Positions 1 to 64,000 of a DNA stretch of 64,000 nucleotides are shown piece after piece (position 1 is the first letter of the stretch; each line of letters starts with the position of its first letter). Below the pieces are notes generated by a model that was not told the DNA's origin, did not search any database, and worked only from the letters and a program-made list of their open reading frames with translations. A program made the translations under genes and the position numbers. The stretch is from a virus. The DNA lies in the IMG/VR virus record IMGVR_UViG_3300046373_000092, positions 18,066 through 82,065 of that record; one strand, given 5' to 3'.

Positions 1-1
1 A

Positions 2-2617
2 GAGTCTGGAGTATATGAAATTGGATATTCGGCTTATAGGGGAACTGCGGGAAGTGGATTAATTGGTATTTCTCTTAACTCCGCTCAGCTTACTACAAAC
101 ATTCAAAGTGCAACCGCTTCTACCGTATTAGCTATCGGCTCTACTGAAGGTAGTGCCGGCGGATTTGATAACATTAATTGGTCTGGTTATTTGACTGCCG
201 GTGACGTGATTAGACCTCACACGGACGGTTCTCAAGCTTCTGAATCTTACTCGTCATTCACAATGTCTAAAGCCGGATCGATGAAGCAGTTAAACCCTTC
301 TTCAGATCAAAAAATTGATATTCCAACTCACTCACTTAGGTTCGAAGGAGCTTCTACTAGAGGTTCTACCGATACTGCAATTGTTAAATTCGACACTCTT
401 TCTAACGTTAAAGGAGATGGATTTTCAGTGGCGAACACTGTCGCGAATGGAACCGTTGTAACGATGACTAAAGCCGGAAGATTAAGCATTTCCTCTAGCT
501 TAGTTCAAGCCGGTACTATAGCTATTTCTAAAAACCAAAGCGTTTTAACTGCACTACCTTCTGCATCTGAAGCTATTGCCTCAGATTCGGGGTCAACAGG
601 CTCGAGTAACGTTTCGGCAATAATTGATGTGGTGATTGGTGATAAAATAAGAATTGCATCGAACGTGGCAATTAGTGCCGGAAACTTAAATGTTTTCCAA
701 CTCTCTCTTTCTGAAAACTCAGTACAAGTTGCTCTTTCGAACGTGCTTCCACAGTTCACTACTGGAGATTCTTCGGTTTTAGTAAATACTGCAAACGGAT
801 CTGGCTCAACTAACACTAGAATTAGAAGATTTTCAAATATACAAACCAACTCGGGATCGGATGTAATTTATTCAGATTCTGCAACATTGGGCGCAAGTTT
901 TGTTGCCAATTCGGATGGTGAATATTTAATAACGTATACTGATGAATTTTCTGCCGCAGATTATTTGGGACTAAGTTTAAATACTTCGGCTCCTTCCACT
1001 TCAGTTCAATCCATTCCAACATCAGAAGTTTTGGCTATGTCAGTAACTCCTGCTGCTAACAATCCACAGACTATTTCTTGGTCTGGACCCCTTTTAAAAG
1101 GAGATGTGATAAGACCCCACACTTCAAGCTCGGGGACTGGAACGACTGCTGCAAGAACTAAATTTACAATGGTTAAGATTGGTAAGCCAAACATCACTTC
1201 AGTAGATGTGACTCCTTTTGTAAATATTAAATCTCCGGAAGACATTACATTTAGGGCAAGTGGCGCTCCACAAACTTCTTATACGGCAAATACTCCAATT
1301 GTATTTACTAGTGTAGTGGAAGATCCGGGAACTCTTTATAATACAACAACCGGTCAATACACATCTCCTATTACTGGAAATATGACAGTTTCGTATTATT
1401 TAAACACTAACGCGGCAATTAATACGATAACTAGTATCTACGTAAACGGAGTTTTAAGAGCACCTACTGGATATTCATACAGTGCAACTGGAAACATATT
1501 TGGATCTGGAACTGTAAAAGTATTAAAGGGCGATTTAGTAGACATTAGATCTGCAAACGCTTGGACTGCAACGGGTGGTGGTAACAGTTTAACCATATCT
1601 TACCAAAAACCGAATGATGCGGTTGCAACTCCAATACAGCAGATTTCATCGGACACAATTCCATTTGTATTCAAATCAACTGCAATAGTTGACGCCGATC
1701 CAGTTGGAACGTTCAACACGTACACGTATGCGATAAATACGAACACTGCTACGATCTCAGCTTCTGCTCCAACTCAAACAATTGCAAGCATGAACACCAA
1801 TGGGTTTCAGTTATTTTCAAGAGCATATAACACCGCTTCTACTACAGCGTCTCCTGCCAGAGTTGAAATTAAGATTGGAAAAGGACTAAAAACTTGCCAA
1901 GTAAATGCTTATATATCTGCAGCTAAGACGACTTCTTTTTCAACGGATTTTGTATCGTTCAACGCCAATGCTGGAGAATATGGAACTTTTATTCAATACA
2001 ATGAAATCACCGGAGTACTTGTATTAAACGGCGGTTTAACTTTAACCGCTTCTAATACAACTAAGGCTTTGGGAGTAGATTCAGTCGGAAACGCGGCTCC
2101 TACTTCAGGTTACTTTGTGTTCAACGCATCTATGGCTCCTACAATGGCAGCGTTGCCGACCCTTCAACCAAGAGTTGCTTATTTGAGTGATCAAAAAGCT
2201 TCTGGTACGGCAGGAGGTAGTGCAAGTGCGGGATTCCAAACTAGAACATTAAATACGATTGTAGATTCTACTGGAATTGTTACAAGCTTATCTTCAAATC
2301 AATTCACTCTACCGGCTGGAACTTACAGTATTGCTGCTTTTAGTACGATGTACACCACTACTTCAAACAGAATTAGAATCAGAAACATTACAGATTCTAC
2401 CAGTCCGATCCTAGGACTTAGTATGAGAAACAATACGACTAACGCAGATACAAGTTCGATAAGTACGGCTTCTGGAGAGATTACTATTTCTGCCCCTAAA
2501 GTTTTCGAACTACAGCATTACGCCGGTACTGCAAAGGCTACCGATGGGTTAGGTCAACCCGCTTCGTCAGGAGAGAACGAACTTTATTCTCAAGTAACAA
2601 TTACTAAAATCAGATAA
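2..2617 (+). CDS. Tail fibre-like structural protein (5' partial)
   Basis: The reading frame is open from base 2, so the true start lies before the window; at least 871 residues are visible. The protein is rich in Ser, Thr, Ala and Asn and built of beta-strand modules. The segment GDVIRPHT followed about 20-25 residues later by FTMxK occurs twice (around bases 200-270 and 1100-1175), a pattern typical of C1q/TNF-like jelly-roll modules in phage fibres. No catalytic motif was seen. It heads a late + strand operon of fibre-like genes. Receptor binding or virion decoration is inferred from composition and position. Confidence 0.75.
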   Translation, partial: ESGVYEIGYSAYRGTAGSGLIGISLNSAQLTTNIQSATASTVLAIGSTEGSAGGFDNINWSGYLTAGDVIRPHTDGSQASESYSSFTMSKAGSMKQLNPSSDQKIDIPTHSLRFEGASTRGSTDTAIVKFDTLSNVKGDGFSVANTVANGTVVTMTKAGRLSISSSLVQAGTIAISKNQSVLTALPSASEAIASDSGSTGSSNVSAIIDVVIGDKIRIASNVAISAGNLNVFQLSLSENSVQVALSNVLPQFTTGDSSVLVNTANGSGSTNTRIRRFSNIQTNSGSDVIYSDSATLGASFVANSDGEYLITYTDEFSAADYLGLSLNTSAPSTSVQSIPTSEVLAMSVTPAANNPQTISWSGPLLKGDVIRPHTSSSGTGTTAARTKFTMVKIGKPNITSVDVTPFVNIKSPEDITFRASGAPQTSYTANTPIVFTSVVEDPGTLYNTTTGQYTSPITGNMTVSYYLNTNAAINTITSIYVNGVLRAPTGYSYSATGNIFGSGTVKVLKGDLVDIRSANAWTATGGGNSLTISYQKPNDAVATPIQQISSDTIPFVFKSTAIVDADPVGTFNTYTYAINTNTATISASAPTQTIASMNTNGFQLFSRAYNTASTTASPARVEIKIGKGLKTCQVNAYISAAKTTSFSTDFVSFNANAGEYGTFIQYNEITGVLVLNGGLTLTASNTTKALGVDSVGNAAPTSGYFVFNASMAPTMAALPTLQPRVAYLSDQKASGTAGGSASAGFQTRTLNTIVDSTGIVTSLSSNQFTLPAGTYSIAAFSTMYTTTSNRIRIRNITDSTSPILGLSMRNNTTNADTSSISTASGEITISAPKVFELQHYAGTAKATDGLGQPASSGENELYSQVTITKIR

Positions 2618-2625
2618 GGATAATT

Positions 2626-2940
2626 ATGAATATTACAGATTTAATCAATGAATATTTAAAAGATAAACAAAGAGATTTAGAAAACGACTGTTTCAACATA
2701 GTCGATAACAAAATCTTTTCATGGAACTTTACATATGTGCCCCAGCCTACGCAGGAAGAGCTAGAAGCACTAGCTTCTTCAGTAGAGGCAGATCATCTTC
2801 AAGAGGCAATTAATGCTGAATCGGAGGCTTATTTAGCTTCTACAGATTGGTTAATCGTTAGAGAAATGGAGACAGGAATCCAGTGTCCGATTGAAGTGAA
2901 AATTGCAAGATCACAGGCTCGATTACAAATAGTTAGATAG
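2626..2940 (+). CDS. Putative tail fibre assembly chaperone-like protein
   Basis: 104 aa, starting 8 bases after the fibre gene behind AAGGATAATT. It contains PQPTQEELEAL near residue 40 and a C-terminal block STDWLIVREMETG...PIEVKIARSQAR. The combination of PTxEEL, a TDW block and an Arg/Ala-rich end resembles small tail-fibre assembly or tail-assembly chaperone proteins encoded directly after fibres. The position fits. I infer that it helps fold or attach the upstream fibre; the family assignment is by pattern only. Confidence 0.5.
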   Translation: MNITDLINEYLKDKQRDLENDCFNIVDNKIFSWNFTYVPQPTQEELEALASSVEADHLQEAINAESEAYLASTDWLIVREMETGIQCPIEVKIARSQARLQIVR

Positions 2941-2947
2941 GGGGCAT

Positions 2948-3796
2948 ATGGCAGATATTAAGTTTGGTGTAAATAAACAAGCTGTCGGACCGACTATACT
3001 CGGACCGTTGGAAGTTTCGGGAGAAACTAAAGTTAGGTTTATAATCGAGAACGCTACAATCAATAATACGATTGAAATAAGAGGAAGAATTAAAGGGCAA
3101 AACTCTTGGGACTTACTCACCACATTTACGGGCAACGCTGCTCAGAATGTGAATGTTAACGTTTATGACGAATTAGAAATAGAAATAACTACTTACGAAG
3201 CAACTGGAAACTACGTCCGGATACTTGCTTCAGGTTTTAATCCAGCCGAAGGGTCTGCTATCAATACGATAGGTGTTCCATTCGGCGAAAATGTAGAAGA
3301 GAATCCTAGAGTCAATTTCACTTCTAGTGATAACTCTGTTCACATCTCTGGTACTCAAGGGACCGGCACTATAGATTTTACAGTGTCAGCATCCTCTAAT
3401 CCAAACTCGTACTCTTCTTTCGTGCCAACTACAGGAAGCACTCCCACAGCTAACAGCTCCGGAGACAGTCTAACTATGTTGTCGGTAGATAACACAATTA
3501 TAATTACTGGAAACAATGTCGGAGAGTCTCTAGATTTTGGGGTTAGCTCTTTAGTTAAGAATAATTTAGTTAAGCAGGAAGCGAGAACTTTAACACTCTC
3601 AGAATACGACGGAAAGCAGTTGACTTTAGCAGCAGCTCCTTTAGTAGCCAGTAAAACAAGAATGGTTATTATCGGCGGTCCAGAACAAAAGTATTCTATA
3701 GATTTTCTAGTGTCGGGAACCACCCTTACATGGTCTAGCTTAGGAATAGATGGAATTATTGAAATAGGCGACACGTTACTAATAACATATCCATAG
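2948..3796 (+). CDS. Fibre-associated structural protein
   Basis: 282 aa, start preceded by GGGGG at a 4-base distance. It has a beta-rich N-terminal half, a central Ser/Thr/Asn-rich linker (SSNPNSYSSF) and a C-terminal segment (KQEARTLTLSEYDGKQLTLAAAP) resembling the end domain of its downstream neighbour. No enzyme motif is visible. Its place between fibre genes suggests a baseplate or fibre subunit, which is inference. Confidence 0.5.
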   Translation: MADIKFGVNKQAVGPTILGPLEVSGETKVRFIIENATINNTIEIRGRIKGQNSWDLLTTFTGNAAQNVNVNVYDELEIEITTYEATGNYVRILASGFNPAEGSAINTIGVPFGENVEENPRVNFTSSDNSVHISGTQGTGTIDFTVSASSNPNSYSSFVPTTGSTPTANSSGDSLTMLSVDNTIIITGNNVGESLDFGVSSLVKNNLVKQEARTLTLSEYDGKQLTLAAAPLVASKTRMVIIGGPEQKYSIDFLVSGTTLTWSSLGIDGIIEIGDTLLITYP

Positions 3797-3802
3797 GAAT
3801 AT

Positions 3803-4840
3803 ATGACACAAATTAAAAAGAAGTTTATTGAGTCAAATGCAGTAGACGGAACTAAAATTAGGCTTAATAACGATCAGTTTTTGCGTGCAAGAAATGCTGC
3901 AAATAGTGCTGACGTAAACGTACTTAAAGTAGACGCTTCAGACACTATTCAGTTTCCTTCGGTTCCAGAAGTTTCCTCTGACCCCAGCTCGGCAAACGGG
4001 TTAGTAAGAAAATCATACGTAGACAACCTACTAAATGGCTTAAAGTGGAAGAATCCCGTTAGAGCTGCCTCTACTGGCAACCTGACATTATCCGGTGCCC
4101 AAACTGTCGATGGAGTGTCTCTAATTGCAGGAGATAGACTTTTAGCTAAAGACCAAACAGATCCGAAAGAGAACGGTATTTACGTTGTAGCCGCAGGGGC
4201 TTATACGAGAGCTATAGACGCCGATGCAGGCTCTGAATTAGTCAGTGCTGCAGTATTCGCTTCAGAGGGCACTGTGAATGCGGATAAGGGCTTCACATGC
4301 TCTACAGATGCCCCAATCACAATCGGTGTAACTAACATATCATTTATTCAATTTACGTCAGCAGGATCTTATACGGCTGGAAACGGGATTAACATTACCA
4401 GTTCTACTATCTCAGTAGCTCTAGATACTAACCCAGGACTTGAGTTTAACTCTGCAGCCCTTAGAGTAAAGATCAATGCCGCAGGAGCCCTAACTAGGGA
4501 TGCCAACGGCTTGGCAGTTAAGGTAGATTCAGCCACTACTAAAATAAATGCCTCTAATCAAATTGAAGGCTTGAAAAGAGCAGAATCAATTATAACGTTA
4601 AACAGCACAGATATAACAAATCAATATATAGACTTGTCTCGAGTTGCGGCTTCTGCGGAAGGAATTGTATTTTATTGTGTGGGAGGACCCATACAAACAA
4701 ATACTATTGACTACACGGTGTCTCTGACTGGAGGAGCTGGTAGCAACACAAGGATATCTTTCGCCGGAGATTTAGCTACGGCTGGAGCTGCTGCATTGGT
4801 TTCTGGAGACATATTAGTAGTAAAGTTTGAATACCTATAA
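3803..4840 (+). CDS. Phage tail protein with repeated fibre module
   Basis: 345 aa. Residues about 70-180 contain the run GLKWKNPVRAA, then TLSGAQTVDGVSLIAGDRLL, then ENGIYVVAAGAYTRAIDADA, a block I recognise as widespread in tailed-phage tail and fibre proteins. A glycine/asparagine-rich stretch (YTAGNGINITSSTISV) and a C-terminal beta domain follow. It starts 6 bases after the preceding stop with AGGAATAT as ribosome site. Structural role is likely; exact location in the virion is unknown. Confidence 0.6.
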   Translation: MTQIKKKFIESNAVDGTKIRLNNDQFLRARNAANSADVNVLKVDASDTIQFPSVPEVSSDPSSANGLVRKSYVDNLLNGLKWKNPVRAASTGNLTLSGAQTVDGVSLIAGDRLLAKDQTDPKENGIYVVAAGAYTRAIDADAGSELVSAAVFASEGTVNADKGFTCSTDAPITIGVTNISFIQFTSAGSYTAGNGINITSSTISVALDTNPGLEFNSAALRVKINAAGALTRDANGLAVKVDSATTKINASNQIEGLKRAESIITLNSTDITNQYIDLSRVAASAEGIVFYCVGGPIQTNTIDYTVSLTGGAGSNTRISFAGDLATAGAAALVSGDILVVKFEYL

Positions 4841-4853
4841 TTAGGAATTTTAA

Positions 4854-5366
4854 GTGAGCCGAATAAGCAAAAAATTTATAAAGTTTGGAACGGGTACAGA
4901 AGAGGTTAATTCCCAGTCTATACCCGCCAATTATACACCAACCAACTATACACCCAGTCAAGTGTCTTCAGAAGGTACAGATAAAATATCTGCCCATTTG
5001 AAAGGCATAAATGCGGCGTTAGCGGGCACCGCCACTATTTACGTGGATAGTATCGATAATAACCAATCGTCTCCACAGAGCATCACCAACGCTCTTTTTA
5101 ATCCAGTCTCAATAAGATCTGTTGAGATTACGTTTAGTATACGCAGAACAACAAATATAAGTGAGAAAGTATCAACAGGAACAATATACCTGTCATATTT
5201 GCCTATAGCGGCAACGTGGGACATCAGCTATGACAGCACGTCTTCAAATGCGGGAATTACTTTCGATATTACAGATGCAGGACAATTAAACTACACGAGT
5301 ACTAATATTTCCGGAACAGGATATGCTGGAAACATTAAATACACATTTATAACATTCCCTTCATAG
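4854..5366 (+). CDS. Small fibre-like structural protein, GTG start
   Basis: 170 aa beginning at GTG, behind AGGAATTTTAA. The N-terminus MSRISKKFIKFG resembles the start of the preceding gene product (MTQIKKKFIES), suggesting a shared short docking segment. The rest is Ser/Thr/Ile-rich with beta propensity and no catalytic motif. Function is unknown beyond a likely place in the fibre complex. Confidence 0.45.
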   Translation: MSRISKKFIKFGTGTEEVNSQSIPANYTPTNYTPSQVSSEGTDKISAHLKGINAALAGTATIYVDSIDNNQSSPQSITNALFNPVSIRSVEITFSIRRTTNISEKVSTGTIYLSYLPIAATWDISYDSTSSNAGITFDITDAGQLNYTSTNISGTGYAGNIKYTFITFPS

Positions 5367-5376
5367 GATATGAAGT

Positions 5377-6363
5377 ATGAGCAAACAAAATGGATTGAGT
5401 ATGCTAGACTCTGGGCAAGTCATCCAAGAAGTCCACAACGAGTCAGAAAAAGCTTTAGACGTAATCTCAGCCAATAGCTTGGTCCCTAAGCGTTACGGAA
5501 AAGTAGAGTTAGAATATATACAATCTGCAGACGGAACTTGTAAAGCAGTTAGCACCGCTAAGTATTATTCAAATGGAGCCTACCAGTCACAGACTGCAAT
5601 AGTTCACGGAGACGTAATTGGAACTCCTCATAAAACCACTGTAAATTTCTTTAATCGAACTCCTTCAAATTTAGCAAACAATTACCTCAATATTTTTGAT
5701 AGTAACGGCTCTGTGTTGGTGTGGTTCAATTTAGATGGAACGGGAACTCCTCCCGACAGCGAAGACAGGTTAATAGAAGTTTCCATAGCTTCGTCAGATA
5801 CAGAACCCCAGCTTGCCCAAAAATTAAATGCGGCAATCAATACAGACATTAGCTTTTTCTCAGTAGTTCAAGATGTAATGGCTATGATCGTTAATTACGA
5901 ATCCGGTATTAGACAAAATAGCGTAGACATTAATTCTGGGCTAGTTTTAAAAAATATTCAAGGCGTAGATACGAATCGTTTAGATGGTAAATTTTTTTAC
6001 TTGAATAATGTGGGAATTTCCACACAATATTACGTCTGGTATAACGTAGATAATCTAAGCACTGATCCAATGGTTCCTGGAAGAACTGGAATCCAAGTAA
6101 ACATCCCCTATGGAGCCTCGGAAGAGCTAGTAAGTCTAAATACTGCATTCGCTATTGCTCAAACCACAGACTTCACAACAGAGAATTTCGACAATAAAAT
6201 CTGTATTAATAACAAATATATAGGTACGGCAGATATTATAAAGGATGTGAATTCTGCATTTTCTTTCAAGATAAATACGAAGGGAATGGACCGAGAATTG
6301 ATAGCGCAACTTGTAATGACGTATGACGTTAATAACGACTTAGTTTCCGTGGAAAGGTTATGA
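5377..6363 (+). CDS. Structural protein of the fibre cluster
   Basis: 328 aa, start behind AGGATATGAAGT. Two beta-rich halves each contain an aromatic segment of the type VLVWFNLDGTGTPP and YYVWYNVDNLSTDP, followed by GRTGIQVNIPYGASEE, so the protein looks internally duplicated. Its last 4 bases overlap the next start (ATGA). No enzyme signature. I infer a structural role from the context. Confidence 0.45.
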   Translation: MSKQNGLSMLDSGQVIQEVHNESEKALDVISANSLVPKRYGKVELEYIQSADGTCKAVSTAKYYSNGAYQSQTAIVHGDVIGTPHKTTVNFFNRTPSNLANNYLNIFDSNGSVLVWFNLDGTGTPPDSEDRLIEVSIASSDTEPQLAQKLNAAINTDISFFSVVQDVMAMIVNYESGIRQNSVDINSGLVLKNIQGVDTNRLDGKFFYLNNVGISTQYYVWYNVDNLSTDPMVPGRTGIQVNIPYGASEELVSLNTAFAIAQTTDFTTENFDNKICINNKYIGTADIIKDVNSAFSFKINTKGMDRELIAQLVMTYDVNNDLVSVERL

Positions 6364-6731
6364 AGTTCAATTTTAATCCTTTGAGTGCACAGTTTGAGCT
6401 ACAAGCCGGCAACTGTAACACTTCATCGGGAGGGGCAGCGCAGACCTTTGCTAGCGTCCCAGTTATTCAAAACATTCCAATAGCGAATGCAGATGAAGAA
6501 GTGGTCATTACGCTACCAGTAGGTACCAGAAAGCTAATGTTGAAAGTTAGAAACTACTCTTCAACAGTAAAGTTTAGCTACTCTCAAGGAGATAGCGGCA
6601 CCAACTACATGACAATTACTAGAGGCTGTTCTTACAGTGAAGACAATATTCTCACAGTTACTGGAAATACAAAAATATACATTCAATCGACCAAACCAAA
6701 TGTCGTAATTGAATGCTTAACATGGGCTTAA
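6360..6731 (+). CDS. Small hypothetical structural protein
   Basis: 123 aa, overlapping the preceding gene by 4 bases, so probably translationally coupled. The N-terminus MKFNFNPLSAQFE and a beta-rich body of alternating hydrophobic and polar residues suggest a compact virion protein. No recognised domain. Confidence 0.4.
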   Translation: MKFNFNPLSAQFELQAGNCNTSSGGAAQTFASVPVIQNIPIANADEEVVITLPVGTRKLMLKVRNYSSTVKFSYSQGDSGTNYMTITRGCSYSEDNILTVTGNTKIYIQSTKPNVVIECLTWA

Positions 6732-6741
6732 TGGAGGTTTT

Positions 6742-7668
6742 ATGAGTGGTTTAAACAAAGACAGGATTATTTTTGATCCAACTGATCCGACAGTTTCGGA
6801 AGACATTGGAGCCTACATTCGCGCAAGCGACGGCACTCTAATTACACACACCAATGTTGGTGGAAAAGATGGGTTAGATGTTAACATCATAAATCCAATT
6901 ACTGTAAATTCTGCATCTGATCGTGCAGAGGATTCAGCACACACTTCAGGAGATGTAGGATCTTATATTCTAGCTGTAAGGCAGGATACGTTGACATCTT
7001 CTACATCGGCTGATGGAGATTATGCTTCATTTAAAGTGGATTCAGTAGGGTCCCTTTATACTCGCGACACTGGAGTAAAGGCAAGTTTAGATTCTGTAAT
7101 TAAAACAGATAATGGAGCTTTCACAGATGGAGCTTCGATGGGGCTAGCTATGTTTGGGGTAGACGCTGCAAACACATACCAGCCGTTTAAATTAAACGCA
7201 GCAGGTGAGCTATTAGTAGCTGCAGATGTTTCAGTTACTACAGGTTCGGATAAAGTAGAGGACTCTGCTCACGCAAATGCGGACGTTGGTACTTACATTC
7301 TTTCTGTAAGAGAAGACACTCTAACAAGTTCTACTTCAGCTTCTGGAGATTATCAATCAATAAAAACAGACGCCCTAGGACGTATGTACACTAACGATGC
7401 TCACCAATCAATGTTAGTCACTCCTAAGTCTGTAACAACTACAGCCTCTGCTTTAGTAGCTTCAAGTTTAGCAAATAGAAAACAAATTCTTGTTCAGAAT
7501 ATTTCAAGTAAGAACGTTTATCTTGGAACTTCAGCGGCTGTAACAGATGTTAACGGATTTAAGCTTGGAGCTGGTATGTCAATAGAATTAGATTTGGCAG
7601 CAGCGGTAGCATTGTTCGCTATTTCCGTAGGTGCTGCAGCAGACGTAAGAATAATTGAATTAGCATAA
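6742..7668 (+). CDS. Tail-fibre-like protein with an internal duplication
   Basis: 308 aa. Two copies of about 50 residues stand at about 55-110 and 170-220; each has (E)DSAHxxxDVGxYIL, RxDTLTSSTSA and GDYxS. A C-terminal domain of about 90 residues ends in AAADVRIIELA and is clearly related to the whole of the product at 7870-8181 (ends TAADVRIQEMG). The duplication and the shared terminal domain point to modular evolution of fibre parts. Confidence 0.55.
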   Translation: MSGLNKDRIIFDPTDPTVSEDIGAYIRASDGTLITHTNVGGKDGLDVNIINPITVNSASDRAEDSAHTSGDVGSYILAVRQDTLTSSTSADGDYASFKVDSVGSLYTRDTGVKASLDSVIKTDNGAFTDGASMGLAMFGVDAANTYQPFKLNAAGELLVAADVSVTTGSDKVEDSAHANADVGTYILSVREDTLTSSTSASGDYQSIKTDALGRMYTNDAHQSMLVTPKSVTTTASALVASSLANRKQILVQNISSKNVYLGTSAAVTDVNGFKLGAGMSIELDLAAAVALFAISVGAAADVRIIELA

Positions 7669-7675
7669 GGATTAT

Positions 7676-7873
7676 ATGGATAAAAAACAAGAAGCCGCAT
7701 TAATTGATTCTACTTTAAAACTTCTTCGCAGAGGTAAATTCGAGTTGTCGGGAGATGAGGCTCTTGTTTTCCATTCCTGCTTTCAATATCTAGTTAAGAA
7801 ACTAAATGATCTTAATAAACCAGAAGTAGTAATATCTCCAGTTGTTGAACCAGTTAAGGGTAAGAAAAAATGA
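7676..7873 (+). CDS. Small basic hypothetical protein
   Basis: 65 aa, mostly helical (LIDSTLKLLRRGKFELSGDEALVF) with a Lys-rich tail. It starts behind AAGGATTAT and overlaps the next gene by 4 bases (ATGA). It could be a small chaperone or adaptor for the fibre genes around it, but nothing specific supports that. Confidence 0.4.
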   Translation: MDKKQEAALIDSTLKLLRRGKFELSGDEALVFHSCFQYLVKKLNDLNKPEVVISPVVEPVKGKKK

Positions 7874-8181
7874 GCGGGTTAAACGGTGGAGCAGAATATG
7901 CAGATGTCTTTACTGACGGATACGTAGCTGGACCAATTTCAGTTTCTACTACTCAAGTAGAGGCTAAAGTTGGAGCTACTCGATTTGCATTAAGAGAAAA
8001 TCTTCGTATATTTAATAACAGCACTACTACTATTTACTTTGGTCCGTCAGGAGTATCCTCTACAACAGGGGAGCCTCTTTTAAAAAATCAATGGGTAAAT
8101 ATTCCCATTGGAGATATTGCAGTATTCCTAATTACAGCTTCTGGAACAGCGGCTGATGTTCGCATACAAGAGATGGGATAA
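7870..8181 (+). CDS. Stand-alone homologue of the fibre C-terminal domain
   Basis: 103 aa. It aligns over nearly its full length with the last 90 residues of the product at 6742-7668: both have a ...TT..VEAKV/ALVASSLANR segment, a short strand with YFG or YLG, and end in A(A)DVRIxE. It overlaps both neighbours by 1-4 bases. Probably a virion beta-sandwich module; function unknown. Confidence 0.5.
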   Translation: MSGLNGGAEYADVFTDGYVAGPISVSTTQVEAKVGATRFALRENLRIFNNSTTTIYFGPSGVSSTTGEPLLKNQWVNIPIGDIAVFLITASGTAADVRIQEMG

Positions 8182-8642
8182 TGAGTAGAGTAGAAAAATC
8201 TGCAGTAGCTGGAAGCGTGCCTTTTGACAATTCGACTAATGGGTTCACCTCTACTGATGTACAAGGAGCTATAGAAGAAATAGGAGCATCCGCTTCCCCC
8301 GGCTTTTCTTTCTCTAGATCGGGAACTTCTAATGCAGGGACATATCTGCAAGTAGACGCCGTTCCCTCAAATCAAGCAGGAAGAATTGTTCCACTAAATA
8401 CAGGATTTGTTACTGATGTATTTATATCTTGTCAGACAGCTTCTACGTTTACTGTAGAGTTTCAAAAAAGAGTAGGAACTACTTTCACCACATTTCTAAC
8501 TGTAACAGTAACTTCAGCAAGAAAATTAACTCAAAGTTTAACAGCTACTCCAGTTGCTCTGAACGATGAAATATGCGCAAGAATAGGCACAGGAAGTGTC
8601 TCCAACATTGTAGTTGGATTAATCATTCGCGGAGGAACGTAA
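8181..8642 (+). CDS. Small fibre-like structural protein
   Basis: 153 aa, start overlapping the previous stop by one base (TAATG). The N-terminal segment PFDNSTNGFTSTDVQGAIEE matches a phrase common in phage fibre proteins that precedes a beta-sandwich tip domain. The remainder (residues 40-150) is beta-rich. I infer a fibre tip or accessory protein. Confidence 0.5.
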   Translation: MSRVEKSAVAGSVPFDNSTNGFTSTDVQGAIEEIGASASPGFSFSRSGTSNAGTYLQVDAVPSNQAGRIVPLNTGFVTDVFISCQTASTFTVEFQKRVGTTFTTFLTVTVTSARKLTQSLTATPVALNDEICARIGTGSVSNIVVGLIIRGGT

Positions 8643-9679
8643 TGGCTAAAATAGTAAAAAACACAACAGCATCAGCAATATTAGTTTCAGACACTGGAGT
8701 TAGTATTCCGGCAACCTCGTCTTACACGATACCGGGAGTGGATTACCCACTTTGGTCATACTCCTCTGATATAGTTACTCACATCGGATCAGGAGCCATA
8801 GTAATCAATGATGGATCTTTTGATTTATCTAAGGCAGATGGAATTAGTTTATTACAAGGTAATTTTAAGCAGTCTGATTTTATTCCCTCTTTAAAAACTA
8901 ACGATAGATTGCGCGTAGATGTTAGCGGACTATCAACTGATAATTTAGTAGAAGGTACAAACCAATTCTTCACAAATGAAAGAGCGCAGGATGCTGTGGG
9001 CAATAGTCTCTTAGATACGGCTTCAGTGGATTTTACTTACGACGATGCAGGAAATAGTATTTCTGCGGCGGTCTTGCCGGCAGGAGTAAATCACAATGCA
9101 CTATCAAACTACGTAGCTAATCAGCACATCGACCACTCTGCTGTCAACGTCACCGCAGGCACTGGACTTACTGGAGGAGGAACCATAGCCGCCTCTAGAA
9201 CTTTATCAATCTCCAATACTACGGTTACGGCAGCAGCTTATGGATCTTCATCTCAAGTACCGACCTACACAGTAAATGCCCAAGGACAATTGACAGCAGC
9301 GGCTAACGTCACAGTTGATAAATTATACGATCATTGGAACGGAACTACTCAATACAACGCCTCTCAGCTTCGTAAATATACAAATGTGGGAACAACCGAT
9401 GCGAATGGAAGAGTTACTGTAAACTTAACTCAAAACGGGCTAGTCGGAGGCACAGCACTCTTCTCTACTGTGTTTAGTGCTCAGGCAATTGGGGTAGATG
9501 GATCTGGGGTAGCAATCCAAGCAATCAACATGTTCGTAGAATCAATATCTGCCACACAAGTAGTTTTTAGAGCCACTAGAGGAACTTCAGTCGGAGTTCT
9601 GGTAGGTGGGACGATAATATCAATTCAATTCGCAGGAGCTGGCTATACAGTTTATGTGATAGTAGAAGGAGCAAAATAA
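8642..9679 (+). CDS. Tail fibre-like protein
   Basis: 345 aa from the ATG at 8642, chosen over a longer in-frame upstream start because it forms a TAATG overlap with the preceding stop. It has an N-terminal docking-like domain (about 1-90), the phrase LSTDNLVEGTNQFFTNERAQDAV that is common in phage fibres, a GTGLTGGGTIAASRTLSI segment at about 175-195, and a C-terminal beta domain from about 230. A distal fibre subunit is the best guess. Confidence 0.6.
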   Translation: MAKIVKNTTASAILVSDTGVSIPATSSYTIPGVDYPLWSYSSDIVTHIGSGAIVINDGSFDLSKADGISLLQGNFKQSDFIPSLKTNDRLRVDVSGLSTDNLVEGTNQFFTNERAQDAVGNSLLDTASVDFTYDDAGNSISAAVLPAGVNHNALSNYVANQHIDHSAVNVTAGTGLTGGGTIAASRTLSISNTTVTAAAYGSSSQVPTYTVNAQGQLTAAANVTVDKLYDHWNGTTQYNASQLRKYTNVGTTDANGRVTVNLTQNGLVGGTALFSTVFSAQAIGVDGSGVAIQAINMFVESISATQVVFRATRGTSVGVLVGGTIISIQFAGAGYTVYVIVEGAK

Positions 9680-9834
9680 TGACTAAACAAGAAAAACTAG
9701 ACCAACTTTCAACACTTTTAGAAATACCCGGCAACACTACAAGAGTTATACGACACTTTTTACTTGCTGCATTGGGAAATATTGAAGATGACACCAAGTT
9801 AGATGCAATAATCGCTCTCCTATCTGTTGAATAA
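9679..9834 (+). CDS. Small helical protein closing the fibre operon
   Basis: 51 aa, start overlapping the previous stop by one base (TAATG). Mostly helical with an acidic end (NIEDDTKLDAIIALLSVE). It is the last gene before a gap of 85 bases that holds an AT-rich promoter-like motif. Possibly a small assembly factor; no recognised family. Confidence 0.45.
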   Translation: MTKQEKLDQLSTLLEIPGNTTRVIRHFLLAALGNIEDDTKLDAIIALLSVE

Positions 9835-9874
9835 TCAATAACATACATATTATTTTATGAGTAATATCCAGTAA

Positions 9875-9890
9875 TTAACAAATATATATG
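9875..9890 (+). promoter_or_regulatory. AT-rich promoter-like motif TTAACAAATATATATG
   Basis: The 16-base motif lies 30 bases before the start of the gene at 9920, in the gap after the fibre operon. Near-identical copies stand at 17970 and 62798 on + and at 61363 on the - strand, each at a gene boundary. It does not match a sigma70 -35/-10 pair, so I propose a phage-specific late promoter or activator site. Confidence 0.5.
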
Positions 9891-9919
9891 TAACAGCCCC
9901 ACTAAAGGAGAGGAGCCGA

Positions 9920-10288
9920 ATGGAAAAAGAATTCAAAGAAATGTTGATGAAGCGCATGCAGGAACAAGGAAAAGTTGATCCTAAAAAGCTTGAAGCAAAA
10001 GCTTCTATGATGAAAGAACTTTCTGACATGTTAGGAACTGACATGAAAGATAGCATCTCAAAAGGCATGAACAAAGTTACTGTAGCCTCGGATAGTCCAG
10101 AAGGCTTAGAAACTGGTTTAGATTTGGCTAAAAAAAAATTAAATGCTGAAGAGAACTCTGAAGACATGCCAGAAATGGAAGAGTCTGACGAAGAAAACTA
10201 TTCAGATGATATGCCAGAATCAGATGATGCAGAACTTGCTGAACTTGAAAAAAAGATTGCAGAATTAAAAGCTAAAAAATTAAAATAA
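9920..10288 (+). CDS. Acidic coiled-coil protein, possible scaffold
   Basis: 122 aa behind a strong ribosome site (AGGAGAGGAG). The N-terminal half is a charged helix rich in Met and Lys; the C-terminal half is very acidic (residues 78-105) and ends in a Lys/Glu helix (AELEKKIAELKAKKLK). Size, charge and a position just before the adaptor gene fit a small scaffolding or assembly protein, but capsid and portal genes are not visible nearby, so this remains a guess. Confidence 0.4.
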   Translation: MEKEFKEMLMKRMQEQGKVDPKKLEAKASMMKELSDMLGTDMKDSISKGMNKVTVASDSPEGLETGLDLAKKKLNAEENSEDMPEMEESDEENYSDDMPESDDAELAELEKKIAELKAKKLK

Positions 10289-10304
10289 TATAAGGCGGTA
10301 CTCC

Positions 10305-11270
10305 ATGGCTACAAGCGGGGCGCTCACCACTAAAAAACTCATAGCGTCTATTAAACGTAGATGTATGATTCCTACATCTCAAGATACATTCACGGATGCT
10401 GATTTGATTGACTTCTTAAATGAAGAAATGATGATTGGCATTGTTCCTAAATTAATGCAGCTCAAAGAAGAATACTTAGTATTCGATGAGTACGTTAAAA
10501 TAGAATCTAACACTTCAGCCTATACTGTTCCAGAAAGAGCTTTGGGAAGTAAACTAAGAGAAGCCTCTTACGTTGACAGTCTAGATCAAGGAACTGCTAA
10601 TGCTAACGAATACGAGCTTACTCAGATCGGAGTAGACGAGCGTTATTCACTAGCAAACAACACAATTGAAACTAGTAATTGGAAAAGATTTTACATGGAA
10701 GGATCAGACCTAGTTCTATTTCCAGATGTAGGATCTAACCCCTCTGGTTATATAAGATTTTTCTACCACATCCGCCCAGGCACATTAGTTGCCGACACTG
10801 AAGTTGCAGTAATCTCAAACATAGACAGAACTACTGGAGTTATTCTACTGGCTAACGCGCCAACTAAATTTCAAACTGGAAAGCAGTATGATTTCGTAAG
10901 AGCACGTTCGCCTCATAACATTATATCAATAGATAAAATGGCTAGTAACTACAGCACGGGTACTAAGACTATTCAATTTGCAATAGACGACATTCCCGCC
11001 AATCTTCAAGTTGGAGATTATATTTCTGCAGCAGGAGAGAGCTGTATTCCAAGCGTTCCCACAGAGCTTCACTCTATTCTTGCGCAACGTGTTGCGCAAA
11101 GGGTGTTGGAGTCTATTGGAGATACTCAAGGCTTAACAAACGCTACCGCTAAGCTGGCAGAAATGGAATCTAACATGGCGATCATGCTCCAATCTCGCGT
11201 TGAAGGTGCTCCAAGAAAAGTAGTAAATAGAAACAATACCATGAGAAGAAACGGTAGAGGATATTTCTAA
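10305..11270 (+). CDS. Head-to-tail adaptor / tail tubular protein A-like
   Basis: 321 aa. The N-terminus carries LIASIKRRCMIPTSQDTFTDADLIDFLNEEM (residues about 10-40, helical), followed by a beta segment with YTVPERALGSKLREASYVD, then RFFYHIRPGTLV, and a helical C-terminus. This arrangement resembles the adaptor/gatekeeper proteins of podoviruses that sit under the portal. The very large gene directly downstream is the expected nozzle partner. It overlaps that gene by one base. Confidence 0.6.
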   Translation: MATSGALTTKKLIASIKRRCMIPTSQDTFTDADLIDFLNEEMMIGIVPKLMQLKEEYLVFDEYVKIESNTSAYTVPERALGSKLREASYVDSLDQGTANANEYELTQIGVDERYSLANNTIETSNWKRFYMEGSDLVLFPDVGSNPSGYIRFFYHIRPGTLVADTEVAVISNIDRTTGVILLANAPTKFQTGKQYDFVRARSPHNIISIDKMASNYSTGTKTIQFAIDDIPANLQVGDYISAAGESCIPSVPTELHSILAQRVAQRVLESIGDTQGLTNATAKLAEMESNMAIMLQSRVEGAPRKVVNRNNTMRRNGRGYF

Positions 11271-14200
11271 TGTCTCAATACTTAAACTTAAACCCAAAAG
11301 GTTTATTTACATACTACAATAACCTATCGGAGGTTTCTCCGGGAGCCCTTCTGAAGGGAACTAATACCGTTTTAAATAGAAACGGAGTTATTAATCCTAG
11401 ACGTGGTATAAAGTATTACGGTCCTACTCTGCCGAATCTTGCTGATAGAGCAAAGCAATTAATGCAATATAAAGATACCCTCATCCGCCACGTTAATGAT
11501 AAATTAGCGTTTGAAGTCGGAGCTGGAGTATTTACTGATTTTGAAGGTGACTTTACAGAAGTAATTACTGGAGAAAGAACAAAGTATTTAGAAAATAAGG
11601 GTAACTTATATTTCACATCGTCAGAAGGAGTTCAAAAGATTTCTGTAAAGGACGCTAGTGAATTTGGAGATGCAGTAATTACACAAACAGGGGCTCCGGC
11701 TGCTTTGGGTGGATACGCTCTTCCAAACTATTCGACATTAGGATTTTTAAATCTTGGGTCACAAGTTCCATACCAAGTTACATGGTCTATAAAAGATGCA
11801 AATAATTTACTTATAGAAGGAGTTCCTTCGGAAATAATTGTTTGTAAAAATGAATCTCCAACCTCAGATGTTTCTGTAGACCTAACAGTTCAGATTCCTT
11901 CTGGAGTAAATGAAGATTATATTTTAAGAATATACAGAGCCGAGCAGTCTCTCTTAACAGATCCACTCAAAGTAACTTATAATTTAGTATTCGAAGGTAA
12001 TCCGGAGACAGTAGATATTATTTTAGGATATATCACATACACTGATTTTGTTAACGAATCTTTTAGAAATGCGGGGGAGCCTCTTTACACAAACGCTACT
12101 TCAGAGGGTATTTCTCAAGCTAACTATAGACCTCCAAGTGCTCGTGACATTGAACTATTCAATAACTCCGTATTCTATGCAAATACCAGAGAAGCTCACC
12201 AAAAAAACTTTTCAATGATTACGTCAGAAGATTTACTTGCAACTACTAAAATTACGATTGCGGATAATGATGGCACATACACTGTCCAATTTAGAGGACA
12301 AACGGAACAATCTACTATAGTTGTTCAACAGTCTAGTTTAATTACTGACCATTCCTTTTTCTTGGTAAACTCAGCAAATAATGAAAGAAGATATTTTGTA
12401 TGGTTCGATAAAAGTGGAGATAATATTACTCCAGAATATCCAGAACACGTAGGAAGATTCCCTCTTCGCATTGACGTATCTACTCCAATGACGGCAATTC
12501 AAGTTGGAACTGAAATCGAAAATACATTAGCCAATTTACTAGACTTTGCAGTAACTAGTTTGCTGGGAATTGTATCCTTTTTCAATCTTTATAATGGATA
12601 TGCCGATGCTACCGCAGACAGCGTAGGGCAGCCTACTAACTTTACATTCACGACTTTGCAACAAGGTTTAGGACAAGATGCAAGTTTAGGCTTCGCATTA
12701 CTAAGTAACAAAACTACAGACGCAGAAAGAATCGCAGAAATGACTAAAAGTTTAGTAGATACCTTTACTCAGATGCAGAATAAATATATCGTAAAATATA
12801 CGAGTACTTTTGATAGCATTCCTGGTATATTCTCAGTCATGTCTTCAAGTTTAGTGGATATGCCGTTCTACATCACCACAAATGAATTCGACGCCTCAAC
12901 TTCGTTTAGTCCAGCCCTAAATGTTGCATTTACTAACACTACAGCTACGGTAAGTCCTTTGGCGTGTACTCTAACAACTTCAGCCCCGCATGGTTTAGTA
13001 GTTGGAGATAAAGTTTTCATCTATAACTTCAAAACTAATACTTCCACAGTTAGCGGTCAATACACAGTTACAGCGGTTCCGACTTCTACTACATATACAA
13101 TTAATTTGACTATACTAAGCTTACTTAGCGCGGGGTTTGTTACTAAAGCCGCTGGAGCTAGTGAGAACAACGCTACAATCAATAGCTTATATTTTTCTAA
13201 AGATAATCAGCCAGAGTCTGTTCCTTTAGTTAATCAAATTTTAGTGGGGTCTTCAGATGCTCCAATCTTAAGAATTAAGGCTCTCAGAGAATCCCTATTT
13301 ATTTTTAAGACCGACGGGCTATTCCGCCTAAGCGGGTTCAGTGCGAGTGATTTCGTAGTACAGTTATTCGACAACACAGTAATCTTAAAATGCCCGGACA
13401 GTGTAGCTAGTTTGAGCAACGAGATCTACTGCTTTGCTAATCAGGGAGTCGTAAAGATTTCTGAGGTTGGAAAAGACGTAATATCTAAGCCAATCTACGA
13501 CAAGTTAATCCCATTCATCACTACTAACACTAATCTAGCGAAGGCTACGTTTGGGGTGGCATATGAATCGGATAGATCGTACATTCTGTTTACGGTTAAG
13601 TCTAAATTAGATACTACTTCTACAGTGGCGTATCGCTACAATGTGGACACAGATTCTTGGACTGACTGGGATGTACACAAGACTTGTGGGATCTTAAAAC
13701 AACTAGACGATAAACTTTATTTTGGTTCAGCCATTGCCAATACACTTGAGCAGGAAAGAAAGGACTTTAACAGGTTCGACTATGCTGACAGAGAAATTAT
13801 TCTAAGCTTAGCAGCCTCTTCATTAACTGGCAACATAATCAAGCCTTCTAATTTTGAAACAGTTGCTGTTAACGATGTTATTACTCAAACTCAGTATGTA
13901 ACACTTTACCAATTTAACCAATTGTTAAAAAAATTAGATCTAGACAATGGAATAAACAGCTACAGCTTTTTTGCAAACTTAGCAGCAGCCCCAGGAGGAA
14001 ACCTTTCTTCTTATTTTACTTCTTTAGTAACTAGATTGAATATTCAAGACACGAATCCGTTTGTAGATACTCATGGAAATACTTCGTATGTGTTCAATGG
14101 ATCGAGTGATTTTGCATCTATCCAAACTCAATACAATGCAGTTATAGATAGATTAAATGAATCTCCAACGTTGTTTCTGAGCAACTACGCTAAGTCGCTA

Positions 14201-14692
14201 ACTACGACATTACAAGAAGCTATTGTCTTAGAAAAAGACACAACCCTAAAGCAATTTACATTAGAGAAAAGTCCTTCGTTCATTCAAGGTCCAATCTTAA
14301 TTTATAAGGGAATTAATACAGAGATTGAATTTGTTCCTCAACATGGAGGAGATCCTTCAACTTTAAAACAATTTAGCAGCGGTACGATCCTTCTTGAAAA
14401 TAGAAGCTTTTATTCTGCTTACGTAGGGTTTAACAGTGACCTAAGTGTGAACTACGACAACGTACTCATTTCTCCAGTATCATACGGTAATTGGGGAGAT
14501 TTTACTTGGGGAACTGGCGCTATCTGGGGCGGTCAAGGAGATCGTGCTCCACTAAGAACTTATATCCCTGCTAAGAAGCAAAGATGTAGATTTATTGGAG
14601 CTAGATTCTCTCACGGGATTGCATTGCAGTCATTTTCACTATATGGACTTAGCTTGACGTTTACCGTTAGTAGCGAAAGAGCGTATAAATAA
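11270..14692 (+). CDS. Large tail nozzle (tail tubular protein B-like) protein
   Basis: 1140 aa, starting in a one-base overlap (TAATG) with the adaptor. The start region (LNPKGLFTYYNNLSEVSPGALLKGTNTVLNR, then INPRRGIKYYG) is typical of podoviral tail nozzle proteins, in which a beta-propeller-like platform follows. Residues about 640-780 contain further platform-like strands (RIKALRESLFIFKTDGLFRL). It should form the tube end through which the genome leaves. Length is above the about 800 aa of the T7 protein, leaving room for insertions. Confidence 0.6.
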   Translation: MSQYLNLNPKGLFTYYNNLSEVSPGALLKGTNTVLNRNGVINPRRGIKYYGPTLPNLADRAKQLMQYKDTLIRHVNDKLAFEVGAGVFTDFEGDFTEVITGERTKYLENKGNLYFTSSEGVQKISVKDASEFGDAVITQTGAPAALGGYALPNYSTLGFLNLGSQVPYQVTWSIKDANNLLIEGVPSEIIVCKNESPTSDVSVDLTVQIPSGVNEDYILRIYRAEQSLLTDPLKVTYNLVFEGNPETVDIILGYITYTDFVNESFRNAGEPLYTNATSEGISQANYRPPSARDIELFNNSVFYANTREAHQKNFSMITSEDLLATTKITIADNDGTYTVQFRGQTEQSTIVVQQSSLITDHSFFLVNSANNERRYFVWFDKSGDNITPEYPEHVGRFPLRIDVSTPMTAIQVGTEIENTLANLLDFAVTSLLGIVSFFNLYNGYADATADSVGQPTNFTFTTLQQGLGQDASLGFALLSNKTTDAERIAEMTKSLVDTFTQMQNKYIVKYTSTFDSIPGIFSVMSSSLVDMPFYITTNEFDASTSFSPALNVAFTNTTATVSPLACTLTTSAPHGLVVGDKVFIYNFKTNTSTVSGQYTVTAVPTSTTYTINLTILSLLSAGFVTKAAGASENNATINSLYFSKDNQPESVPLVNQILVGSSDAPILRIKALRESLFIFKTDGLFRLSGFSASDFVVQLFDNTVILKCPDSVASLSNEIYCFANQGVVKISEVGKDVISKPIYDKLIPFITTNTNLAKATFGVAYESDRSYILFTVKSKLDTTSTVAYRYNVDTDSWTDWDVHKTCGILKQLDDKLYFGSAIANTLEQERKDFNRFDYADREIILSLAASSLTGNIIKPSNFETVAVNDVITQTQYVTLYQFNQLLKKLDLDNGINSYSFFANLAAAPGGNLSSYFTSLVTRLNIQDTNPFVDTHGNTSYVFNGSSDFASIQTQYNAVIDRLNESPTLFLSNYAKSLTTTLQEAIVLEKDTTLKQFTLEKSPSFIQGPILIYKGINTEIEFVPQHGGDPSTLKQFSSGTILLENRSFYSAYVGFNSDLSVNYDNVLISPVSYGNWGDFTWGTGAIWGGQGDRAPLRTYIPAKKQRCRFIGARFSHGIALQSFSLYGLSLTFTVSSERAYK

Positions 14693-15096
14693 TGGCTAAA
14701 CTACAGACTAAAAAAATTAATGTAAACGACTTTTCTCCAGATGCTCGTCAGGATATAGCGAAGATTGCAAGGTCTTTAAACCCTTTTTTTGACGACGTGG
14801 AGAGAGCTTTTAGGAAGGGCTTGTCTGTGGAAGACAACCTACCATTTCAATACATTACAGTAACTCTAGAAGTTGATGCAAACGGCAAGCCAAAACAGCA
14901 GGTAAGCACATCTTTTAACTTGACAAATTTGAAAGGCTGCGTTATAATTAATGCTAAAGCTGCCGATACTACTGTGTTCCCCACAGCCACGCCTTTTGCA
15001 AGTTTCAATACTTCAGGCTCTGTATTTACAGTAACGAATGTTGCCGGTTTACCCGCAGATAAATCATTCACACTAACCCTTTTATTGATGGCGTAA
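14692..15096 (+). CDS. Conserved virion-associated hypothetical protein
   Basis: 134 aa between nozzle and internal virion genes, overlapping the former by one base. A helical N-terminus (DARQDIAKIARSLNPFFDDVERAF) is followed by a beta-rich domain ending in SFTLTLLLMA. Position suggests a small tail or ejection-complex component; no recognised family. Confidence 0.45.
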   Translation: MAKLQTKKINVNDFSPDARQDIAKIARSLNPFFDDVERAFRKGLSVEDNLPFQYITVTLEVDANGKPKQQVSTSFNLTNLKGCVIINAKAADTTVFPTATPFASFNTSGSVFTVTNVAGLPADKSFTLTLLLMA

Positions 15097-15097
15097 T

Positions 15098-17548
15098 ATG
15101 ACACAAGAAGAACAAGACGTAGTAAATTTAGCCACTCCTGAAAACTTCCTGGGTTTTGACGATAAGGGCAGCGCTATTATCAGAAATGCCAGTGGACAGT
15201 TACAAGCTTACGGAGGCTCCGACTGGACCGCAGTTACCGATGCTTTAAAAGCTAAGCACGGAGAAAAATCATTTAACGACTATATTGGTAATGAACAATT
15301 AAAAGCTTTGGGTGGAGAATTCCAAGGTATTGATGAAGAGTCTGGAGCTGCTGTCTTTACAAAAGACGGAGAGACTTTCGGTATTGCAAAAGATGACCCT
15401 GACTACAAAAATCTATTTAATGTAGCTAAGAATTCTGCTCCGGCTAAAACTTGGTTTAACCCAAATTACGAAAAACAATTTAATCAAATTCAAGAAAAGG
15501 GAACTCAGTTTTCTGGATTCGATGATCAGGGAAATGCTCTATTTAAAAACAAAGTAGGACAATACGAAACAGTAACTAATAAAGATGCTGGATTTTACAA
15601 GTATGCTCAGAAGTTTAAATCTGATCAAAAATTCCAAGGTGTTCAAGGTGTATCTAATGCAGTAAAGGGAGAGAACGTTGCTCCTATTGGAAACATGAAT
15701 TCTAATGTAGCCTCTACTTCTGCCGACGCCAATAGAAAAGCATTAGGTGCTCAAGGTGGAGGATTTAGTCGATTTTCTGCAAGCTCAACCACCCCAGGTA
15801 AATTACAAAACAATGCTCCCAGTGCTAATCAACCGACTACTGTGGGAGGAGCTAAGCCGCCAGTCAATATCGCTCCACCTACTACAGCTTCAGCAGCTCA
15901 ACAGCAGCCAGTTGGATCGTACAATGCTCAAGCCCTAAATACAGGAGCTAAAGTTAAAAAAGCTAAAGCTCAGCCAGTACAAGCTCCTCCTTCGATGAGT
16001 GTTTCTGACATTGCTGTAAAGATGGGTAAAGAATACGCTACGAACTTTGCTAATCAAAAATTAGCTGAAGTAAAAACTGCTGCTAAAGAAGGAGCTACAA
16101 ACTTCGTCAAAACAGCAACACAGCCATACAGAGATTTAGCTAGTGGACAAATAAAAGAAGCCACTGGATTTGACCCTTCAAAGTCTTTATCTGAACAAGC
16201 GGCAGAACAGGCAGGAAAGGCAACTGGAGTAGATTCACAATATTTCGTTGATCCAAAAAATGCAGCAATAAACCAAGCTAGTAGTGCTATAAATGATAAA
16301 CTAGGATTCGATGCAGTAGCTGCAGCCCGAGATCCTAAAGCATATTTAAAGCAACAAGCTGAAGAGCAGTTATCAAAACAACTGGGCTTCAACGTTGCTG
16401 AGTTAGCCAAAGATCCAAAGCAGTTTGCAATCAACCAAGGTGTAAACATGCTCGCCAATTATACGGGTGCCGACGCTGGGACTTTAGCCGGAGCTGCCGG
16501 AGCCTTATTTAAAGGCGGAAACATGGTTGAGAACGCTAAGGAATATGCAAAAGAAGAAGCTAAAAGACAAGCTAAGCAAGCTGCTCTAAATCAAATCGCA
16601 AGTTATTACGGAGTAGATGCCAACGCAGTAGGTGGAGCTTACGACGTAGGTAAAGACGTATTGAAGGGCGGAGTAAGCGAAGACACGGCTAGAAAGGCTG
16701 GAGAGACTGCGGCTAGAGCTGCCGTAATGTACTACACGGGAGGAACAGTAACCCCAGAAAATTTAGAGTTGGCATCTAACGTATTACTAAAAGGATATGA
16801 AGGAGCTTCTAATAAGTTTGGAACGGTTGGAACACTAGCTGCCCACCCTTTAAAAACTTATGGTGAGATGTATGGAGCAGCCGGAGATATCCTAGATTAC
16901 GGAATTAAAGATGTCGGACAAATGGGAGCTGACATGTATAGCAACGGTAAGAATGATATTGGTGGTCTTAAAATGATTGCTAAAGGTAACATTGGCGATG
17001 GTATTTCTCAAATAGCCAAAGGCTCTTTAGACATGGTTACAAAAAATATCGCAGCATCCCCCGTAGCTGCTGTTAAAAAGATTGTATCTTCAGTAGGTAG
17101 CGCAGTTAAAAACATTTTCTGTTTTGACGGTAACACTGAAATTTTAATGGAAGATGGCAGCTATAAAAAAATTAAGCTAATTAAACTAGGGGATAAAATT
17201 GCTCTAGGTGGATTAGTAACGGCTATCGGACAATCAGCCTCTACTGAAATCTACAACTACAACGGAGTAAAGGTAGCTGGCGGACATGCGGTTTTTGAAG
17301 ATGGAAAATGGGTACGAGTCTTCGATAGTAAGAAAGGTGAGTTACTGGAAGGGGAAGAGCTTATAGTTTATCCAATGTCGACAGAACACCACTTAATCGT
17401 AACTAAAGACCAGATCTGGGCTGACTTACTGGAAGTAGACGACAAGCAAAACAAAACTGAAGCTGAGTCTTTAAAAGAACTCAACAAGCAGACAGTAAAA
17501 AATAAAATGTTGAAATCTTACCTGAAGGTTAAATTTGGAATTAGTTAA
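15098..17548 (+). CDS. Internal virion protein with C-terminal Hint domain
   Basis: 816 aa. Two related N-terminal repeats carry FxGFDDxGxAxxxN (about residues 17 and 143). A proline/alanine linker (about 200-300) and a long alanine-rich, amphipathic region with DPKxxxxxQA repeats follow, as expected for an ejection protein. From Cys675 the protein becomes a Hint (hedgehog/intein) domain: CFDGNTEILMEDGSYKKI, KLGDKI, a GGHAVFEDGKWVRV block and EHHLIVT. Hint domains self-cleave at the conserved Cys in their family; processing of this protein is inferred. A GNAT gene overlaps its 3' end. Confidence 0.7.
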   Translation: MTQEEQDVVNLATPENFLGFDDKGSAIIRNASGQLQAYGGSDWTAVTDALKAKHGEKSFNDYIGNEQLKALGGEFQGIDEESGAAVFTKDGETFGIAKDDPDYKNLFNVAKNSAPAKTWFNPNYEKQFNQIQEKGTQFSGFDDQGNALFKNKVGQYETVTNKDAGFYKYAQKFKSDQKFQGVQGVSNAVKGENVAPIGNMNSNVASTSADANRKALGAQGGGFSRFSASSTTPGKLQNNAPSANQPTTVGGAKPPVNIAPPTTASAAQQQPVGSYNAQALNTGAKVKKAKAQPVQAPPSMSVSDIAVKMGKEYATNFANQKLAEVKTAAKEGATNFVKTATQPYRDLASGQIKEATGFDPSKSLSEQAAEQAGKATGVDSQYFVDPKNAAINQASSAINDKLGFDAVAAARDPKAYLKQQAEEQLSKQLGFNVAELAKDPKQFAINQGVNMLANYTGADAGTLAGAAGALFKGGNMVENAKEYAKEEAKRQAKQAALNQIASYYGVDANAVGGAYDVGKDVLKGGVSEDTARKAGETAARAAVMYYTGGTVTPENLELASNVLLKGYEGASNKFGTVGTLAAHPLKTYGEMYGAAGDILDYGIKDVGQMGADMYSNGKNDIGGLKMIAKGNIGDGISQIAKGSLDMVTKNIAASPVAAVKKIVSSVGSAVKNIFCFDGNTEILMEDGSYKKIKLIKLGDKIALGGLVTAIGQSASTEIYNYNGVKVAGGHAVFEDGKWVRVFDSKKGELLEGEELIVYPMSTEHHLIVTKDQIWADLLEVDDKQNKTEAESLKELNKQTVKNKMLKSYLKVKFGIS

Positions 17549-17963
17549 ATACGAAAATGAGGATTATCCACTAATTTTAGAATGGTTTGCCAAGTACAAC
17601 TGGGCTCCTTGCGATGCTGACTGCTTCCCAGTGAACACTTACTTCGCTGTTAAAGACGGACGTAAGCTAGCACTATCTTGCTTCATGGCTACAGATTCTA
17701 CCATAGCCTTTATGGGAATTACCCTCACCAATAGAGATGAAGGTTCTCCCGCAGAGCAATCAGAAGCTGTTGATTTTTTGTTGAAGGAAATTGCCCAAAA
17801 AGCCAAAGAACAAGGTTACAACTACTTATACAATTTCACTGAAAGTAGAGCTATGGTCTATAGATTTAGAAAACAGGGATTCAGAGTGGCTAACCGAGGA
17901 ATATCTTACAGTATCGTGGGGGATTTAACAAATACCGGACGTACTAAATTTTTCGAAGAATAA
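17535..17963 (+). CDS. GNAT-like N-acetyltransferase, TTG start
   Basis: 142 aa. The start is a TTG inside the last 14 bases of the Hint-protein gene, with GAAGG just upstream. The order FAVKDGRKLALSCFMATDSTIAFMGIT (central strands), then LLKEIAQKAKEQGYNYLYNFTESRAMVYRFRKQGFRV (the alpha-3 to beta-5 region with a KxGF end) is characteristic of the GNAT fold. The acetyl-CoA pyrophosphate loop is poorly conserved. Coupling to the internal virion protein suggests that a virion or host protein is the substrate, but that is inference. Confidence 0.6.
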   Translation: MELVKYENEDYPLILEWFAKYNWAPCDADCFPVNTYFAVKDGRKLALSCFMATDSTIAFMGITLTNRDEGSPAEQSEAVDFLLKEIAQKAKEQGYNYLYNFTESRAMVYRFRKQGFRVANRGISYSIVGDLTNTGRTKFFEE

Positions 17964-17969
17964 GCTAAG

Positions 17970-17984
17970 TTAACAAATATATGT
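17970..17984 (+). promoter_or_regulatory. AT-rich promoter-like motif TTAACAAATATATGT
   Basis: Second + strand copy of the motif seen at 9875. It lies in the 33-base gap after the GNAT gene and 12 bases before the ATG at 17997, so a transcript starting here would drive the remaining internal virion genes and the holin. The short distance to the ATG means it could also act in a leader RNA. Confidence 0.5.
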
Positions 17985-17996
17985 AGAGGTTCACAC

Positions 17997-19307
17997 ATGG
18001 GATTATTCGATTCACTATTAAAATCAGTATCTAACTATATACCTGACGAATACGAAGACGATGTTGCGGCTGCCGCACAAGAATATGCTCCTCAAGCCAA
18101 AGAGCTTGGATCTAGTGCTTTGTCGAGTATTGGCAGTTCTTTAAGTGGATTATTCAACTCAAACCCTACCAACGGCAGAATGTCTGACGAAGACTACGCT
18201 AAGTGGAAAGCGGCTGGGAATGACGACTCAAAACCTGGCTTTTGGGAAAACCTATTTACGGACGATCCAAACTCTGGATGGTACGATACAATGAACCAAG
18301 TTCCAGACAATGAAAAATACACTACTCGTGCTGAGCTAGAGGCTGCTAAACTTGCTAATGCAAATAAAGCTAAGTCTCCCGGAATAATGGATAGTATTAA
18401 GAATTATTTCACCGACGATCCTAATTCTGGATGGTATGATGAAATGACGAACAACAATGCACTAAGAAGCGGAGAAGCTGATTACGATGCATATCTAAAA
18501 AATCTTAGAAGTGGGGAAGCAGCATACGCATCTAACCCTACAAACAGTAACATGCTTGAAAGCGCCTATAAAACAGCTCTATCTGGAATTGGAAAGGCAG
18601 CCCCTACGTTAGGTGCCCTTGCCCCAGTGCTAGGCTCAGGACTTGGATATTTAGCCTCTAGTGGCTTAAGAGATCAATCTCAGTCCGCTTACAACAACTC
18701 ATTAAATTCCGCAGGAACTCAAGTTTCTATGGGACCATCAGCTTCTGAAAATCTTCAAGACAGTCAACAGGATTTAGCAAACAGAGCTACAGCTACTCAA
18801 ATGATTGCACAACGTGCGAATATGGGATTAACTGACGAAGATAAGGCTATGTTCGAAAAGGCTAGGCAACAAGCTGACGAAGGATTCCAAGCTAATCAAT
18901 CTAAAATTACTACAGACCTAAACAGACGCGGCATGGGACTATCTCCAGCTTTAGTAATGGCTCAACAACAACAAGCTGCTCAAGACAACGCAAAACGTCA
19001 GAATGACGCTCAACTAGCTCAGACTGCAGAATCATTTAAAGCTAAACAAGCGGCTGCTACAGCACTCGGTACAATGGCTAACGCAAACCTACAAGGTGAC
19101 TTTAGCAGAGGTTTAGCTAAGGCTAACAATCAAGATGCTATCTCTAGATTCAATGCTGAACAAGAACGTGCTCGCGCAAATGCCCTTACTCAAGCTCAAC
19201 AGACTCAAGGAAATCAACTTGGAAATGCTGCAGCAGATAAGGCAGGAGCTATCACTAATATTGGAAGCGGGATTGGAACGGCTATCGGCGCTCTACTAAA
19301 AAAATAA
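17997..19307 (+). CDS. Internal virion (ejection) protein
   Basis: 436 aa. Residues about 85-150 hold a tandem repeat of FTDDPNSGWYDxM, and a short repeat LRSGEAxYxxY follows near 155-180. From about 190 the protein is an alanine/glutamine-rich helix with Gly-rich membrane-like stretches (APTLGALAPVLGSGLGYLAS) and ends in a glycine zipper (GSGIGTAIGALLKK). Such composition is typical of podovirus proteins ejected to cross the envelope. Start preceded by AGAGG. Confidence 0.55.
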   Translation: MGLFDSLLKSVSNYIPDEYEDDVAAAAQEYAPQAKELGSSALSSIGSSLSGLFNSNPTNGRMSDEDYAKWKAAGNDDSKPGFWENLFTDDPNSGWYDTMNQVPDNEKYTTRAELEAAKLANANKAKSPGIMDSIKNYFTDDPNSGWYDEMTNNNALRSGEADYDAYLKNLRSGEAAYASNPTNSNMLESAYKTALSGIGKAAPTLGALAPVLGSGLGYLASSGLRDQSQSAYNNSLNSAGTQVSMGPSASENLQDSQQDLANRATATQMIAQRANMGLTDEDKAMFEKARQQADEGFQANQSKITTDLNRRGMGLSPALVMAQQQQAAQDNAKRQNDAQLAQTAESFKAKQAAATALGTMANANLQGDFSRGLAKANNQDAISRFNAEQERARANALTQAQQTQGNQLGNAAADKAGAITNIGSGIGTAIGALLKK

Positions 19308-19316
19308 GGAATTAAT

Positions 19317-20645
19317 ATGGCATCATTTGACGACTTTTTAAAAATGTTTAAAGACTCCCAAGGAATAGATCAGCCTGCTGTAACCATTCCATACAGACCT
19401 GATGAATCTGCTGTTATGCCTCCTCTAGGATTGGCTATTGGCGGACAACAAGAAATAGTAGGTATGCCTAGTGGATCAACTCCAGATGAGTCTATGCCTG
19501 CAGAAATGCCAGCAGCTCCCCCACAAATTACTCCAGATGTAATCAATAAGCTCAAGGCAATGTCAGCTTCTCGCGCTCCCACAGCAGTTCCGCAAGCTAT
19601 GCCAATTCCCGCTAAGCCTCCAGTAGATTTAGAAGATAAGCAATACCTAGGTGCTCAGGACGAAGCTCGTAAAAATAGAAAGTATGCAGAGTTACTTGCA
19701 GCTTCTAACCAAATGGCTCAAGGTGTGGCATCTTTAGGTGCGGGTAAAAAAGTAGACGTTAACAATGCCGGCGCGGAAATGTTAATGAAGTCTGCCGATG
19801 CTCCAGTAAAGGATTTAACTGAGCAAAGAAAACAAGAGAAAGAATTCTTAGATTTAATGGATGACAAGAAAAAGAACGATCCAACATCTGAAGTTTCTCA
19901 ACTATACAGAAAAGCATTTAAAGATTTGGGAGTGCAGTTAGGTGACGGAGCTACGGCTTCTGAACTTGAAAAAGCATCTCCAGTAATCGCGCAAGCTATC
20001 AACACTCAGCTAAACAGAGAAGCTCAAAAACTCCGTTACGCAGAACTAGCGGACAACAAAGCCGAAAGAAATAACGATAAGAAGCGTGAACTTGACGATA
20101 AGTATATGTCAAAGTTTAACGACACTATCAACAAGTTTGAAAAAGAAAAAGTAGAAGGGGACAAGTACTTCGACACAGCATTAACTCTTGCTGACGACGC
20201 TACTAAGTCACCTACAGCCGCAGTAAACTTAGCCCGATCTTTGATTAAGTCAATTGAAGGTGCTGGAGCCAGAGTTTCTGATAAGGATATTGAAACTACT
20301 CTAAGAGCCGGAGGTGTTAGTGACAACGCCATCGCTCAACTACAGACAGCGGAAAGCGGAACTATCCCTCCATTTCAAGCTGAAGACGTAAAAAAACTAA
20401 TGAGAGCAATGAAGGCTATTTCAGATACTAAATTTAATGAAAGAAAAGAGCAGATGGTTTACCGCCAAGCTCAGTTGTTAAAAACTACTCCGGAAAGAAT
20501 TAAAGAAGCTACGTTTATGCCAGAAGCTAAGAAAGAGTCTACTGAATCAAACACAGTAAGAGTTATTTCTCCGGCAGGAAAAACGGGAACAATTCCAAGA
20601 TCAAACTTAGAAGCGGCTAAAAAACAAGGCTTCAAGGAAATATAA
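19317..20645 (+). CDS. Internal virion protein, coiled coil with C-terminal tail domain
   Basis: 442 aa. A Pro/Ala-rich N-terminus (1-120) is followed by a long charged coiled coil (about 150-390). The last 30 residues read VRVISPAGKTGTIPRSNL and KKQGFKEI, a short motif often found at the ends of phage internal proteins (V-SPxG-IP-N-GF). It overlaps the next gene by one base (TAATG). Confidence 0.55.
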   Translation: MASFDDFLKMFKDSQGIDQPAVTIPYRPDESAVMPPLGLAIGGQQEIVGMPSGSTPDESMPAEMPAAPPQITPDVINKLKAMSASRAPTAVPQAMPIPAKPPVDLEDKQYLGAQDEARKNRKYAELLAASNQMAQGVASLGAGKKVDVNNAGAEMLMKSADAPVKDLTEQRKQEKEFLDLMDDKKKNDPTSEVSQLYRKAFKDLGVQLGDGATASELEKASPVIAQAINTQLNREAQKLRYAELADNKAERNNDKKRELDDKYMSKFNDTINKFEKEKVEGDKYFDTALTLADDATKSPTAAVNLARSLIKSIEGAGARVSDKDIETTLRAGGVSDNAIAQLQTAESGTIPPFQAEDVKKLMRAMKAISDTKFNERKEQMVYRQAQLLKTTPERIKEATFMPEAKKESTESNTVRVISPAGKTGTIPRSNLEAAKKQGFKEI

Positions 20646-22426
20646 TGAAAGACTTTAAAGATTTAGGATTTCAGGAAGACGATCACTCAGATTTGGGATT
20701 CCAAGCTGATGATCACGCACAATCTTCTCCGGCGAGTGAAGCTCCAGGATATTTAGAATCTTTTGGCAGAGGTGCAGCTCAGGGAGCTAGCATGGGATTT
20801 GCAGACGAAGCAACTGCAGGAATTGAGTCACTACTTACTAATAAAAAATATGAAGATGCTTTAGCAGAGTCTAGAGCTAATTATAAGGCAGCAGAAGAGA
20901 CCAATCCTAAAATGTCACTAGCGGGTAACTTGACTGGTGGTGTGGCAGGTGGAGCAGCTCTATCAGCCGCAGCAGCCCCATTAGCAGGTGTTGCCGGAAT
21001 TAGCAAGGCAGCTCAAGCTATTAGCACTTTAGACAAGCTTAAAAAGGCTGCAGCACTAGGTGCAGGTATGGGAGCTATTACTTCTGCAGGAACTTCAGAA
21101 GAGCCTCTAATGACTCGTCCAGTAGAGTTGGCTAAAGACGTAGCAACGGGAGCCGCTCTAGGTGGAGTCGGTGGAGCAGTGTTTAGTAAGGCTGGGGATT
21201 TGGCTGGTAAAGCCGCTTCAAAGGCACGCGAAATAGGAGCTATCGATGATATGTTTAGGGCTTTTAACGTGGGCGAAAGAGGTTATAACTATTTTAAGCC
21301 TGGAGATATGGAAAAACTCGAAGGAGAAGCTACAGAAGCTGCAGCTAAAACTAGAGACACTGTTCAACAAAAACTAGCTAACTTTGCAAATGCAAAAAAG
21401 CAGATACTAAATACAGCAGAACAACAAGGAAAGACGATTGATATTCTTCCTATGTTTAACAAAGCTAAAGTTGAAATAGAAAACTTAACATTAGATGAAA
21501 TTGGTGCCGCCGACAAAAGGAAGTTACAAAGTGTTTTAAACGGTCTTCCTCAACAGTTGGATTACCAAAATATTTCTCCATCTCAAGCAGACAGAATTAA
21601 GCAGATGTTTTCAAACTACACGTCTTTTGGGGACGAGTCTTTAAAAACTAAAGAAGCTAAAAAGATCGCTATGGACATGGTTAAAGCCCTGGACGCACAA
21701 GTATTAAATTCAGTAGACGACGTAACTACTACTGCCGCCATCTCAGGAATGCAGCAAGAATTGGGTAACGAAGTAACAGATTACCTAGCTCGTGCTCAGG
21801 CTCCTGGACAATCTAGTATGAAGACTGTGAATAAAGGCTTGAGTGATCTAATGACTACTCAAGAAATACTAGGTCAAGACAGCGGTAATGCTGCTGATAG
21901 AATTAAACAAATTCAAAAGCTACGCACCATGCTCGGACGTACAGCTTCTGAGGGTGACGGCGGTATTACTGCCCGCGAAACAATAAAAGAAACTAAGAAA
22001 GTACTCCAGAATATTGCCCCGGAAATTGCTGAGCAAACAATCGGGAAAGCGGAAGATCTGGCAGACGATCTATATTTAAAGAAGCTTGCCAAAGGACAGA
22101 TTCAGTCTGGGGTTGGTAGCTTGTGGGGTATTGGTAACATTGCTTCAGTGGGTGGATCAAACATCGCAGGGAGCGTTTATGGAGCTTCTAAGGGACTTGC
22201 CACTCCAGACAGTACAGGCTTTAGAATGATGGCTAAATATGCTAGCAAAGGCGGAGACAACGCTCTAAGTTCAGCATTAGATAAGATTGCAAATACAGTA
22301 GATGATAGTAGACGTAAGGCTATGGTAAACACATTAATGCAAACTCCGTATTACAGAAAGAAAATTGAAGAAATACAAAACAAACTTGAAGGGATGATGG
22401 GCGACGACGATGGATCAAAGAATTAA
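20645..22426 (+). CDS. Internal virion protein with DLGFQxDDH repeats
   Basis: 593 aa. It opens with a tandem repeat (DLGFQEDDH then DLGFQADDH, residues 6-25). A glycine/alanine-rich region at about 95-185 (LTGGVAGGAALSAAAAPLAG, then LGGVGGAVF) looks membrane-active, and the rest is helical. Likely part of the ejected channel complex together with the two upstream products. Its end overlaps the holin-like gene by 17 bases. Confidence 0.55.
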   Translation: MKDFKDLGFQEDDHSDLGFQADDHAQSSPASEAPGYLESFGRGAAQGASMGFADEATAGIESLLTNKKYEDALAESRANYKAAEETNPKMSLAGNLTGGVAGGAALSAAAAPLAGVAGISKAAQAISTLDKLKKAAALGAGMGAITSAGTSEEPLMTRPVELAKDVATGAALGGVGGAVFSKAGDLAGKAASKAREIGAIDDMFRAFNVGERGYNYFKPGDMEKLEGEATEAAAKTRDTVQQKLANFANAKKQILNTAEQQGKTIDILPMFNKAKVEIENLTLDEIGAADKRKLQSVLNGLPQQLDYQNISPSQADRIKQMFSNYTSFGDESLKTKEAKKIAMDMVKALDAQVLNSVDDVTTTAAISGMQQELGNEVTDYLARAQAPGQSSMKTVNKGLSDLMTTQEILGQDSGNAADRIKQIQKLRTMLGRTASEGDGGITARETIKETKKVLQNIAPEIAEQTIGKAEDLADDLYLKKLAKGQIQSGVGSLWGIGNIASVGGSNIAGSVYGASKGLATPDSTGFRMMAKYASKGGDNALSSALDKIANTVDDSRRKAMVNTLMQTPYYRKKIEEIQNKLEGMMGDDDGSKN

Positions 22427-22712
22427 TCGACTTGAAGAGAAGTTAGACACTAAGTTAGATTCTATCGTGGAAAAGCTCCATGATATTAACATAACTTTAA
22501 TTAGAAACACTGACTCTCTGGAAGTGCACGAAATGCGCACAGACATCGCCGAAAAGAAGCTTTCTCTTTACGAAGATCGATTAGACCAGCTAGAAGCAAA
22601 AGATAAATTGATCACATCAATAGTTACAAAAATTATTCCCGGAGTGGCGGCATGTGTAATGTTCGTTTACAAAATGGGGTGGTTTGAAAAATTAATTAAA
22701 CTTTTTTCTTAA
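22410..22712 (+). CDS. Holin-like protein, coiled coil plus one membrane segment
   Basis: 100 aa. Residues 1-70 form a heptad coiled coil (INRLEEKLDTKLDSIVEKL onward); residues about 76-95 form a hydrophobic segment (IIPGVAACVMFVYKMGWF), then a short Lys tail. This architecture matches the XhlA/BhlA holin-accessory group. It is the last + strand late gene and its 3' end overlaps the convergent - strand gene by 17 bases. No endolysin gene was recognised beside it. Confidence 0.55.
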   Translation: MDQRINRLEEKLDTKLDSIVEKLHDINITLIRNTDSLEVHEMRTDIAEKKLSLYEDRLDQLEAKDKLITSIVTKIIPGVAACVMFVYKMGWFEKLIKLFS

Positions 22713-23130
22713 CGTCATCCAGCACGGCAATCATAAGAGTTTCGAAGTCATTTAACTCAGCATAAGTTGATTCATCTACTGCTTCAATTAAATCAGTTGG
22801 ATATAACATCTCACCCTTAGCCTTAGCCACCGACAAGTAGTCCATGTTATTATGATTGTTTCTGTCATAACACTCCTTACGTGTTGCAGCATCTGTGGGA
22901 TGAATACAGCTCTTCAGGTACTTACCATCTCCTCTAACGCTGCCTTCTTCCTTTTTGAAGTCCCCAGAATAATATTCTCCGCTAAATCTATTCAGCCAGT
23001 CCATTTCGTCCGGCGTCAATTTATCAAGGTAATCGTAATCAATTTTATCGAATTTAGTTCGAGAATTAACTCTTGGATTTAAAGCTGGGTATTTTGTTGA
23101 AGCGCGTTTCTTTTTTTTGTCGGAAGACAT
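22696..23130 (-). CDS. Hypothetical protein, last gene of the leftward region
   Basis: 144 aa with a Lys-rich N-terminus and a conserved-looking core: KLTPDEMDWLNRFSGEYYSGDF (about 35-57), RKECYDRNNHNNMDYL (about 85-100) and an acidic helix to the end. I recall similar small proteins near phage packaging genes but cannot assign a function. A strong sigma70-like promoter ends 84 bases upstream. Confidence 0.5.
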   Translation of the reverse strand: MSSDKKKKRASTKYPALNPRVNSRTKFDKIDYDYLDKLTPDEMDWLNRFSGEYYSGDFKKEEGSVRGDGKYLKSCIHPTDAATRKECYDRNNHNNMDYLSVAKAKGEMLYPTDLIEAVDESTYAELNDFETLMIAVLDDVKKKV

Positions 23131-23395
23131 AGGCTAGGTTTCTCTCTCTGAAGAAGGACGGATTGTTGCAATTAAAAACAACAACAGTTCTTCTGTGATT
23201 GGTAGTACCTACAATTATAGCACAAAACGTGCCAAAGTCAAGCAAATTATCTGACTGTTCGCAATATATTTCATAAAGGCAACGTAAATCAATACTTACC
23301 TCTTGTTTTTTAGTTAGGTCGATTCCATGATAGGCGATGAACTCGTCTAAAGACTGGAATACTGTTTTGGCTAAATCAACTAAAGAGTGTGTCAA
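23066..23395 (-). CDS. Hypothetical protein, TTG start
   Basis: 109 aa if translation starts at the TTG at 23395, behind CGGGAGG; a longer ATG start at 23476 would overlap the upstream gene by 100 bases. The core SLVDLAKTVFQSLDEFIAYH and CLYEIYCEQSDNLLDFGTF looks like a real folded protein. The C-terminal part is basic, overlaps the next start and contains that gene's promoter, so the true end may have changed by recent mutation. Confidence 0.4.
   Translation of the reverse strand: MTHSLVDLAKTVFQSLDEFIAYHGIDLTKKQEVSIDLRCLYEIYCEQSDNLLDFGTFCAIIVGTTNHRRTVVVFNCNNPSFFRERNLAYVFRQKKETRFNKIPSFKSKS
23214..23241 (-). promoter_or_regulatory. Sigma70-like promoter, TTGACT-16-TATAAT
   Basis: On the - strand TTGACT (23241-23236) is followed after 16 bases by TATAAT (23219-23214), and the base triplet before the -10 box gives TGC-TATAAT, an extended -10. 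It lies upstream of the gene at 22696-23130. Confidence 0.6.
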
Positions 23396-23573
23396 TAATA
23401 CCTCCCGGAGAAACTTCGACGAAATACACGTTTCTCGTTCCATTTTCAGCCCTGGACCACTCCACAAATTCCTCATTGTACCGCACCGAATAGTATATAA
23501 TACTATATTTTCTATTTACACAGATGTATACTTTTGGAATTGGTTTTTCAAATAATCTAGTGAAGAAGCTCAT
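23376..23573 (-). CDS. Divergent SxI-ELL family small protein
   Basis: 65 aa from the ATG at 23573, which overlaps the upstream member. N-terminus MSFFTRLFEKPIPKVYICVN; C-terminus VYFVEVSPGGIIDTLFS. The hydrophobic strand and the IIxxL helix fit the family, but the Ser before the helix is replaced by Gly, so I place it as a divergent member. Function unknown. Confidence 0.5.
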   Translation of the reverse strand: MSFFTRLFEKPIPKVYICVNRKYSIIYYSVRYNEEFVEWSRAENGTRNVYFVEVSPGGIIDTLFS

Positions 23574-23748
23574 ATAGAAGTCCTCCAAATGCAAACAATT
23601 CTGCGCGAACAAGGTACATGCCGTCCCGCCTAAAATCTTCAGCGTTCCTTTCATTATGGGTGGAGTAGTTCTGCCAGCAATCAGAATACTTATTTTTATG
23701 TGCGTATAGAAAGTGGGAGCGGGACATAAAAATCTTATAACATTTCAT
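23557..23748 (-). CDS. SxI-ELL family small protein (divergent helix)
   Basis: 63 aa from the ATG at 23748, in a 4-base ATGA overlap with the upstream member. C-terminus MYLVRAELFAFGGLLYELLH: strand plus helix ending ELL, with Gly in place of the usual Ser. Function unknown. Confidence 0.6.
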   Translation of the reverse strand: MKCYKIFMSRSHFLYAHKNKYSDCWQNYSTHNERNAEDFRRDGMYLVRAELFAFGGLLYELLH

Positions 23749-23927
23749 TTGCAAAGTTCCCTAATAAGTTCCGATTTTAGAGTAGCTTCTTTTATAACGA
23801 GCCAAGATCCTCTATCTACTATTTTTCTATGTGAATAGTTTAACACCAACATGTTATTCCAATTTCTTAAACTGTCCATTAAATTGTTTTTAGTAATTAG
23901 TCTATATCTTAATTTATCCTTCGACAT
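23745..23927 (-). CDS. SxI-ELL family small protein
   Basis: 60 aa from the internal ATG at 23927 (MSKDKLRYRLITKNNL), chosen because it gives the usual family length and follows the upstream gene closely. C-terminus SWLVIKEATLKSELIRELCK carries the full signature. Its stop overlaps the next start (ATGA). Confidence 0.7.
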   Translation of the reverse strand: MSKDKLRYRLITKNNLMDSLRNWNNMLVLNYSHRKIVDRGSWLVIKEATLKSELIRELCK

Positions 23928-24166
23928 TTTAGATCCAGGTAAAGTTTGAAAGCCTCTAAGGGGCAATCAGTGCTATATACCAAATCTCCATTCTGCCAGA
24001 TTTCAGCTTCTTCCGACTCTGAGCAATAGGAAAATACATAGCGCTTATCCTGAGAATAGAACTCGATGGCTCCAATGTCAAGCTTTTTCACTGAACGAGG
24101 GGAAAATGATGCTATTAGTTTTTCTCCCGGAGTTCGGAAGAATCGGTAGTAAAGTTTTTTAAACAT
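23909..24166 (-). CDS. Hypothetical small protein
   Basis: 85 aa with a basic N-terminus (MFKKLYYRFFRTPGEKL) and a beta-rich middle (RYVFSYCSESEEAEIWQNGD). It lacks the family signature seen in its neighbours. The 3' end overlaps the next gene by 19 bases. Unrecognised. Confidence 0.5.
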   Translation of the reverse strand: MFKKLYYRFFRTPGEKLIASFSPRSVKKLDIGAIEFYSQDKRYVFSYCSESEEAEIWQNGDLVYSTDCPLEAFKLYLDLKCRRIN

Positions 24167-24189
24167 AGCAAATCCTTTGCAGTGTTAAT

Positions 24190-24444
24190 TTAGTAGCGTG
24201 ACTTTATTTCTTTTTTAAGTTGCCCTAATTTTAAGTCTAATTCTTTTAGCGAAAATTCTTTGTCAGCTTCGAAAGAATAGTAGTCCAGAATTGCGTCTTC
24301 CGCATCATACCCAATACTGCGGCAAGTCATCGAAGATATTTCTGAGATTCTTTTATTTAGAAAAGTAATACTATTTATTAAGTGCATATTGGACATTTCA
24401 GATATATTTAAAACTTCTCCACTTTTAGTTTTCCAAGTACTCAT
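24190..24444 (-). CDS. Conserved small phage protein, WxTxxG...HLxNxIxFL type
   Basis: 84 aa. The pattern W-K-T-K-S-G-E-V-L-N-I-S-E-M, then HLINSITFL and a C-terminal LKELDLKLGQLKKEIKSRY helix resembles a type of small phage protein I have met in other phages, without a known function. ATGA overlap with the upstream membrane protein. Confidence 0.5.
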   Translation of the reverse strand: MSTWKTKSGEVLNISEMSNMHLINSITFLNKRISEISSMTCRSIGYDAEDAILDYYSFEADKEFSLKELDLKLGQLKKEIKSRY

Positions 24445-24671
24445 CTTCTCTTTCCTTTTAGTATAACTTTAGATCCAGATTTTTTTAATAGAGGCTTGAA
24501 ATTCAATATTAAGTAGATTATAAACGAAAGCAACAAGGCTCCCCAAGACATGGCAGAAATAACCAGTATAGAAGCTAAAGATGCTCCGTCGATGTCGTTG
24601 CCCAAAACCCTACTCACGTAAAATGTAAGTATGATAAAAGTAAGTATGAACCCAGATAAGTAAATAATCAT
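24441..24671 (-). CDS. Small membrane protein, two transmembrane segments
   Basis: 76 aa. Hydrophobic segments at about 3-23 (IYLSGFILTFIILTFYVSRV) and 35-62, then a basic tail (LLKKSGSKVILKGKRR), predicting an inner-membrane hairpin with both ends on the same side. Overlaps both neighbours by 4 bases. Confidence 0.55.
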   Translation of the reverse strand: MIIYLSGFILTFIILTFYVSRVLGNDIDGASLASILVISAMSWGALLLSFIIYLILNFKPLLKKSGSKVILKGKRR

Positions 24672-24919
24672 TCTTCCTCTTCCTCAAATTCCTCGTCAAT
24701 AATTCCAGAAATGACCGCAGGACTAATACCATTAGTCGGACAGTCTACGGAGCAGCTCCACTCCAGTCTCCCGGTAGGGGCTCCCAAGCTAATGCCCTTT
24801 ATAAAGTATTCTTTGCAATTGTTAGAATGTACAGGTTTAAAAACTTCAAATTTACTTACACTAGTCTGATCAAAAGCATATTCTAAAAAATCAATGTAAA
24901 GCTTTGTTTTTAGATTCAT
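24668..24919 (-). CDS. Hypothetical small protein with acidic tail
   Basis: 83 aa, ending in EEFEEEEE. It has three Cys (residues about 34, 56 and 60) and the phrase GAPTGRLEWSCSVDCP; a GAPTGR phrase also occurs in the family member at 25712-25921. Start overlaps the upstream stop (TAATG). Unrecognised. Confidence 0.5.
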   Translation of the reverse strand: MNLKTKLYIDFLEYAFDQTSVSKFEVFKPVHSNNCKEYFIKGISLGAPTGRLEWSCSVDCPTNGISPAVISGIIDEEFEEEEE

Positions 24920-25089
24920 TAAAGGTATCCTATTAGTTCGTAGTGATTTTTAACTAACTTTTCTACAGTAACTTTATCATCAAGTATCCACTCGTCTGGA
25001 GCGCACCATCTATCTTGAGATTCTATGCCGTTTTCAGTAATTCTAAATATTAGTAAATAATCTGTTACTTCGCTGTAATAAATAGCCAT
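24919..25089 (-). CDS. Hypothetical small protein
   Basis: 56 aa, found by hand translation; start and stop each share one base with a neighbour (TAATG). N-terminus MAIYYSEVTDYLLIF; body with DRWCAPDEWILDD; C-terminus VEKLVKNHYELIGYL. Reminiscent of the SxI-ELL group in size and MAI start but without the helix motif. Confidence 0.5.
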   Translation of the reverse strand: MAIYYSEVTDYLLIFRITENGIESQDRWCAPDEWILDDKVTVEKLVKNHYELIGYL

Positions 25090-25295
25090 TATTTTTTAGC
25101 CTTGATAAGTACGATTTTAGAAAGTGCTGATATATAATACAATGCAAATACAACCGTTACCCAAGAAAATATCCCTATAAGTATACAAAAAATTAAATTT
25201 TTAATAGTTAGATCTTCTTTATCTTCAACTACAGAGCAAAAAATTGCACTAATTATTGCTAATACAAATCCTATTAAGTAAATAGTTAGTCCCAT
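25089..25295 (-). CDS. Small membrane protein
   Basis: 68 aa with two hydrophobic segments (about 2-20 and 30-58) separated by an acidic turn (EDKEDLTIKN) and a Lys-rich end. Part of a tightly packed set of small membrane and unknown proteins. Confidence 0.5.
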   Translation of the reverse strand: MGLTIYLIGFVLAIISAIFCSVVEDKEDLTIKNLIFCILIGIFSWVTVVFALYYISALSKIVLIKAKK

Positions 25296-25715
25296 CTAAA
25301 ACTCCAGTCCTAAGGTTAAGCCGATCTTCTTATCTGTCGTCGCCATTGCCCCGACCACAACATTACTGAAAACTCTCTTAGAAACTATAACACCGTAGTC
25401 ACGCTGTGTCAAGTCATTAATTGGAACGTAAGCTAAAGCCTGTAGCGTCAATCCGACTCTGTTCTCCACCACTTTAGAAGACTCTTGTTTAGCCTCTACC
25501 ACAGTGCGCGTGTCTTCTCTTTCGTGCTCAGTCTCAGTAATGGTGCCATCTGGTTTAGTGATCTTCTCTCTATAGACGACCTTAGTCTTAGCCTCTTCCT
25601 TTACATACTCTTTTTTGACTACTTCAACAGTCTTAGTTGGCTTTGTGAAATATCCAGCTCCAAAAGCTAAGCCTAGGGCTAATACAGAAAAGATAATTTT
25701 ATTAGTTGTTGTCAT
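25296..25715 (-). CDS. Membrane-anchored coiled-coil protein
   Basis: 139 aa. Residues 5-22 form a hydrophobic anchor (KIIFSVLALGLAFGAGYF), followed by a Lys/Glu-rich coiled segment (about 28-85) and a beta-rich tail (GVIVSKRVFSNVVVGAMA) ending LGLEF. An aromatic terminal residue after beta strands suggests a periplasmic or outer-membrane-facing domain. A spanin-like or envelope role is possible but not demonstrated. Confidence 0.5.
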   Translation of the reverse strand: MTTTNKIIFSVLALGLAFGAGYFTKPTKTVEVVKKEYVKEEAKTKVVYREKITKPDGTITETEHEREDTRTVVEAKQESSKVVENRVGLTLQALAYVPINDLTQRDYGVIVSKRVFSNVVVGAMATTDKKIGLTLGLEF

Positions 25716-25921
25716 GAGAATAATTCCTTAATTAAATTGGAGTGTAGAACTTTGATATTCGCTACAAATATTCCATCGGAGGTAGAGTAATTATCGCTGT
25801 AATTTTTAGATTCGCTGTACGCCCTACCCGTGGGTGCTCCCACGTCTCTGCCCGTGTGATAGACTTGGAAATGCTCTAAGTAGAACCAGTTGAATTGTTT
25901 TTTATTCTTATTACTAATCAT
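25712..25921 (-). CDS. SxI-ELL family small protein
   Basis: 69 aa, MISNKNKKQFNWFYLEHF start (the MxISNK subgroup) and C-terminus GIFVANIKVLHSNLIKELFS. Stop overlaps the next gene (ATGA). It sits alone, away from the larger runs. Confidence 0.7.
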   Translation of the reverse strand: MISNKNKKQFNWFYLEHFQVYHTGRDVGAPTGRAYSESKNYSDNYSTSDGIFVANIKVLHSNLIKELFS

Positions 25922-25936
25922 AAGATTCCAAAGAGA

Positions 25937-25956
25937 AAAGGAGCCTTTCGGCTCCT
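25937..25956 (-). terminator. Rho-independent terminator
   Basis: Hairpin GGAGCC-GAAA-GGCTCC followed on the - strand by TTTTCTCTTT, directly after the stop of the ClpP-like gene. Confidence 0.8.
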
Positions 25957-25963
25957 AGAAGGT

Positions 25964-26896
25964 TTAGTATTTGGGAGTAGAGATTGTCTTAGGACCCCTG
26001 AATTCTCTGTTAACGTAGAACATTAATGTTTTGTAAGCATTGTTTTTCTGAGCAGCAGAAATGATATCGCCAGTTATAGACTTGCCACTAAGGGAATTAC
26101 TGCCGTCTGATTTTTGAGCAGGAAGATCGTAACCTACGCTAGTTAAAATATAAACATCACCAGTAACTACGTTGACGAATCTAATTTGGTATCTCAATAC
26201 TGAGGTACTTAGTGGACAACTTGACATATCATACTTTATCTCTAAAGAAATAGGTCCTTCTAAATAATATCTAGATTGTGTAGACTTGATAGAACTTGAT
26301 AGGTTTGAAGCACAAGACAAGTCCACCACTTTATCAGCGTATCCGCCCGAGACAGCATAATCCCCAGTAGTCCATAGCTCATTATCATACTGTTTTCTGT
26401 AGCTCTCCAGAGTTTGTTTGCCGTTAGTTCTAGCTACGACTCCAGAATCCATAGTAGTGATGATTTGTTTTAGATAAGCAATTCTATTATCAATAGACAT
26501 GCCCTCTCCAAATTCTCCGCCCTCCATTCCAGAAACTGGGTGAGACATTAGAACTCCAGTATTAGTGATAAGTCTTTCTCCTGGATTAGCCTGAGCAATT
26601 TGAAATCCCATTGAGGCTGAAAAAATGTTTACAGTCTTAACTGGTTTTTTGTATCCCTTTAGGTACTGAATAAGATCTAATCCGTCGAATACACTTCCGC
26701 CGGGAGTGTTTAAAACAAGATAAATAACAGGCTCTTGATTTGATTCTAGTTTAGCCAGACTTAAGATAGTCTCCGTCACAGAGTTAGCAGAAACTGCATC
26801 GTTTAAAGTAACAGTGTTGTTTAAATTTAGGTCAATGACCTCAGCACTTAAAGCTGTTACACTAAACAGCAATAGCATTCCCAGGATAAATTTCAT
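25964..26896 (-). CDS. Secreted ClpP/SppA-like serine protease
   Basis: 310 aa. Residues 1-18 (MKFILGMLLLFSVTALSA) form a signal peptide. The crotonase-fold protease core follows: LNTPGGSVFDGLDLI at about 63-77, IFSASMG with the likely nucleophile Ser95, and MSHP with the likely His119. An extra C-terminal domain of about 110 residues with a beta pattern has no recognised match. Export suggests action in the host periplasm, for example in lysis, entry exclusion or envelope remodelling; that is inference. One-base overlap with the upstream gene; terminator after the stop. Confidence 0.7.
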   Translation of the reverse strand: MKFILGMLLLFSVTALSAEVIDLNLNNTVTLNDAVSANSVTETILSLAKLESNQEPVIYLVLNTPGGSVFDGLDLIQYLKGYKKPVKTVNIFSASMGFQIAQANPGERLITNTGVLMSHPVSGMEGGEFGEGMSIDNRIAYLKQIITTMDSGVVARTNGKQTLESYRKQYDNELWTTGDYAVSGGYADKVVDLSCASNLSSSIKSTQSRYYLEGPISLEIKYDMSSCPLSTSVLRYQIRFVNVVTGDVYILTSVGYDLPAQKSDGSNSLSGKSITGDIISAAQKNNAYKTLMFYVNREFRGPKTISTPKY

Positions 26897-27162
26897 TAAG
26901 ACTCCTTGTCTATTTTCTTAGCTCGTCGTGAGCCAACTTGCAGGTTTTTTGTGCGAAAAGCAAAGCGCCTTCCAAAATAAAGGAAACAGCTCGAATAAAA
27001 TACATCAGTAAGCATAGAGGAAGTTTTAACTTCTCTATCCAAGTAGAGCGCTCTGCCGTTTAAGAAGAGGATAAAGTAGAATGACACCATTACTAAAAAC
27101 TTAGAGGTGCTGAATTTATCAGTAGCTTCGTCGTGAGATAAGTATACTAGTAATCTTCTCAT
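26896..27162 (-). CDS. Small membrane protein
   Basis: 88 aa from the ATG at 27162, which forms an ATGA overlap with the upstream stop and is preferred to a longer start. Hydrophobic segments lie at about 20-36 and 50-65; the C-terminus is strongly basic (RRAKKIDKES). It precedes the secreted protease in the operon. Confidence 0.5.
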   Translation of the reverse strand: MRRLLVYLSHDEATDKFSTSKFLVMVSFYFILFLNGRALYLDREVKTSSMLTDVFYSSCFLYFGRRFAFRTKNLQVGSRRAKKIDKES

Positions 27163-27308
27163 ACGTGTGCCGCCATATAAAGCCCGATGCCGATAAACAT
27201 CCAAATGCATCCGTAAGTAGAGTTAAGAGACTCATCTTTATTTTTATTCCATTGGTCCAAAAATGCTACGTGTGCAATGTATAGTGCCATAAAAATTATA
27301 ATGCTCAT
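27159..27308 (-). CDS. Small two-segment membrane protein
   Basis: 49 aa by hand translation: MSIIIFMALYIAHVAFL forms one hydrophobic segment and CIWMFIGIGLYMAAHV a second, joined by a polar loop (DQWNKNKDESLNS). ATGA overlaps with both neighbours support translation. A holin-like role is possible. Confidence 0.5.
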   Translation of the reverse strand: MSIIIFMALYIAHVAFLDQWNKNKDESLNSTYGCIWMFIGIGLYMAAHV

Positions 27309-27700
27309 TTCTTTTTCCCTTTTTTAACCTTCTTTAGTATACTCTTTTTGTTGGGTCGCGTCAAGACCTTTTTTCGACTTCTTGCTAATTCTCTTTCTTC
27401 TCGCGTCTTTGCGTCGTGATGCGTTTTGCAGATTACTTGGAGCCCAAACACGTCACAAAACAATCTGAGGATAAAGCTGTCGAATCCCTGCCACCCCACG
27501 TTAGGATCTACCGCTGGCTCTATATGATCTACTTGCACGTCCTTGGCACGATGTAACACGTCAGGACCGCAAATGGCACAATGATACAGTCCGCGCTCTA
27601 CACGAGCAGCTCGCAATGCGTCACCTCGTGCGGGAGAACGCAGCCAAGCGCGGCGGAGAGTTGAGACGCAGTAGGATTTTAGTTTAGAATCGATAGCCAT
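27305..27700 (-). CDS. HNH endonuclease
   Basis: 131 aa. The HNH core is visible: C-x2-C (HCAICG, about 41-46), VDHIEP (about 57-62), and CKTHHDAKT (about 92-100), the usual zinc-bound beta-beta-alpha metal finger, with a Lys-rich tail. The N-terminal RRAWLRSPARGDALRAARVERG is common in phage HNH proteins. It probably cuts DNA during packaging or recombination. Confidence 0.75.
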   Translation of the reverse strand: MAIDSKLKSYCVSTLRRAWLRSPARGDALRAARVERGLYHCAICGPDVLHRAKDVQVDHIEPAVDPNVGWQGFDSFILRLFCDVFGLQVICKTHHDAKTREERELARSRKKVLTRPNKKSILKKVKKGKKK

Positions 27701-27888
27701 TATTTTTTCCTAGTTAGTTCTTTAATTAATTTTGAGTTTATAGCCCCTTTACAGATATACCATTGATTGGAAGATATATGAAATGACCCATATTTTCCAA
27801 ACTTCAAAGGACCGAGGCGGGTTAATTCTAGAAGATAGTACATGTTTAACCACGTGAAAGAGGGCTTATCTTTATTGCTAATAGCCAT
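27700..27888 (-). CDS. SxI-ELL family small protein (MAISNK type)
   Basis: 62 aa. N-terminus MAISNKDKPSFTWLNMYYLL, C-terminus WYICKGAINSKLIKELTRKK. First of a run of at least eight members that extends to 29252. Its N-terminal phrase ISNKxxxxFxW is shared with members at 25712, 27878 and 28513. Confidence 0.75.
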   Translation of the reverse strand: MAISNKDKPSFTWLNMYYLLELTRLGPLKFGKYGSFHISSNQWYICKGAINSKLIKELTRKK

Positions 27889-28063
27889 ATAACTCTCTTA
27901 GTAGCTCTGATTTATAGACAGATTCGGAGATAACAAAACAGTCTTCAAGACACTCATATTTTGAAGATTTATAATTATTAATAAAGCTGTGAGATATTCC
28001 TTCCGATAATATTTCCTGATTAGTCCAGTCAAATTTAAAGTCCTTTTTATTGCTAATTGCCAC
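27878..28063 (-). CDS. SxI-ELL family small protein (MAISNK type)
   Basis: 61 aa. N-terminus MAISNKKDFKFDWTNQEIL, C-terminus CFVISESVYKSELLRELYGY. The start lies 10 bases inside the downstream-strand neighbour's end, so genes overlap. Function unknown. Confidence 0.75.
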   Translation of the reverse strand: MAISNKKDFKFDWTNQEILSEGISHSFINNYKSSKYECLEDCFVISESVYKSELLRELYGY

Positions 28064-28211
28064 GGAACAACTCCTGAAAAATGTCAGTGCCTAATAGCTG
28101 TATTTTGTGGGTTCCTCTACTGTGAGACAGATAGGCTATCTCATCACCTCCGTATCTAGAGTGAAGTGCTATGTTGAATTGCATAAATTTAGGAGAATAA
28201 ATAAATTTCAC
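28053..28211 (-). CDS. SxI-ELL family small protein, GTG start
   Basis: 52 aa from GTG at 28211 (GTGA overlap with the upstream stop). AAGGA inside the upstream KELLS codons is the ribosome site. C-terminus HKIQLLGTDIFQELFRGN; Thr replaces the usual Ser. Confidence 0.65.
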   Translation of the reverse strand: MKFIYSPKFMQFNIALHSRYGGDEIAYLSHSRGTHKIQLLGTDIFQELFRGN

Positions 28212-28384
28212 GATAATAGTTCCTTGTAAACGGCAGATCTGAACACATCTAAGTGGAGCACATAGCGAGTTCTCCAAGGACGAGTCCTAGCATAGTCGTA
28301 AGTTCCAGACTGGATTAGACCACTGTTAAAAGCTTGAATTGAATGAACAGGAAAAAACCAAGCATCAGTCTTGTTTATCGCCAT
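28208..28384 (-). CDS. SxI-ELL family small protein (MAINK type)
   Basis: 58 aa from the internal ATG at 28384 (MAINKTDAWFFPVHSI). C-terminus YVLHLDVFRSAVYKELLS. The last codons AAG GAA double as the Shine-Dalgarno of the GTG-started next gene. Confidence 0.7.
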   Translation of the reverse strand: MAINKTDAWFFPVHSIQAFNSGLIQSGTYDYARTRPWRTRYVLHLDVFRSAVYKELLS

Positions 28385-28526
28385 TTTCGTTTTCCTTAAA
28401 AAAGTCAATCATTTCTTTAGAAAAGTAATCGAGGAAGATTTCTGTTTCTAAGTCCAGCTCGTCGTCCTGAGGGATCTTGTGGATCATTTTAATTTTAGCG
28501 ATTAGTTTTTTCTTAAGCTCTTCCAT
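28365..28526 (-). CDS. Small acidic helical protein
   Basis: 53 aa by hand translation: MEELKKKLIAKIKMIHKI then an acidic helix ending FFKENENGDKQD. Good ribosome site (AGAGGAG). It sits inside a run of SxI-ELL genes but lacks the signature. Confidence 0.5.
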   Translation of the reverse strand: MEELKKKLIAKIKMIHKIPQDDELDLETEIFLDYFSKEMIDFFKENENGDKQD

Positions 28527-28710
28527 ATAGCTCCTCTAGTAGTGTAGAATATATTACTCGGTGATTTAAAATTATGAATTCATTTTTATACCAGAAAAGC
28601 TCGGAAACCGCCTCTTCAAATGTGTAAGATCCGACCTTGTAATCTAAATCCAGCAGCCACTCTGCATACATCCAATCAAAAGTATCTGTGTCTTTATTAC
28701 TTATCGCCAT
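28513..28710 (-). CDS. SxI-ELL family small protein (MAISNK type)
   Basis: 65 aa. N-terminus MAISNKDTDTFDWMYAEWLL, C-terminus FIILNHRVIYSTLLEELYGRA. Overlaps both neighbours by 14 bases. Confidence 0.7.
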   Translation of the reverse strand: MAISNKDTDTFDWMYAEWLLDLDYKVGSYTFEEAVSELFWYKNEFIILNHRVIYSTLLEELYGRA

Positions 28711-28897
28711 ACAATTCCTTAAAAATTGGAGTCCTCAATGTTGCGTAGCGAACTATGAATGTCGGAGGAGTGTGGTGAGTTCCAATTCTATAATGATCCT
28801 TTATCTCCTCAAAACTGCCCCGAGCTGGGTGAAGGGTCCATCCGCCATACCCTTTGTAAAAAAATCTATGTTGAAGCTCCGGTCTTTTCACAACCAC
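28697..28897 (-). CDS. SxI-ELL family small protein
   Basis: 66 aa. N-terminus MVVKRPELQHRFFYKGYGGW, C-terminus TFIVRYATLRTPIFKELYGDK, Thr in place of Ser. The middle phrase WTLHPARGSFEEIKDHY resembles WRLHPHSGKYQEIKELY in the member at 29067, so these two are close paralogues. Confidence 0.7.
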   Translation of the reverse strand: MVVKRPELQHRFFYKGYGGWTLHPARGSFEEIKDHYRIGTHHTPPTFIVRYATLRTPIFKELYGDK

Positions 28898-29070
28898 AAT
28901 TCCTTAAATAAATCACTGTGAACAGACTTTAGTCTGTAGATGTAAACGGGATATACCCAAGGAGTGTATTTATTAATTTTGTAGTATTGTAACCTAGCAT
29001 GAGATCCATCTATCAATTTATGAAAAGCTTGTTTGCCAAAATGTCCCAAGACAAATCTATGCCTTTTCAT
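28888..29070 (-). CDS. SxI-ELL family small protein
   Basis: 60 aa. N-terminus MKRHRFVLGHFGKQAFHKLI, C-terminus VYIYRLKSVHSDLFKELWL. ATGA overlap with the upstream member at 29067. Confidence 0.7.
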   Translation of the reverse strand: MKRHRFVLGHFGKQAFHKLIDGSHARLQYYKINKYTPWVYPVYIYRLKSVHSDLFKELWL

Positions 29071-29252
29071 TTAAATAACTCCGCAAATATTTCAGCTCTA
29101 CAGACGCCGGCTCTAACAATGAATGCTGAAACAAATGTTGAATAATGAGGATATAATTCTTTAATTTCTTGGTATTTTCCGGAATGAGGATGAAGTCGCC
29201 ACTTGTTGTAATTATAAAAATAAAGTTTATGAATTAAGTTAGGTTTTTTCAT
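29067..29252 (-). CDS. SxI-ELL family small protein
   Basis: 61 aa. N-terminus MKKPNLIHKLYFYNYNKWRL, C-terminus AFIVRAGVCRAEIFAELFK, Ala in place of Ser. Close paralogue of the member at 28697 through the HPxxGxxxEIKxxY phrase. Confidence 0.7.
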   Translation of the reverse strand: MKKPNLIHKLYFYNYNKWRLHPHSGKYQEIKELYPHYSTFVSAFIVRAGVCRAEIFAELFK

Positions 29253-29538
29253 TACTAATAGTCTCTCTGTGGTTACAAACTTTGCAAACTCTAAGCTCTC
29301 TGTTTCCAGGAATAGGTATCTTTAGGTAAGGTCCTCTTGCACAGTTAGGGCAAGTTAACTCCTGACGTCGTTCGGACTTCTCTTCCGAAAAGTCGGCAAA
29401 AGCTTCTTGCATTTCCTCCAGATTTCTCTGAATATTTTGAAGCTGTTTCAGCTCGCGTTTTAAGCGACGATTCTCGCTCTCCAGTTTACGGATTTCTCCA
29501 CGATAATGTTCAGACTCAGAGCGATCTTTATTTCTCAA
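29239..29538 (-). CDS. Coiled-coil protein with C-terminal zinc ribbon
   Basis: 99 aa. Residues about 8-60 form a charged coiled coil (IRKLESENRRLKRELKQLQ). A zinc ribbon follows: CPNC at about 65 and CKVC at about 87, with PYLKIPIPGNRELRV between. This architecture suits a small nucleic-acid-binding or transcription-modulating protein. It separates two SxI-ELL runs. Confidence 0.55.
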   Translation of the reverse strand: MRNKDRSESEHYRGEIRKLESENRRLKRELKQLQNIQRNLEEMQEAFADFSEEKSERRQELTCPNCARGPYLKIPIPGNRELRVCKVCNHRETISNEKT

Positions 29539-29728
29539 AAAATTTTACCTCTAAAAAAAGAGATGAAACTATAGAAGATTCGGGAACATCAAGTCTTAGA
29601 AAAATAGCACCAGTAAATGTGCCTTTAAATTTCACTCCTTGGTAGGAGGGATCTAAATTCCAAGCTCCAACCATAAGTCCCTTGGAATTAATCCAACAAA
29701 TTCTAAAATCACGAGTAATTGGTATCAT
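29528..29728 (-). CDS. Divergent SxI-ELL family small protein
   Basis: 66 aa. The region AIFLRLDVPESSIVSSLFLE has the strand (FLRLDV) and S-x-I-hydrophobic helix but lacks the E-L pair at the usual place, and a short tail follows. It overlaps its neighbours by a few bases. Confidence 0.5.
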   Translation of the reverse strand: MIPITRDFRICWINSKGLMVGAWNLDPSYQGVKFKGTFTGAIFLRLDVPESSIVSSLFLEVKFFEK

Positions 29729-30117
29729 TTCTTAGCCTTAACCTTAATACAGTAGCCATCCTGAAATATTACAGGTAAATCTCTATCTATCATTATGTCA
29801 TAAAAGCGTTTGTGCGTCAAGTTATCTTTTAATAATTGCACTCTATGCTCGTTACTGCCGCAAAGTATTAGGCTATGTCTAACGGGGCAAATTAAGCCGC
29901 TGGGAGACAGAAGTAGGGTGTTGGTAGCTAAGGTTAGGTTCGGGCTGCCAGATAGGCTAATGGTGAAATTACTGGAATATAGGGGGATGATGGATTTTAC
30001 TGTCGCCTCAGTAATTGTATTGTCTTCGTCCAAAACATTAATTTTGTCGCCAATGCTTATTTTAGTAATAGAGGTAGCCACTTTGTTTTTCCAAACTACA
30101 TAATTACTTAATATCAT
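29725..30117 (-). CDS. Hypothetical protein, possible degenerate Hint-like fold
   Basis: 130 aa. The stretch KISIGDKINVLDEDN, then VKSIIPLYSSNFTISL and LTLATNTLLLSPSGLI resembles the strand order of Hint domains (L-x-x-GD-x-V, then TPxH-L-L). The catalytic N-terminal Cys and the block B His are absent, so self-processing is not expected and the resemblance may be accidental. The C-terminus is basic. Confidence 0.4.
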   Translation of the reverse strand: MILSNYVVWKNKVATSITKISIGDKINVLDEDNTITEATVKSIIPLYSSNFTISLSGSPNLTLATNTLLLSPSGLICPVRHSLILCGSNEHRVQLLKDNLTHKRFYDIMIDRDLPVIFQDGYCIKVKAKK

Positions 30118-30289
30118 AAAGTGCCTGGATTATTTTAGACTTTACAGACTTTTCGTTTACAAACTTAGGATTAGCCATAAATCCATTTTGCCAGTAATCT
30201 GCAGAGTAGTCTAAGCTGAAGTTTAGAAATATATGCATGCGCACAGTTTCGAGGCTATCAAAAAATATCCCACGAGTTGAGCGTTTCAT
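30104..30289 (-). CDS. SxI-ELL family small protein
   Basis: 61 aa. N-terminus MKRSTRGIFFDSLETVRMHI, C-terminus FVNEKSVKSKIIQALYDIK; Ala replaces Glu in the E-L pair. ATGA overlap with the upstream member. Confidence 0.65.
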   Translation of the reverse strand: MKRSTRGIFFDSLETVRMHIFLNFSLDYSADYWQNGFMANPKFVNEKSVKSKIIQALYDIK

Positions 30290-30492
30290 TTTAGCAGACC
30301 CTCAATAACAGAACTCCGGAAAACTCTAACATCTATTGCGGTATCATGGGTGGAATAGGGATCGTAAACTTCACGAAGAGGCACGAATTCAGATATCTCG
30401 TGTTCTAAATAATCTCTATCCTTTAAATATCTATAAATAAAACTTTCCTCGTTATCTACCCAAAAATATTTATTATCGAGAATACGTTTCAT
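30286..30492 (-). CDS. SxI-ELL family small protein
   Basis: 68 aa. N-terminus MKRILDNKYFWVDNEESFIY, C-terminus AIDVRVFRSSVIEGLLK (Gly for Glu-Leu spacing). ATGA overlaps on both sides. Confidence 0.65.
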   Translation of the reverse strand: MKRILDNKYFWVDNEESFIYRYLKDRDYLEHEISEFVPLREVYDPYSTHDTAIDVRVFRSSVIEGLLK

Positions 30493-30668
30493 TTTACAAT
30501 TCCTATAGTAGGAAACAGTTCTTGTATCAGGGCAGAATTAATAGTGTTTTGACAAGCTAAAAATATATCTTCGGGATAGAGAGGTAAACTGAAATCATAC
30601 CTAGGATGCCCGCCAGTAATGAGTACTTCATCTGAAAAAAATGTTTTGTATACTAGATAATATTTCAT
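30489..30668 (-). CDS. SxI-ELL family small protein
   Basis: 59 aa by hand translation: N-terminus MKYYLVYKTFFSDEVLITGG, C-terminal region CQNTINSALIQELFPTIGIVK with a seven-residue extension past the signature. It links the dNMP kinase to the next member by ATGA overlaps at both ends. Confidence 0.65.
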   Translation of the reverse strand: MKYYLVYKTFFSDEVLITGGHPRYDFSLPLYPEDIFLACQNTINSALIQELFPTIGIVK

Positions 30669-31297
30669 GATCTTTTGAATCTCTCAGAATGCCAAAGTTT
30701 AACGTCTAACTCCAGTCTAGTTAAAGTATCGTCATTGTTAATAATAACGTCATAGTCTTTATCTTCCCCTATAGACAGTTCAGAGACGTGTCCCGACCCT
30801 TCGTATCCTGCACGCTTAATTCTGATCAGAGTAGCCCCTAGAGACTTTAGCGCGGCTCTTTCGTTGGGAAATCTAGCGTCAGTAATTACAATGTGCCCTT
30901 CCGTTTTTTTAACAACGTCTAGCGCCAAGTTAACAAGAAAGTCTTCGGCGATACAGTTACGTAACAGCTCTGTTCCGATAAACTGCAGTATCTCTCGGGG
31001 GGTGTTAAAAAACTTGTCTCTGCCATGCTGCATTAGTAGCTGGGTCTGCATTTCGTCAGCATTAACTAACTTAGCCAAAATCTCCACATTTTCAATTCTC
31101 ATAATTACTGGAGAATTAAAGCTAAGGTCTTTAAGCGCATCATCTGTAAAATGGATTAGGGGGAGCTGCATACACTCGGCAGAAAGCTTACGCAGAGGAT
31201 CTGCAAAGGCTACTCTTTGATAATTGAAGTGACGTTTTAATATATCAGCGACGACATCTTTACCTGAGCGTTTAGGAGCAGAGAGTACGATAATCAT
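30665..31297 (-). CDS. Deoxynucleoside monophosphate kinase
   Basis: 210 aa. P-loop SAPKRSGKD at about 6-14; the TPREILQFIGTELLR helix at about 109-123, typical of the phage T4 gene 1-like dNMP kinase group; and VITDARFPNE at about 145-154. These enzymes phosphorylate dNMPs to dNDPs to feed phage DNA synthesis. The gene has SxI-ELL members on both sides, overlapping by 4 bases. Confidence 0.8.
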   Translation of the reverse strand: MIIVLSAPKRSGKDVVADILKRHFNYQRVAFADPLRKLSAECMQLPLIHFTDDALKDLSFNSPVIMRIENVEILAKLVNADEMQTQLLMQHGRDKFFNTPREILQFIGTELLRNCIAEDFLVNLALDVVKKTEGHIVITDARFPNERAALKSLGATLIRIKRAGYEGSGHVSELSIGEDKDYDVIINNDDTLTRLELDVKLWHSERFKRS

Positions 31298-31476
31298 AAG
31301 TATAATTCCTTTAGTAGTTGTGATTTGAAGATTTTATTATTAAGAATAACCGACCCGTGAAACGGGTTTTTGCAGAAAGAGTAGGGCATATTCCTATAGA
31401 TAGATGATGCAATTGCATCACTTAAATAGAGGAATGCGTAGTAGTCGAACTGGGATTTGTTTTTTCCGCTAATCAT
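31294..31476 (-). CDS. SxI-ELL family small protein (MISxK type)
   Basis: 60 aa. N-terminus MISGKNKSQFDYYAFLYLSD, close to the MISNKNKKQF start of the member at 25712; C-terminus SVILNNKIFKSQLLKELYL. The stop overlaps the kinase start. Confidence 0.7.
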   Translation of the reverse strand: MISGKNKSQFDYYAFLYLSDAIASSIYRNMPYSFCKNPFHGSVILNNKIFKSQLLKELYL

Positions 31477-31658
31477 GACAATAGCTCCTTCATAATTGAG
31501 GATTGGAATACGTCAATTAGAGTTATTCTCCAATTTCTAGCCTTAGCAATATCCGGAGTGTGTATGCACAAATCTAAATTTCTAGTTGCAGCTTTTAAGT
31601 CTGAGTACGTTAGGGGGCTATCGGAGCTATACCCCCTCTTAGTATTATCTATCGCCAC
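31473..31658 (-). CDS. SxI-ELL family small protein, GTG start
   Basis: 61 aa from GTG at 31658 (VAIDNTKRGYSSDSPLTYSD), chosen because it restores the MAxxNK-like N-terminus and usual length. C-terminus WRITLIDVFQSSIMKELLS. Overlaps the upstream member by 14 bases. Confidence 0.65.
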   Translation of the reverse strand: MAIDNTKRGYSSDSPLTYSDLKAATRNLDLCIHTPDIAKARNWRITLIDVFQSSIMKELLS

Positions 31659-31851
31659 GAAATAGCTCCTGGATAATCTTAGATTCAAGCATGTCGTATA
31701 GCCAAATACTGAATCCGTATTCTTCTGCCATTAAAGAGTCGTGTCTTTGATGTATCCCATACCTCGAACTGTCCAAAGCTCTTTTAAAAACATCCATTGA
31801 ACCGCGCTTAAATCTATAGGTGTAGCCTAGTTTGTTTTTATTTATTGCCAT
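31645..31851 (-). CDS. SxI-ELL family small protein (MAINK type)
   Basis: 68 aa from the ATG at 31851 (MAINKNKLGYTYRFKRGSMD). C-terminus SIWLYDMLESKIIQELFRGDR. The start overlaps the upstream member's tail by 14 bases. Confidence 0.7.
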   Translation of the reverse strand: MAINKNKLGYTYRFKRGSMDVFKRALDSSRYGIHQRHDSLMAEEYGFSIWLYDMLESKIIQELFRGDR

Positions 31852-32050
31852 TAGATGCCTCAAATAATTCTAAAAATATCTCAGATTGAAAGTATTCATT
31901 GCGAACAAAATATCCATATTGCCCTCCCGTATTCGGAGTGTGACACCCATCAAATGGATTATCGGAATACTCGAGATAATCAGAGTAGAAATCTTTAGTC
32001 TCAGAGAAATTATAAAATCTACAGCCCAGCAAGTCTTTTCTTGTCGCCAT
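31838..32050 (-). CDS. SxI-ELL family small protein
   Basis: 70 aa. N-terminus MATRKDLLGCRFYNFSETKD, C-terminus FVRNEYFQSEIFLELFEASN plus GNK. The upstream member ends one base before its start codon. Confidence 0.7.
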   Translation of the reverse strand: MATRKDLLGCRFYNFSETKDFYSDYLEYSDNPFDGCHTPNTGGQYGYFVRNEYFQSEIFLELFEASNGNK

Positions 32051-32051
32051 A

Positions 32052-32228
32052 CTAGTCCTTAAATAAAGCTATGAATAATTCTGAGTTGAGTGTTTCATTG
32101 CAAAAAAATCGGTCTTTGTTTATAATCCCAGGGTCACTCGACAGCCATCGACCGTAAGAGCTTCCGACATAATTCTTTAGACAGTACGGCAGTACCGCAA
32201 ACTTACTAAATACAAATCCTTGCTTCAT
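32052..32228 (-). CDS. SxI-ELL family small protein
   Basis: 58 aa by hand translation: N-terminus MKQGFVFSKFAVLPYCLKNY, C-terminus RFFCNETLNSELFIALFKD (Ala for Glu). Start overlaps the metallopeptidase stop by 4 bases. Confidence 0.65.
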   Translation of the reverse strand: MKQGFVFSKFAVLPYCLKNYVGSSYGRWLSSDPGIINKDRFFCNETLNSELFIALFKD

Positions 32229-32569
32229 TTTTTACTCGATACAGTGGCGACGTAATCTAAAACATTGCGGGTCCAATTTCCAATTTCGAAGTAATGTTCC
32301 TCTAGCAGTTCAAAGATTAATTCTTCCATCTGTGCAGCAGTAATGTTGGCAGAGGTTGTTCCAGAAGATTCCACCATAGCGTGTCCAATTTCATGCATTA
32401 CCAATCCGAACTTAACTCTATCCGTGCAAAAGTAAATTTCACGTTCCTCGGGATACGTTATTGCCGCACTGTCTGAGCCATGTTTACGCTTATACAAAGC
32501 AGGAGACTGGACAAATATCTTCCAGTCAAGTCCTTTAATGTTAATTGTCATATATTGTTTTTTAGTCAT
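32225..32569 (-). CDS. Zinc metallopeptidase-like protein (HEIGH)
   Basis: 114 aa. HEIGHAMVESSG at about 60-71 gives the HExxH zinc motif in a short gluzincin-type context, preceded by a strand with REIYFCTDRVKFGLVM. The C-terminal helix supplies possible third ligands (EELIFELLEEHYFE). This layout resembles minimal phage metallopeptidases and the ImmA/IrrE group. Substrate unknown. A promoter-like pair lies just upstream. Confidence 0.6.
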   Translation of the reverse strand: MTKKQYMTINIKGLDWKIFVQSPALYKRKHGSDSAAITYPEEREIYFCTDRVKFGLVMHEIGHAMVESSGTTSANITAAQMEELIFELLEEHYFEIGNWTRNVLDYVATVSSKK

Positions 32570-32582
32570 AACGTCCTCAGTA

Positions 32583-32612
32583 ATTGTAGCACAGTGTCAT
32601 TGCTAATTGCAA
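32583..32612 (-). promoter_or_regulatory. Sigma70-like promoter, TTGCAA-18-TACAAT
   Basis: On the - strand TTGCAA (32612-32607), 18 bases, TACAAT (32588-32583); the preceding CTGTGC is shared with other promoters in this window. It overlaps the end of the SxI-ELL gene at 32603 and points at the metallopeptidase. Confidence 0.5.
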
Positions 32613-32776
32613 CAAAGTTCTTGAATAAGTTCTGATTTAATACAAGACTCAGATAGTGCATATTTCCAATGATGCTTCACAAAGTGGAAGTCATATTGGT
32701 ATTCCAACCCATTAATGAGGGGTAGTTCATATAAAATATCGTCCACTCCAATATACAATCTCTTTTTGTCTATCAC
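32603..32776 (-). CDS. SxI-ELL family small protein, GTG start
   Basis: 57 aa from GTG at 32776 in a GTGA overlap with the exonuclease stop. N-terminus (V)IDKKRLYIGVDDILYELPL, C-terminus KYALSESCIKSELIQELCCN. Confidence 0.65.
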   Translation of the reverse strand: MIDKKRLYIGVDDILYELPLINGLEYQYDFHFVKHHWKYALSESCIKSELIQELCCN

Positions 32777-33708
32777 TTTAGCAATGCCTTACGTTTTGAT
32801 TTCGCTAATAGGTTAACATTATCCTTAAACTCTTTCTGACAGTTAGTGCAAACATAACGCTGGAACTTCCCAGAGTTGCTGTAGATAAAGCCCTTCGACT
32901 TGAACTCTTCATTGCCGCAAGTACAACGTTCTTTCGCATCATCTGAAGAAAAGATGTTAAACTGGATAGTCTTGTCCCATGGGGCTAGTACAAAGTAGAG
33001 TTCTTCCAAAGATAGGATATCAAACTTGTTGTATCTCTCCATTGATTTCCAAGCCTTCAGATTACCCTTCAAACACTCTCTCCAAAGTGAGAATCCCGGG
33101 AAGTCACTATGATCTTGCTTCTTGTATTTGGTGCAAAGTTTATCGGTCATATAGGCTAGTTTATTACTAGTGAAGCCGAAATGTTTTTTTGCAATGCGAA
33201 GTGTATCAATATTTCTAAAACTAGTTACAGGAGGCATGCCGTTAAGAATAAAACGAGCGTTGAGTTTCTTAATGTCAAACTTGATACCATTTTGAGTAAG
33301 CAGGATATCCGCCTCGTCCATTAAACTGTGGATAGTTTTTAGTAGCTTGAGGTCATTTCTGGGATCTTTCTCATCCCTGTTATCAGCATAGAATATCTCA
33401 TTTTCGGGAGAGCCTAGCCACTTTGCTGAGAAGCTGGCAATCGACCAATCCACTTTAACCATCTCCAATCCAATGTTCTGGTCAAATAACCCCCAAGTGT
33501 AGCACTCAAGAGGAAAAGTCTCAATGTCCACTACAAGTACCTTAGCGCCCTGTGTAACGCTATTAGCCGTCTCTAAATGTCTATAGTAGGTCTTGCGTAA
33601 TGCATTAGCAGAATATCCCGAAAAATGATCGGTGAGCTGCTTCCACGTCAATTTATCGTTATCCCTTAAATTGATTAGTTCCATTACTTTGTCTAGTGAT
33701 AAGCTCAT
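32773..33708 (-). CDS. DEDD-type 3'-5' exonuclease with HTH and zinc ribbon
   Basis: 311 aa. An N-terminal helix-turn-helix-like region (LTWKQLTDHFSGYSANALRK, about 20-40) precedes an RNase H-fold nuclease: VVDIETFP (Asp61, Glu63), QNGIKFD (Asp145) and YNKFDILSLEELY (Asp230). A C-terminal zinc ribbon has Cys262, Cys264, Cys287 and Cys290. The fold cuts DNA or RNA from 3' ends. Its fusion to two nucleic-acid-binding modules suggests repair, recombination or structure-specific processing. Confidence 0.7.
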   Translation of the reverse strand: MSLSLDKVMELINLRDNDKLTWKQLTDHFSGYSANALRKTYYRHLETANSVTQGAKVLVVDIETFPLECYTWGLFDQNIGLEMVKVDWSIASFSAKWLGSPENEIFYADNRDEKDPRNDLKLLKTIHSLMDEADILLTQNGIKFDIKKLNARFILNGMPPVTSFRNIDTLRIAKKHFGFTSNKLAYMTDKLCTKYKKQDHSDFPGFSLWRECLKGNLKAWKSMERYNKFDILSLEELYFVLAPWDKTIQFNIFSSDDAKERCTCGNEEFKSKGFIYSNSGKFQRYVCTNCQKEFKDNVNLLAKSKRKALLK

Positions 33709-33711
33709 TAA

Positions 33712-34056
33712 TTACTCCTGTAATTCCCATTCGTTATGGATTGTGCATATTTCTTTGGGAACATATTCCATTTTTCCCATATATCTAAATTTGTTAAATA
33801 CTCTTTTCGGATTAGTATCATATTCGCCAATTATTAAATAACAATCGCTGTCAGCAGCAGAATCTACTAAATAAGTTTTGCCGAACATTTCATTTTTAAC
33901 ACGGTCATAGCGGAGGGCGACAAGCGCCTCCGGTTTAATTTTATCGTAGACATCTTGACTGATTACCAACTCTCCGCTATCTCCGATATAACTGTTTGGA
34001 AAAAGATTCAATGCGTCACGAAGGGTGGCAACTGTTATTTTTCTTAGCTTAGGCAT
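33712..34056 (-). CDS. Hypothetical protein
   Basis: 114 aa. Begins MPKLRKITVATLRDALNLF and has a beta-rich centre (YLVDSAADSDCYLIIGEYD) and an acidic end. It starts 12 bases inside the upstream SxI-ELL gene. Unrecognised. Confidence 0.5.
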   Translation of the reverse strand: MPKLRKITVATLRDALNLFPNSYIGDSGELVISQDVYDKIKPEALVALRYDRVKNEMFGKTYLVDSAADSDCYLIIGEYDTNPKRVFNKFRYMGKMEYVPKEICTIHNEWELQE

Positions 34057-34232
34057 AATTCCCTCACAATTTCAGAATAGAAAACATCTACGTCTATATA
34101 AATACCAACAATTCTCTTATAAGAATAAGAATTACCCCAAGTACACTGCTTTACAGGCTTGTAGCTAGCTATACTGATTATAGAAGCGCCAGTAGAAACG
34201 GCAACGTAATATTTATCGTCAAATCTCTTCAT
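34044..34232 (-). CDS. SxI-ELL family small protein
   Basis: 62 aa. N-terminus MKRFDDKYYVAVSTGASIIS (like MKRILDNKYFWV of the member at 30286), C-terminus GIYIDVDVFYSEIVRELCLS. ATGA overlap with the upstream gene. Confidence 0.7.
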   Translation of the reverse strand: MKRFDDKYYVAVSTGASIISIASYKPVKQCTWGNSYSYKRIVGIYIDVDVFYSEIVRELCLS

Positions 34233-34411
34233 TGAACCATTCCACTATCTGTTGATTCAGTAATCATTTTAAAATATAATGCTACAGACAGAGCTACTAT
34301 ATCCGTAAGTACTTCGCGCTGCTCTAAGTCCATACTAACTACTTCTAATTTATCGGCTACGATAGTAACAATTTCTGCAACAATGTCTGAGTTAAGTGAG
34401 TATGTTTTCAT
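34229..34411 (-). CDS. Small helical hypothetical protein
   Basis: 60 aa, a single amphipathic protein (SDIVAEIVTIVADKLEVVSM, then DIVALSVALYFKMI). No family signature. Packed between the genes at 34044 and 34412. Confidence 0.45.
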   Translation of the reverse strand: MKTYSLNSDIVAEIVTIVADKLEVVSMDLEQREVLTDIVALSVALYFKMITESTDSGMVQ

Positions 34412-34813
34412 TTATTCCTTAATTTTACGAGTATGGATTTCTCTGCAAACTTCTATAGTGGCTGAGTGAGTTCTGACATAATCAATTTTACTGATTTCGT
34501 TACAGTTTAAAGTTCCTGATCCATTTGGAAATTGAAATGATAATAATCTACTATATCTCAACTCCTCAACATAATTTCTAACTGTATAATGATCGTAGTC
34601 GTATATATTCTTATCCTCATAAGAAATATTAGGAAGTAATTGTTTAGTAAGTCTCTCTGAAAATGGAACCGTGATTACATCCCCATTTTTAGTAGTAATG
34701 GTTACAACATACTCTCCAATAGTAACGTCACGTTTATTAGTCTGTTCGATTTCCCAAACATATTCAGCAGGAGTTTTTTTGAATCCAAAGAATGCTAAAA
34801 TTTTATCTTTCAT
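34412..34813 (-). CDS. Hypothetical protein
   Basis: 133 aa from the ATG at 34813, which shares one base with the upstream stop (TAATG); a longer start exists but is less likely. N-terminus MKDKILAFFGFKKTPAEYVW; beta-rich core with VVTITTKNGDVITVPFSE; basic end. Unrecognised. Confidence 0.5.
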   Translation of the reverse strand: MKDKILAFFGFKKTPAEYVWEIEQTNKRDVTIGEYVVTITTKNGDVITVPFSERLTKQLLPNISYEDKNIYDYDHYTVRNYVEELRYSRLLSFQFPNGSGTLNCNEISKIDYVRTHSATIEVCREIHTRKIKE

Positions 34814-35004
34814 TATTTCCTCATGTCTAAAGTTACGCGACAAGCTAGTAGCAAATCTGCCATATGAGAGGCGTCGTCCACAGCCTTGGCGGAGTATCGG
34901 TTCATTACTACAAGTCTTTCGCTGTAATATTTCGTAGCAAGGGTTCCTCCGCAGACCACTCCAGTAAACAATACTAGTGTGTATACAATAATTTTTATGA
35001 GCAT
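34813..35004 (-). CDS. Small membrane-anchored or exported protein
   Basis: 63 aa. Residues 3-22 are hydrophobic with a GVVCGG segment that could be a lipobox-like or small-residue region; the remainder is polar and helical. A strong promoter lies 25 bases upstream. Confidence 0.5.
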   Translation of the reverse strand: MLIKIIVYTLVLFTGVVCGGTLATKYYSERLVVMNRYSAKAVDDASHMADLLLACRVTLDMRK

Positions 35005-35028
35005 GATTCCTCCAAGAAAGCTTAGTAT

Positions 35029-35057
35029 ATTATAACACAGTTAGTCGTGTTTTGCAA
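35029..35057 (-). promoter_or_regulatory. Sigma70-like promoter, TTGCAA-17-TATAAT
   Basis: On the - strand TTGCAA (35057-35052), 17 bases, TATAAT (35034-35029), with CTGTG before the -10 box. It overlaps the 3' end of the gene at 35030 and drives the small membrane protein operon. Confidence 0.6.
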
Positions 35058-35269
35058 TGGAATTTTAAAATGTCAACATTTATTTTATCAATTCTTACTT
35101 CATAAAGTCCGGAGTATAAATGCCACTTAGTAGAGCCATCCAACTTAAATGTGAATGGTATATTTAATTCATTTAGTCTATTTTCACCAATCACTATATA
35201 CTCTATAGTAGTTCCGGGATGAAATAGTGCGTCCACTTCCAACATTGCAAGTCTAATCCACGGCGACAT
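35030..35269 (-). CDS. Divergent SxI-ELL family small protein
   Basis: 79 aa. The section YEVRIDKINVDILKF has the strand and helix start seen in family members such as FVIRVDAVNAEIWRAF, but the E-L pair is lost and the chain continues for about ten residues into a promoter sequence. It may be a member whose end was changed when the promoter was placed there. Confidence 0.5.
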   Translation of the reverse strand: MSPWIRLAMLEVDALFHPGTTIEYIVIGENRLNELNIPFTFKLDGSTKWHLYSGLYEVRIDKINVDILKFHCKTRLTVL

Positions 35270-35270
35270 A

Positions 35271-37568
35271 TTATTTTCCCTCTCTTAAATTATAAGCTAC
35301 TGTCGGCTCCGCAATTAACGGCATCAGTAGTGTGTTTGTATTCTCCATACAGTCTTTAACAATTTCGCAAGATCTATCTAATTCTTGTTTATTAGCAGTA
35401 GCTACCCATTCGTCGTGAACCTGCAAACTTAACCAAGCGTCCGTCCCCTCTTCCAGAAACTTCTTAGCCATAGCTATTCCGGCTCTGTTTACTAAACTGG
35501 CAGCGGCAGATTGAATCGGGAAGTTAAGGGCGTTATTTAATAGACCGTTGTAAGTCTTGCTAATGTCTTTAGCTTCTTGATATGTTATGCCGTGACGTTT
35601 TGCGATTAGCCCAAGTTTTTTGTAGTCGAGGATGCCGTCGCCGTAAGTGTCGTATATTTCTTTCACTCTCGGTAAATGGCGGACACGTCCAAACTTACTA
35701 GTTACTTTCCCAGTGGTCTTGGCTTCACGTAAATACTGGTCCATCTTCTTCTTCAGTCCGGGGAAAGCTTTAAAATAGTTATCAATAATGACCTGAGCCT
35801 CCTCCATACTGATGTTGAGAGTCTTGGATAGTTTCCCAGCCTTCATTCCATAGCGAATTCCCAAAGCATAAGCCTTGGCATCTTGACGCTTTTTTGGAAA
35901 CAACTTCTTCAAAAAGTTAGCAGCCTTTTTATCAGCAGAGACCCCTTGAATATTTTCAGCATTAATCGCCACTACTGAGTACATGTCTAAGCTGTCTGTG
36001 AAGATTTTAATTAAAGCTTCGTCTCCAGCATCGTCAGCAAAGACTCTCGGCTCCAAAGATTCATAATCGTCATCAATGTAAGCGTAGCCCGGTTTAGGAA
36101 TTAGCAGTTCCCTAATAATATCGTTAAACTTCGCGATAGTTGGATGCTCTTCTTCCTCGTCTTCTTTCGGCTTCGGAAATTGTTGAGCATCCGATCCGTA
36201 GCGCCCAGAGGTAGTTCCGTGCTGTTTAAAGCTTGGATACCAGATGCCATCTTCTTGTTGATCAATCAGACGTTGGTAATAACTACTTTGTATTTTTGTA
36301 AGTTTATTAAATATTCTAAGTTGAGTTGCCCAGTCAAAGCCATATTTTTCGGCGATATGTTCAACCACTTTTTCGTCAAATTGATCTCCGCCGGTCTTTG
36401 TTTTCGAAAGAGAAGCAATTCCCATGTAATCAAAAACAATCCTTTTAAGATGATGTTTGGAGCTAATGTTGATGAAGTTTTCGGAGTCATCAGATTCTTT
36501 TAGTAGCTGTAGTTGTATTTCTCTTGTGACATACTCTGGAAGATCTTCTAGTCCCAATAGAAATTTAAGACCCGCACCTCCCCTCGGAAGTATATCAGAG
36601 TTAAGGCTTTCTAAATTTTTTTTAGTGATGCTAAATTTACCGGCAGCAGTTCGAGGTAGTGGCAAATCATAATATGTTGCAACTTTCTGAGCAAAACCTC
36701 CACTATTTTTGGGAGCAAATTCTTGTTCAAGTCGTTCCTGAACAAATCTCTGCCCTGCCGGAGTAGCCATCAAAGCATCAATTACTATTTTTTCGTAGTT
36801 TGCCAATTCAATAGTTATTTCTGCATTTGCCTTTAGTAGTTTTGGCATGTCGAGGTATACCCCTCGGTGCTCCATCTTCACCGTGCAATATTTATATAGC
36901 GGCATAACCTCATCTTCGTAAAAAAAGCCGTGTAAACTTTCAACGTGCAGTCTAACTTCTAAAAACTTGAACAATCGAATAGTCATATCTACATCGGCAC
37001 AGCAGTAGTAGCCTATAAGCTCCATATCGCCTTTGTAGATGTCTTTCTGAGTCTTCAGCCATTTACCTCCGTTGCGTTTAACAGACTCCGCCAGTTCTAA
37101 TTGCTCCTGGTTAGAAGCGTCCTGTTCGTCGAGTCCAATCTCAACTTTGTATTTTTCTGCAAGGAACTTCAAACCAACGTTAGATTCCTCGTCTAGTGTG
37201 TGCTCCATTAGCTGAGTATCGGCGTGTAACGATCCGAGATAATTTACCTTTAAGTCATTCATGGTAATGCGAATATCGTAACTAGCGTTGTGCATTACAA
37301 GCTTTTTCGACTTCATAGCATCAAGCAGTAGTTTGTGATTAAAGGGCAGGGCGAAATCGACAAGAGTGTCAGTCTCGACATCAAATTTGAAGAGAGGATA
37401 GTAGTAACCCATGCCCTCTTGCCCAGTGAAGCCATACCCAATTACTGTGTCTTTGCGAACGTTTAGTCCAGTAGTCTCTGTATCATAGGCAATGAATTCA
37501 TGCGACTTAATGTGGTCCAAGGCTTCTTGAAAAAGTTCTGGAGTGTTAATAATCAAATAATTCTTCAT
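35271..37568 (-). CDS. Family A DNA polymerase with 3'-5' exonuclease
   Basis: 765 aa. Exonuclease motifs: AYDTETTG (Asp29, Glu31), HNASYDIR (Asp98) and YYCCADVD (Asp192). Polymerase motif A is YIDDDYESLEPRVFADDAGD (about 490), motif B is RQDAKAYALGIRYGM (about 555) and motif C is VHDEW (Asp719). No 5'-3' exonuclease domain. This is the replicative polymerase of the phage, acting with the primase-helicase encoded 4 kb upstream. Motif A reads ESLEPR rather than SQIELR, a variant seen in other phage polymerases. Confidence 0.9.
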   Translation of the reverse strand: MKNYLIINTPELFQEALDHIKSHEFIAYDTETTGLNVRKDTVIGYGFTGQEGMGYYYPLFKFDVETDTLVDFALPFNHKLLLDAMKSKKLVMHNASYDIRITMNDLKVNYLGSLHADTQLMEHTLDEESNVGLKFLAEKYKVEIGLDEQDASNQEQLELAESVKRNGGKWLKTQKDIYKGDMELIGYYCCADVDMTIRLFKFLEVRLHVESLHGFFYEDEVMPLYKYCTVKMEHRGVYLDMPKLLKANAEITIELANYEKIVIDALMATPAGQRFVQERLEQEFAPKNSGGFAQKVATYYDLPLPRTAAGKFSITKKNLESLNSDILPRGGAGLKFLLGLEDLPEYVTREIQLQLLKESDDSENFINISSKHHLKRIVFDYMGIASLSKTKTGGDQFDEKVVEHIAEKYGFDWATQLRIFNKLTKIQSSYYQRLIDQQEDGIWYPSFKQHGTTSGRYGSDAQQFPKPKEDEEEEHPTIAKFNDIIRELLIPKPGYAYIDDDYESLEPRVFADDAGDEALIKIFTDSLDMYSVVAINAENIQGVSADKKAANFLKKLFPKKRQDAKAYALGIRYGMKAGKLSKTLNISMEEAQVIIDNYFKAFPGLKKKMDQYLREAKTTGKVTSKFGRVRHLPRVKEIYDTYGDGILDYKKLGLIAKRHGITYQEAKDISKTYNGLLNNALNFPIQSAAASLVNRAGIAMAKKFLEEGTDAWLSLQVHDEWVATANKQELDRSCEIVKDCMENTNTLLMPLIAEPTVAYNLREGK

Positions 37569-37743
37569 CTATTAATTCCTTAAAAACTTCAGACGTTATT
37601 GCTAAATATTTCACATAGTCATTATTTAAGAGGGTGTATGCAAAATTAGCGGAATCGCCTATGAACCAAGTTCCGGTTTCATCGCGATACCCAACTAGCT
37701 CTGAGCCGTCCTTATTTATCTTATATCCTTTCACAGTGCTCAT
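37546..37743 (-). CDS. SxI-ELL family small protein (long loop)
   Basis: 65 aa. N-terminus MSTVKGYKINKDGSELVGYR, C-terminus KYLAITSEVFKELIDEELFDY, in which the S-E-V-hydrophobic helix is followed by an extra turn before E-E-L-F. It overlaps the polymerase start by 23 bases. Confidence 0.6.
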   Translation of the reverse strand: MSTVKGYKINKDGSELVGYRDETGTWFIGDSANFAYTLLNNDYVKYLAITSEVFKELIDEELFDY

Positions 37744-38000
37744 GATGGACCCAAAGGCAAATCCTTTCTTCGAGGACGAGATTCAGCGTCCTGCGCTCTA
37801 GGGGCGGCAGACACTAGATAGCCGCTCTGAACTAACTCTTGTTCAAGTTCCTCGTGTAATAATGTGCGTTTATGAGGATTTTTTTCATACGCTACAAATT
37901 CTTTAACCTCACATACGAATTCAATAAACTCCACCCCAGCCATCATAGCCATAAAAAAAAGAACCGCGTATCCAACCCATTGAGCTATTTCATTTAACAT
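37740..38000 (-). CDS. Small membrane protein
   Basis: 86 aa. Hydrophobic segment at about 8-27 (VGYAVLFFMAMMAGVEFIEF), then a charged, Arg-rich tail. Its ATG lies inside the last codons of the upstream SxI-ELL gene. Confidence 0.5.
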   Translation of the reverse strand: MLNEIAQWVGYAVLFFMAMMAGVEFIEFVCEVKEFVAYEKNPHKRTLLHEELEQELVQSGYLVSAAPRAQDAESRPRRKDLPLGPS

Positions 38001-38155
38001 AAAATCTCCTGTAAGATTCTAGAATTATATGCTGAAGGTTTCAGGAATAGGGATTTGGGGCATTCGTAATCCCAATGCACCCCTAAAGCCCAATACTTAA
38101 TCCTACCTCGAAGAGACCAATAGTTTTCTGCCCAGCCAGACGTATCAATTTTCAT
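37994..38155 (-). CDS. SxI-ELL family small protein
   Basis: 53 aa by hand translation: N-terminus MKIDTSGWAENYWSLRGRIK, C-terminus SLFLKPSAYNSRILQEILC. The codons CAG GAG before the end form the ribosome site of the next gene. ATGA overlap with the metallopeptidase gene. Confidence 0.65.
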   Translation of the reverse strand: MKIDTSGWAENYWSLRGRIKYWALGVHWDYECPKSLFLKPSAYNSRILQEILC

Positions 38156-38634
38156 TGTGCCAAATCCCCCTGCACTGAGAATAGTTCCTTCCAGTAATGT
38201 TTCACGTTACGCTGGTAATCAGAATCCTGCATTAAATTAGGATTCATAATACTGAACGGTGACTTATCCAAAAATTTCTCTTCTGTGTGCTTTCTGTGCA
38301 AAACAGCATGTCCCAATTCGTGCGCAATAGTATTCTCTCTTTGCGAAGCAGAAGACTTACTCCAAAGGAACTTGTTTATAAAAATAAATTTTTGATGTGT
38401 ACTGTAAGAGTCTGGAGCGCGTCCTTGCACATCTATAGGTAGTTTATCAGAAAAACGAATATATAGCAAGTAAAAAGGTTCAAACTTAACGTTTTGCGAT
38501 TTTGCCTCTTGCATAAATTTATCAACATATGGACGGAATTCATCTGAACAGATTACTCGGTTATGCATGTAAGCATAGGCTGCCACTAAAAAGAGGAGGT
38601 GTAGCGTGATGCTTGCGCAGGCTGTTCTAAACAT
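38152..38634 (-). CDS. Secreted zinc metallopeptidase (HELGH)
   Basis: 160 aa. N-terminal hydrophobic segment (SITLHLLFLVAAYAYM, about 8-23) for export or anchoring. The zinc motif AHELGHAVLHRKH lies at about 103-116, followed by SIMNPNLM near 130, the Met-turn-like phrase of metzincin-type secreted peptidases. It probably degrades a periplasmic or envelope protein late or during superinfection exclusion; the target is unknown. Confidence 0.65.
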   Translation of the reverse strand: MFRTACASITLHLLFLVAAYAYMHNRVICSDEFRPYVDKFMQEAKSQNVKFEPFYLLYIRFSDKLPIDVQGRAPDSYSTHQKFIFINKFLWSKSSASQRENTIAHELGHAVLHRKHTEEKFLDKSPFSIMNPNLMQDSDYQRNVKHYWKELFSVQGDLAQ

Positions 38635-38819
38635 AATAATTCCTTTATTACGGCAGTATATTTAAGGCGCTCAATCAGTGAAAGCTGTGTTAAAGTGATG
38701 GTATCTGAACCTTTACTTCCTGAAAATTGAAGGCAATGATAATTATTTCTGCAGTGTCTAGCGACTTCTCTGAAATCAAAATTGTATCTAAAAATTTCAA
38801 CTAAGTTTTTAAAGTTCAT
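38586..38819 (-). CDS. SxI-ELL family protein with C-terminal extension
   Basis: 77 aa from the ATG at 38819 (ATGA overlap with the HNH gene). The helix LIERLKYTAVIKELLC fits the signature with Thr for Ser; a 15-residue tail follows, overlapping the metallopeptidase start by 49 bases. Confidence 0.6.
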   Translation of the reverse strand: MNFKNLVEIFRYNFDFREVARHCRNNYHCLQFSGSKGSDTITLTQLSLIERLKYTAVIKELLCLEQPAQASRYTSSF

Positions 38820-39328
38820 ATATGTCTCCAAATCTCTCTTCTAACTAATTTTCCAACGTGCTTATATTGAAGATTCATTTTGGTAGCGATGTCTCTCTTG
38901 GACATTCCCTCTTCGTGGAGTTTTCTAACCTCCAAAACAATCTCATTAGTAACTATAGAATCTGGGTGCTGTTCTCCTTGGACGTGTGGTATAAACATCC
39001 TTCCTTGTTTAAGGCAGTGATCCATGTTCATTTTTCTAGTACACCACTGAAGATTATCAAATCTATTGTTTAAAGGATTATTATCGATATGATTAATCTC
39101 TTTATAATTATTCATATTAGAAATAAAATGCTTAGCTACTAATTGATGCACTCTCCATTCAACAGCCTTCCCATCTTTTCTAAGAGCCACCTGCTCATAG
39201 CCTTTTTTAGTAATTCTCGCTTTTAAAAATTTATTACTTTTCAAGCTAAACAGTCTTCCTAGATTTGAAATTTCATACCCAGAAAAACCATTTACAGCCT
39301 TAAATATTTCCCCACTAAAACAAGTCAT
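38816..39328 (-). CDS. HNH homing-type endonuclease (NUMOD4-HNH-HTH)
   Basis: 170 aa. NUMOD4-like start (FKAVNGFSGYEISNLGRLFS, about 10-30), HNH core NHIDNNPLNNRFDNLQWCT at about 80-98, and a C-terminal helix-turn-helix (GMSKRDIATKMNLQYKHVGK). The layout is that of free-standing phage homing endonucleases. It is wedged between the helicase and a SxI-ELL gene and overlaps the helicase end by 14 bases, so it is probably a later arrival or a captured gene. Confidence 0.8.
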   Translation of the reverse strand: MTCFSGEIFKAVNGFSGYEISNLGRLFSLKSNKFLKARITKKGYEQVALRKDGKAVEWRVHQLVAKHFISNMNNYKEINHIDNNPLNNRFDNLQWCTRKMNMDHCLKQGRMFIPHVQGEQHPDSIVTNEIVLEVRKLHEEGMSKRDIATKMNLQYKHVGKLVRREIWRHI

Positions 39329-41267
39329 TATCTGCCTTTTTCTTATTTGCCTTCTGTACTCTCAATTCCTCTAAATTAATCTTCTCTATAGCCTCTAACT
39401 CTCGGATACTTCCAGTTACTCCATCCCAGGCAAAATCGAGAGAAAACATAGCTCCATGTCGATTTTTTAGACAATCGAGGGAATAGTACTTATCATTTTC
39501 GAATGTTCTAGGGCTGGCTCCAGGTCTTGAAACCCAGAGCATAGCATTCGATAGCTCAGCAAGTGCTCCAGACCCCTTAAAAGCAGCGTATGTTTCCGCA
39601 GGTTCATCCATTCTTTGGTTAGCTTTGTTTGGCTGTCCAAGAAATACAACACACTTACGAAGTGCTGAAGCTATCTCTTTTAGCCCCTGAACAGAGTACA
39701 TTGAGCGTTGAGTAGGGTCGCTGTAGTCGGACCTAATCAAGTCTAAGTAGTCTACTAAAATAAATTTAATGTCTGTGCCAAGAGCTTGTTCTGTTCTGAT
39801 AATTCTATCTTTCATCTCTTCGATGGACATTCCGGCGGAACGAACAAAATTAACGTTGCTGTAATTTTCCGCAAGACAGAGTCTGAATTTCTCTCTCCAA
39901 GACGGATCTTCCATTCTAGTATAAACTTCCTTAGCAGAAATTTTATAATGCTTTTGAATTAGCTTTTGATAAACATCTTCTAAAGACATGTCGAAAGAAA
40001 AGAACATACTGTTAACAGCTTGCTTAGAAGTATTGTTTAGTAGCTGAAGAGATAGCGAGGTCTTCCCAGAACCAGGGCTACCTCCAATTGCATACACTCT
40101 TCCTACTTGCGCTTCCAGAGCTGCATCCAAAGATTTAATCCCGAATTCCAATCTGTTTTTGCCGATATTAGCAGCGTAGTCCTCAAAAATGTTTCCAACT
40201 TGTTCTACTGAAATAACATCTTCTTTTGACTTCACAATGTGTTTAGCTGGGATGCTTGCCGCTAACGACATCAGTAGTTCGTCTGACTTCTCAGAGTAAG
40301 TGCCGCCGTTCCAGCTCGGACTGTAAACTTGACGAATAATGTTACTCCAAATCTCAGACTTTGGAAATTTATCACACCCCATTAGTAAGGATTGTTTTTC
40401 CATTGCTGATTTAATTAAGTAATACGCCTTATTCTCGTCATATCCAAGGTTACGATAAGTAGAGGCTAAGATCATTCCTGCGTGAGAACGAGATCCAGCC
40501 GGGAAGAAACCCAACTCTACTAGCCATTTAGCTGGAGATAAGTCTGTGGGCTTTTTAGTCCAATCAACGTCATTGATGTTAATTACTGTAACTTCTTTTA
40601 GGGGCTTCACAGAGGGAGTTTTTGCCTTTAAATCCTTCATTAGCGTAGTAAGCTTAACTGGAGCCCATGCGTCTTTAATAGCTGAATACTCCAGCTCTTG
40701 CTTTGCTACTTCCGCAATTTCAGTTGCCGATAGTGTGCGAAGATCCTCAACTCCCAACGGATATTTAAATAATCCGGATTTCTGGTGTTTTGTGAGGGGC
40801 AATCTAAAAATGCGAGTGGCGTTGTATATTTTAGAATCTACAGTGGTCAGTCCTTCTGCAATGTTCATGCAAATATTTTTTGTTTCGGATGGCGTTAAAC
40901 GTTCTCCGTCAAGTTGCACAGACACTTCAAATCCTTTATTTCCGCTAAAGAAAATACGAATGTTCTCTTCTGTGTAGCCCTGAGACTGAAGCCTCTTAAC
41001 AAGCTCTACCGCGTCGATACGAGCCTCTTCAACGTGCTTCTCACTGTCGAAGTCCCATGTTAACTTGTCAGTCGTTACGTCGGTCATCCCAGCTACAGAT
41101 CCAGTAGTTTGGAATGTTTTGAATTGGGCATCGTTAAAATAGAATAAGGAAGTGTAGGCATCCTTGTTTTTGTTTAGTGATTTATACACGCCAGTAAGGT
41201 CGTTGCCAATTACTGGAATTAAAGTACCTTTATCTGCTAAGTCTTTGCAAAGTCTGATGTAATCCAT
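39315..41267 (-). CDS. AEP-like primase fused to DnaB-type helicase
   Basis: 650 aa. The N-terminal 190 residues show archaeo-eukaryotic primase features: LTWDFDSE (Asp72, Asp74), FSGNKGFEV (about 107-115) and NATRIFRLPLTKHQKSG (about 149-165). From about 365 a RecA-type hexameric helicase follows: Walker A GGSPGSGKTS (about 395-404), Walker B FILVDYLD (Asp506). The protein should unwind and prime DNA at the fork with the family A polymerase. The usual His after SGNKG is Glu here, so primase activity needs care. Confidence 0.75.
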   Translation of the reverse strand: MDYIRLCKDLADKGTLIPVIGNDLTGVYKSLNKNKDAYTSLFYFNDAQFKTFQTTGSVAGMTDVTTDKLTWDFDSEKHVEEARIDAVELVKRLQSQGYTEENIRIFFSGNKGFEVSVQLDGERLTPSETKNICMNIAEGLTTVDSKIYNATRIFRLPLTKHQKSGLFKYPLGVEDLRTLSATEIAEVAKQELEYSAIKDAWAPVKLTTLMKDLKAKTPSVKPLKEVTVININDVDWTKKPTDLSPAKWLVELGFFPAGSRSHAGMILASTYRNLGYDENKAYYLIKSAMEKQSLLMGCDKFPKSEIWSNIIRQVYSPSWNGGTYSEKSDELLMSLAASIPAKHIVKSKEDVISVEQVGNIFEDYAANIGKNRLEFGIKSLDAALEAQVGRVYAIGGSPGSGKTSLSLQLLNNTSKQAVNSMFFSFDMSLEDVYQKLIQKHYKISAKEVYTRMEDPSWREKFRLCLAENYSNVNFVRSAGMSIEEMKDRIIRTEQALGTDIKFILVDYLDLIRSDYSDPTQRSMYSVQGLKEIASALRKCVVFLGQPNKANQRMDEPAETYAAFKGSGALAELSNAMLWVSRPGASPRTFENDKYYSLDCLKNRHGAMFSLDFAWDGVTGSIRELEAIEKINLEELRVQKANKKKADNDLF

Positions 41268-41455
41268 TTTATTTTATCCTCTAGTAATGTTTGAAATATG
41301 TCTGATTGAAAAATTCTCTTAGTAATAACTGTATAATTTGTTCTGTCTCCGAACCATCGGTGAGCTTTGGTAAACTGGATGCCCTCTCGGTGCCCAATCT
41401 CCAGCAAAGTTTCTAAAAAATTAGGATAGATCAGCTCATGTGGATTTCTTTTCAT
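41237..41455 (-). CDS. SxI-ELL family small protein with tail
   Basis: 72 aa. N-terminus MKRNPHELIYPNFLETLLEI, signature YTVITKRIFQSDIFQTLLED, then a 12-residue tail overlapping the helicase start by 31 bases. Confidence 0.65.
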   Translation of the reverse strand: MKRNPHELIYPNFLETLLEIGHREGIQFTKAHRWFGDRTNYTVITKRIFQSDIFQTLLEDKIKWITSDFAKT

Positions 41456-41645
41456 TTAGTAATTCCTGAAAAATTTCAGTAAAGAATACTCTTTTGCAAA
41501 TAGCGGCTCTGTCCCAAACGCGATAATTATGAGTCGAGAATGTCCACCCACTCCACCAAGTAGTTTTTTTAACTAAAACTCTGTCCAAGAAGTCGGAATT
41601 AACTTTATCCCCGTCTTTTAATTTATAACCGGTGTATTTCAGCAC
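41436..41645 (-). CDS. SxI-ELL family small protein
   Basis: 69 aa. N-terminus MLKYTGYKLKDGDKVNSDFL (the KxKDGD phrase recalls the MKIKxGD subgroup), signature AAICKRVFFTEIFQELLNEK. Overlaps both neighbours. Confidence 0.65.
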   Translation of the reverse strand: MLKYTGYKLKDGDKVNSDFLDRVLVKKTTWWSGWTFSTHNYRVWDRAAICKRVFFTEIFQELLNEKKST

Positions 41646-41938
41646 AACAATTCTCCAATTAAATCAGAAGTAGTAACTGTTAATTTTACGTTCACTGGAG
41701 TAAACTTTCCGATCCAAATGTTAGTAATAATCTTGCCAATATAAGATCCAATAAAATTGGCATCACTACAAGCTTGATACGGGATACTTTGCGTTTGCAT
41801 TTTTCTAGTAGTCATGTTTTGTATTGTTAACTGTATGTAATAACTCTCTTGCCGATCTGTAAGATGTATTCGATACAAATCCCCCCTAAAGTATATGGGA
41901 TCTTGGAATTCACGAAGCGCATTGATAATGACACCCAT
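41639..41938 (-). CDS. Long SxI-ELL family protein
   Basis: 99 aa, the longest member. N-terminal beta-rich part (LYRIHLTDRQESYYIQL), signature VKLTVTTSDLIGELLC at the very end. It lies directly after the VWA gene. Confidence 0.55.
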   Translation of the reverse strand: MGVIINALREFQDPIYFRGDLYRIHLTDRQESYYIQLTIQNMTTRKMQTQSIPYQACSDANFIGSYIGKIITNIWIGKFTPVNVKLTVTTSDLIGELLC

Positions 41939-41940
41939 TA

Positions 41941-43113
41941 CTAAGTTCCATACTCGTTAATGAAGATCTTTCTTCCCCAAGGAATTCCGTCCCAAGTGTG
42001 CTTTCCGATAATTGTCCAAAGAGTGGGCAGATTGCTTTTGGGAACTTCCTCGTAGAAGTCTCCGTCGGTAAAACAGACAATAACATCAGCTCCCAATTCT
42101 TCGGCTTTCTTAAATCCCGGAGACATTACTGTCCCTCCACGACCCTGAATTTCAGGCTTCATTCTAGGATTAAACTCTCTCACGTTCTGAACATCACTGT
42201 CACACTCAATAAGAGTAATTTGCATGTTGGGGTAGAACTGTTGAAGTTTAGCCATTTCGCTCCAGCCCTGGGCTAGATATTCATCTGACATAGACCCTGA
42301 AGTATCGAGTAGGAAAGCTAAGTGCATCTCCCATTCTTTCTTTTTACCGGCAAACATCGTCCCGTAACGTCTGTTACGCTTCTTGCGAGAGCCTGTTCTA
42401 GTAAAGTTAACTGCATTGTTTACAAATTTTCTCAGCTCAGACTTCCAATTGATTTTAGAAGCAAAGAGCTGGTCCAAGATTACTGAAAGACCGTTAGACA
42501 TGTTCCCAGCTCCTCCAGCAGCATCCGAAGCCTTTTTAGCGGCTTTCTTTACGAGGTGCTCTTTGTAGGCTTGAGAGATATCTTTTCCATCTGATTCTTC
42601 CCAAACGTCGTGATCATCAAATTGATCTCCAGCTCCAGACTCATCAAACTTGTCCTGACATTTTTCGATGATGCGAGCATAGTAGTCGAATGACTGTAGA
42701 GCTTGGATAGAAGACGGTTCCACGAACTCAGAACAAGCCTCGCGGAACCTAGCAAGAGTGACGCCGCCGATTTCATCAACCGACTCCTCAATTCCTTCCA
42801 TTTGATTAATAGTACAATCCATCGCAATGTTTTTTTGCTTGTGAGTAAGCTTGTCGAAATCCATGCGATCTTTAGAGAGGGTGCAATGATTTAGAATCAA
42901 GTGAAGACACTCATGTTTTAAAATGTCTTCTTGCTGCTTATTAGTCTTAGAATCGAACCATTCGCTGTTAACATACAGATTGATTTGATCTGTTACACTT
43001 ACTCCCAGAGTAGGGCATTTAGTAGTGTAAACACGACGACAACTTTGCAAAATTGAAGCGTAGAAAATATTTTGAGACATAATAAGTCTTGAGATAGCTG
43101 ATTCTAATGACAT
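41941..43113 (-). CDS. VWA / HExxH metallopeptidase-like partner of MoxR
   Basis: 390 aa from the ATG at 43113 (behind GAGGG); longer starts cross an upstream gene and promoter. Residues 67-71 are HECLH, a zinc-like motif in a DUF2201-type N-terminal domain; a VWA domain starts near residue 260 with the MIDAS motif DTSGS (Asp270). Proteins of this class work with MoxR AAA+ ATPases, whose gene lies immediately upstream, as chaperone-like remodelling pairs. Confidence 0.7.
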   Translation of the reverse strand: MSLESAISRLIMSQNIFYASILQSCRRVYTTKCPTLGVSVTDQINLYVNSEWFDSKTNKQQEDILKHECLHLILNHCTLSKDRMDFDKLTHKQKNIAMDCTINQMEGIEESVDEIGGVTLARFREACSEFVEPSSIQALQSFDYYARIIEKCQDKFDESGAGDQFDDHDVWEESDGKDISQAYKEHLVKKAAKKASDAAGGAGNMSNGLSVILDQLFASKINWKSELRKFVNNAVNFTRTGSRKKRNRRYGTMFAGKKKEWEMHLAFLLDTSGSMSDEYLAQGWSEMAKLQQFYPNMQITLIECDSDVQNVREFNPRMKPEIQGRGGTVMSPGFKKAEELGADVIVCFTDGDFYEEVPKSNLPTLWTIIGKHTWDGIPWGRKIFINEYGT

Positions 43114-43126
43114 AAACACCCTCATG

Positions 43127-43249
43127 TTATTTATAGAGACAGTTGCAGTGCTTGCAATTTTTAAGATCCTTGAACCAACGAAATTTACCGTCGTGCGAAT
43201 GGAGCCCAAAAAAGCAAGCTATTAATTGAATCAATTTATCCTGATCCAC
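43127..43249 (-). CDS. Tiny Cys-rich protein, GTG start
   Basis: 40 aa by hand translation, GTG sharing a base with the MoxR stop (TAGTG). N-terminus (V)DQDKLIQLIACFFGLHSHD, C-terminus KDLKNCKHCNCLYK with three Cys. The stop codon overlaps the -10 box of the promoter for the VWA gene. Confidence 0.45.
   Translation of the reverse strand: MDQDKLIQLIACFFGLHSHDGKFRWFKDLKNCKHCNCLYK
43130..43157 (-). promoter_or_regulatory. Sigma70-like promoter, TTGCAA-16-TATAAA
   Basis: On the - strand TTGCAA (43157-43152), 16 bases, TATAAA (43135-43130), 17 bases before the VWA gene start. Confidence 0.55.
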
Positions 43250-44358
43250 TACTTGCTTTCTTCAGTAAGCGAAGATTGAACTTTCTCAACAACTCCAGCA
43301 GCCTTTTGTTGCTTCACAAGGTTTAGCAATCTGTCGTTCTTATTTAAGAATCCTTCGATAACGATGTCGTCATTAATAAAGTTTTCAACTTTGATTAAGT
43401 TAAACAAATTCGCAATAGCCAAGTCACCTGGAATAGCTAGTAGGAATTCATTTACCTGGGCAACGTTGTGTTCAGTGATGATTGTTGTTTCCAACGCTAG
43501 AAGCGCCATAAGCTCTTCTGAAGCAAGAGAAAGCATCGGCATGTTGTGCTGAGCTACTAGATCCTTAACATTGTTAAAGTCGCGCAACATAGCTTCAACG
43601 TCAATTTTCTTAGGCTTTTCACGAACGTATGACTCGAAAGCTGCCGCAGCTTCAGATCCTACCATTCCTTGCCCAATTTCGAATCTAATAGACTCCGGCA
43701 ATCCTAAATTGATTAGGGATTGAAATCTAATTGCAGAACGTCTAGACGGCTTGATGTCTGCGTAGCTTAGAGGTGCTAAGTCCTGCTCGATCATGTTCTT
43801 GTGTTCTTGTAGGAACGAAATGAAGTCTCCGTTAGTTGTAGACTTTGCGTACGAGATGAACTCTTCTTTAGAAGGTTCGAAGTTGATGTGGCAAAATCTG
43901 TCTGAGAAAGCTGGGTCAGTGAGGTCTAGTACCGAGTAGTCCCCGTTTGGTGGGTTCATCGCTGCGATGACCTTAGTATTTACAAGCTTGTGCGGTCCAA
44001 GTTGAGAGCCCGTCTCTACTGCCTGGAAAATAGCTTGGATCAAATCTTTATGTGATCTATTTACTTCGTCGAAAAATAGGATGGTTTCTTGTTCCTCAGA
44101 ACCATTTAAAAACTCAGGAGCAGCAAAAACAGTGTTGATAGCTCTGCCCGCGTCATTTCTAACGAAGTCAGCTAGACCAATTAAGTCACCTGCGTCAGAA
44201 AGTTGCCCAAGACGGATAACTACTAGACGAGATCCCCTAGCCTGCGCAATTTGCTCTACTACAGTAGTCTTTCCTACGCCGTGGTACCCGCGAAGTAATG
44301 GTGTGATTTTTGCTTTGAAAAGAAAGTCTACTGCTGTTGTAATGTCTGAAATCTTCAT
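43249..44358 (-). CDS. MoxR-type AAA+ ATPase
   Basis: 369 aa. Walker A GYHGVGKTT (24-32), Walker B ILFFDEVNR (Asp97, Glu98), the MNPP sensor region after AAM (about 133-137) and DRFCH box. MoxR ATPases remodel or activate protein complexes together with VWA-domain partners; the next gene encodes one. Both have their own promoters. The substrate in this phage is unknown. Confidence 0.8.
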   Translation of the reverse strand: MKISDITTAVDFLFKAKITPLLRGYHGVGKTTVVEQIAQARGSRLVVIRLGQLSDAGDLIGLADFVRNDAGRAINTVFAAPEFLNGSEEQETILFFDEVNRSHKDLIQAIFQAVETGSQLGPHKLVNTKVIAAMNPPNGDYSVLDLTDPAFSDRFCHINFEPSKEEFISYAKSTTNGDFISFLQEHKNMIEQDLAPLSYADIKPSRRSAIRFQSLINLGLPESIRFEIGQGMVGSEAAAAFESYVREKPKKIDVEAMLRDFNNVKDLVAQHNMPMLSLASEELMALLALETTIITEHNVAQVNEFLLAIPGDLAIANLFNLIKVENFINDDIVIEGFLNKNDRLLNLVKQQKAAGVVEKVQSSLTEESK

Positions 44359-44405
44359 TATCCCTCCTGGAATATTTTATTGTAGGAAACCTTGTCCTGG
44401 TTAAA

Positions 44406-44434
44406 TTTATAGCACAGCGTTAATTATTTGTCAA
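44406..44434 (-). promoter_or_regulatory. Strong sigma70-like promoter, TTGACA-17-TATAAA
   Basis: On the - strand TTGACA (44434-44429), 17 bases, TATAAA (44411-44406), with TGTGC before the -10. It lies 48 bases before the MoxR start and overlaps the end of the SxI-ELL gene at 44424. Confidence 0.75.
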
Positions 44435-44600
44435 GCGAAAATAATTCTTTTATTAAAGCAGAATTTCTTGTGTCATATTTAATTAAATATGCTCCCGGAT
44501 CGGAGCCAACGTTGGCTATTCCATTTTCATCCACTAGAAATGAACCATCATATTCTAAATGATCAATCCAAAAAACATAGTCTCCAATTTCAATTTTCAT
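44424..44600 (-). CDS. SxI-ELL family small protein (MKIKxGD type)
   Basis: 58 aa by hand translation. N-terminus MKIEIGDYVFWIDHLEYDGS, C-terminus LIKYDTRNSALIKELFSLDK. It begins the MKIKxGD subgroup, which continues up to 52 kb. The tail overlaps the MoxR promoter. Confidence 0.7.
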   Translation of the reverse strand: MKIEIGDYVFWIDHLEYDGSFLVDENGIANVGSDPGAYLIKYDTRNSALIKELFSLDK

Positions 44601-44786
44601 AAAAACAATCCCATTATTACTGCAGATTTCAATGCAACTACTCTAACGGGCTGTGTTTGTTCTATACCGTATAAGTCCGAGGCGCGCATCTGCCACCTCG
44701 ATCTACTGGTTTCATAGAAGTCTCGGAGTTCTTCCGCAGAATCATGATATAGCCCCCCAGCACCAGTCTCCAACTTTAATCTTCAT
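44597..44786 (-). pseudogene. SxI-ELL family member with frameshift in a G6 run
   Basis: The - strand encodes MKIKVGDWCWG from 44786, then hits a stop after 14 codons. After dropping one base of the six-G run at 44758-44753 the frame continues LYHDSAEELRDF... to PVRVVALKSAVIMGLFL, and ends in ATGA at the next start. The interval is 190 bases, not a multiple of three. A TTG start in the second frame is possible, but the split family N-terminus argues for a frameshift. Confidence 0.7.
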
Positions 44787-44937
44787 CTAGCAACTCCTGA
44801 AAAATTACAGACTCGTAAACAGTAACTCTAATGTGAAAATAATCCTCGTGCTTTTGAAAATTAAATCCTCCGTGATGTTTCCAATAAAGATCAACAGGAG
44901 TCTTATAGTAGAATGGCTTGGATATATCAATTTTCAT
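44776..44937 (-). CDS. SxI-ELL family small protein (MKI type)
   Basis: 53 aa by hand translation. N-terminus MKIDISKPFYYKTPVDLYWK, C-terminus FHIRVTVYESVIFQELLDED. Confidence 0.7.
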   Translation of the reverse strand: MKIDISKPFYYKTPVDLYWKHHGGFNFQKHEDYFHIRVTVYESVIFQELLDED

Positions 44938-44941
44938 CTAG

Positions 44942-45103
44942 CTAACTCCTGTAGCAGCGAAGAGCAGAAATTTTTACCACCGGCAGGTGTTTTGAAAAAA
45001 CATTATTCATGGGAAGTATCCAGCCGGAGCTTTTAGCAACGCTAGCTCTTATATCAATTAAGTTTCGGTAATACCAACATGAGTCACCTGGTTTAGCTTT
45101 CAC
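44942..45103 (-). pseudogene. SxI-ELL family member truncated in the helix, GTG start
   Basis: 53 aa from GTG at 45103: (V)KAKPGDSCWYYRNLIDIR, ending VVKISALRCYRS. The missing helix is present in the next frame as LLQELAR ending in an ATGA overlap with the downstream gene, so a deletion of about 7 bases has broken the signature. It is a close paralogue of the intact member at 45093-45269 (MKAKTGDLCWYYASTLDIR), so this is a decayed tandem duplicate. Confidence 0.65.
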
Positions 45104-45269
45104 ACGCCAACTCCTGTAATAGTTCAGAACGCATAGCTATTATTTTTACAAAGGGGTAAGCAAGGGGTAACGGCTTTTTCAGTACCCATCCAGCTTTATT
45201 GTTAGTACTTTGCCTAATATCAAGAGTACTGGCGTAATACCAACACAAATCACCAGTTTTAGCTTTCAT
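45093..45269 (-). CDS. SxI-ELL family small protein (MKAKxGD type)
   Basis: 58 aa from the ATG at 45269. N-terminus MKAKTGDLCWYYASTLDIRQ, C-terminus VKIIAMRSELLQELACES. Intact partner of the decayed copy downstream. Confidence 0.7.
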   Translation of the reverse strand: MKAKTGDLCWYYASTLDIRQSTNNKAGWVLKKPLPLAYPFVKIIAMRSELLQELACES

Positions 45270-45271
45270 CT

Positions 45272-45328
45272 TTACTCCAATAAAACAGTTAGTAGCATAA
45301 TCCCAATCCATAGGAAAAATAACGTCAT
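45272..45328 (-). CDS. Tiny transmembrane peptide
   Basis: 18 residues, MTLFFLWIGIMLLTVLLE, almost entirely hydrophobic, behind AAGAGG at 5 bases from the ATG; the stop precedes the next ATG by two bases and its GAG codon is part of that gene's GGAG. Could be a real membrane peptide or a leader. Confidence 0.35.
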   Translation of the reverse strand: MTLFFLWIGIMLLTVLLE

Positions 45329-45385
45329 AAGCACCTCTTGTGTTTTTAGTAGTATAAACTAAAAACAATAGGATGCAAGTGGAAA

Positions 45386-45565
45386 TTACTTCGGAGACTG
45401 AGGAAGCAAAGCCTCTAATATATCTGACTCAACACTGTCTACTCTAATTCTAAATCTATTTGGTAAGAAGCTGGAACTCCCTTTAAATGTGCGCACCCAA
45501 TAAATAGGATGAAAGCAATCTTCCCACAGGCTGTAGTAGTGGAAGTGTCCCTGTTTAAGCTTCAT
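45386..45565 (-). CDS. SxI-ELL family small protein (MKLK type)
   Basis: 59 aa from the ATG at 45565. N-terminus MKLKQGHFHYYSLWEDCFHP, C-terminus FRIRVDSVESDILEALLPQS (Ala for Glu). ATGA overlap with the upstream member. Confidence 0.7.
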   Translation of the reverse strand: MKLKQGHFHYYSLWEDCFHPIYWVRTFKGSSSFLPNRFRIRVDSVESDILEALLPQSPK

Positions 45566-45765
45566 TTGAATGCTCTCCAAATTTCTGCGTTAACAGCATC
45601 TACTCTAATTACAAAGTTTCCTGCCGTGTACGAAAGAATCAGATCTTGAAAACGGACTCCATAGCGATAAGAGCCCCTATTTCTATAGCCCGCACTGTAA
45701 GATATCCAAGCACAACCTCTCTGAGAAGATAGAATTACGCACTTGTCTGTTGGTCTAATTTTCAT
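45562..45765 (-). CDS. SxI-ELL family small protein (MKI type)
   Basis: 67 aa. N-terminus MKIRPTDKCVILSSQRGCAW, C-terminus FVIRVDAVNAEIWRAFK (Ala for Ser, Ala for Glu-Leu). Good strand FVIRVDAV. Confidence 0.65.
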   Translation of the reverse strand: MKIRPTDKCVILSSQRGCAWISYSAGYRNRGSYRYGVRFQDLILSYTAGNFVIRVDAVNAEIWRAFK

Positions 45766-45827
45766 CCTACAAACTCACGCCTAATGAATAACTCTTCTGT
45801 ACAAAATATAATATAATATGGCTCCAT
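45762..45827 (-). CDS. Remnant or leader of the SxI-ELL family (21 aa)
   Basis: 21 codons, MEPYYIIFCTEELFIRREFV plus G, behind GGAGG and ending in an ATGA overlap with the next member. The EELF segment recalls the family end. It sits 16 bases after a sigma70-like promoter, so it could be a translated leader or a collapsed member. Confidence 0.4.
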   Translation of the reverse strand: MEPYYIIFCTEELFIRREFVG

Positions 45828-45842
45828 ACTCACCTCCAGCAC

Positions 45843-45870
45843 AGTATAGCACAATTATGCCGTATGTCAA
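45843..45870 (-). promoter_or_regulatory. Sigma70-like promoter, TTGACA-16-TATACT
   Basis: On the - strand TTGACA (45870-45865), 16 bases, TATACT (45848-45843), TGTGC before the -10. It follows a terminator directly and starts the SxI-ELL run going left. Confidence 0.7.
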
Positions 45871-45895
45871 TTAAAAAAGCCCTCTTTCGAGGGCT
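45871..45895 (-). terminator. Rho-independent terminator
   Basis: Hairpin AGCCCTC-GAAA-GAGGGCT followed by TTTTTTAA on the - strand, right after the gene at 45900-46088. The T-run touches the -35 box of the next promoter. Confidence 0.85.
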
Positions 45896-45899
45896 ATGC

Positions 45900-46088
45900 T
45901 TAACGTGAAGTAGAAACTTTTTTCTTGACAGCCTCGACGTCTTCCATGGTGAAGACATACGACCCAGTTACAAGTTCAATCATAGTAGCGTATCTTCCAT
46001 ACTGAGTGTCTTTTCCGACTTTTACAACATGATTAACGTTTAGTGCAATGATTTGTTCGTCTTTGGTATCTTGTATTTCTATAAACAT
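45900..46088 (-). CDS. Small beta-rich hypothetical protein
   Basis: 62 aa, MFIEIQDTKDEQIIALNVNH start, then strands IELVTGSYVFTMEDVEAV and a basic end. The pattern (I-ALNV-hydrophobic strand, a loop, a hydrophobic strand, a short helix) resembles FlbD-like small proteins, without proof. Confidence 0.45.
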   Translation of the reverse strand: MFIEIQDTKDEQIIALNVNHVVKVGKDTQYGRYATMIELVTGSYVFTMEDVEAVKKKVSTSR

Positions 46089-46089
46089 A

Positions 46090-46314
46090 TTACCCGACCT
46101 CCTCTTGACCTGATGTTTGGGTTGAATAGAGAGCCGCCAGTTCCTTCAGTCTATTCGATTCCTTTTCATCTAGTTTTTCGACTAAAACCTCGGCTATCAT
46201 GATGGCGGACTCAATAGCTTCTCTAGTCGCAGCTACATCATATGAGTTTGGATATGTCTTAGATAAGAGAGCAGTTGCGATTTTTTCAATTCTTATTTTG
46301 TCATATGGTTTCAT
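46090..46314 (-). CDS. Small helical hypothetical protein
   Basis: 74 aa, with basic start MKPYDKIRIEKIATALLSKT and a helical core (REAIESAIMIAEVLVEKLDE). Part of the recombination-gene operon. Unrecognised. Confidence 0.45.
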   Translation of the reverse strand: MKPYDKIRIEKIATALLSKTYPNSYDVAATREAIESAIMIAEVLVEKLDEKESNRLKELAALYSTQTSGQEEVG

Positions 46315-46316
46315 AA

Positions 46317-46577
46317 TTACTTCCCCTGAACTAATGTAGCTCGTCTTTTAACGTAAGATGGGATGTTATCTCTCTCTTCGATAAGTTTATCCACATCATC
46401 TACTCTACCAGACTCGATCATTCTATCGTACTTTAACTTAGGGTCGTCTAGTCTAATTGTGTCGCCTGAATTAATAGTAACTGCAGATCCATTTTTCTTG
46501 TTGATGTAGACTTTAAGGTAAAGACTTCCATCTTCGTTTGCGCGTAGTTCGCCGATCTCTGTGTACGTTTTAGCCAT
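46317..46577 (-). CDS. Hypothetical protein next to the ERF gene
   Basis: 86 aa from the ATG at 46577, behind AAGGAGAG. N-terminus MAKTYTEIGELRANEDGSLY and beta-rich (LKVYINKKNGSAVTINSGDT) with a basic, Arg-rich end. The first 45 residues look like one half of a small OB- or SH3-like barrel. Co-transcription with the annealing protein suggests a DNA-related role. Confidence 0.5.
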   Translation of the reverse strand: MAKTYTEIGELRANEDGSLYLKVYINKKNGSAVTINSGDTIRLDDPKLKYDRMIESGRVDDVDKLIEERDNIPSYVKRRATLVQGK

Positions 46578-46594
46578 TTCTCTCTCCTTGAGGT

Positions 46595-46609
46595 TACGTT
46601 CCCGTAGGA
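46595..46609 (-). promoter_or_regulatory. Hairpin in the leader of the 46577 gene
   Basis: GTTCC-TACG-GGAAC on the - strand, about 20 bases before the ribosome site AAGGAGAG. A UACG-type tetraloop with a five-pair stem and no T-run, so more likely an mRNA stabiliser or processing site than a terminator. Position accurate to a few bases. Confidence 0.5.
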
Positions 46610-46616
46610 ACGACAA

Positions 46617-47174
46617 TTATAATTCGATGTCAGTATTTGATTTTGCTGGAGTTGTTGCTTTCGGAGCAAACTTACCAGTCTTTTTTTCAGTAGGTGCTGC
46701 AGCCTGTGCTTCTTTAAATTGCTCAGTAATGGACTTAGGTTTAACCGGCTCTGCTTTAGGAGATTGCCCCACTACTCCTCTTCCTACGGCACTTTCCGCA
46801 TCGTCGTCCACAGAAGCCAGGTTAGCTAACGATTGTAGCCCATATCGTCTAGCATAACTTATTCCTGTTCCCTCCGCCTGCGGATTATTTTGTTTTTCAA
46901 CTTTAATCTCTGTAAGGGATGAGATAAACTCTCCCGATTCGTGAAGTAGAATTGTATTTACATAGTTTTTTCCGTCAACAACTACTGTAGGCTGTAGTAC
47001 TGAAATTCCAGCATCATTAAAAGCCGGAACGCAAGCCTCTCTGACAGAGTTTAAGTCTGAAAAGTTGCTCTTAAAATGAGGGTTGTACCCATTTTTCTCT
47101 ACTTTACCAGTCATAGCTCTTTGAGCTTTAAGTAGGGCTGGGGCAATTTTAGATATAGATTCGCTTGTTCTCAT
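46617..47174 (-). CDS. ERF-family single-strand annealing recombinase
   Basis: 185 aa. The ERF core is clear: NPHFKSNFSDLNSVREA (about 31-47), GISVLQPTVV, LLHESGEFISS, NPQAEGTGISYARRYGLQSL (about 97-117) and the DDDAESA end. ERF proteins anneal complementary single strands during phage recombination; the RecB/Cas4-like nuclease encoded 2 kb upstream would supply the strands. The C-terminal 60 residues are Pro/Ala/Lys-rich, a usual disordered tail. Confidence 0.9.
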   Translation of the reverse strand: MRTSESISKIAPALLKAQRAMTGKVEKNGYNPHFKSNFSDLNSVREACVPAFNDAGISVLQPTVVVDGKNYVNTILLHESGEFISSLTEIKVEKQNNPQAEGTGISYARRYGLQSLANLASVDDDAESAVGRGVVGQSPKAEPVKPKSITEQFKEAQAAAPTEKKTGKFAPKATTPAKSNTDIEL

Positions 47175-47205
47175 ATTTTTCTCCGTTTGTTAATGACTTG
47201 TGTTA

Positions 47206-47234
47206 TTTATAGCAGGAACAACAAAGTACGTCAA
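47206..47234 (-). promoter_or_regulatory. Sigma70-like promoter, TTGACG-17-TATAAA
   Basis: On the - strand TTGACG (47234-47229), 17 bases, TATAAA (47211-47206), with TGC before the -10 box, 32 bases before the ERF start. Confidence 0.7.
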
Positions 47235-47246
47235 TTAGTGTGTAAA

Positions 47247-47486
47247 TTATTCTCTAAAGTCTATAATGATAGTATCTTTGATTCTTATAAACCCCATTCT
47301 ATCGTATACGTTTAGAACAAGTTTGTTCAGGACCTCGTTAAAATTTCCCAGAAGTAGGATGTCTGTCGGCAAAACTATTTCGTCGACATTTAATCCGTAA
47401 ACTTTCCACTCATTAAAAGTAATGTCTTTAATTACTAACGTAGTATGTTCTCTTCTGTATAATTCATGTGTTATTTTATTTTTCAT
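47247..47486 (-). CDS. Hypothetical small protein
   Basis: 79 aa from the ATG at 47486 (MKNKITHELYRREHTTLVIK). Mixed alpha/beta with VYDRMGFIRIKDTIIIDF at the end. Not recognised. Confidence 0.45.
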   Translation of the reverse strand: MKNKITHELYRREHTTLVIKDITFNEWKVYGLNVDEIVLPTDILLLGNFNEVLNKLVLNVYDRMGFIRIKDTIIIDFRE

Positions 47487-47488
47487 AA

Positions 47489-47650
47489 TTATTGCCACTC
47501 CCCTAGTTTTGTCTTTAGACGTCTGTAAATAATAGCATCGAAAATAATTATTCCGCCAATAAAAATTCTATCTAGAGTCGTGAATTGAGAAACTCCAGAA
47601 GCTATTAATAGCCCTAGTAGTATTGCAGAATAAAAACTTGCTTTAACCAT
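47489..47650 (-). CDS. Small membrane protein
   Basis: 53 aa by hand translation. Two hydrophobic stretches (YSAILLGLLIASGV and IFIGGIIIFDAIIY) and a basic end (RRLKTKLGEWQ). Likely an inner-membrane hairpin. Confidence 0.5.
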   Translation of the reverse strand: MVKASFYSAILLGLLIASGVSQFTTLDRIFIGGIIIFDAIIYRRLKTKLGEWQ

Positions 47651-47677
47651 AAAAACTCCTGCTATTCTTTTTTTTAA

Positions 47678-48088
47678 TCATGTTCTCGAGCACCCATACT
47701 TATATTCAGCTCTATCCGATTCTAGAATAGCTTCGGCTTTACTTCTGCATACTGCAAAACGCTCAAGTTCTTTCAAAATAATGTTGCCATTTACTAAGCT
47801 AGTTTGCACCGCGCTAACGATATATTCCCTCTCTCCAACTGGCGTGATAACAATCGAAGCGCAGTGTGGGATAACGAAGTCTTCAGCCCTAGCTGGAGCC
47901 TCTGTAGCTTGTCCTGGGTTTAGTAGTGAGGCGATGGTGTTTAAATCCTCTGCCGTGAGCTTCTTAAGGTGCGCGGCGTTAGCGGGCAATTCAAAGCCTA
48001 CTTCGCGTAACTTAGCTACAAATTCTGCAGTAGGTTGTCCATTTTTCTTAGCAAGTTCGGATACAGTAGTTAGGTAGATCGACGACAT
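47678..48088 (-). CDS. IF2-N-like domain protein
   Basis: 136 aa. Residues about 5-55 read TTVSELAKKNGQPTAEFVAKLREVGFELP...LKKLTAEDL, which matches the shape of the IF2-N helical domain found at the N-termini of initiation factor 2. The remainder (about 65-136) is a beta-rich region without a recognised family. It could bind ribosomes or nucleic acid. It has its own promoter. Confidence 0.5.
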   Translation of the reverse strand: MSSIYLTTVSELAKKNGQPTAEFVAKLREVGFELPANAAHLKKLTAEDLNTIASLLNPGQATEAPARAEDFVIPHCASIVITPVGEREYIVSAVQTSLVNGNIILKELERFAVCRSKAEAILESDRAEYKYGCSRT

Positions 48089-48108
48089 AAGTTCTCCATG
48101 TTGATTTT

Positions 48109-48137
48109 ATCTTAGCACGTATTGCGTTATTTTGCAA
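48109..48137 (-). promoter_or_regulatory. Sigma70-like promoter, TTGCAA-17-TAAGAT
   Basis: On the - strand TTGCAA (48137-48132), 17 bases, TAAGAT (48114-48109), GTGC before the -10 box. It lies 20 bases before the IF2-N-like gene and overlaps the end of a SxI-ELL gene. Confidence 0.6.
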
Positions 48138-48306
48138 ATAATTCTTTTATTAATTCAGAAAGCACCACTGAAGCCTTTGTGACGGGGAACGCGGCGTAGT
48201 TGTGTCTACGAGGAAGGTCCCATCCCAAGTTCCAAGTCCCTTTTCTCTTGGCTAAAGCAGATACATTTTCCGCATAAACTACTTTATCTCCGGGTTTTGA
48301 TTTCAT
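48127..48306 (-). CDS. SxI-ELL family small protein (MKSKxGD type)
   Basis: 59 aa by hand translation. N-terminus MKSKPGDKVVYAENVSALAK, C-terminus VTKASVVLSELIKELFAK. Six members in a row run from here to 49152. Confidence 0.7.
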   Translation of the reverse strand: MKSKPGDKVVYAENVSALAKRKGTWNLGWDLPRRHNYAAFPVTKASVVLSELIKELFAK

Positions 48307-48478
48307 TAGCCAATCCTCTTAGTATTTCAGATTTAATTGCGTCCATTCTTAGAATCAGTTTGTCGCTACAATAATAGCTGCTGTCGTATGCGGCGCCGGT
48401 TGCATCTCGAGTAGTCCAATTCATCCAAAAACTTGGAGTAGTGTATCTTACGCAGAATTGCCCTTCTTTAATTTTCAT
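48284..48478 (-). CDS. SxI-ELL family small protein (MKIKxG type)
   Basis: 64 aa. N-terminus MKIKEGQFCVRYTTPSFWMN, signature LILRMDAIKSEILRGLANEI with a short tail overlapping the next start by 23 bases. Confidence 0.7.
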   Translation of the reverse strand: MKIKEGQFCVRYTTPSFWMNWTTRDATGAAYDSSYYCSDKLILRMDAIKSEILRGLANEIKTRR

Positions 48479-48645
48479 TTTAGTAACTCTCTAATTATTG
48501 CGCTGGCAGCAGAGTCTATTCTTGTAATGTTTAGGAGGTCTTCCACAGATTGCAAATATGTGGGAGATCTTTTATCAAACACGCACAATTTAAAAAATTC
48601 TAAAGTTTTCCAATTTATAACACTGTCCGTTGGCTTAGCTTTCAC
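48475..48645 (-). CDS. SxI-ELL family small protein, GTG start
   Basis: 56 aa from GTG at 48645. N-terminus (V)KAKPTDSVINWKTLEFFKL, C-terminus LNITRIDSAASAIIRELLK. ATGA overlap at its end. Confidence 0.65.
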   Translation of the reverse strand: MKAKPTDSVINWKTLEFFKLCVFDKRSPTYLQSVEDLLNITRIDSAASAIIRELLK

Positions 48646-48823
48646 GATATAACTCCCATATTATTTCAGATCTGGCTGCACTAGTTTTTATGTAATGATA
48701 CGGAGGTATGGTATTCTCCTGCAGCCTTCTCCAGCCGTCGCAACCAATTTCAAAATCGCCAAATTTGAGGCTATGTTGGATGTCTACAATGTAAGTTACT
48801 GTGTCTTCTGGTTTAAGTTTCAC
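48635..48823 (-). CDS. SxI-ELL family small protein, GTG start
   Basis: 62 aa. N-terminus (V)KLKPEDTVTYIVDIQHSLK, C-terminus YIKTSAARSEIIWELYRES. Ribosome site CAGGAG lies within the upstream member's LQELC codons. Confidence 0.7.
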   Translation of the reverse strand: MKLKPEDTVTYIVDIQHSLKFGDFEIGCDGWRRLQENTIPPYHYIKTSAARSEIIWELYRES

Positions 48824-49007
48824 GACATAACTCCTGAAGAATTTCTGATCTTAGAGCACTTATTTTTGTAGGATAATCAGTTTCGTCTCCATAGTATTCG
48901 TAGCTCGGCGCTTCTATGTTCACCTCGACGGCACATTGAACCCAGCCTATAATTCCGCGAAGTGAGTTAAACACATACAAACATTGATCGCCCTCTTTAA
49001 GCTTCAT
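48813..49007 (-). CDS. SxI-ELL family small protein (MKLKxGD type)
   Basis: 64 aa from the ATG at 49007. N-terminus MKLKEGDQCLYVFNSLRGII, C-terminus PTKISALRSEILQELCRET. Confidence 0.7.
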   Translation of the reverse strand: MKLKEGDQCLYVFNSLRGIIGWVQCAVEVNIEAPSYEYYGDETDYPTKISALRSEILQELCRET

Positions 49008-49152
49008 ATAAAAGTTCTCGCAGTAATTCAGATTCCATTGCAATAAAAGAAACTCTATAAAAGTTATCCTTAGCCGATATATTTTTGTACTCTAAGCGAA
49101 ATAGAACTCGGTCTCTGATATCCCTTCGGTCTATTCTCCAATACATCTTCAT
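48997..49152 (-). CDS. SxI-ELL family small protein
   Basis: 51 aa by hand translation. N-terminus MKMYWRIDRRDIRDRVLFRL, C-terminus RVSFIAMESELLRELLYEA. ATGA overlap with the nuclease stop. Confidence 0.65.
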   Translation of the reverse strand: MKMYWRIDRRDIRDRVLFRLEYKNISAKDNFYRVSFIAMESELLRELLYEA

Positions 49153-50030
49153 CTTTGTCCTGGCTCCGCATCATAAATATCGTCATCAAATTTTCCTTTA
49201 TGACAATAGCTATAATAGCAGCATTTGCTGCCAAATGCAAAACATGATTTACGATTTTGAGGAAAATGTCCAGCGTTAATCTTGCCCAATACGTCAAGAA
49301 AATTCTGCATCGTCTGCTCTTTTAACTCTTCTGGAGGTTTGCCGATCAGTAGTTGGGTCCTGCCAAGCTGCTTTTTCATCATTACTGCGAACCCCACGTG
49401 ACTGTATTGTGGCTTTGCTACTGAGTATAGAGCGGTCTGCTCTTTCTTTTCAATAGAGTTTTTAGGATAGGGCTGAGAACTTGTCTTGTTATCTATAATG
49501 GCTTCTACGATTTCTCCGTCATCCATAACGACCTCAGCTACCAAGTCTATAATGCCCGTAATAGAGTCGGAAGTTTCTTGTCCATCGTCGTCATAGCCCA
49601 CTAAATTGATGGGCTCCTGAACAGAAATAACTTTAACAATGCGAGGCAGTATATCTCTGTAGTATGCATCTAACATAGCACGTCCTTTTTGGAACAGCGT
49701 GTACCATGCCAGTAAGTGTAACTTCTTCTCTTCATCCTGCTCAGCGTCAATGTCCTCTGCTTGCTGCAGAGTTAGTAGCGTGATGTCTGAATCTGACTTG
49801 TAAAAAACTATGTTGTAATTTTCTTTATACTGAAGCCAGTCCTCTGTGAATACAAGTTCAGCCCCTGCATAATTTCGTGTCAGCAGTAGCTCATTTAAGG
49901 CGTTATCTATACTATTTCCGAAGCAGAGCGCCGAGGAAGTTTTTAAAGAACGCTTACGGTCAATGTAATGGAGCTTATAGCTCATTGGACACGACAAATA
50001 TCTATCTTTGGCAGAGTGTGATAGTCTCAA
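49149..50030 (-). CDS. RecB/Cas4-like PD-(D/E)XK exonuclease
   Basis: 293 aa. Features of the family in order: LSHSAKDRYLSCPMSYKLHY (about 3-22), FGNSIDNALNELL (about 37-49), GIIDLVAE (the Asp of motif II), EAIIDNKTSS (the D...ExK motif, about 173-182), KKEQTALYSV (QxxxY helix) and Cys residues CCYYSYC near the end that, with an N-terminal Cys, could hold an iron-sulfur cluster. It resects DNA ends to feed the ERF annealing protein. Confidence 0.8.
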   Translation of the reverse strand: MRLSHSAKDRYLSCPMSYKLHYIDRKRSLKTSSALCFGNSIDNALNELLLTRNYAGAELVFTEDWLQYKENYNIVFYKSDSDITLLTLQQAEDIDAEQDEEKKLHLLAWYTLFQKGRAMLDAYYRDILPRIVKVISVQEPINLVGYDDDGQETSDSITGIIDLVAEVVMDDGEIVEAIIDNKTSSQPYPKNSIEKKEQTALYSVAKPQYSHVGFAVMMKKQLGRTQLLIGKPPEELKEQTMQNFLDVLGKINAGHFPQNRKSCFAFGSKCCYYSYCHKGKFDDDIYDAEPGQR

Positions 50031-50218
50031 ATGAATAGCTCCTTTAATAGCTCAGAGTTTATTGCAGTAATTTTGTAAGGTAGGACCTTTCCACTTACTG
50101 CATATTTGGATTGGAAGTTAAACCCACATCGTTGACCGTCTGAATCACCGCTGTAGTAATGAGCAACTAGTCTTTTAATATCATTATACCAAATCTTATC
50201 GCCTAATTTAATCTTCAC
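50027..50218 (-). CDS. SxI-ELL family small protein (MKIKxGD type)
   Basis: 63 aa. N-terminus MKIKLGDKIWYNDIKRLVAH, C-terminus LPYKITAINSELLKELFI. ATGA overlap with the nuclease start. Confidence 0.75.
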   Translation of the reverse strand: MKIKLGDKIWYNDIKRLVAHYYSGDSDGQRCGFNFQSKYAVSGKVLPYKITAINSELLKELFI

Positions 50219-50402
50219 TTAGTAATTCCTTAATTATGTCAGCTCGGAATACCGAGTGCTTCACGATTTCTCTTTCCGACAATATGAAATAACTGGGAAC
50301 CTTATAGTCCTTAGGATTTATAATAGACAAGAAGTGCAGATAGGATTTTTGAAGAGATTCGTGACCGAAGCAAAATCCCAAATCTCCAACTTTAATCTTC
50401 AT
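50208..50402 (-). CDS. SxI-ELL family small protein (MKIKxGD type)
   Basis: 64 aa from the ATG at 50402. N-terminus MKIKVGDLGFCFGHESLQKS, C-terminus EIVKHSVFRADIIKELLSED (Ala for Ser). Confidence 0.7.
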   Translation of the reverse strand: MKIKVGDLGFCFGHESLQKSYLHFLSIINPKDYKVPSYFILSEREIVKHSVFRADIIKELLSED

Positions 50403-50586
50403 GCAGCTCTCCAAATATAATACTTTCCCAAACCTTTGCTTTAAGGACAGTCAAGTTGGAGGGTGCAAGAGAGCGATCTCCCCAACACCAGCCGTATATA
50501 GCTCTCGTTCTTCGGATTATAAGCTTAGCTTCGTCGACATTGTAATAAATAAGAACCATGTCCCCACTACTGATCTTTGTAGCCAT
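50392..50586 (-). CDS. SxI-ELL family small protein
   Basis: 64 aa from the ATG at 50586. N-terminus MATKISSGDMVLIYYNVDEA, C-terminus LTVLKAKVWESIIFGELHED. Ends the run near 50.6 kb. Confidence 0.7.
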   Translation of the reverse strand: MATKISSGDMVLIYYNVDEAKLIIRRTRAIYGWCWGDRSLAPSNLTVLKAKVWESIIFGELHED

Positions 50587-50800
50587 CGGCTTTCCTTTTT
50601 GCAGCTTCAACAAAAGCCTCTGTGAGTTTTTTATCTTTAGCAATTATATTTACAGTGAGGTAATACGACAGAGAGTGTCTGAAAAACATCACGTAGCTGG
50701 CAATAAATAATCCCCAGCCAACTGTAGCTAAGACTCCCGGATTTTCAGTAGTGAAGGTGTAGATTACTGCTGTGATTAGTCCGATAATTAAATTAATCAT
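50567..50800 (-). CDS. Small membrane protein
   Basis: 77 aa with two hydrophobic segments (about 2-18 and 22-52) and a basic tail (EAAKRKADGYKDQ). Overlaps both neighbours. Confidence 0.5.
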   Translation of the reverse strand: MINLIIGLITAVIYTFTTENPGVLATVGWGLFIASYVMFFRHSLSYYLTVNIIAKDKKLTEAFVEAAKRKADGYKDQ

Positions 50801-51104
50801 TGATGTTTCCTAGGTATGAGAAGTGGTCTGTGTCTAAAAAATCTTCATCGTGAAGTATATTTATCCTACTAACTGCGGAGTATTCGGGAGTAGATACTAT
50901 GTAGCTCGACTCTAAGACTTGAAATACTACAGAAACTCTAGTTGAAGCAAAAAGATCTCCAACTCTAACTTCATCCTTTCTGGGAGGTTGTAAAATCTCT
51001 AATTTTTTTATTTTGCAAAGATCCCATACATTGCACCGAATACTTAGGAATATGATTGCTATGGTCATGACCGCTGCTATAAATGCCCAGTGATAAAGTT
51101 CCAT
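50793..51104 (-). CDS. Membrane-anchored hypothetical protein
   Basis: 103 aa. Residues 5-24 (HWAFIAAVMTIAIIFLSIRC) form a membrane segment, then a soluble beta-rich part with RVGDLFASTRVSVVFQVLES. TheRVGD phrase recalls the xGD start of the SxI-ELL MKIK subgroup, with nothing else in common. Confidence 0.5.
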   Translation of the reverse strand: MELYHWAFIAAVMTIAIIFLSIRCNVWDLCKIKKLEILQPPRKDEVRVGDLFASTRVSVVFQVLESSYIVSTPEYSAVSRINILHDEDFLDTDHFSYLGNIND

Positions 51105-51230
51105 TTAATCTTCCTTGATAATTTTTAAGGACACAACTAGCACTCCCGAGAATGCCAATCCAAATATAACGGGCTCTCCAGCATGGACTCCCAAAATACT
51201 CGCTAAAGTAAATGCTAGTAGTAGATACAT
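51105..51230 (-). CDS. Tiny membrane protein
   Basis: 41 aa by hand translation: MYLLLAFTLASILGVHAGEP, then VIFGLAFSGVLVVSLKIIKED. Two hydrophobic stretches with only a short turn. It abuts the next ORF. Confidence 0.45.
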   Translation of the reverse strand: MYLLLAFTLASILGVHAGEPVIFGLAFSGVLVVSLKIIKED

Positions 51231-51392
51231 CTATCGATGGTCCTTGGTAATGACGGCGCCAATAGCGCACGCAAATACTGAAATAATATTCATCGGCAGC
51301 ATTAAATAATTGCCGTAATAGTAATTTGTAACCGCGAAGGTTAAGCTGACTATTCCAAAGATAAAGTTAGTGTAAAACGCTATTCTGCCCAT
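51231..51392 (-). CDS. Tiny membrane protein
   Basis: 53 aa by hand translation: MGRIAFYTNFIFGIVSLTFA, then NYYYGNYLMLPMNIISVFAC and IGAVITKDHR. Two membrane segments. Directly follows the gene at 51402 and abuts the next one. Confidence 0.45.
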   Translation of the reverse strand: MGRIAFYTNFIFGIVSLTFAVTNYYYGNYLMLPMNIISVFACAIGAVITKDHR

Positions 51393-51401
51393 AAAACCTC
51401 C

Positions 51402-51791
51402 TCATCGAACAAATCTAAAAAGTAGTCCTAGATTGTCGATTTGTTTTTCCTGGACAGTATAAACTGAACTGGAGATTCCTTCCAGCTTAGTAAAAAATTC
51501 TTCTTGTAGAGTTCCGTCCGCTAAGATCATCTCGATGTTGTCTAAGTCAATATACACTTGATTGACCGTAGCCTCAGCTCTGACGGACACCACTACCGCG
51601 TTATCCAGCGGCATGACTCCATCATTACTGAGAGAAATCGTATTGCTAGGATTGCCCTTTAACTGAATACGAGACAGCTTTTGTCTCAGGTTACTTGGAT
51701 CTGTAGCCGCTCCTAATCTCGTAGCGACAAGCTCTGTCAATAGATTAAATTTCTTCTGGTAGTCAGCATCATAAACAACGTCATCAAACAT
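51402..51791 (-). CDS. Hypothetical protein
   Basis: 129 aa. N-terminal helix (YQKKFNLLTELVATRLGAAT), central beta region (AVVVSVRAEATVNQVYIDLD) and C-terminal strand-helix. Unrecognised; overlaps the upstream SxI-ELL gene by 8 bases. Confidence 0.45.
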   Translation of the reverse strand: MFDDVVYDADYQKKFNLLTELVATRLGAATDPSNLRQKLSRIQLKGNPSNTISLSNDGVMPLDNAVVVSVRAEATVNQVYIDLDNIEMILADGTLQEEFFTKLEGISSSVYTVQEKQIDNLGLLFRFVR

Positions 51792-51972
51792 ACAGTATCT
51801 CCTTAATTAATTTTGAATTTAACACTGCTATACGAAGTATAGTCTGCTTGTATTCAGTGTCGTACCAGCTCCAACCTTTTGCGTTGGTTTTATAGTATGC
51901 GTTTGAAATTCGTTTCCAATCGCCTACTACAGTTCCTAATTCCCAACACGAATCACCAACTTTAATTTTCAT
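51784..51972 (-). CDS. SxI-ELL family small protein (MKIKxGD type)
   Basis: 62 aa. N-terminus MKIKVGDSCWELGTVVGDWK, C-terminus TILRIAVLNSKLIKEILYV. Prototype of the MKIKVGDxCW subgroup. Confidence 0.75.
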   Translation of the reverse strand: MKIKVGDSCWELGTVVGDWKRISNAYYKTNAKGWSWYDTEYKQTILRIAVLNSKLIKEILYV

Positions 51973-52141
51973 GGAATAATTCCTTTATTACTTCAGAACA
52001 TAGAGAATCTGCCCTTACCGGAGTGTTTAGAAGAAATTTATTCCCCGATCCCAACCTCCAGCCTCTACTGCCAGCAGAAAAGAAACTCTGGACACTGCTT
52101 CTGCCAACGTCCCAAACTAAGTGGTGACTCTGTACTTTCAC
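51962..52141 (-). CDS. SxI-ELL family small protein, GTG start
   Basis: 59 aa by hand translation from GTG at 52141. N-terminus (V)KVQSHHLVWDVGRSSVQSF, C-terminus TPVRADSLCSEVIKELFHEN. The GTG shares one base with the lipoprotein stop. Confidence 0.65.
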   Translation of the reverse strand: MKVQSHHLVWDVGRSSVQSFFSAGSRGWRLGSGNKFLLNTPVRADSLCSEVIKELFHEN

Positions 52142-52281
52142 TATCTGTCTTGTCCAATGCCTTGAGCCTGTCTTCTCTTAAGCAAAATCTCTTGCTTAAT
52201 TTCTTCTTGACGTTCTTTGCTAAGTGGCGCTGTAGAGCATGAAGATAGGGCTAGTAACGTGATTAGTAATAATGCTTTCAT
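52141..52281 (-). CDS. Small lipoprotein
   Basis: 46 aa by hand translation. MKALLLITLLALSSCSTAPL gives a signal peptide with lipobox LSSC; the remainder is a short charged helix (KERQEEIKQEILLKRRQAQ). Architecture like Rz1-type spanin or other small phage lipoproteins. Confidence 0.55.
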   Translation of the reverse strand: MKALLLITLLALSSCSTAPLSKERQEEIKQEILLKRRQAQGIGQDR

Positions 52282-52298
52282 TTGGACCTCCTGTCCTA

Positions 52299-52502
52299 TT
52301 ATTTATAGTCTCTCAAATCTCTAATTCCTGCCTCAAACTTGCCTTCTGCGGCAAGCAGAGTACGTGCTACGCTCTCCAAGTCTTTTACTTCCCTTTTTCC
52401 CAGGTCTGTAACATTTGCAGAGTATAGTTGTAATTGTCCCTCAACGATGTTAGCATCTACTGAGATGATTCCTTTTTTCTTTGTTTCGAATAAAAATAAC
52501 AT
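52299..52502 (-). CDS. Hypothetical small protein
   Basis: 67 aa. Beta-rich start (LFLFETKKKGIISVDANIVE) then a helical end (VKDLESVARTLLAAEGKFEA). Its last codons TAT AAA TAA form a -10-like sequence like those at other gene boundaries here. Confidence 0.45.
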   Translation of the reverse strand: MLFLFETKKKGIISVDANIVEGQLQLYSANVTDLGKREVKDLESVARTLLAAEGKFEAGIRDLRDYK

Positions 52503-52517
52503 AGTGCCTCCCGTGGC

Positions 52518-52736
52518 TTAATGTAATAATACGTGAGTAGTGATCCTGCCTTTTACAGCGTTGGCTGCCAGGTAGCCCTTCTCTCTAAGCTCTTTTAACG
52601 CTCTGTGAACAGTTTTGTAGGACTGTTTAGAGATGAACATAAGCTCTTCAATTTTAAGAGTCTTATCACTTGATGCGTAAATTGCATCATAAAGTTTAAT
52701 GGACTTTTTAGTTAACTTTGCCGGAGATGTTTCCAT
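52518..52736 (-). CDS. Winged-helix DNA-binding protein
   Basis: 72 aa. The helices LTKKSIKLYDAIYA, then TLKIEELMFISKQSYKTVHR (recognition helix) and ALKELREKGYL followed by a short wing (VKGRITTHVLLH) fit a winged helix of the MarR/replication-initiator type. A candidate regulator of the many - strand promoters. Confidence 0.6.
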   Translation of the reverse strand: METSPAKLTKKSIKLYDAIYASSDKTLKIEELMFISKQSYKTVHRALKELREKGYLAANAVKGRITTHVLLH

Positions 52737-52738
52737 TA

Positions 52739-53029
52739 CTAAACCTCTTGTTTAGAGTAGCGTTGCGTTGTTCCGCCGCAAATAGCATATAGATGGCTGT
52801 GTAGAGCTTGGATTATGTCGTCTTCCGACGTAAATTCTAACTCTTCAATAGTATGCCACGAATTGTGCGCATTGTCAACCATTTCTAATGTAAATTTTTC
52901 ATTTTTTCTTTCTAGGACTAGCATTATGTCTTTTGCTATGGTAACTGTGGTGCGGAATGCGTGCTCTTGAATGCGTCTAACGTTATAGCTGCTAATACTT
53001 GCAGCAAAATTTTCTATTATCACAAACAC
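52739..53029 (-). CDS. Hypothetical protein
   Basis: 96 aa with a mixed alpha/beta pattern (TIAKDIMLVLERKNEKFTLE, then EELEFTSEDDIIQALHSHLY). Overlap-free by 2 bases with the winged-helix gene downstream. Unrecognised. Confidence 0.45.
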   Translation of the reverse strand: MFVIIENFAASISSYNVRRIQEHAFRTTVTIAKDIMLVLERKNEKFTLEMVDNAHNSWHTIEELEFTSEDDIIQALHSHLYAICGGTTQRYSKQEV

Positions 53030-53052
53030 CTCCTGTGTTCTTCTCGTGAAAT

Positions 53053-53286
53053 TTACTTCTTAAACCCTTCTAGTAATTTGTGAATAACTCCCGCCTTTTT
53101 GACTTTGTTTTCTTCTATTGGGACGCAGACTCCACATAAATGCACTGAAGAATGATATTTATTTTTATTAACATAACTGAAATGTAAAGTTGCCTCTGTC
53201 CAATTAGAGGGAATGCAGTTGAGCGATGTTTTTTTTGTATCGCAACACAGGTCGCAAGTCCAAGTATATTCTACCGCACTACTCAT
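53053..53286 (-). CDS. Small putative zinc-binding protein
   Basis: 77 aa. CDLC near residue 11 and CGVC near residue 51 could bind zinc in a treble-clef-like or knuckle arrangement. C-terminal basic helix (KKAGVIHKLLEGFKK). ATGA overlap with the upstream gene. Confidence 0.5.
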   Translation of the reverse strand: MSSAVEYTWTCDLCCDTKKTSLNCIPSNWTEATLHFSYVNKNKYHSSVHLCGVCVPIEENKVKKAGVIHKLLEGFKK

Positions 53287-53438
53287 GCAACTTCCTCCTC
53301 GTAAAAATCAACCTCTAAATAATGCGGCAACGTCTCGACCAGCGCCAACATTACCTGCTCTGCGCTATCTGCGTCAGGAGCTGTGCAAATATCTGTTACG
53401 TTCTGAGTTACTAAGTCCTTGATTGTTATTGTGTACAC
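53283..53438 (-). CDS. Small acidic hypothetical protein, GTG start
   Basis: 51 aa by hand translation from GTG behind AAGGAGATC. MYTITIKDLVTQNVTDICTA then an acidic helix AEQVMLALVETLPHYLEV. Likely real because of the strong ribosome site and ATGA overlap. Confidence 0.5.
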   Translation of the reverse strand: MYTITIKDLVTQNVTDICTAPDADSAEQVMLALVETLPHYLEVDFYEEEVA

Positions 53439-53455
53439 TATAGATCTCCTTATAA

Positions 53456-53755
53456 TTATTTAGATAATAAATATCCAGCTCCAACTCCCAATGCTGCAGC
53501 CCCTAATGGGGAAATACCACCAGAAGACCTTTGCGAGGTACCTTGCATACATCTCGTATCATTCATGGCTCCAGAAACGTTGCCGCCCCACATACGAAGT
53601 TCGTCTTTAAAAGCCATACAACATAGCTCGTTGTAATTTTTAGCGCAAATTTCCAATGCTCGCGCAACTTTAGCCTGCTTTTCCTGAGATTCGGCTTCAG
53701 CCTCTTCTCTCTTTGCGCAGGATGCTAACACTACTAAAATAATTAAGAATTTCAT
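53456..53755 (-). CDS. Lipoprotein
   Basis: 99 aa. MKFLIILVVLASCAKREEAE is a signal peptide with lipobox LASC. A helical part with three further Cys (CAKNYNELCC) and a Gly-rich membrane-like end (AALGVGAGYLLSK) follow. Probably outer-membrane attached. Confidence 0.6.
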   Translation of the reverse strand: MKFLIILVVLASCAKREEAEAESQEKQAKVARALEICAKNYNELCCMAFKDELRMWGGNVSGAMNDTRCMQGTSQRSSGGISPLGAAALGVGAGYLLSK

Positions 53756-53757
53756 AT

Positions 53758-53982
53758 CTACTCCTTATCGTTTGTTTTTACATAGCCCTTGAACAGTAGC
53801 GGAGGTATTTTTTTTCTCTTCGGATCGGCGGGAACAAAGTGACTCACTGTAGCGTCTCCCAAACTCTTCACCCAGATAACGTGCGGGATAATGCTGCCAA
53901 ATCTACTGTGTCTAAATGCGATGTAACCGCCCTCTTTTCTGTACTTCTTCCATGCGTAAATAATACAATTACTGTAAAACAT
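53758..53982 (-). CDS. Conserved-looking small phage protein
   Basis: 74 aa. Pattern YRKEGGYIAFRHSRF, PHVIWVKSLG and HFVPADPKRKKIPPLLFKGYV is of a kind seen in other phage proteins of unknown function. Confidence 0.5.
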   Translation of the reverse strand: MFYSNCIIYAWKKYRKEGGYIAFRHSRFGSIIPHVIWVKSLGDATVSHFVPADPKRKKIPPLLFKGYVKTNDKE

Positions 53983-54039
53983 AAAGCCTCCTTGTTATGT
54001 ATAGTTTACATAACTCAGAGCAGTGTTCAACGCGGTAAA

Positions 54040-54243
54040 TTATTCCTCTTCTGTAGAGTAGTTGCCAATATATACTGGATGTCCGTCGCACTCTCTGTTA
54101 TATTTTGATTTAAAAATCATTATGCCGTTTTTGTATTCTGTAAGAAGCACTTTATTACTCTGAGGACAGTACATAATTATTGTAATATCTCGCGGAGTGC
54201 ATACTTCACAGCCACAACCGCAGTATCTTTTTTTAAATCTCAT
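54040..54243 (-). CDS. Small Cys-rich protein
   Basis: 67 aa from the ATG at 54243. CGCGCEVC near the N-terminus (residues 8-15) and later Cys residues could bind zinc; the rest is beta-rich. Overlaps the upstream gene by 11 bases. Confidence 0.5.
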   Translation of the reverse strand: MRFKKRYCGCGCEVCTPRDITIIMYCPQSNKVLLTEYKNGIMIFKSKYNRECDGHPVYIGNYSTEEE

Positions 54244-54556
54244 AGTATTCTCCATAGAATTTGTAGGTGGACAAGACTTCTTGTTCGAAGCTATCTAGTA
54301 GTAGGTACCTCAAAAGCTCAATTTCCTCGGTAGTGTGCTGCCCCTTGTACGAAGTAAGATCGCGGGATGAACATTTACGTAGTTGTACCTTTATAAAATT
54401 TTTATATAAATCAAATACAGGGGATTCGTATCCTTGAAATCTCAATCCTATCAGAACACAGGTATAATTTGTCATACTGCGGTTCAGCAACGATTCTTTT
54501 GCCGATTTCATTCGCTTGCTAAACTCTTTTTTAGTCAAAAAACTTTTCATGTTCAT
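54233..54556 (-). CDS. Hypothetical protein
   Basis: 107 aa with a Lys-rich start (MNMKSFLTKKEFSKRMKSAK) and an acidic helix end (TTEEIELLRYLLLDSFEQEV). Unrecognised. Confidence 0.45.
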   Translation of the reverse strand: MNMKSFLTKKEFSKRMKSAKESLLNRSMTNYTCVLIGLRFQGYESPVFDLYKNFIKVQLRKCSSRDLTSYKGQHTTEEIELLRYLLLDSFEQEVLSTYKFYGEYYEI

Positions 54557-54559
54557 AAC

Positions 54560-54676
54560 TCACTTCCTTTTAATATGTTCAGCTCGCGCTTTAGCAGTAA
54601 TTGGACCTACTTTTTCAATACATATTGCAATGACATAATAGAGTAACGTTGTCGAGAATACTAAGATTGTTAACAT
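54560..54676 (-). CDS. Tiny membrane protein
   Basis: 38 aa by hand translation: MLTILVFSTTLLYYVIAICI, then a basic tail KARAEHIKRK. One membrane segment; its first codons lie inside the end of the upstream gene. Confidence 0.45.
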   Translation of the reverse strand: MLTILVFSTTLLYYVIAICIEKVGPITAKARAEHIKRK

Positions 54677-54969
54677 TGATCTTCCTTTTCTTTTAGTTTA
54701 CGTTGCAATTCTGTGACTAGATTAACGTAATATATTCTCATTCGCTGCTCGTTACCGTGCGCAGTGCTCATTAATTTATGCTTCTCGCGTAATTTATCCA
54801 GCTCGTCCTGCGTTTTATATTTCAAGACATTAGCATTATTTACTTGACTTTGGTGTAGTTTCACCCAGGAATGCATCAAGACTAATCTTTTTTTCAGGTG
54901 TTTGTTTTGTTGGCTATCAGTAGAGTATGCTGCGAGATAGCTTAAGCTCAGTTTAAAAAATTTGAACAT
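54670..54969 (-). CDS. Coiled-coil protein
   Basis: 99 aa from the ATG at 54969, behind AGGAGG; a longer in-frame start is rejected because it would translate the 30-base repeat. Basic amphipathic helices (QQNKHLKKRLVLMHSWVKLH, then a heptad-rich TELQRKLKEKEDQC). Function unknown. Confidence 0.5.
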   Translation of the reverse strand: MFKFFKLSLSYLAAYSTDSQQNKHLKKRLVLMHSWVKLHQSQVNNANVLKYKTQDELDKLREKHKLMSTAHGNEQRMRIYYVNLVTELQRKLKEKEDQC

Positions 54970-54976
54970 AGAACCT

Positions 54977-55006
54977 CCTATACGCGCGGGCACACACCCT
55001 ATATAT
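54977..55006. repeat. 30-base repeat, copy A
   Basis: Identical to the copy at 57261-57290 at 27 of 30 positions; the differences are confined to the seven central bases. Each half reads CCTATACGCGCGGG and CCTATATAT. It is next to the ribosome site of the gene at 54969 and next to a hairpin at 55016, so it may be a promoter, operator or RNA element. Confidence 0.75.
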
Positions 55007-55015
55007 GCCATAATA

Positions 55016-55037
55016 CAAAGGCTACCTTAGTAGCCTT
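55016..55037. terminator. Bidirectional hairpin terminator
   Basis: Nine-pair stem AAAGGCTAC/GTAGCCTTT with a 4-base loop, between the genes at 55055 and 54969. Weak T-runs follow on both strands. Confidence 0.6.
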
Positions 55038-55054
55038 TAATAATGTTTCTGCGT

Positions 55055-55282
55055 CTATTTTTGTTTTTGTAGCAGCTCTAGGATCTTACTAGACTTGCTA
55101 TACCCCTTCTTAATGATCTCTCCCAGGGCTTGATTGGTAACGTTAGCGCCGGTTGAATGCATATGCACCTCTACCTCGATATCGTTCTCCAATAGCTCGG
55201 CTACATCGTGCAAGTTCACATACTTTTTAATGTCATGACTGTACAATTTACGATTGTCATACTTTACTAAATCTACTCTCAT
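55055..55282 (-). CDS. PhaR-like (PHB_acc_N) DNA-binding protein
   Basis: 75 aa from the ATG at 55282 (GGAGATTTT ribosome site). VKYDNRKLYSHDIKKYVNLHDVAELL, then STGANVTNQALGEII matches the N-terminal DNA-binding domain of polyhydroxyalkanoate synthesis repressors (KYPNRRLYDT, then Y-TLEDVA and TGEDVT). In cells that domain binds promoter DNA. A stand-alone phage version could regulate phage or host genes. The C-terminus is a Lys/Leu helix. Confidence 0.65.
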   Translation of the reverse strand: MRVDLVKYDNRKLYSHDIKKYVNLHDVAELLENDIEVEVHMHSTGANVTNQALGEIIKKGYSKSSKILELLQKQK

Positions 55283-55362
55283 AAAATCTCCATTCCCACA
55301 AAAAACACATTCTATGTAATTTATAAGTAATTTAGTCTTTTGCATCTTGCAATTGACGCTTA

Positions 55363-55581
55363 TTATTTATTCAGCTCTTCAACTTCTTTCTCCGCTAACA
55401 TAACCAACTTATTAAAAAAATTAAGTGTTGTAGGAGTTCTATTTTCTGCCAAAATTATTTTCCTGCCCGAGTCGTCCCATCCCCAACTTTTCTGTCCATG
55501 TTTATTACTTTCCCGTACAGCAGACACTTCAAATCTATTTTTGTCCCCGTGAACTACCAATAGCCATTTGTCGGTAGACAT
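55363..55581 (-). CDS. Hypothetical small protein
   Basis: 72 aa. MSTDKWLLVVHGDKNRFEVS then a Trp-rich loop KSWGWDDSGRKIILAE and a helix LNFFNKLVMLAEKEVEELNK. Unrecognised. Confidence 0.45.
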   Translation of the reverse strand: MSTDKWLLVVHGDKNRFEVSAVRESNKHGQKSWGWDDSGRKIILAENRTPTTLNFFNKLVMLAEKEVEELNK

Positions 55582-55583
55582 AA

Positions 55584-55802
55584 TTACCTCTCAATTAATG
55601 TGTATTTCACCGAGGCAAATCCTTTGTCGATGCTATATTTATGTATAAATGCCATTGAATCGTCATGTGACAATAGCGGTTCTGTATTTAGTCGTTGCAT
55701 TAAGCCGTTCTCAATATCGTATGTGTTCTCTTTTTTATTTACAATTAGTCTAAACATAATCGACCCTTCTAGCACTGCAAAATTCTTTGTTGTATCTGTC
55801 AT
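55584..55802 (-). CDS. Hypothetical small protein
   Basis: 72 aa. Mixed alpha/beta; an internal ATG (MFRLIVNKKENTYDIE) may be the true start, since the first 15 residues are poorly structured. Confidence 0.4.
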   Translation of the reverse strand: MTDTTKNFAVLEGSIMFRLIVNKKENTYDIENGLMQRLNTEPLLSHDDSMAFIHKYSIDKGFASVKYTLIER

Positions 55803-55836
55803 AACAATTCCTTTGTTTAGTTTAACACGTCATGTA

Positions 55837-56046
55837 TTAAGATTTACGCTTCATATCGTCCCAATCCTCATTAAATTTAGCATAATCTATCCACTTGTCA
55901 AGCTTAATCTTGTTGTATAGTGAAATAATGCAATAAACAATCACTCTGGAAGTATAATCAATAACATTTAACGCTAAAAAGAATAATAGGCATCCGATAG
56001 CGATTATAAAAATTCCAAATGCTAAAGTTTCTATTAATGCGAGCAT
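55837..56046 (-). CDS. Small membrane protein
   Basis: 69 aa. Residues 3-26 are hydrophobic (ALIETLAFGIFIIAIGCLLF), then a basic and acidic cytoplasmic-looking tail. Start overlaps the upstream gene. Confidence 0.5.
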   Translation of the reverse strand: MLALIETLAFGIFIIAIGCLLFFLALNVIDYTSRVIVYCIISLYNKIKLDKWIDYAKFNEDWDDMKRKS

Positions 56047-56171
56047 AGAGCCTCCAATTGTTTTTGTAAGTCAAGCAGTATTTCTTTTATTTCTGCAATC
56101 TTTTTGCCGTCTGCGTTATGTAATTGCGCAGAACAAAATTCTATTCTACTAATTATTTCTTGTAAACTCAT
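56034..56171 (-). CDS. Small helical protein
   Basis: 45 aa by hand translation: MSLQEIISRIEFCSAQLHNA, KIAEIKEILLDLQKQLEALC. A short coiled coil. Overlaps its neighbours on both sides. Confidence 0.45.
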   Translation of the reverse strand: MSLQEIISRIEFCSAQLHNADGKKIAEIKEILLDLQKQLEALCSH

Positions 56172-56403
56172 AACGCCTCGTTTGTAAATTATATACGATG
56201 TTTATTGGTTCCGCATCGCGAATTACGTAATAACCGTCTGTACTGCTCATTGTGCTTGGATTAAGTGGCTCCATCTCACCATCTCTATGTCTAAAGATGT
56301 ATGATCCTTCGTGTGCAAAAATTTCTATTCCATTTATTCCCAAAATCCCAATGACTTTACCCTCAAGTAAGGACTCCGCCGCTTCCTTAATAGTTAGAAT
56401 CAT
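56149..56403 (-). CDS. Hypothetical protein
   Basis: 84 aa. IKEAAESLLEGKVIGILGIN start, then strands with aromatic residues (FAHEGSYIFRHRDGEMEPL). Unrecognised; preceded by CTAGGAGGGTTT. Confidence 0.45.
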   Translation of the reverse strand: MILTIKEAAESLLEGKVIGILGINGIEIFAHEGSYIFRHRDGEMEPLNPSTMSSTDGYYVIRDAEPINIVYNLQTRRYEFTRNN

Positions 56404-56411
56404 AAACCCTC

Positions 56412-56546
56412 CTAGTTGCTAAATAGTAGTATGCCCAACCCCTTACCGTAATGCGCTGTAAAGGCTATATCAAACAAGTGCATGAAGCCCAATCCAGCTA
56501 TTACAAACCAAAACTCTAACGTAAAATTTTCCATGAGTTTTCGCAT
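56412..56546 (-). CDS. Tiny membrane protein
   Basis: 44 aa by hand translation. MRKLMENFTLEFWFVIAGLG then FMHLFDIAFTAHYGKGLGIL. Hydrophobic, one or two membrane segments. It is the first gene after the gene-poor 470-base stretch. Confidence 0.45.
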   Translation of the reverse strand: MRKLMENFTLEFWFVIAGLGFMHLFDIAFTAHYGKGLGILLFSN

Positions 56547-56836
56547 AACGCCTCCCTGTATATATCGTATCACGTTACTTAAAGAAAGAAATAGGCGGCA
56601 TAGATTAGTATGTCGCCATTGAAGGGCATTTTAAATGATGTTTAGGGCATAATTTAAGACACCGCCTATCGCTCCACTCTGTATTAAAGATCTTCCGTGA
56701 TCTCTTTACGGGCTTGTGACCGTGCAACTATCAATATCCTAGGAAAGTTGCGCTACATTAAAACTATTCTAAGGTCTCCTCCCTTCGCCTGAGCTACTTC
56801 TGACAAATCCCTTTGTCGTTGTGCTCTCTTGTATTG

Positions 56837-56858
56837 TATAGTTGCATGACACATGCCA
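56837..56858. repeat. 22-base repeat, copy 1 (TATAGTTGCA...CATGCCA)
   Basis: TATAGTTGCATGACACATGCC with a final A; the copy at 59932-59953 matches except for the middle 5 bases. Both lie in gene-poor stretches upstream of - strand operons. Confidence 0.6.
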
Positions 56859-56922
56859 ACATTCTTTACAGCTAACTACTTATTTTACATACGTGAAAAA
56901 TTTATACGACTGTTAGGATTTT

Positions 56923-56933
56923 AGACACTGTCT
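56923..56933. promoter_or_regulatory. Palindromic operator-like site AGACACTGTCT
   Basis: Perfect odd-centred palindrome, 5 bases upstream of the -35 box of the promoter for 57017. A related core GACACTGTC stands at 60067-60075. Confidence 0.5.
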
Positions 56934-56937
56934 GTCA

Positions 56938-56966
56938 TTGTTACACTATTCTATAAATTATATTGT
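56938..56966 (+). promoter_or_regulatory. Sigma70-like promoter, TTGTTA-17-TATTGT
   Basis: TTGTTA at 56938-56943, 17 bases, TATTGT at 56961-56966, 50 bases before the ATG at 57017. The only clear + strand promoter inside the leftward region. Confidence 0.5.
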
Positions 56967-57016
56967 ACTTTACAGGGCGCGAGAAATGTTATATGAGTAA
57001 ATAAAGGGGGATTTTT

Positions 57017-57238
57017 ATGGAATCAATTCAGTCTTTAATAGATGAAACTCTACGAGCCGAGTCTGTGTTAATGTTACAGCCCGAGGACACTCGCGGTAGG
57101 CTAAAAAAATATGCTTTAAATCAATCTAGCACAGATGCATTTATAATTTATGCGCAACTAATTTTAAAAAGGGCGGGCGTGGATTATTGCAATATAAATT
57201 GGTTTGATTTTAGAGAGAGTGTTTTGAGATTATTATAA
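57017..57238 (+). CDS. Isolated + strand small protein
   Basis: 73 aa behind AAAGGGGG. Helical (IQSLIDETLRAESVLMLQPE, then AFIIYAQLILKRAGVDY) with INWFDFRESVLRLL at the end. It runs against its surroundings and has its own promoter with a palindromic site, so a regulatory role is possible. No DNA-binding motif is recognised. Confidence 0.5.
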   Translation: MESIQSLIDETLRAESVLMLQPEDTRGRLKKYALNQSSTDAFIIYAQLILKRAGVDYCNINWFDFRESVLRLL

Positions 57239-57261
57239 AAAAAGGGAGTCTTTCGACTCCC
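57236..57261 (-). terminator. Rho-independent terminator
   Basis: GGGAGTC-GAAA-GACTCCC followed by TTTTTTTA on the - strand, 33 bases after the stop of the lipoprotein gene at 57295. Confidence 0.8.
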
Positions 57262-57290
57262 CTATACGCGCGGGAACATGCCCTATATAT
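57261..57290. repeat. 30-base repeat, copy B
   Basis: Second copy of the element at 54977, in the 3' UTR between the lipoprotein stop and its terminator. Both halves are identical to copy A; central bases differ. Confidence 0.75.
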
Positions 57291-57294
57291 ACAA

Positions 57295-57792
57295 CTATTG
57301 ACAAACTACTTCATTGTTAACAATCTTAAACGAGGCTCTTACCGAGTCTGTTGTCTGGTAGTTAACGTTCTCCGACAACTTACCTAAAAATGTACCATAG
57401 TTATTACTAACCATATATACAGCATAGATACTGTTACCGCTCTTGATTAAGTTCTCATTACTATTACAGATCGGCACTACACTTATTACTTGGTACTTAA
57501 GCATAATTAGAGCATTATTGATGATAGTAAGGTTATTATCTAAAGTTTCTCCTAAGAATCCTGCTGCGGTCTCCAGGTTATTTAAGCGCCCGCCAAAATC
57601 GATCAACACTTCGTCGAAGTTAGTGTTGAAAGCGTCTAATCTAGCCTCTAGAGCAGCTATACGAGCCTCTTGCACTACTTGCATCGCCTTGACCTGGCTA
57701 TCGTCATATTTGTTTTCCTGTAATATAACTTGCGAGTAATCTCTCCCGCACGATGTAACTAATAAAGCAGTAAGTATTACTAATAGTCTCAT
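57295..57792 (-). CDS. Lipoprotein with coiled coil
   Basis: 165 aa. Signal peptide with lipobox VTSC (MRLLVILTALLVTSCGRDYS), a coiled coil at about 30-100 (ARIAALEARLDAFNTNFDEV) and a C-terminal beta region with two Cys. Exported to the envelope; might act in superinfection exclusion, by analogy only. Confidence 0.6.
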   Translation of the reverse strand: MRLLVILTALLVTSCGRDYSQVILQENKYDDSQVKAMQVVQEARIAALEARLDAFNTNFDEVLIDFGGRLNNLETAAGFLGETLDNNLTIINNALIMLKYQVISVVPICNSNENLIKSGNSIYAVYMVSNNYGTFLGKLSENVNYQTTDSVRASFKIVNNEVVCQ

Positions 57793-57822
57793 ATAGTGCC
57801 CCTCTTGTTTAGTGTTTATATT

Positions 57823-58272
57823 CTATTCAGCTAGCTTGTAGTTCGCGCAAAATGGGTAATTAACCATACAAAATTTTAGGTTCTTACCAGTAGTTTTGTA
57901 CGTGTATCTCTCTTTAGATAGGTCTCTACACAGAGGGTTTGAAGCGCCCACATACGCAAGGTGTCCGAATTGAAACGTCCCCTCTGATTCAGTGCCTTCG
58001 AATAGAGAGTGTCCAAGCGCTACACCGTTAACGTTGCCGCTGTTACCATAACTACCATCGCAAAATTCAACTTCTTCTTGGACATTTAGTTGTGACTCTG
58101 AAAAGTCAAGTTCATCTAAGCCGTGTAGTCCAGTGCCTGGTTCAACCACTACGTACTTGTTAAAGATAGATGCATTCGGGATAGGCGCGGGTACTGGTGT
58201 ATTATACGCAGTCTCTTCTTTTTTGCCGCATGATGCGAGTACTAGAGCAGTGATAAGTAGTAATGTTTTCAT
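57823..58272 (-). CDS. Lipoprotein
   Basis: 149 aa. Signal peptide and lipobox LASC (MKTLLLITALVLASCGKKEE), a Pro-rich linker (NTPVPAPIPNASIF) and a C-terminal domain with four Cys (about 70, 116, 134, 142) that could form disulfides in the periplasm. Paired with the lipoprotein downstream. Confidence 0.6.
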   Translation of the reverse strand: MKTLLLITALVLASCGKKEETAYNTPVPAPIPNASIFNKYVVVEPGTGLHGLDELDFSESQLNVQEEVEFCDGSYGNSGNVNGVALGHSLFEGTESEGTFQFGHLAYVGASNPLCRDLSKERYTYKTTGKNLKFCMVNYPFCANYKLAE

Positions 58273-58290
58273 AAAATCCCCTCGTTACTT

Positions 58291-58308
58291 GTTACCGTCA
58301 TGGTAACT
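58291..58308 (-). promoter_or_regulatory. Leader hairpin before the lipoprotein gene
   Basis: GTTACC-ATGAC-GGTAAC on the - strand, about 20 bases before the ribosome site GAGGGG. No T-run. Similar leader hairpins precede 46577 and 63896. Position accurate to a few bases. Confidence 0.45.
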
Positions 58309-58314
58309 ATTATT

Positions 58315-58521
58315 TTATTCGTTTGATGCTTGAAGCGGAATGAATACCGCTACATTTAGGTTACAGTCTAGCATTACAGCTTTAGCTCGTTGCATAGCTC
58401 TGTAGTGCTCTATTAAGCCGCTAGCACCGTAGATTGATAGCCACGTCATATAAAGTGACGTTGCGCTCTCTAGTCGTTCAGATTGATCTAAAAACTCTTC
58501 GAAGCTATTTAAGTCACTCAT
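58315..58521 (-). CDS. Hypothetical small protein with a poly-G leader
   Basis: 68 aa, acidic start (MSDLNSFEEFLDQSERLESA) and a helical body (GLIEHYRAMQRAKAVML). A run of ten G (58535-58526 on the - strand) lies just before the start and would act as ribosome site. Confidence 0.45.
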   Translation of the reverse strand: MSDLNSFEEFLDQSERLESATSLYMTWLSIYGASGLIEHYRAMQRAKAVMLDCNLNVAVFIPLQASNE

Positions 58522-58534
58522 AGTACCCCCCCCC

Positions 58535-58729
58535 CTAAATAATCTCTACCTTATAACCAGCATCCACTAGGCAGTTCACAGCCTCTTTGAAGTTGCCTAA
58601 GCGGTACTCACCTCGAATCATGCATAGCTTAAGCTGTAGGGCTATTTCACCATGTTTAGAGTCGGAGTTTAGAGATTCCGCTGTAACGAGTAGTGCCATT
58701 GCATTTCTGATATCATATTGGTTAATCAT
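58535..58729 (-). CDS. Hypothetical small helical protein
   Basis: 64 aa. YDIRNAMALLVTAESLNSDS and LGNFKEAVNCLVDAGYKVEI look like a TPR-like helical pair (GEYRLGNFKEAVNCL). Its stop runs into the poly-C tract. Confidence 0.45.
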   Translation of the reverse strand: MINQYDIRNAMALLVTAESLNSDSKHGEIALQLKLCMIRGEYRLGNFKEAVNCLVDAGYKVEII

Positions 58730-58739
58730 AAAATTACTC

Positions 58740-59108
58740 CTATTTAGTAAGTATTAATAGACTATTTAACTTATTTTTTAGAGCTGTAATTTTTTCTTCT
58801 AGTTCAGAAGTAGCGTTTGCAATCATGTCCTCTAAATGACCCCCGGTATAAAAATCCGAAAAGCTTTCATAGGAACAACATCCTAAGTAGTCAGTCCCTT
58901 CAACTTTGTCAATTCCTATATATCTAACAGTGATTGCGGCACAGAACCATCTTGAGGCACTAACACCACCACTAGCAAACTCAATATCATCTTTAAATTC
59001 AAAATGATCTTTTGGATCGCTATGCTCTGGCAACGCCTCAAAAATTATTTCAAGAAATTCGTTAGTTGGATGTCTCATTGTTTCGCTGTATAAATTGTTC
59101 TTGTCCAT
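58740..59108 (-). CDS. Hypothetical protein
   Basis: 122 aa. N-terminal phrase HPTNEFLEIIFEALPEHSDP, central Gly/Ser/Cys segment (TDYLGCCSYESFSDFY) and a C-terminal coiled coil (TSELEEKITALKNKLNSLLI). Has its own promoter; unrecognised. Confidence 0.5.
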   Translation of the reverse strand: MDKNNLYSETMRHPTNEFLEIIFEALPEHSDPKDHFEFKDDIEFASGGVSASRWFCAAITVRYIGIDKVEGTDYLGCCSYESFSDFYTGGHLEDMIANATSELEEKITALKNKLNSLLILTK

Positions 59109-59128
59109 TCCCTACCTCTCTTAATTAC

Positions 59129-59156
59129 AGTTTACTCTCATTAAAAATAATGTCAA
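59129..59156 (-). promoter_or_regulatory. Sigma70-like promoter, TTGACA-16-TAAACT
   Basis: On the - strand TTGACA (59156-59151), 16 bases, TAAACT (59134-59129), 21 bases before the start at 59108. Confidence 0.6.
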
Positions 59157-59159
59157 GCG

Positions 59160-59273
59160 TTAAATTGACGCATGAGCAGCTATTGCAATAAACATGCTGC
59201 AAGTTATGATAATTGCAAACATTACAGCGTTTAGAGTAATTGAAGTGTCTAAGGTCTTTGTTACTGCTTTCAT
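59160..59273 (-). CDS. Tiny membrane protein
   Basis: 37 aa by hand translation: MKAVTKTLDTSITLNAVMFA, then IIITCSMFIAIAAHASI. One membrane segment at the C-terminal half. Has a promoter upstream. Confidence 0.5.
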   Translation of the reverse strand: MKAVTKTLDTSITLNAVMFAIIITCSMFIAIAAHASI

Positions 59274-59311
59274 TTTATTTCTCCATGTTGTTTTACGTTG
59301 AGGACTTAACT

Positions 59312-59340
59312 GTTATACCTAACGCAAACCATTACGTCAA
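59312..59340 (-). promoter_or_regulatory. Sigma70-like promoter, TTGACG-17-TATAAC
   Basis: On the - strand TTGACG (59340-59335), 17 bases, TATAAC (59317-59312), 39 bases before the start at 59273. Confidence 0.6.
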
Positions 59341-59352
59341 GAGCTATGTAAT

Positions 59353-59604
59353 TTATTCAATTTCCCAGTCAACTAGCTCTAAGTAGTTGGCGTCACCGTA
59401 AGTGTCGCATACGAAAGTGAGATGCATCTTATCGTTAGAAGCGAATAGTTCGCCATTCCCATAACTAAATGAAATGTCGTCGTGAGAGCATTCGTTTAGC
59501 TCACCGTATGTTTCTGTCTTAATATCTCCATGATCTTTTTTACACCCTAAGAAAAATGCTTCGAGGGCTTGGGCTTTAAATTTTTCTAAATCTGTTGGAC
59601 TCAT
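59353..59604 (-). CDS. Hypothetical protein
   Basis: 83 aa from the ATG at 59604 (behind GAGGTAATT). MSPTDLEKFKAQALEAFFLG then an acidic beta-rich domain with three Cys. A longer start is rejected because it overlaps a membrane-protein gene in another frame. Confidence 0.5.
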   Translation of the reverse strand: MSPTDLEKFKAQALEAFFLGCKKDHGDIKTETYGELNECSHDDISFSYGNGELFASNDKMHLTFVCDTYGDANYLELVDWEIE

Positions 59605-59606
59605 AA

Positions 59607-59762
59607 TTACCTCACTAAGTTTAGCACTGTGCTTAAGATTGCAGTTATCACTCTCAGGATGCCCTCGATGATAGCCTTCACAAACTCCACTACCACAATA
59701 GCTACTAACCATATTACTGGATAGAACATTATACATAGAATAAATATTAGTAGTAGGTTCAT
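59607..59762 (-). CDS. Small membrane protein
   Basis: 51 aa by hand translation: MNLLLIFILCIMFYPVIWLV then AIVVVEFVKAIIEGILRVIT. Strongly hydrophobic. It overlaps a second frame that is probably not translated. Confidence 0.5.
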   Translation of the reverse strand: MNLLLIFILCIMFYPVIWLVAIVVVEFVKAIIEGILRVITAILSTVLNLVR

Positions 59763-59771
59763 ATTGTTTTC

Positions 59772-59904
59772 CTAGTTGTCGTATACAGTTACTTTAAAAG
59801 ATTCGCCATTGGACTTACGAATGTTAACGTCAGCATAGAGTCCAGAAGTCACCATGTTGTGATTCATTTAGATTGATTGAAGTCTTATAAATTGTTCTAC
59901 CCAT
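59772..59904 (-). pseudogene. Frame-disrupted small gene
   Basis: From the ATG at 59904 the - strand reads MGRTIYKTSINLNESQHGDF and stops after 24 codons. Another frame continues GLYADVNIRKSNGESFKVTV to a stop at 59772. The interval is 133 bases, one more than a multiple of three. Either a frameshift or two tiny overlapping ORFs. Confidence 0.4.
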
Positions 59905-59931
59905 ACTTTCCTCACTTGTTTGTTATACTGT

Positions 59932-59953
59932 TATAGTTGCACTACCCATGCCA
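59932..59953. repeat. 22-base repeat, copy 2 (TATAGTTGCA...CATGCCA)
   Basis: TATAGTTGCACTACCCATGCC with a final A, matching 56837-56858 outside the central 5 bases. Confidence 0.6.
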
Positions 59954-59956
59954 TAA

Positions 59957-59985
59957 CACTAAGCTACTAAAATAATTCAGTCAAG
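59957..59985 (-). promoter_or_regulatory. Weak sigma70-like promoter, TTGACT-17-TAGTGT
   Basis: On the - strand TTGACT (59985-59980), 17 bases, TAGTGT (59962-59957). The -10 is poor, but the 22-base repeat follows at once and could carry an activator site. Confidence 0.35.
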
Positions 59986-60648
59986 CATTAAAAACGATTG
60001 TGTAAATTGTATACTGTTTAGACGAAATTGGATTTTCTTCAATGATTTCGCAGTGTACTACGATTGGACACTGTCTAAAGTTTGACAACTAAATACAGCT
60101 ACTTGCAAAGGCACTTAACTTATTGATAGTTTATGACGTGTGAATAGAGTTTGGGCACTGGAACATAACCTTGGACACTTGGTCTATCTAAATTTTAGAC
60201 GTAGCTATGGTCTTAGGAATTGGGCATTGAACATAGTTGCAGCTTTCAATTGGTTATGTATACTAGCGTATACAAAGTAGACAGGTCTTAATGCAAATTT
60301 AAGAGAGTGGTTGTAACATGCTGTTAAAGGAATAACTCTTTGAATAGGCTAGATTTAACTACGTCAATCTTAAAAGCGTAGACATCACTCGACAGCCTAG
60401 TCCGCCACGACAACATATTATGCTTGTCTTGAGATGACGCATAATGTCGTTGGTTGCAAGATGTTAATGGCTAGGAAGGTTAGATAGATGATGTAGGTTA
60501 ATTGCTTTAGAATAGTCTACCTCCTCTCCACTCTCCCAACTTCCCCAATCCCTCCTCCCATATAACGCACGACGTCATCTCTTGAAGTACTCTTCATAAC
60601 GCTAGCCGTTAGTGTCAAATCTAAACATACATATCTTTGGCATGTCCT

Positions 60649-60660
60649 TTGCATATGCAA
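60649..60660. promoter_or_regulatory. Perfect 12-base palindrome TTGCATATGCAA
   Basis: Self-complementary site within the gene-poor stretch; next to TGGCATGTCC, which resembles the complement of the 22-base repeat. Possible protein binding site at an origin. Confidence 0.35.
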
Positions 60661-61347
60661 GACTGATGCCCAAACTACTGTGTCATTTGACGTGGCACGT
60701 TAGTTGCTTACTGCAATGCCTATGCCATGTCGTGTAACGTTAGGGGGGGGTGGTTGTTTTTATTTGTAAGGTTGTAAGTACACACTATGCACACCATTCA
60801 GAACAATCTTAGTATGTGTACGCCATCTGTATTGCGTAATAATTTTGCAGATTCGAGAAGTAACCTTCACCATTGGAGCACTACACATGTAGGTATGTAG
60901 CCGAAGCCTTATGTGCATGCTTCCTAGGTGGCATTCTTAATGTCTGGTGATGTTTTATGCTTGACGTGAGGGGCTGAATGTACGTTAGAAGATATAAAAA
61001 TACTTAAGAAGGTATCTATTTCTCAGATTTGGCAAAGATACATGCGTCAAATCCTAGTAGTGTTTACTATATTACTGTGTTGTCCAAAAGTAATATAACG
61101 CTACATGCCTTATCTGAGGGGATTAGATGGGATTTCCACATCTTAAAGCTACAGGTTGGAGTTGTAGCCGAGCTAGGTATGTCTAAGCTCTTCTGCCGTG
61201 CTGTGCCCCGTTAATTGGTCGGAGTCTCTGGCACCTTAGCCTCTCGTTACCCTCGGCATTGCTGCGTCTTCTGGCGGGTTGGCTAAACCTCTGAATTGGT
61301 GATAGTCCTTCTCGCCTCTCATTTCACAGCTTACGGAGTTACCATCT

Positions 61348-61363
61348 CATATATATTTGTTAA
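61348..61363 (-). promoter_or_regulatory. AT-rich promoter-like motif on the - strand
   Basis: TTAACAAATATATATG read on the - strand (61363-61348), matching the + strand motif at 9875 exactly over 16 bases. It follows the stop of a SxI-ELL gene by one base and points into the gene-poor stretch. Confidence 0.5.
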
Positions 61364-61364
61364 A

Positions 61365-61532
61365 TTACTGAGATATTAAGGATTGGACTATCTGTGAAAG
61401 TAATGCAGTGTCTTTTATGTAAAGATAGTAAGACGGTCTGTACTTATATTCTAAATAAATGTCGGCTCTCGCAGTATACCACTGCAATTCTTTGTAAAGA
61501 GATAATTTAGGGTTCAATCTATACCACCTCAT
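61365..61532 (-). CDS. SxI-ELL family small protein
   Basis: 55 aa by hand translation. N-terminus MRWYRLNPKLSLYKELQWYT, C-terminus YLYIKDTALLSQIVQSLISQ (Ser for Glu). ATGA overlap with the upstream member. Confidence 0.6.
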   Translation of the reverse strand: MRWYRLNPKLSLYKELQWYTARADIYLEYKYRPSYYLYIKDTALLSQIVQSLISQ

Positions 61533-61717
61533 ATCTTCATTACCAATTGCAACACTACCGCCGACCTAACAACTCCGAAGCGGAGATTCAGATAACCCGA
61601 CACGGGCTTTACAAACGACCTACCACCCCGGCTTGCCAATACTATACCTCTAATTTGCGTAGACAAAGACTTATGCCCAAGTAAAGGATAATACATACGT
61701 GATTTAGAAGTTTTCAT
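61529..61717 (-). CDS. SxI-ELL family small protein
   Basis: 62 aa. N-terminus MKTSKSRMYYPLLGHKSLST, C-terminus LNLRFGVVRSAVVLQLVMKI. Strand plus helix, E-L pair replaced by Q-L. Confidence 0.6.
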   Translation of the reverse strand: MKTSKSRMYYPLLGHKSLSTQIRGIVLASRGGRSFVKPVSGYLNLRFGVVRSAVVLQLVMKI

Positions 61718-61890
61718 AAAAACAATGCCTTGAATATATCCGACTTAAGGCTATTGACGTCCAAGCTCAGGAAGTCTGTATACCGATTGGAGTTGTAAGT
61801 CGTTTCATTGAAGTAGGTATCGTAATGCCTCACTCGAATGGGTAGGGCAATAAACAAATTAAACTTACTGTAGTAGGTGTAGAACTTCAC
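61714..61890 (-). CDS. SxI-ELL family small protein, GTG start
   Basis: 58 aa by hand translation from GTG at 61890. N-terminus (V)KFYTYYSKFNLFIALPIRV, C-terminus LSLDVNSLKSDIFKALFL. Confidence 0.65.
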   Translation of the reverse strand: MKFYTYYSKFNLFIALPIRVRHYDTYFNETTYNSNRYTDFLSLDVNSLKSDIFKALFL

Positions 61891-62048
61891 GTCAGTAGCT
61901 CCTGCACTACTTTAGATAGTCCCACTAAACTCTTTATATTCAACACTCTAGGATCTGAAAACTTCGATCCTCTTCCGTGTACGCCCAGCTCATAATTTAG
62001 TTCGAATACTAAAGATCTCTCACGGTTAATCCATAGCCACTCATCCAT
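61887..62048 (-). CDS. SxI-ELL family small protein
   Basis: 53 aa by hand translation. N-terminus MDEWLWINRERSLVFELNYE, C-terminus VLNIKSLVGLSKVVQELLT. GTGA overlap with the next member. Confidence 0.65.
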   Translation of the reverse strand: MDEWLWINRERSLVFELNYELGVHGRGSKFSDPRVLNIKSLVGLSKVVQELLT

Positions 62049-62049
62049 A

Positions 62050-62247
62050 CTATTCTCCAATTAACTCAGCCACAAGTTCTGACAATATTGCTTGCATACA
62101 AACTCTTGTAGTTCCGGCAAGGGGCTTTAAACTCATCCTAGGACTAAAGGTCCTCGTGAATTGAGTGGCGTTCAAGTAGTCATTTTTGTATAGTCGGAGA
62201 TCCGAGAAATAGTACAAGTATAAACAAGATTTGTTTTTTGTACTCAC
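62050..62247 (-). CDS. SxI-ELL family small protein
   Basis: 65 aa. N-terminus MSTKNKSCLYLYYFSDLRLY, C-terminus TTRVCMQAILSELVAELIGE. ATGA overlap with the upstream member. Confidence 0.7.
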   Translation of the reverse strand: MSTKNKSCLYLYYFSDLRLYKNDYLNATQFTRTFSPRMSLKPLAGTTRVCMQAILSELVAELIGE

Positions 62248-62444
62248 GATAAAAGCTCCGTCAGTATTTGTGAATACACCGCTTTCTTTTTGACTGGTAG
62301 CATATTATGTTTCCTAACTTCAGAAGTACTAATAAAACCGTTATCGTCTTCTCGGTCTTCCTGATTGTACCACAACTCACTAATTACAAAACTTCGGCTA
62401 TAGTATCCGTAGTAGTGATCAGGATTTGTTATTTTAATGGTCAC
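62244..62444 (-). CDS. SxI-ELL family small protein
   Basis: 66 aa. N-terminus MTIKITNPDHYYGYYSRSFV, C-terminus LPVKKKAVYSQILTELLS. Confidence 0.7.
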   Translation of the reverse strand: MTIKITNPDHYYGYYSRSFVISELWYNQEDREDDNGFISTSEVRKHNMLPVKKKAVYSQILTELLS

Positions 62445-62607
62445 GCAGCAGCTCCCTAACTATGGGAGAGTTTAAAGCTGCCGCTGCCAACACTAAGTCC
62501 CCCGTCCTTCTAATATAAGTGTTAGGATTTGTATTACCGAGAATAGAATGGGGCTTTCCATTTAGGATAAGATCTGTAATATTTGGAAACCATCTATATC
62601 TTTTCAT
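62434..62607 (-). CDS. SxI-ELL family small protein
   Basis: 57 aa from the ATG at 62607. N-terminus MKRYRWFPNITDLILNGKPH, C-terminus DLVLAAAALNSPIVRELLRD. Confidence 0.7.
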   Translation of the reverse strand: MKRYRWFPNITDLILNGKPHSILGNTNPNTYIRRTGDLVLAAAALNSPIVRELLRDH

Positions 62608-62783
62608 GATAGCAGCTCCCATACTACTGCAGAGGTTAGAGCTGTCTTTTTAATTACAGGGTAACCCCCTGCATGAGTAGTGCCAAAAATTGGATTTAAA
62701 ATTGTAGACCGGTTATTGGTGAACCTCTGTACTTCCCCCATAAGTGAATTTAAGTTCATGTATACCCAATAATCATATCCCAT
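62604..62783 (-). CDS. SxI-ELL family small protein
   Basis: 59 aa from the ATG at 62783 (MGYDYWVYMNLNSLMGEVQR), chosen for a GGGAGAGG ribosome site and family length. C-terminus YPVIKKTALTSAVVWELLS. First gene of this - strand run; its upstream side faces the + strand motif at 62798. Confidence 0.65.
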   Translation of the reverse strand: MGYDYWVYMNLNSLMGEVQRFTNNRSTILNPIFGTTHAGGYPVIKKTALTSAVVWELLS

Positions 62784-62797
62784 CCATCCTCTCCCAC

Positions 62798-62813
62798 TTA
62801 ACAAATATATGTG
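62798..62813 (+). promoter_or_regulatory. AT-rich promoter-like motif TTAACAAATATATGTG
   Basis: Fourth copy, in the divergent gap between the - strand SxI-ELL run and the + strand zinc protein gene, 18 bases before the ATG at 62831. Confidence 0.5.
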
Positions 62814-62830
62814 TAGGGATTGTACCCTCC

Positions 62831-63127
62831 ATGGAGTATTCTAACATGTCTAGTCAAATTTGTAAACACTGTTCTTCAGAAAAAGAAAAGATATTTTTAA
62901 AGACCTATCGATCAGCGGCAGTATACGTAAATGCTAAGGGAGACCGTTGGTACGGCTCTAGGTGCCCAGACTGCTACAAAGACTACAAACTGTCTTACGA
63001 TGCGGCGCGACGCCTTAAGAAGGGTCACATACCCATCGGAGCGCAAATAGCCTGCCCCAAGTGTTCTGCTCCAACTGTTATGGAAAATGGAGGGTGCAAG
63101 TTGTGTACGGATTGTCGTGATAGATAA
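62831..63127 (+). CDS. Zinc-binding protein, four CxxC-type knuckles
   Basis: 98 aa from the ATG at 62831 (an ATG at 62846 is also possible). CKHC near residue 10, CPDC near 44, CPKC near 77 and CTDC near 93 give two or more zinc sites; the middle reads YKDYKLSYDAARRLKKGH. Resembles small phage recombination-endonuclease or zinc-ribbon proteins. Driven by the AT-rich motif just upstream. Confidence 0.5.
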   Translation: MEYSNMSSQICKHCSSEKEKIFLKTYRSAAVYVNAKGDRWYGSRCPDCYKDYKLSYDAARRLKKGHIPIGAQIACPKCSAPTVMENGGCKLCTDCRDR

Positions 63128-63317
63128 TAAGGCACTTCACATCCCGCTTGACAAAATTAATCCATTGAAAAATTTCCGGGAACTCCGCGACTACGATCAG
63201 CTACATTGGTGGATTGAGACGCGTGAGTTCTACTCACGCTATTACATGTTTAGAAATAAATTACAATTGAGAGTGGACACACTCCAATCCCAACTCATTA
63301 CTGCACTAATCGATTAG
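63117..63317 (+). CDS. SxI-ELL family member on the + strand, GTG start
   Basis: 66 aa from GTG at 63117, overlapping the zinc gene end. N-terminus (V)IDNKALHIPLDKINPLKNF (like VAIDNTK of the member at 31473), C-terminus LQLRVDTLQSQLITALID. The only + strand member; it shares the strand LQLRVDTL and S-x-L-hydrophobic helix. It ends 4 bases into the convergent gene. Confidence 0.65.
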   Translation: MIDNKALHIPLDKINPLKNFRELRDYDQLHWWIETREFYSRYYMFRNKLQLRVDTLQSQLITALID

Positions 63318-63508
63318 TACTTCTCTTCAAGTAAATATAGAGTGTCTTTCATTTTTTGAATGGTCTGCTCTAATTCAGAATAAACTTCAGGAGTATCTTC
63401 CCAATTCTGTAACTGATGAAGACAATCCATCAAAATCGCCGCGCAGGATTGATAGCCAACTTTCACAGAAACAGCTTCTTCTTTTCTAATAGAAAAAACA
63501 TTTGACAT
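63314..63508 (-). CDS. Hypothetical helical protein
   Basis: 64 aa from the ATG at 63508 (MSNVFSIRKEEAVSVKVGYQ). Helices CAAILMDCLHQLQNWEDTPE and LEQTIQKMKDTLYLLEEKY. Convergent 4-base overlap with the + strand gene. Unrecognised. Confidence 0.5.
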   Translation of the reverse strand: MSNVFSIRKEEAVSVKVGYQSCAAILMDCLHQLQNWEDTPEVYSELEQTIQKMKDTLYLLEEKY

Positions 63509-63535
63509 AAACGCCCCACACAAATATTATCATTA

Positions 63536-63700
63536 TTAACCCAGATCCCTATGTCTTAGTTCATACCACAGTTGGAAAAAAATAAACGGAACCCCGTAAA
63601 TGAATTGCCAAGAATGTGGCGAATCGAATCCCACTGCACAAATAATAATTCCAATAACCGCTAACATCACATCTCCAAAAAGGGCTGCACCTAAGCACAT
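63536..63700 (-). CDS. Small membrane protein
   Basis: 54 aa by hand translation: MCLGAALFGDVMLAVIGIII, then FIYGVPFIFFQLWYELRHRD. Two hydrophobic segments. A longer frame in the same region is rejected as a shadow. Confidence 0.45.
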   Translation of the reverse strand: MCLGAALFGDVMLAVIGIIICAVGFDSPHSWQFIYGVPFIFFQLWYELRHRDLG

Positions 63701-63804
63701 TTAACGTCTCCGCACCCTTCACGTAAAAGCCCTTGGATCTAAGACCGTAGGAATTCCAGATTATCACACCTCTACTAAAAGTGCAATAGTCAAGTGAAAA
63801 AATG

Positions 63805-63833
63805 TTGCAAAAAATTTCTACCTCAAATACTAT
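63805..63833 (+). promoter_or_regulatory. Sigma70-like promoter, TTGCAA-17-TACTAT
   Basis: TTGCAA at 63805-63810, 17 bases, TACTAT at 63828-63833, 62 bases before the late-type gene at 63896. Confidence 0.6.
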
Positions 63834-63856
63834 GTATTTATTACATACATGCAGCG

Positions 63857-63874
63857 TTAGCCACTGACGGCTAA
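63857..63874 (+). promoter_or_regulatory. Leader hairpin TTAGCC-loop-GGCTAA
   Basis: Six-pair stem with a 6-base loop (ACTGAC) in the leader, about 11 bases before the ribosome site AGGAGA. The stem is followed by TTTAATC, so attenuation is possible, but an mRNA stabiliser seems likelier. Confidence 0.5.
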
Positions 63875-63895
63875 TTTAATCTATAGGAGATAGAA

Positions 63896-64000
63896 ATGGA
63901 AAACTCAGGAACGATCGGTAACTTCGGAACTTACTCGCTAGTGGTAGCGCCGAACGGTATTGCAACAGCTACTATGAGCGGAAAGTACCCACAAGCCGGA
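63896..64000 (+). CDS. Structural protein (3' partial)
   Basis: Starts at ATG 63896 behind AGGAGATAGAA and runs off the window in frame after 35 codons (MENSGTIGNFGTYSLVVAPN, then ATATMSGKYPQAG). The Gly/Thr/Ser/Ala-rich, beta-like composition resembles a virion or tail-fibre protein and starts a new + strand transcription unit. Too little is visible to name it. Confidence 0.5.
   Translation, partial: MENSGTIGNFGTYSLVVAPNGIATATMSGKYPQAG

Follow-up and report, generated by a model that had tools for sequence, protein, structure and literature searches.

A reversed late-class promoter facing a gene-free stretch with paired dyads: a probable control region, transcribed but non-coding, in a group of 81-84 kb phages

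T7 phiOR and the T4 origins are gene-less phage promoters tied to replication. In phages of the phiEco32-like group (kuraviruses), a phage sigma factor recognises middle and late promoters that consist of a single element (PMC8948821). The giant phage RNAs ROOL and GOLLD (PMC12286853) are often found near tRNA genes or a tRNA island. The locus described here belongs to a previously unstudied phage group and shares features with each of these systems. We take it for a probable control region, transcribed but non-coding, with a replication origin as one possibility, and not for a known giant RNA. The locus was singled out as one where the late promoter of these phages has no gene to serve; its anatomy is firm, and the mechanism proposed below is what we infer from it.

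The window, that is, the whole 64,000-nucleotide stretch analysed, spans positions 18066-82065 of a virus record that is 82,065 bases long (IMGVR_UViG_3300046373_000092, genome g). Because the first 127 bases of this record recur at its end, g is a complete genome, circular-mapping and 81,938 bp long. Its structural genes comprise a T4-type terminase, a portal of the SU10/P22 type and a capsid with a weak match to the SU10 type, and its replication genes a DNA polymerase, a DnaB-like helicase, an Erf-like annealing protein and an exonuclease. By terminase and portal, the nearest named phage is the Silvanigrella-associated MWH-Nonnen-W8red phage (28-29% identity). Relatives were found by an exact promoter search of viral contigs, which gave 50 single hits and one multi-copy record, followed by terminase profiles. 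The closest, genome h (IMGVR_UViG_3300002092_000003, 80,981 bp, seven promoter copies), is syntenic with g, with 71% identity in the terminase and 80% in the capsid; genomes i (IMGVR_UViG_3300045963_000248, 84,509 bp) and j (IMGVR_UViG_3300045918_000320, 81,292 bp) have terminases at 54-55%, and genome sizes across the group are about 81-84 kb. DNA polymerase relatives at about 40% (L003-L013) lacked both the locus and the promoter motif in the records examined. The terminase had no relative in GTDB genomes, hence no host or prophage evidence was obtained. Two observations concern other parts of these genomes: a protein with a match to the Mom family (DNA modification; 38.8 bits against a cut-off of 27.1) is encoded within the late block at L002:13838-14860 (+), and the major capsid gene of h appears interrupted at about 30300-30460 (G015 reversed), its N-terminal part being set apart by a gene-free, stem-rich stretch suggestive of an intron.

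Under a mechanical gene model (ORFs of at least 45 aa with a ribosome-binding site, or of at least 110 aa), the longest uncovered stretch of g is window 59763-61364, which at 1602 bp far exceeds the runner-up of 613 bp and bears out the preliminary description of this DNA, where it had been called the longest stretch without a coding sequence. By the same model the gap is likewise the longest in j, while in i one other is longer. No DNA match to the gap region was found among 50,697 phages. Two ORFs of 24 and 31 aa, both on the left edge of the gap, could be genuine small genes; the 24-aa one (59830..59904, minus strand; MGRTIYKTSINLNESQHGDFWTLC), by direct reading preceded by GTGAGGAAAGT, is the first leftward ORF and stands at the head of the leftward gene block. 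Scoring by codon usage failed to tell genuine small genes apart from background, so we call the stretch non-coding on the grounds of ORF length, of ribosome-binding sites and of recurrence across the relatives.

The gap had been placed at the junction of leftward and rightward genes, which is not the case for the main junction: both flanks (59353-59904 and 61365-62783) are leftward, and gene direction and TA skew turn about 7 kb away, at about 4.7 kb of the record. On the left, a protein search with the gene at 59353-59736 gave no relative. On the right, an ORF scan revealed a tandem array of eight overlapping paralogous ORFs of about 55-66 aa (61365..62783, minus strand) with a common C-terminal A-L-x-S-x-[IV]-x-x-E-L-L-like motif and no Pfam match, the last stop of which abuts the late promoter. 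Small-ORF arrays stand at the same place in i (6570-8041, MKLxYFxDDGEI family) and h (11309-12496). Beyond the array lies a Cys-rich, zinc-ribbon-like gene of 98 aa (62831-63127, plus strand), without a match in named phages, which is conserved beside the locus in h, i and j and is served by a late promoter of its own, TTAACAAATATATGTG, facing right at 62798..62813 (plus strand). A 21 kb fragment, k, carries a shorter homologue of this gene and no matching gap or dyad.

The promoter motif emerged from an unsupervised count as AACAAATATA, the most over-represented 10-mer of genome g. Its core, TTAACAAATA, occurs ten times on the plus strand, mostly 27-129 nt ahead of late-block genes, and once on the minus strand (shuffle mean 0.55); two further weak matches fall inside genes. 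The single minus-strand copy is the one that faces the gap: TTAACAAATATATATG, an exact match at 61348..61363 that points left. An AT-rich promoter motif had been reported at precisely this place and in this orientation, and it is an exact copy of the genome-wide promoter-like word. Its sequence being the same as that repeated before late genes, we regard it as the phage's own predicted late-class promoter. For this group the late promoter is defined purely by sequence, as a single word with three diverged forms. Nearly all other copies lie 25-160 nt from a gene; the gap-facing copy of g is more than 1.4 kb from the next good gene, and in three genomes this distance is 1.1-1.5 kb. As a separate observation, several late leaders longer than 45 nt open with a stable hairpin exactly where transcription presumably starts (over all four genomes, 5 of 16 at p<0.05, against 4% of random positions).

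Diverged counterparts of the promoter, TTAACAACTT in i and TTAACAACTA in j, are over-represented as well and again occur ten times on the plus strand and once on the minus strand. The lone minus-strand copies (6581 in i, 33809 in j) are again found at this locus, with the conserved Cys-rich gene to their right, and each faces a gap of about 1.1 kb. The earlier proposal of promoter-driven transcription into a non-coding region is therefore supported, by the phage's own late promoter and by its placement, kept in two relatives. All promoter copies of h are on the plus strand, and one of them, at 10059, stands by itself with no gene; relocated and flipped, it points toward the dyad from the opposite side, about 1.1 kb off and with two small genes between. 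To the left of the promoter, the order of elements is common to g, i and j: about 500-600 nt without genes, a C-tract, the dyads and the first leftward gene. The stretch of C-tract and dyads can be aligned between genomes (z of 14 for i-j, about 5 for g-i and h-i), and the preceding RNA part gives no alignment between genomes, even for i and j.

The C-tract of g (60743..60750, minus strand; G8 on the plus strand) is one of only two G/C runs of at least 7 in the genome, and its counterparts beside the dyads are C7 in i, C6 in j and C9 in h. Next to it lie dyad 1 (TGGCATAGGCATTGCAGTAAGCAACTAACGTGCCA, 60693..60727), made of two inverted TGGCAY-N5-TTGCW half-sites, and dyad 2 (GGGCATCAGTCTTGCATATGCAAAGGACATGCCA, 60638..60671). 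A 12-base palindrome mentioned in the preliminary description does exist: it is TTGCATATGCAA, the centre of the 34-bp dyad 2. A genome-wide scan for such inverted pairs of TGGCAT-N5-TTGCA gave two in g, one each in h and i and two in j; all six are confined to the gap locus, with about 0.06 expected per genome, and the more distant phages examined had matches at chance level only. The outer arms mirror each other at 29 of 36 positions and the inner arms at 26 of 30, against 4 of 30 in the middle, so the dyads look like paired protein-binding DNA, putatively half-sites one helical turn apart, rather than an RNA stem. RNA hairpins were rejected for them, as the middle does not pair.

Sigma54 (RpoN) promoters have the consensus TGGCAYG-N4-TTGCW with GG-N10-GC spacing, into which the half-sites fit. 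We doubt that the dyads are ordinary sigma54 promoters, since back-to-back inverted pairs would be an odd arrangement for promoters. Lone sigma54-like copies are correctly placed ahead of the first gene in g and in i, and not in j. That of g, TGGCATGGGTAGTGCA (59938..59953, minus strand; GG-N10-GC), precedes the first leftward ORF by about 35 bp and may serve it; i shows a like arrangement, with its copy at 5535 (minus strand). At the corresponding place h carries a near-perfect sigma70 promoter, TTGACA-17-TATGAT (within 11036-11230), before its first leftward gene, and j has TTGCTA-17-TATACT. The repeated TTGGGCA-type words noticed earlier proved significant: TTGGRCAYT occurs nine times in the window against 2.0 expected, a count that none of 100 shuffles reached. 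Four of the nine, all on the plus strand (60064, 60151, 60171 and 60220), are packed into the 165 bp of 60064-60228, a cluster not seen as a common feature in h, i and j.

The predicted transcript can be divided into a GC-rich, U-poor 5' part (61119..61347, minus strand) and a remainder up to the C-tract (60751..61118, minus strand) in which ORF and codon scans and the gene model supported no ORF. The first 230 nt in g have 51% GC, against 39% for the genome, and 17% U; 0.2% of windows are as high in GC and 0.2% of strand windows as low in U. Over the first ~230 nt, GC reaches 51, 49 and 41% in g, i and j, against 36-39, 32-38 and 21-29% in their other gaps; this signal is absent in h. In i and j, hairpins start exactly where the 5' end of the transcript is presumed to lie.

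Much of the preliminary case for a structured RNA did not hold. Its nested stems, TTAGCC/GGCTAA and ACCC/GGGT, do appear in the predicted fold of the 5' part, but the fragment folds like its shuffles (z -0.15), and the whole 5' part is likewise near shuffles (z -1.2 to -1.6). A covariance-model search of the relatives, which had been suggested as a check, found that a single-sequence model of these stems matches only itself; covariation could not be counted because the RNA parts of these few relatives fail to align. The terminator-like element proposed near 60990-61015 (ATAC..GTAT followed by T5) is almost wholly A-T, and no intrinsic terminator was called on the minus strand. Rfam gave no match, relaxed thresholds included, at E <= 5 in g or <= 1 in h, i and j, and no tRNA lies within the 64 kb window; the precedent of ROOL and GOLLD thus found no covariance-model match in any of the four genomes, and both are excluded as matches. 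With no Rfam family, no excess stability, stems absent in relatives and an unconserved RNA part, the structured RNA as proposed is not supported; a fast-evolving RNA gene of an undescribed kind is possible at the locus.

An origin had also been suggested, with mixed outcome. The dyads, unique in each of the four genomes and double in g, and the TTGGRCAYT cluster of g fit initiator sites of an origin, and in all four genomes a gene-less promoter reads toward the dyads. GC and TA skew, on the other side, turn at the start of the late genes, about 7 kb from the gap; skew may follow gene direction instead of origin position. The AT-rich flank is among the lowest 0.5% of windows in j and ordinary in g, i and h (6-18%).

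We give a probability of about 0.42 to the reading that the late promoter leads into a transcription-activated, origin-like or replication-control site at the C-tract and dyads. The single reversed late promoter points leftward off the end of the small-gene array, across about 0.6 kb without genes, to the C-tract and the two 34-bp dyads and on to where the leftward block of early and replication genes begins. The dyads would bind a phage initiator or regulator, late transcription through them would open or prime the element, and the RNA may be a by-product or primer only. Counted against this reading are that no initiator was identified, that promoter and dyad are parted by two small genes in h, and that the GC-rich, U-poor 5' part in three genomes would have no explanation if the RNA were a mere by-product.

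That last feature speaks for a discrete, functional late RNA, some 200-600 nt long and extending no further than the C-tract, trans-acting or structured and of an undescribed family, in which case the dyads would be a separate operator of the early operon. Such an RNA would account for the late promoter that has no gene to serve in any of g, i, j and h and for the 5' hairpins of i and j; in h, moreover, the unit is moved and flipped, which rules it out as a leader for leftward genes. We nevertheless hold it to be possible rather than likely, as neither sequence nor structure is detectably conserved, even between i and j, fold energies are near those of shuffles, a clear terminator and an Rfam family are lacking, and h is without the composition signal. 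Doubtful, too, is a reading that joins RNA and dyads, in which the reversed promoter would make a fast-evolving non-coding RNA aimed at the double dyad with its mirror-image, sigma54-like half-sites, linking late transcription to replication or early-gene shut-off, with both RNA and dyad outside described families.

A further reading is a plain leader: the reversed promoter would keep the leftward genes for replication and takeover on late, by way of a very long 5' UTR. In g, i and j the leftward block does follow downstream on the promoter's strand, no strong terminator intervening, and in phiEco32-like phages promoters of the phage sigma factor also stand upstream of some middle genes, with middle and early genes running opposite the late cluster (PMC8948821). 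We consider this unlikely, since the other late promoters lie nearly all within 25-160 nt of a gene, against 1.1-1.5 kb here in three genomes, and that of h points the wrong way. As the h promoter cannot serve leftward genes, the transcription-linked origin or control site, somewhat likelier than a trans-acting RNA, and that RNA both rank above the long leader. Least probable by far is that small genes of the adjoining array decayed and left the gap as a remnant, its promoter being fortuitous. Gene-array turnover next door and a paralogue-like C-terminus, SSLFKELFL, at 60324-60416 (minus strand; weak and not significant at E 0.3) would agree with decay, yet the length of the gap, the direction of the promoter, the C-tract and the dyads are all found again in diverged relatives, and the reading is largely refuted. 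Should the locus be an origin or a non-coding RNA gene, one promoter and two dyads would offer a compact, testable handle on the link between late transcription and replication.

Set beside known systems, the locus shares with GOLLD and ROOL a long non-coding phage stretch of presumed late expression, and differs from them (PMC12286853) in lacking an Rfam match, a tRNA cluster and an RNA part conserved in relatives. The phiEco32-like phages differ in their motifs, tAATGTAtA or GTAAtg-16-aCTA (PMC8948821) as against TTAACAA[AC]TA here, and no Sigma70 region 2 or 4 domain was found across g, h, i and j; likenesses are the genome size class, the SU10/P22-type portal, early and middle genes opposite the late cluster (PMC8948821) and a short promoter of one element that recurs in front of late genes. 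Although no T7-type RNA polymerase was detected, in a search that lacked a working positive control, the locus has in common with T7 phiOR/phiOL and the transcription-primed origins of T4 a gene-less phage promoter that reads into a special DNA site.
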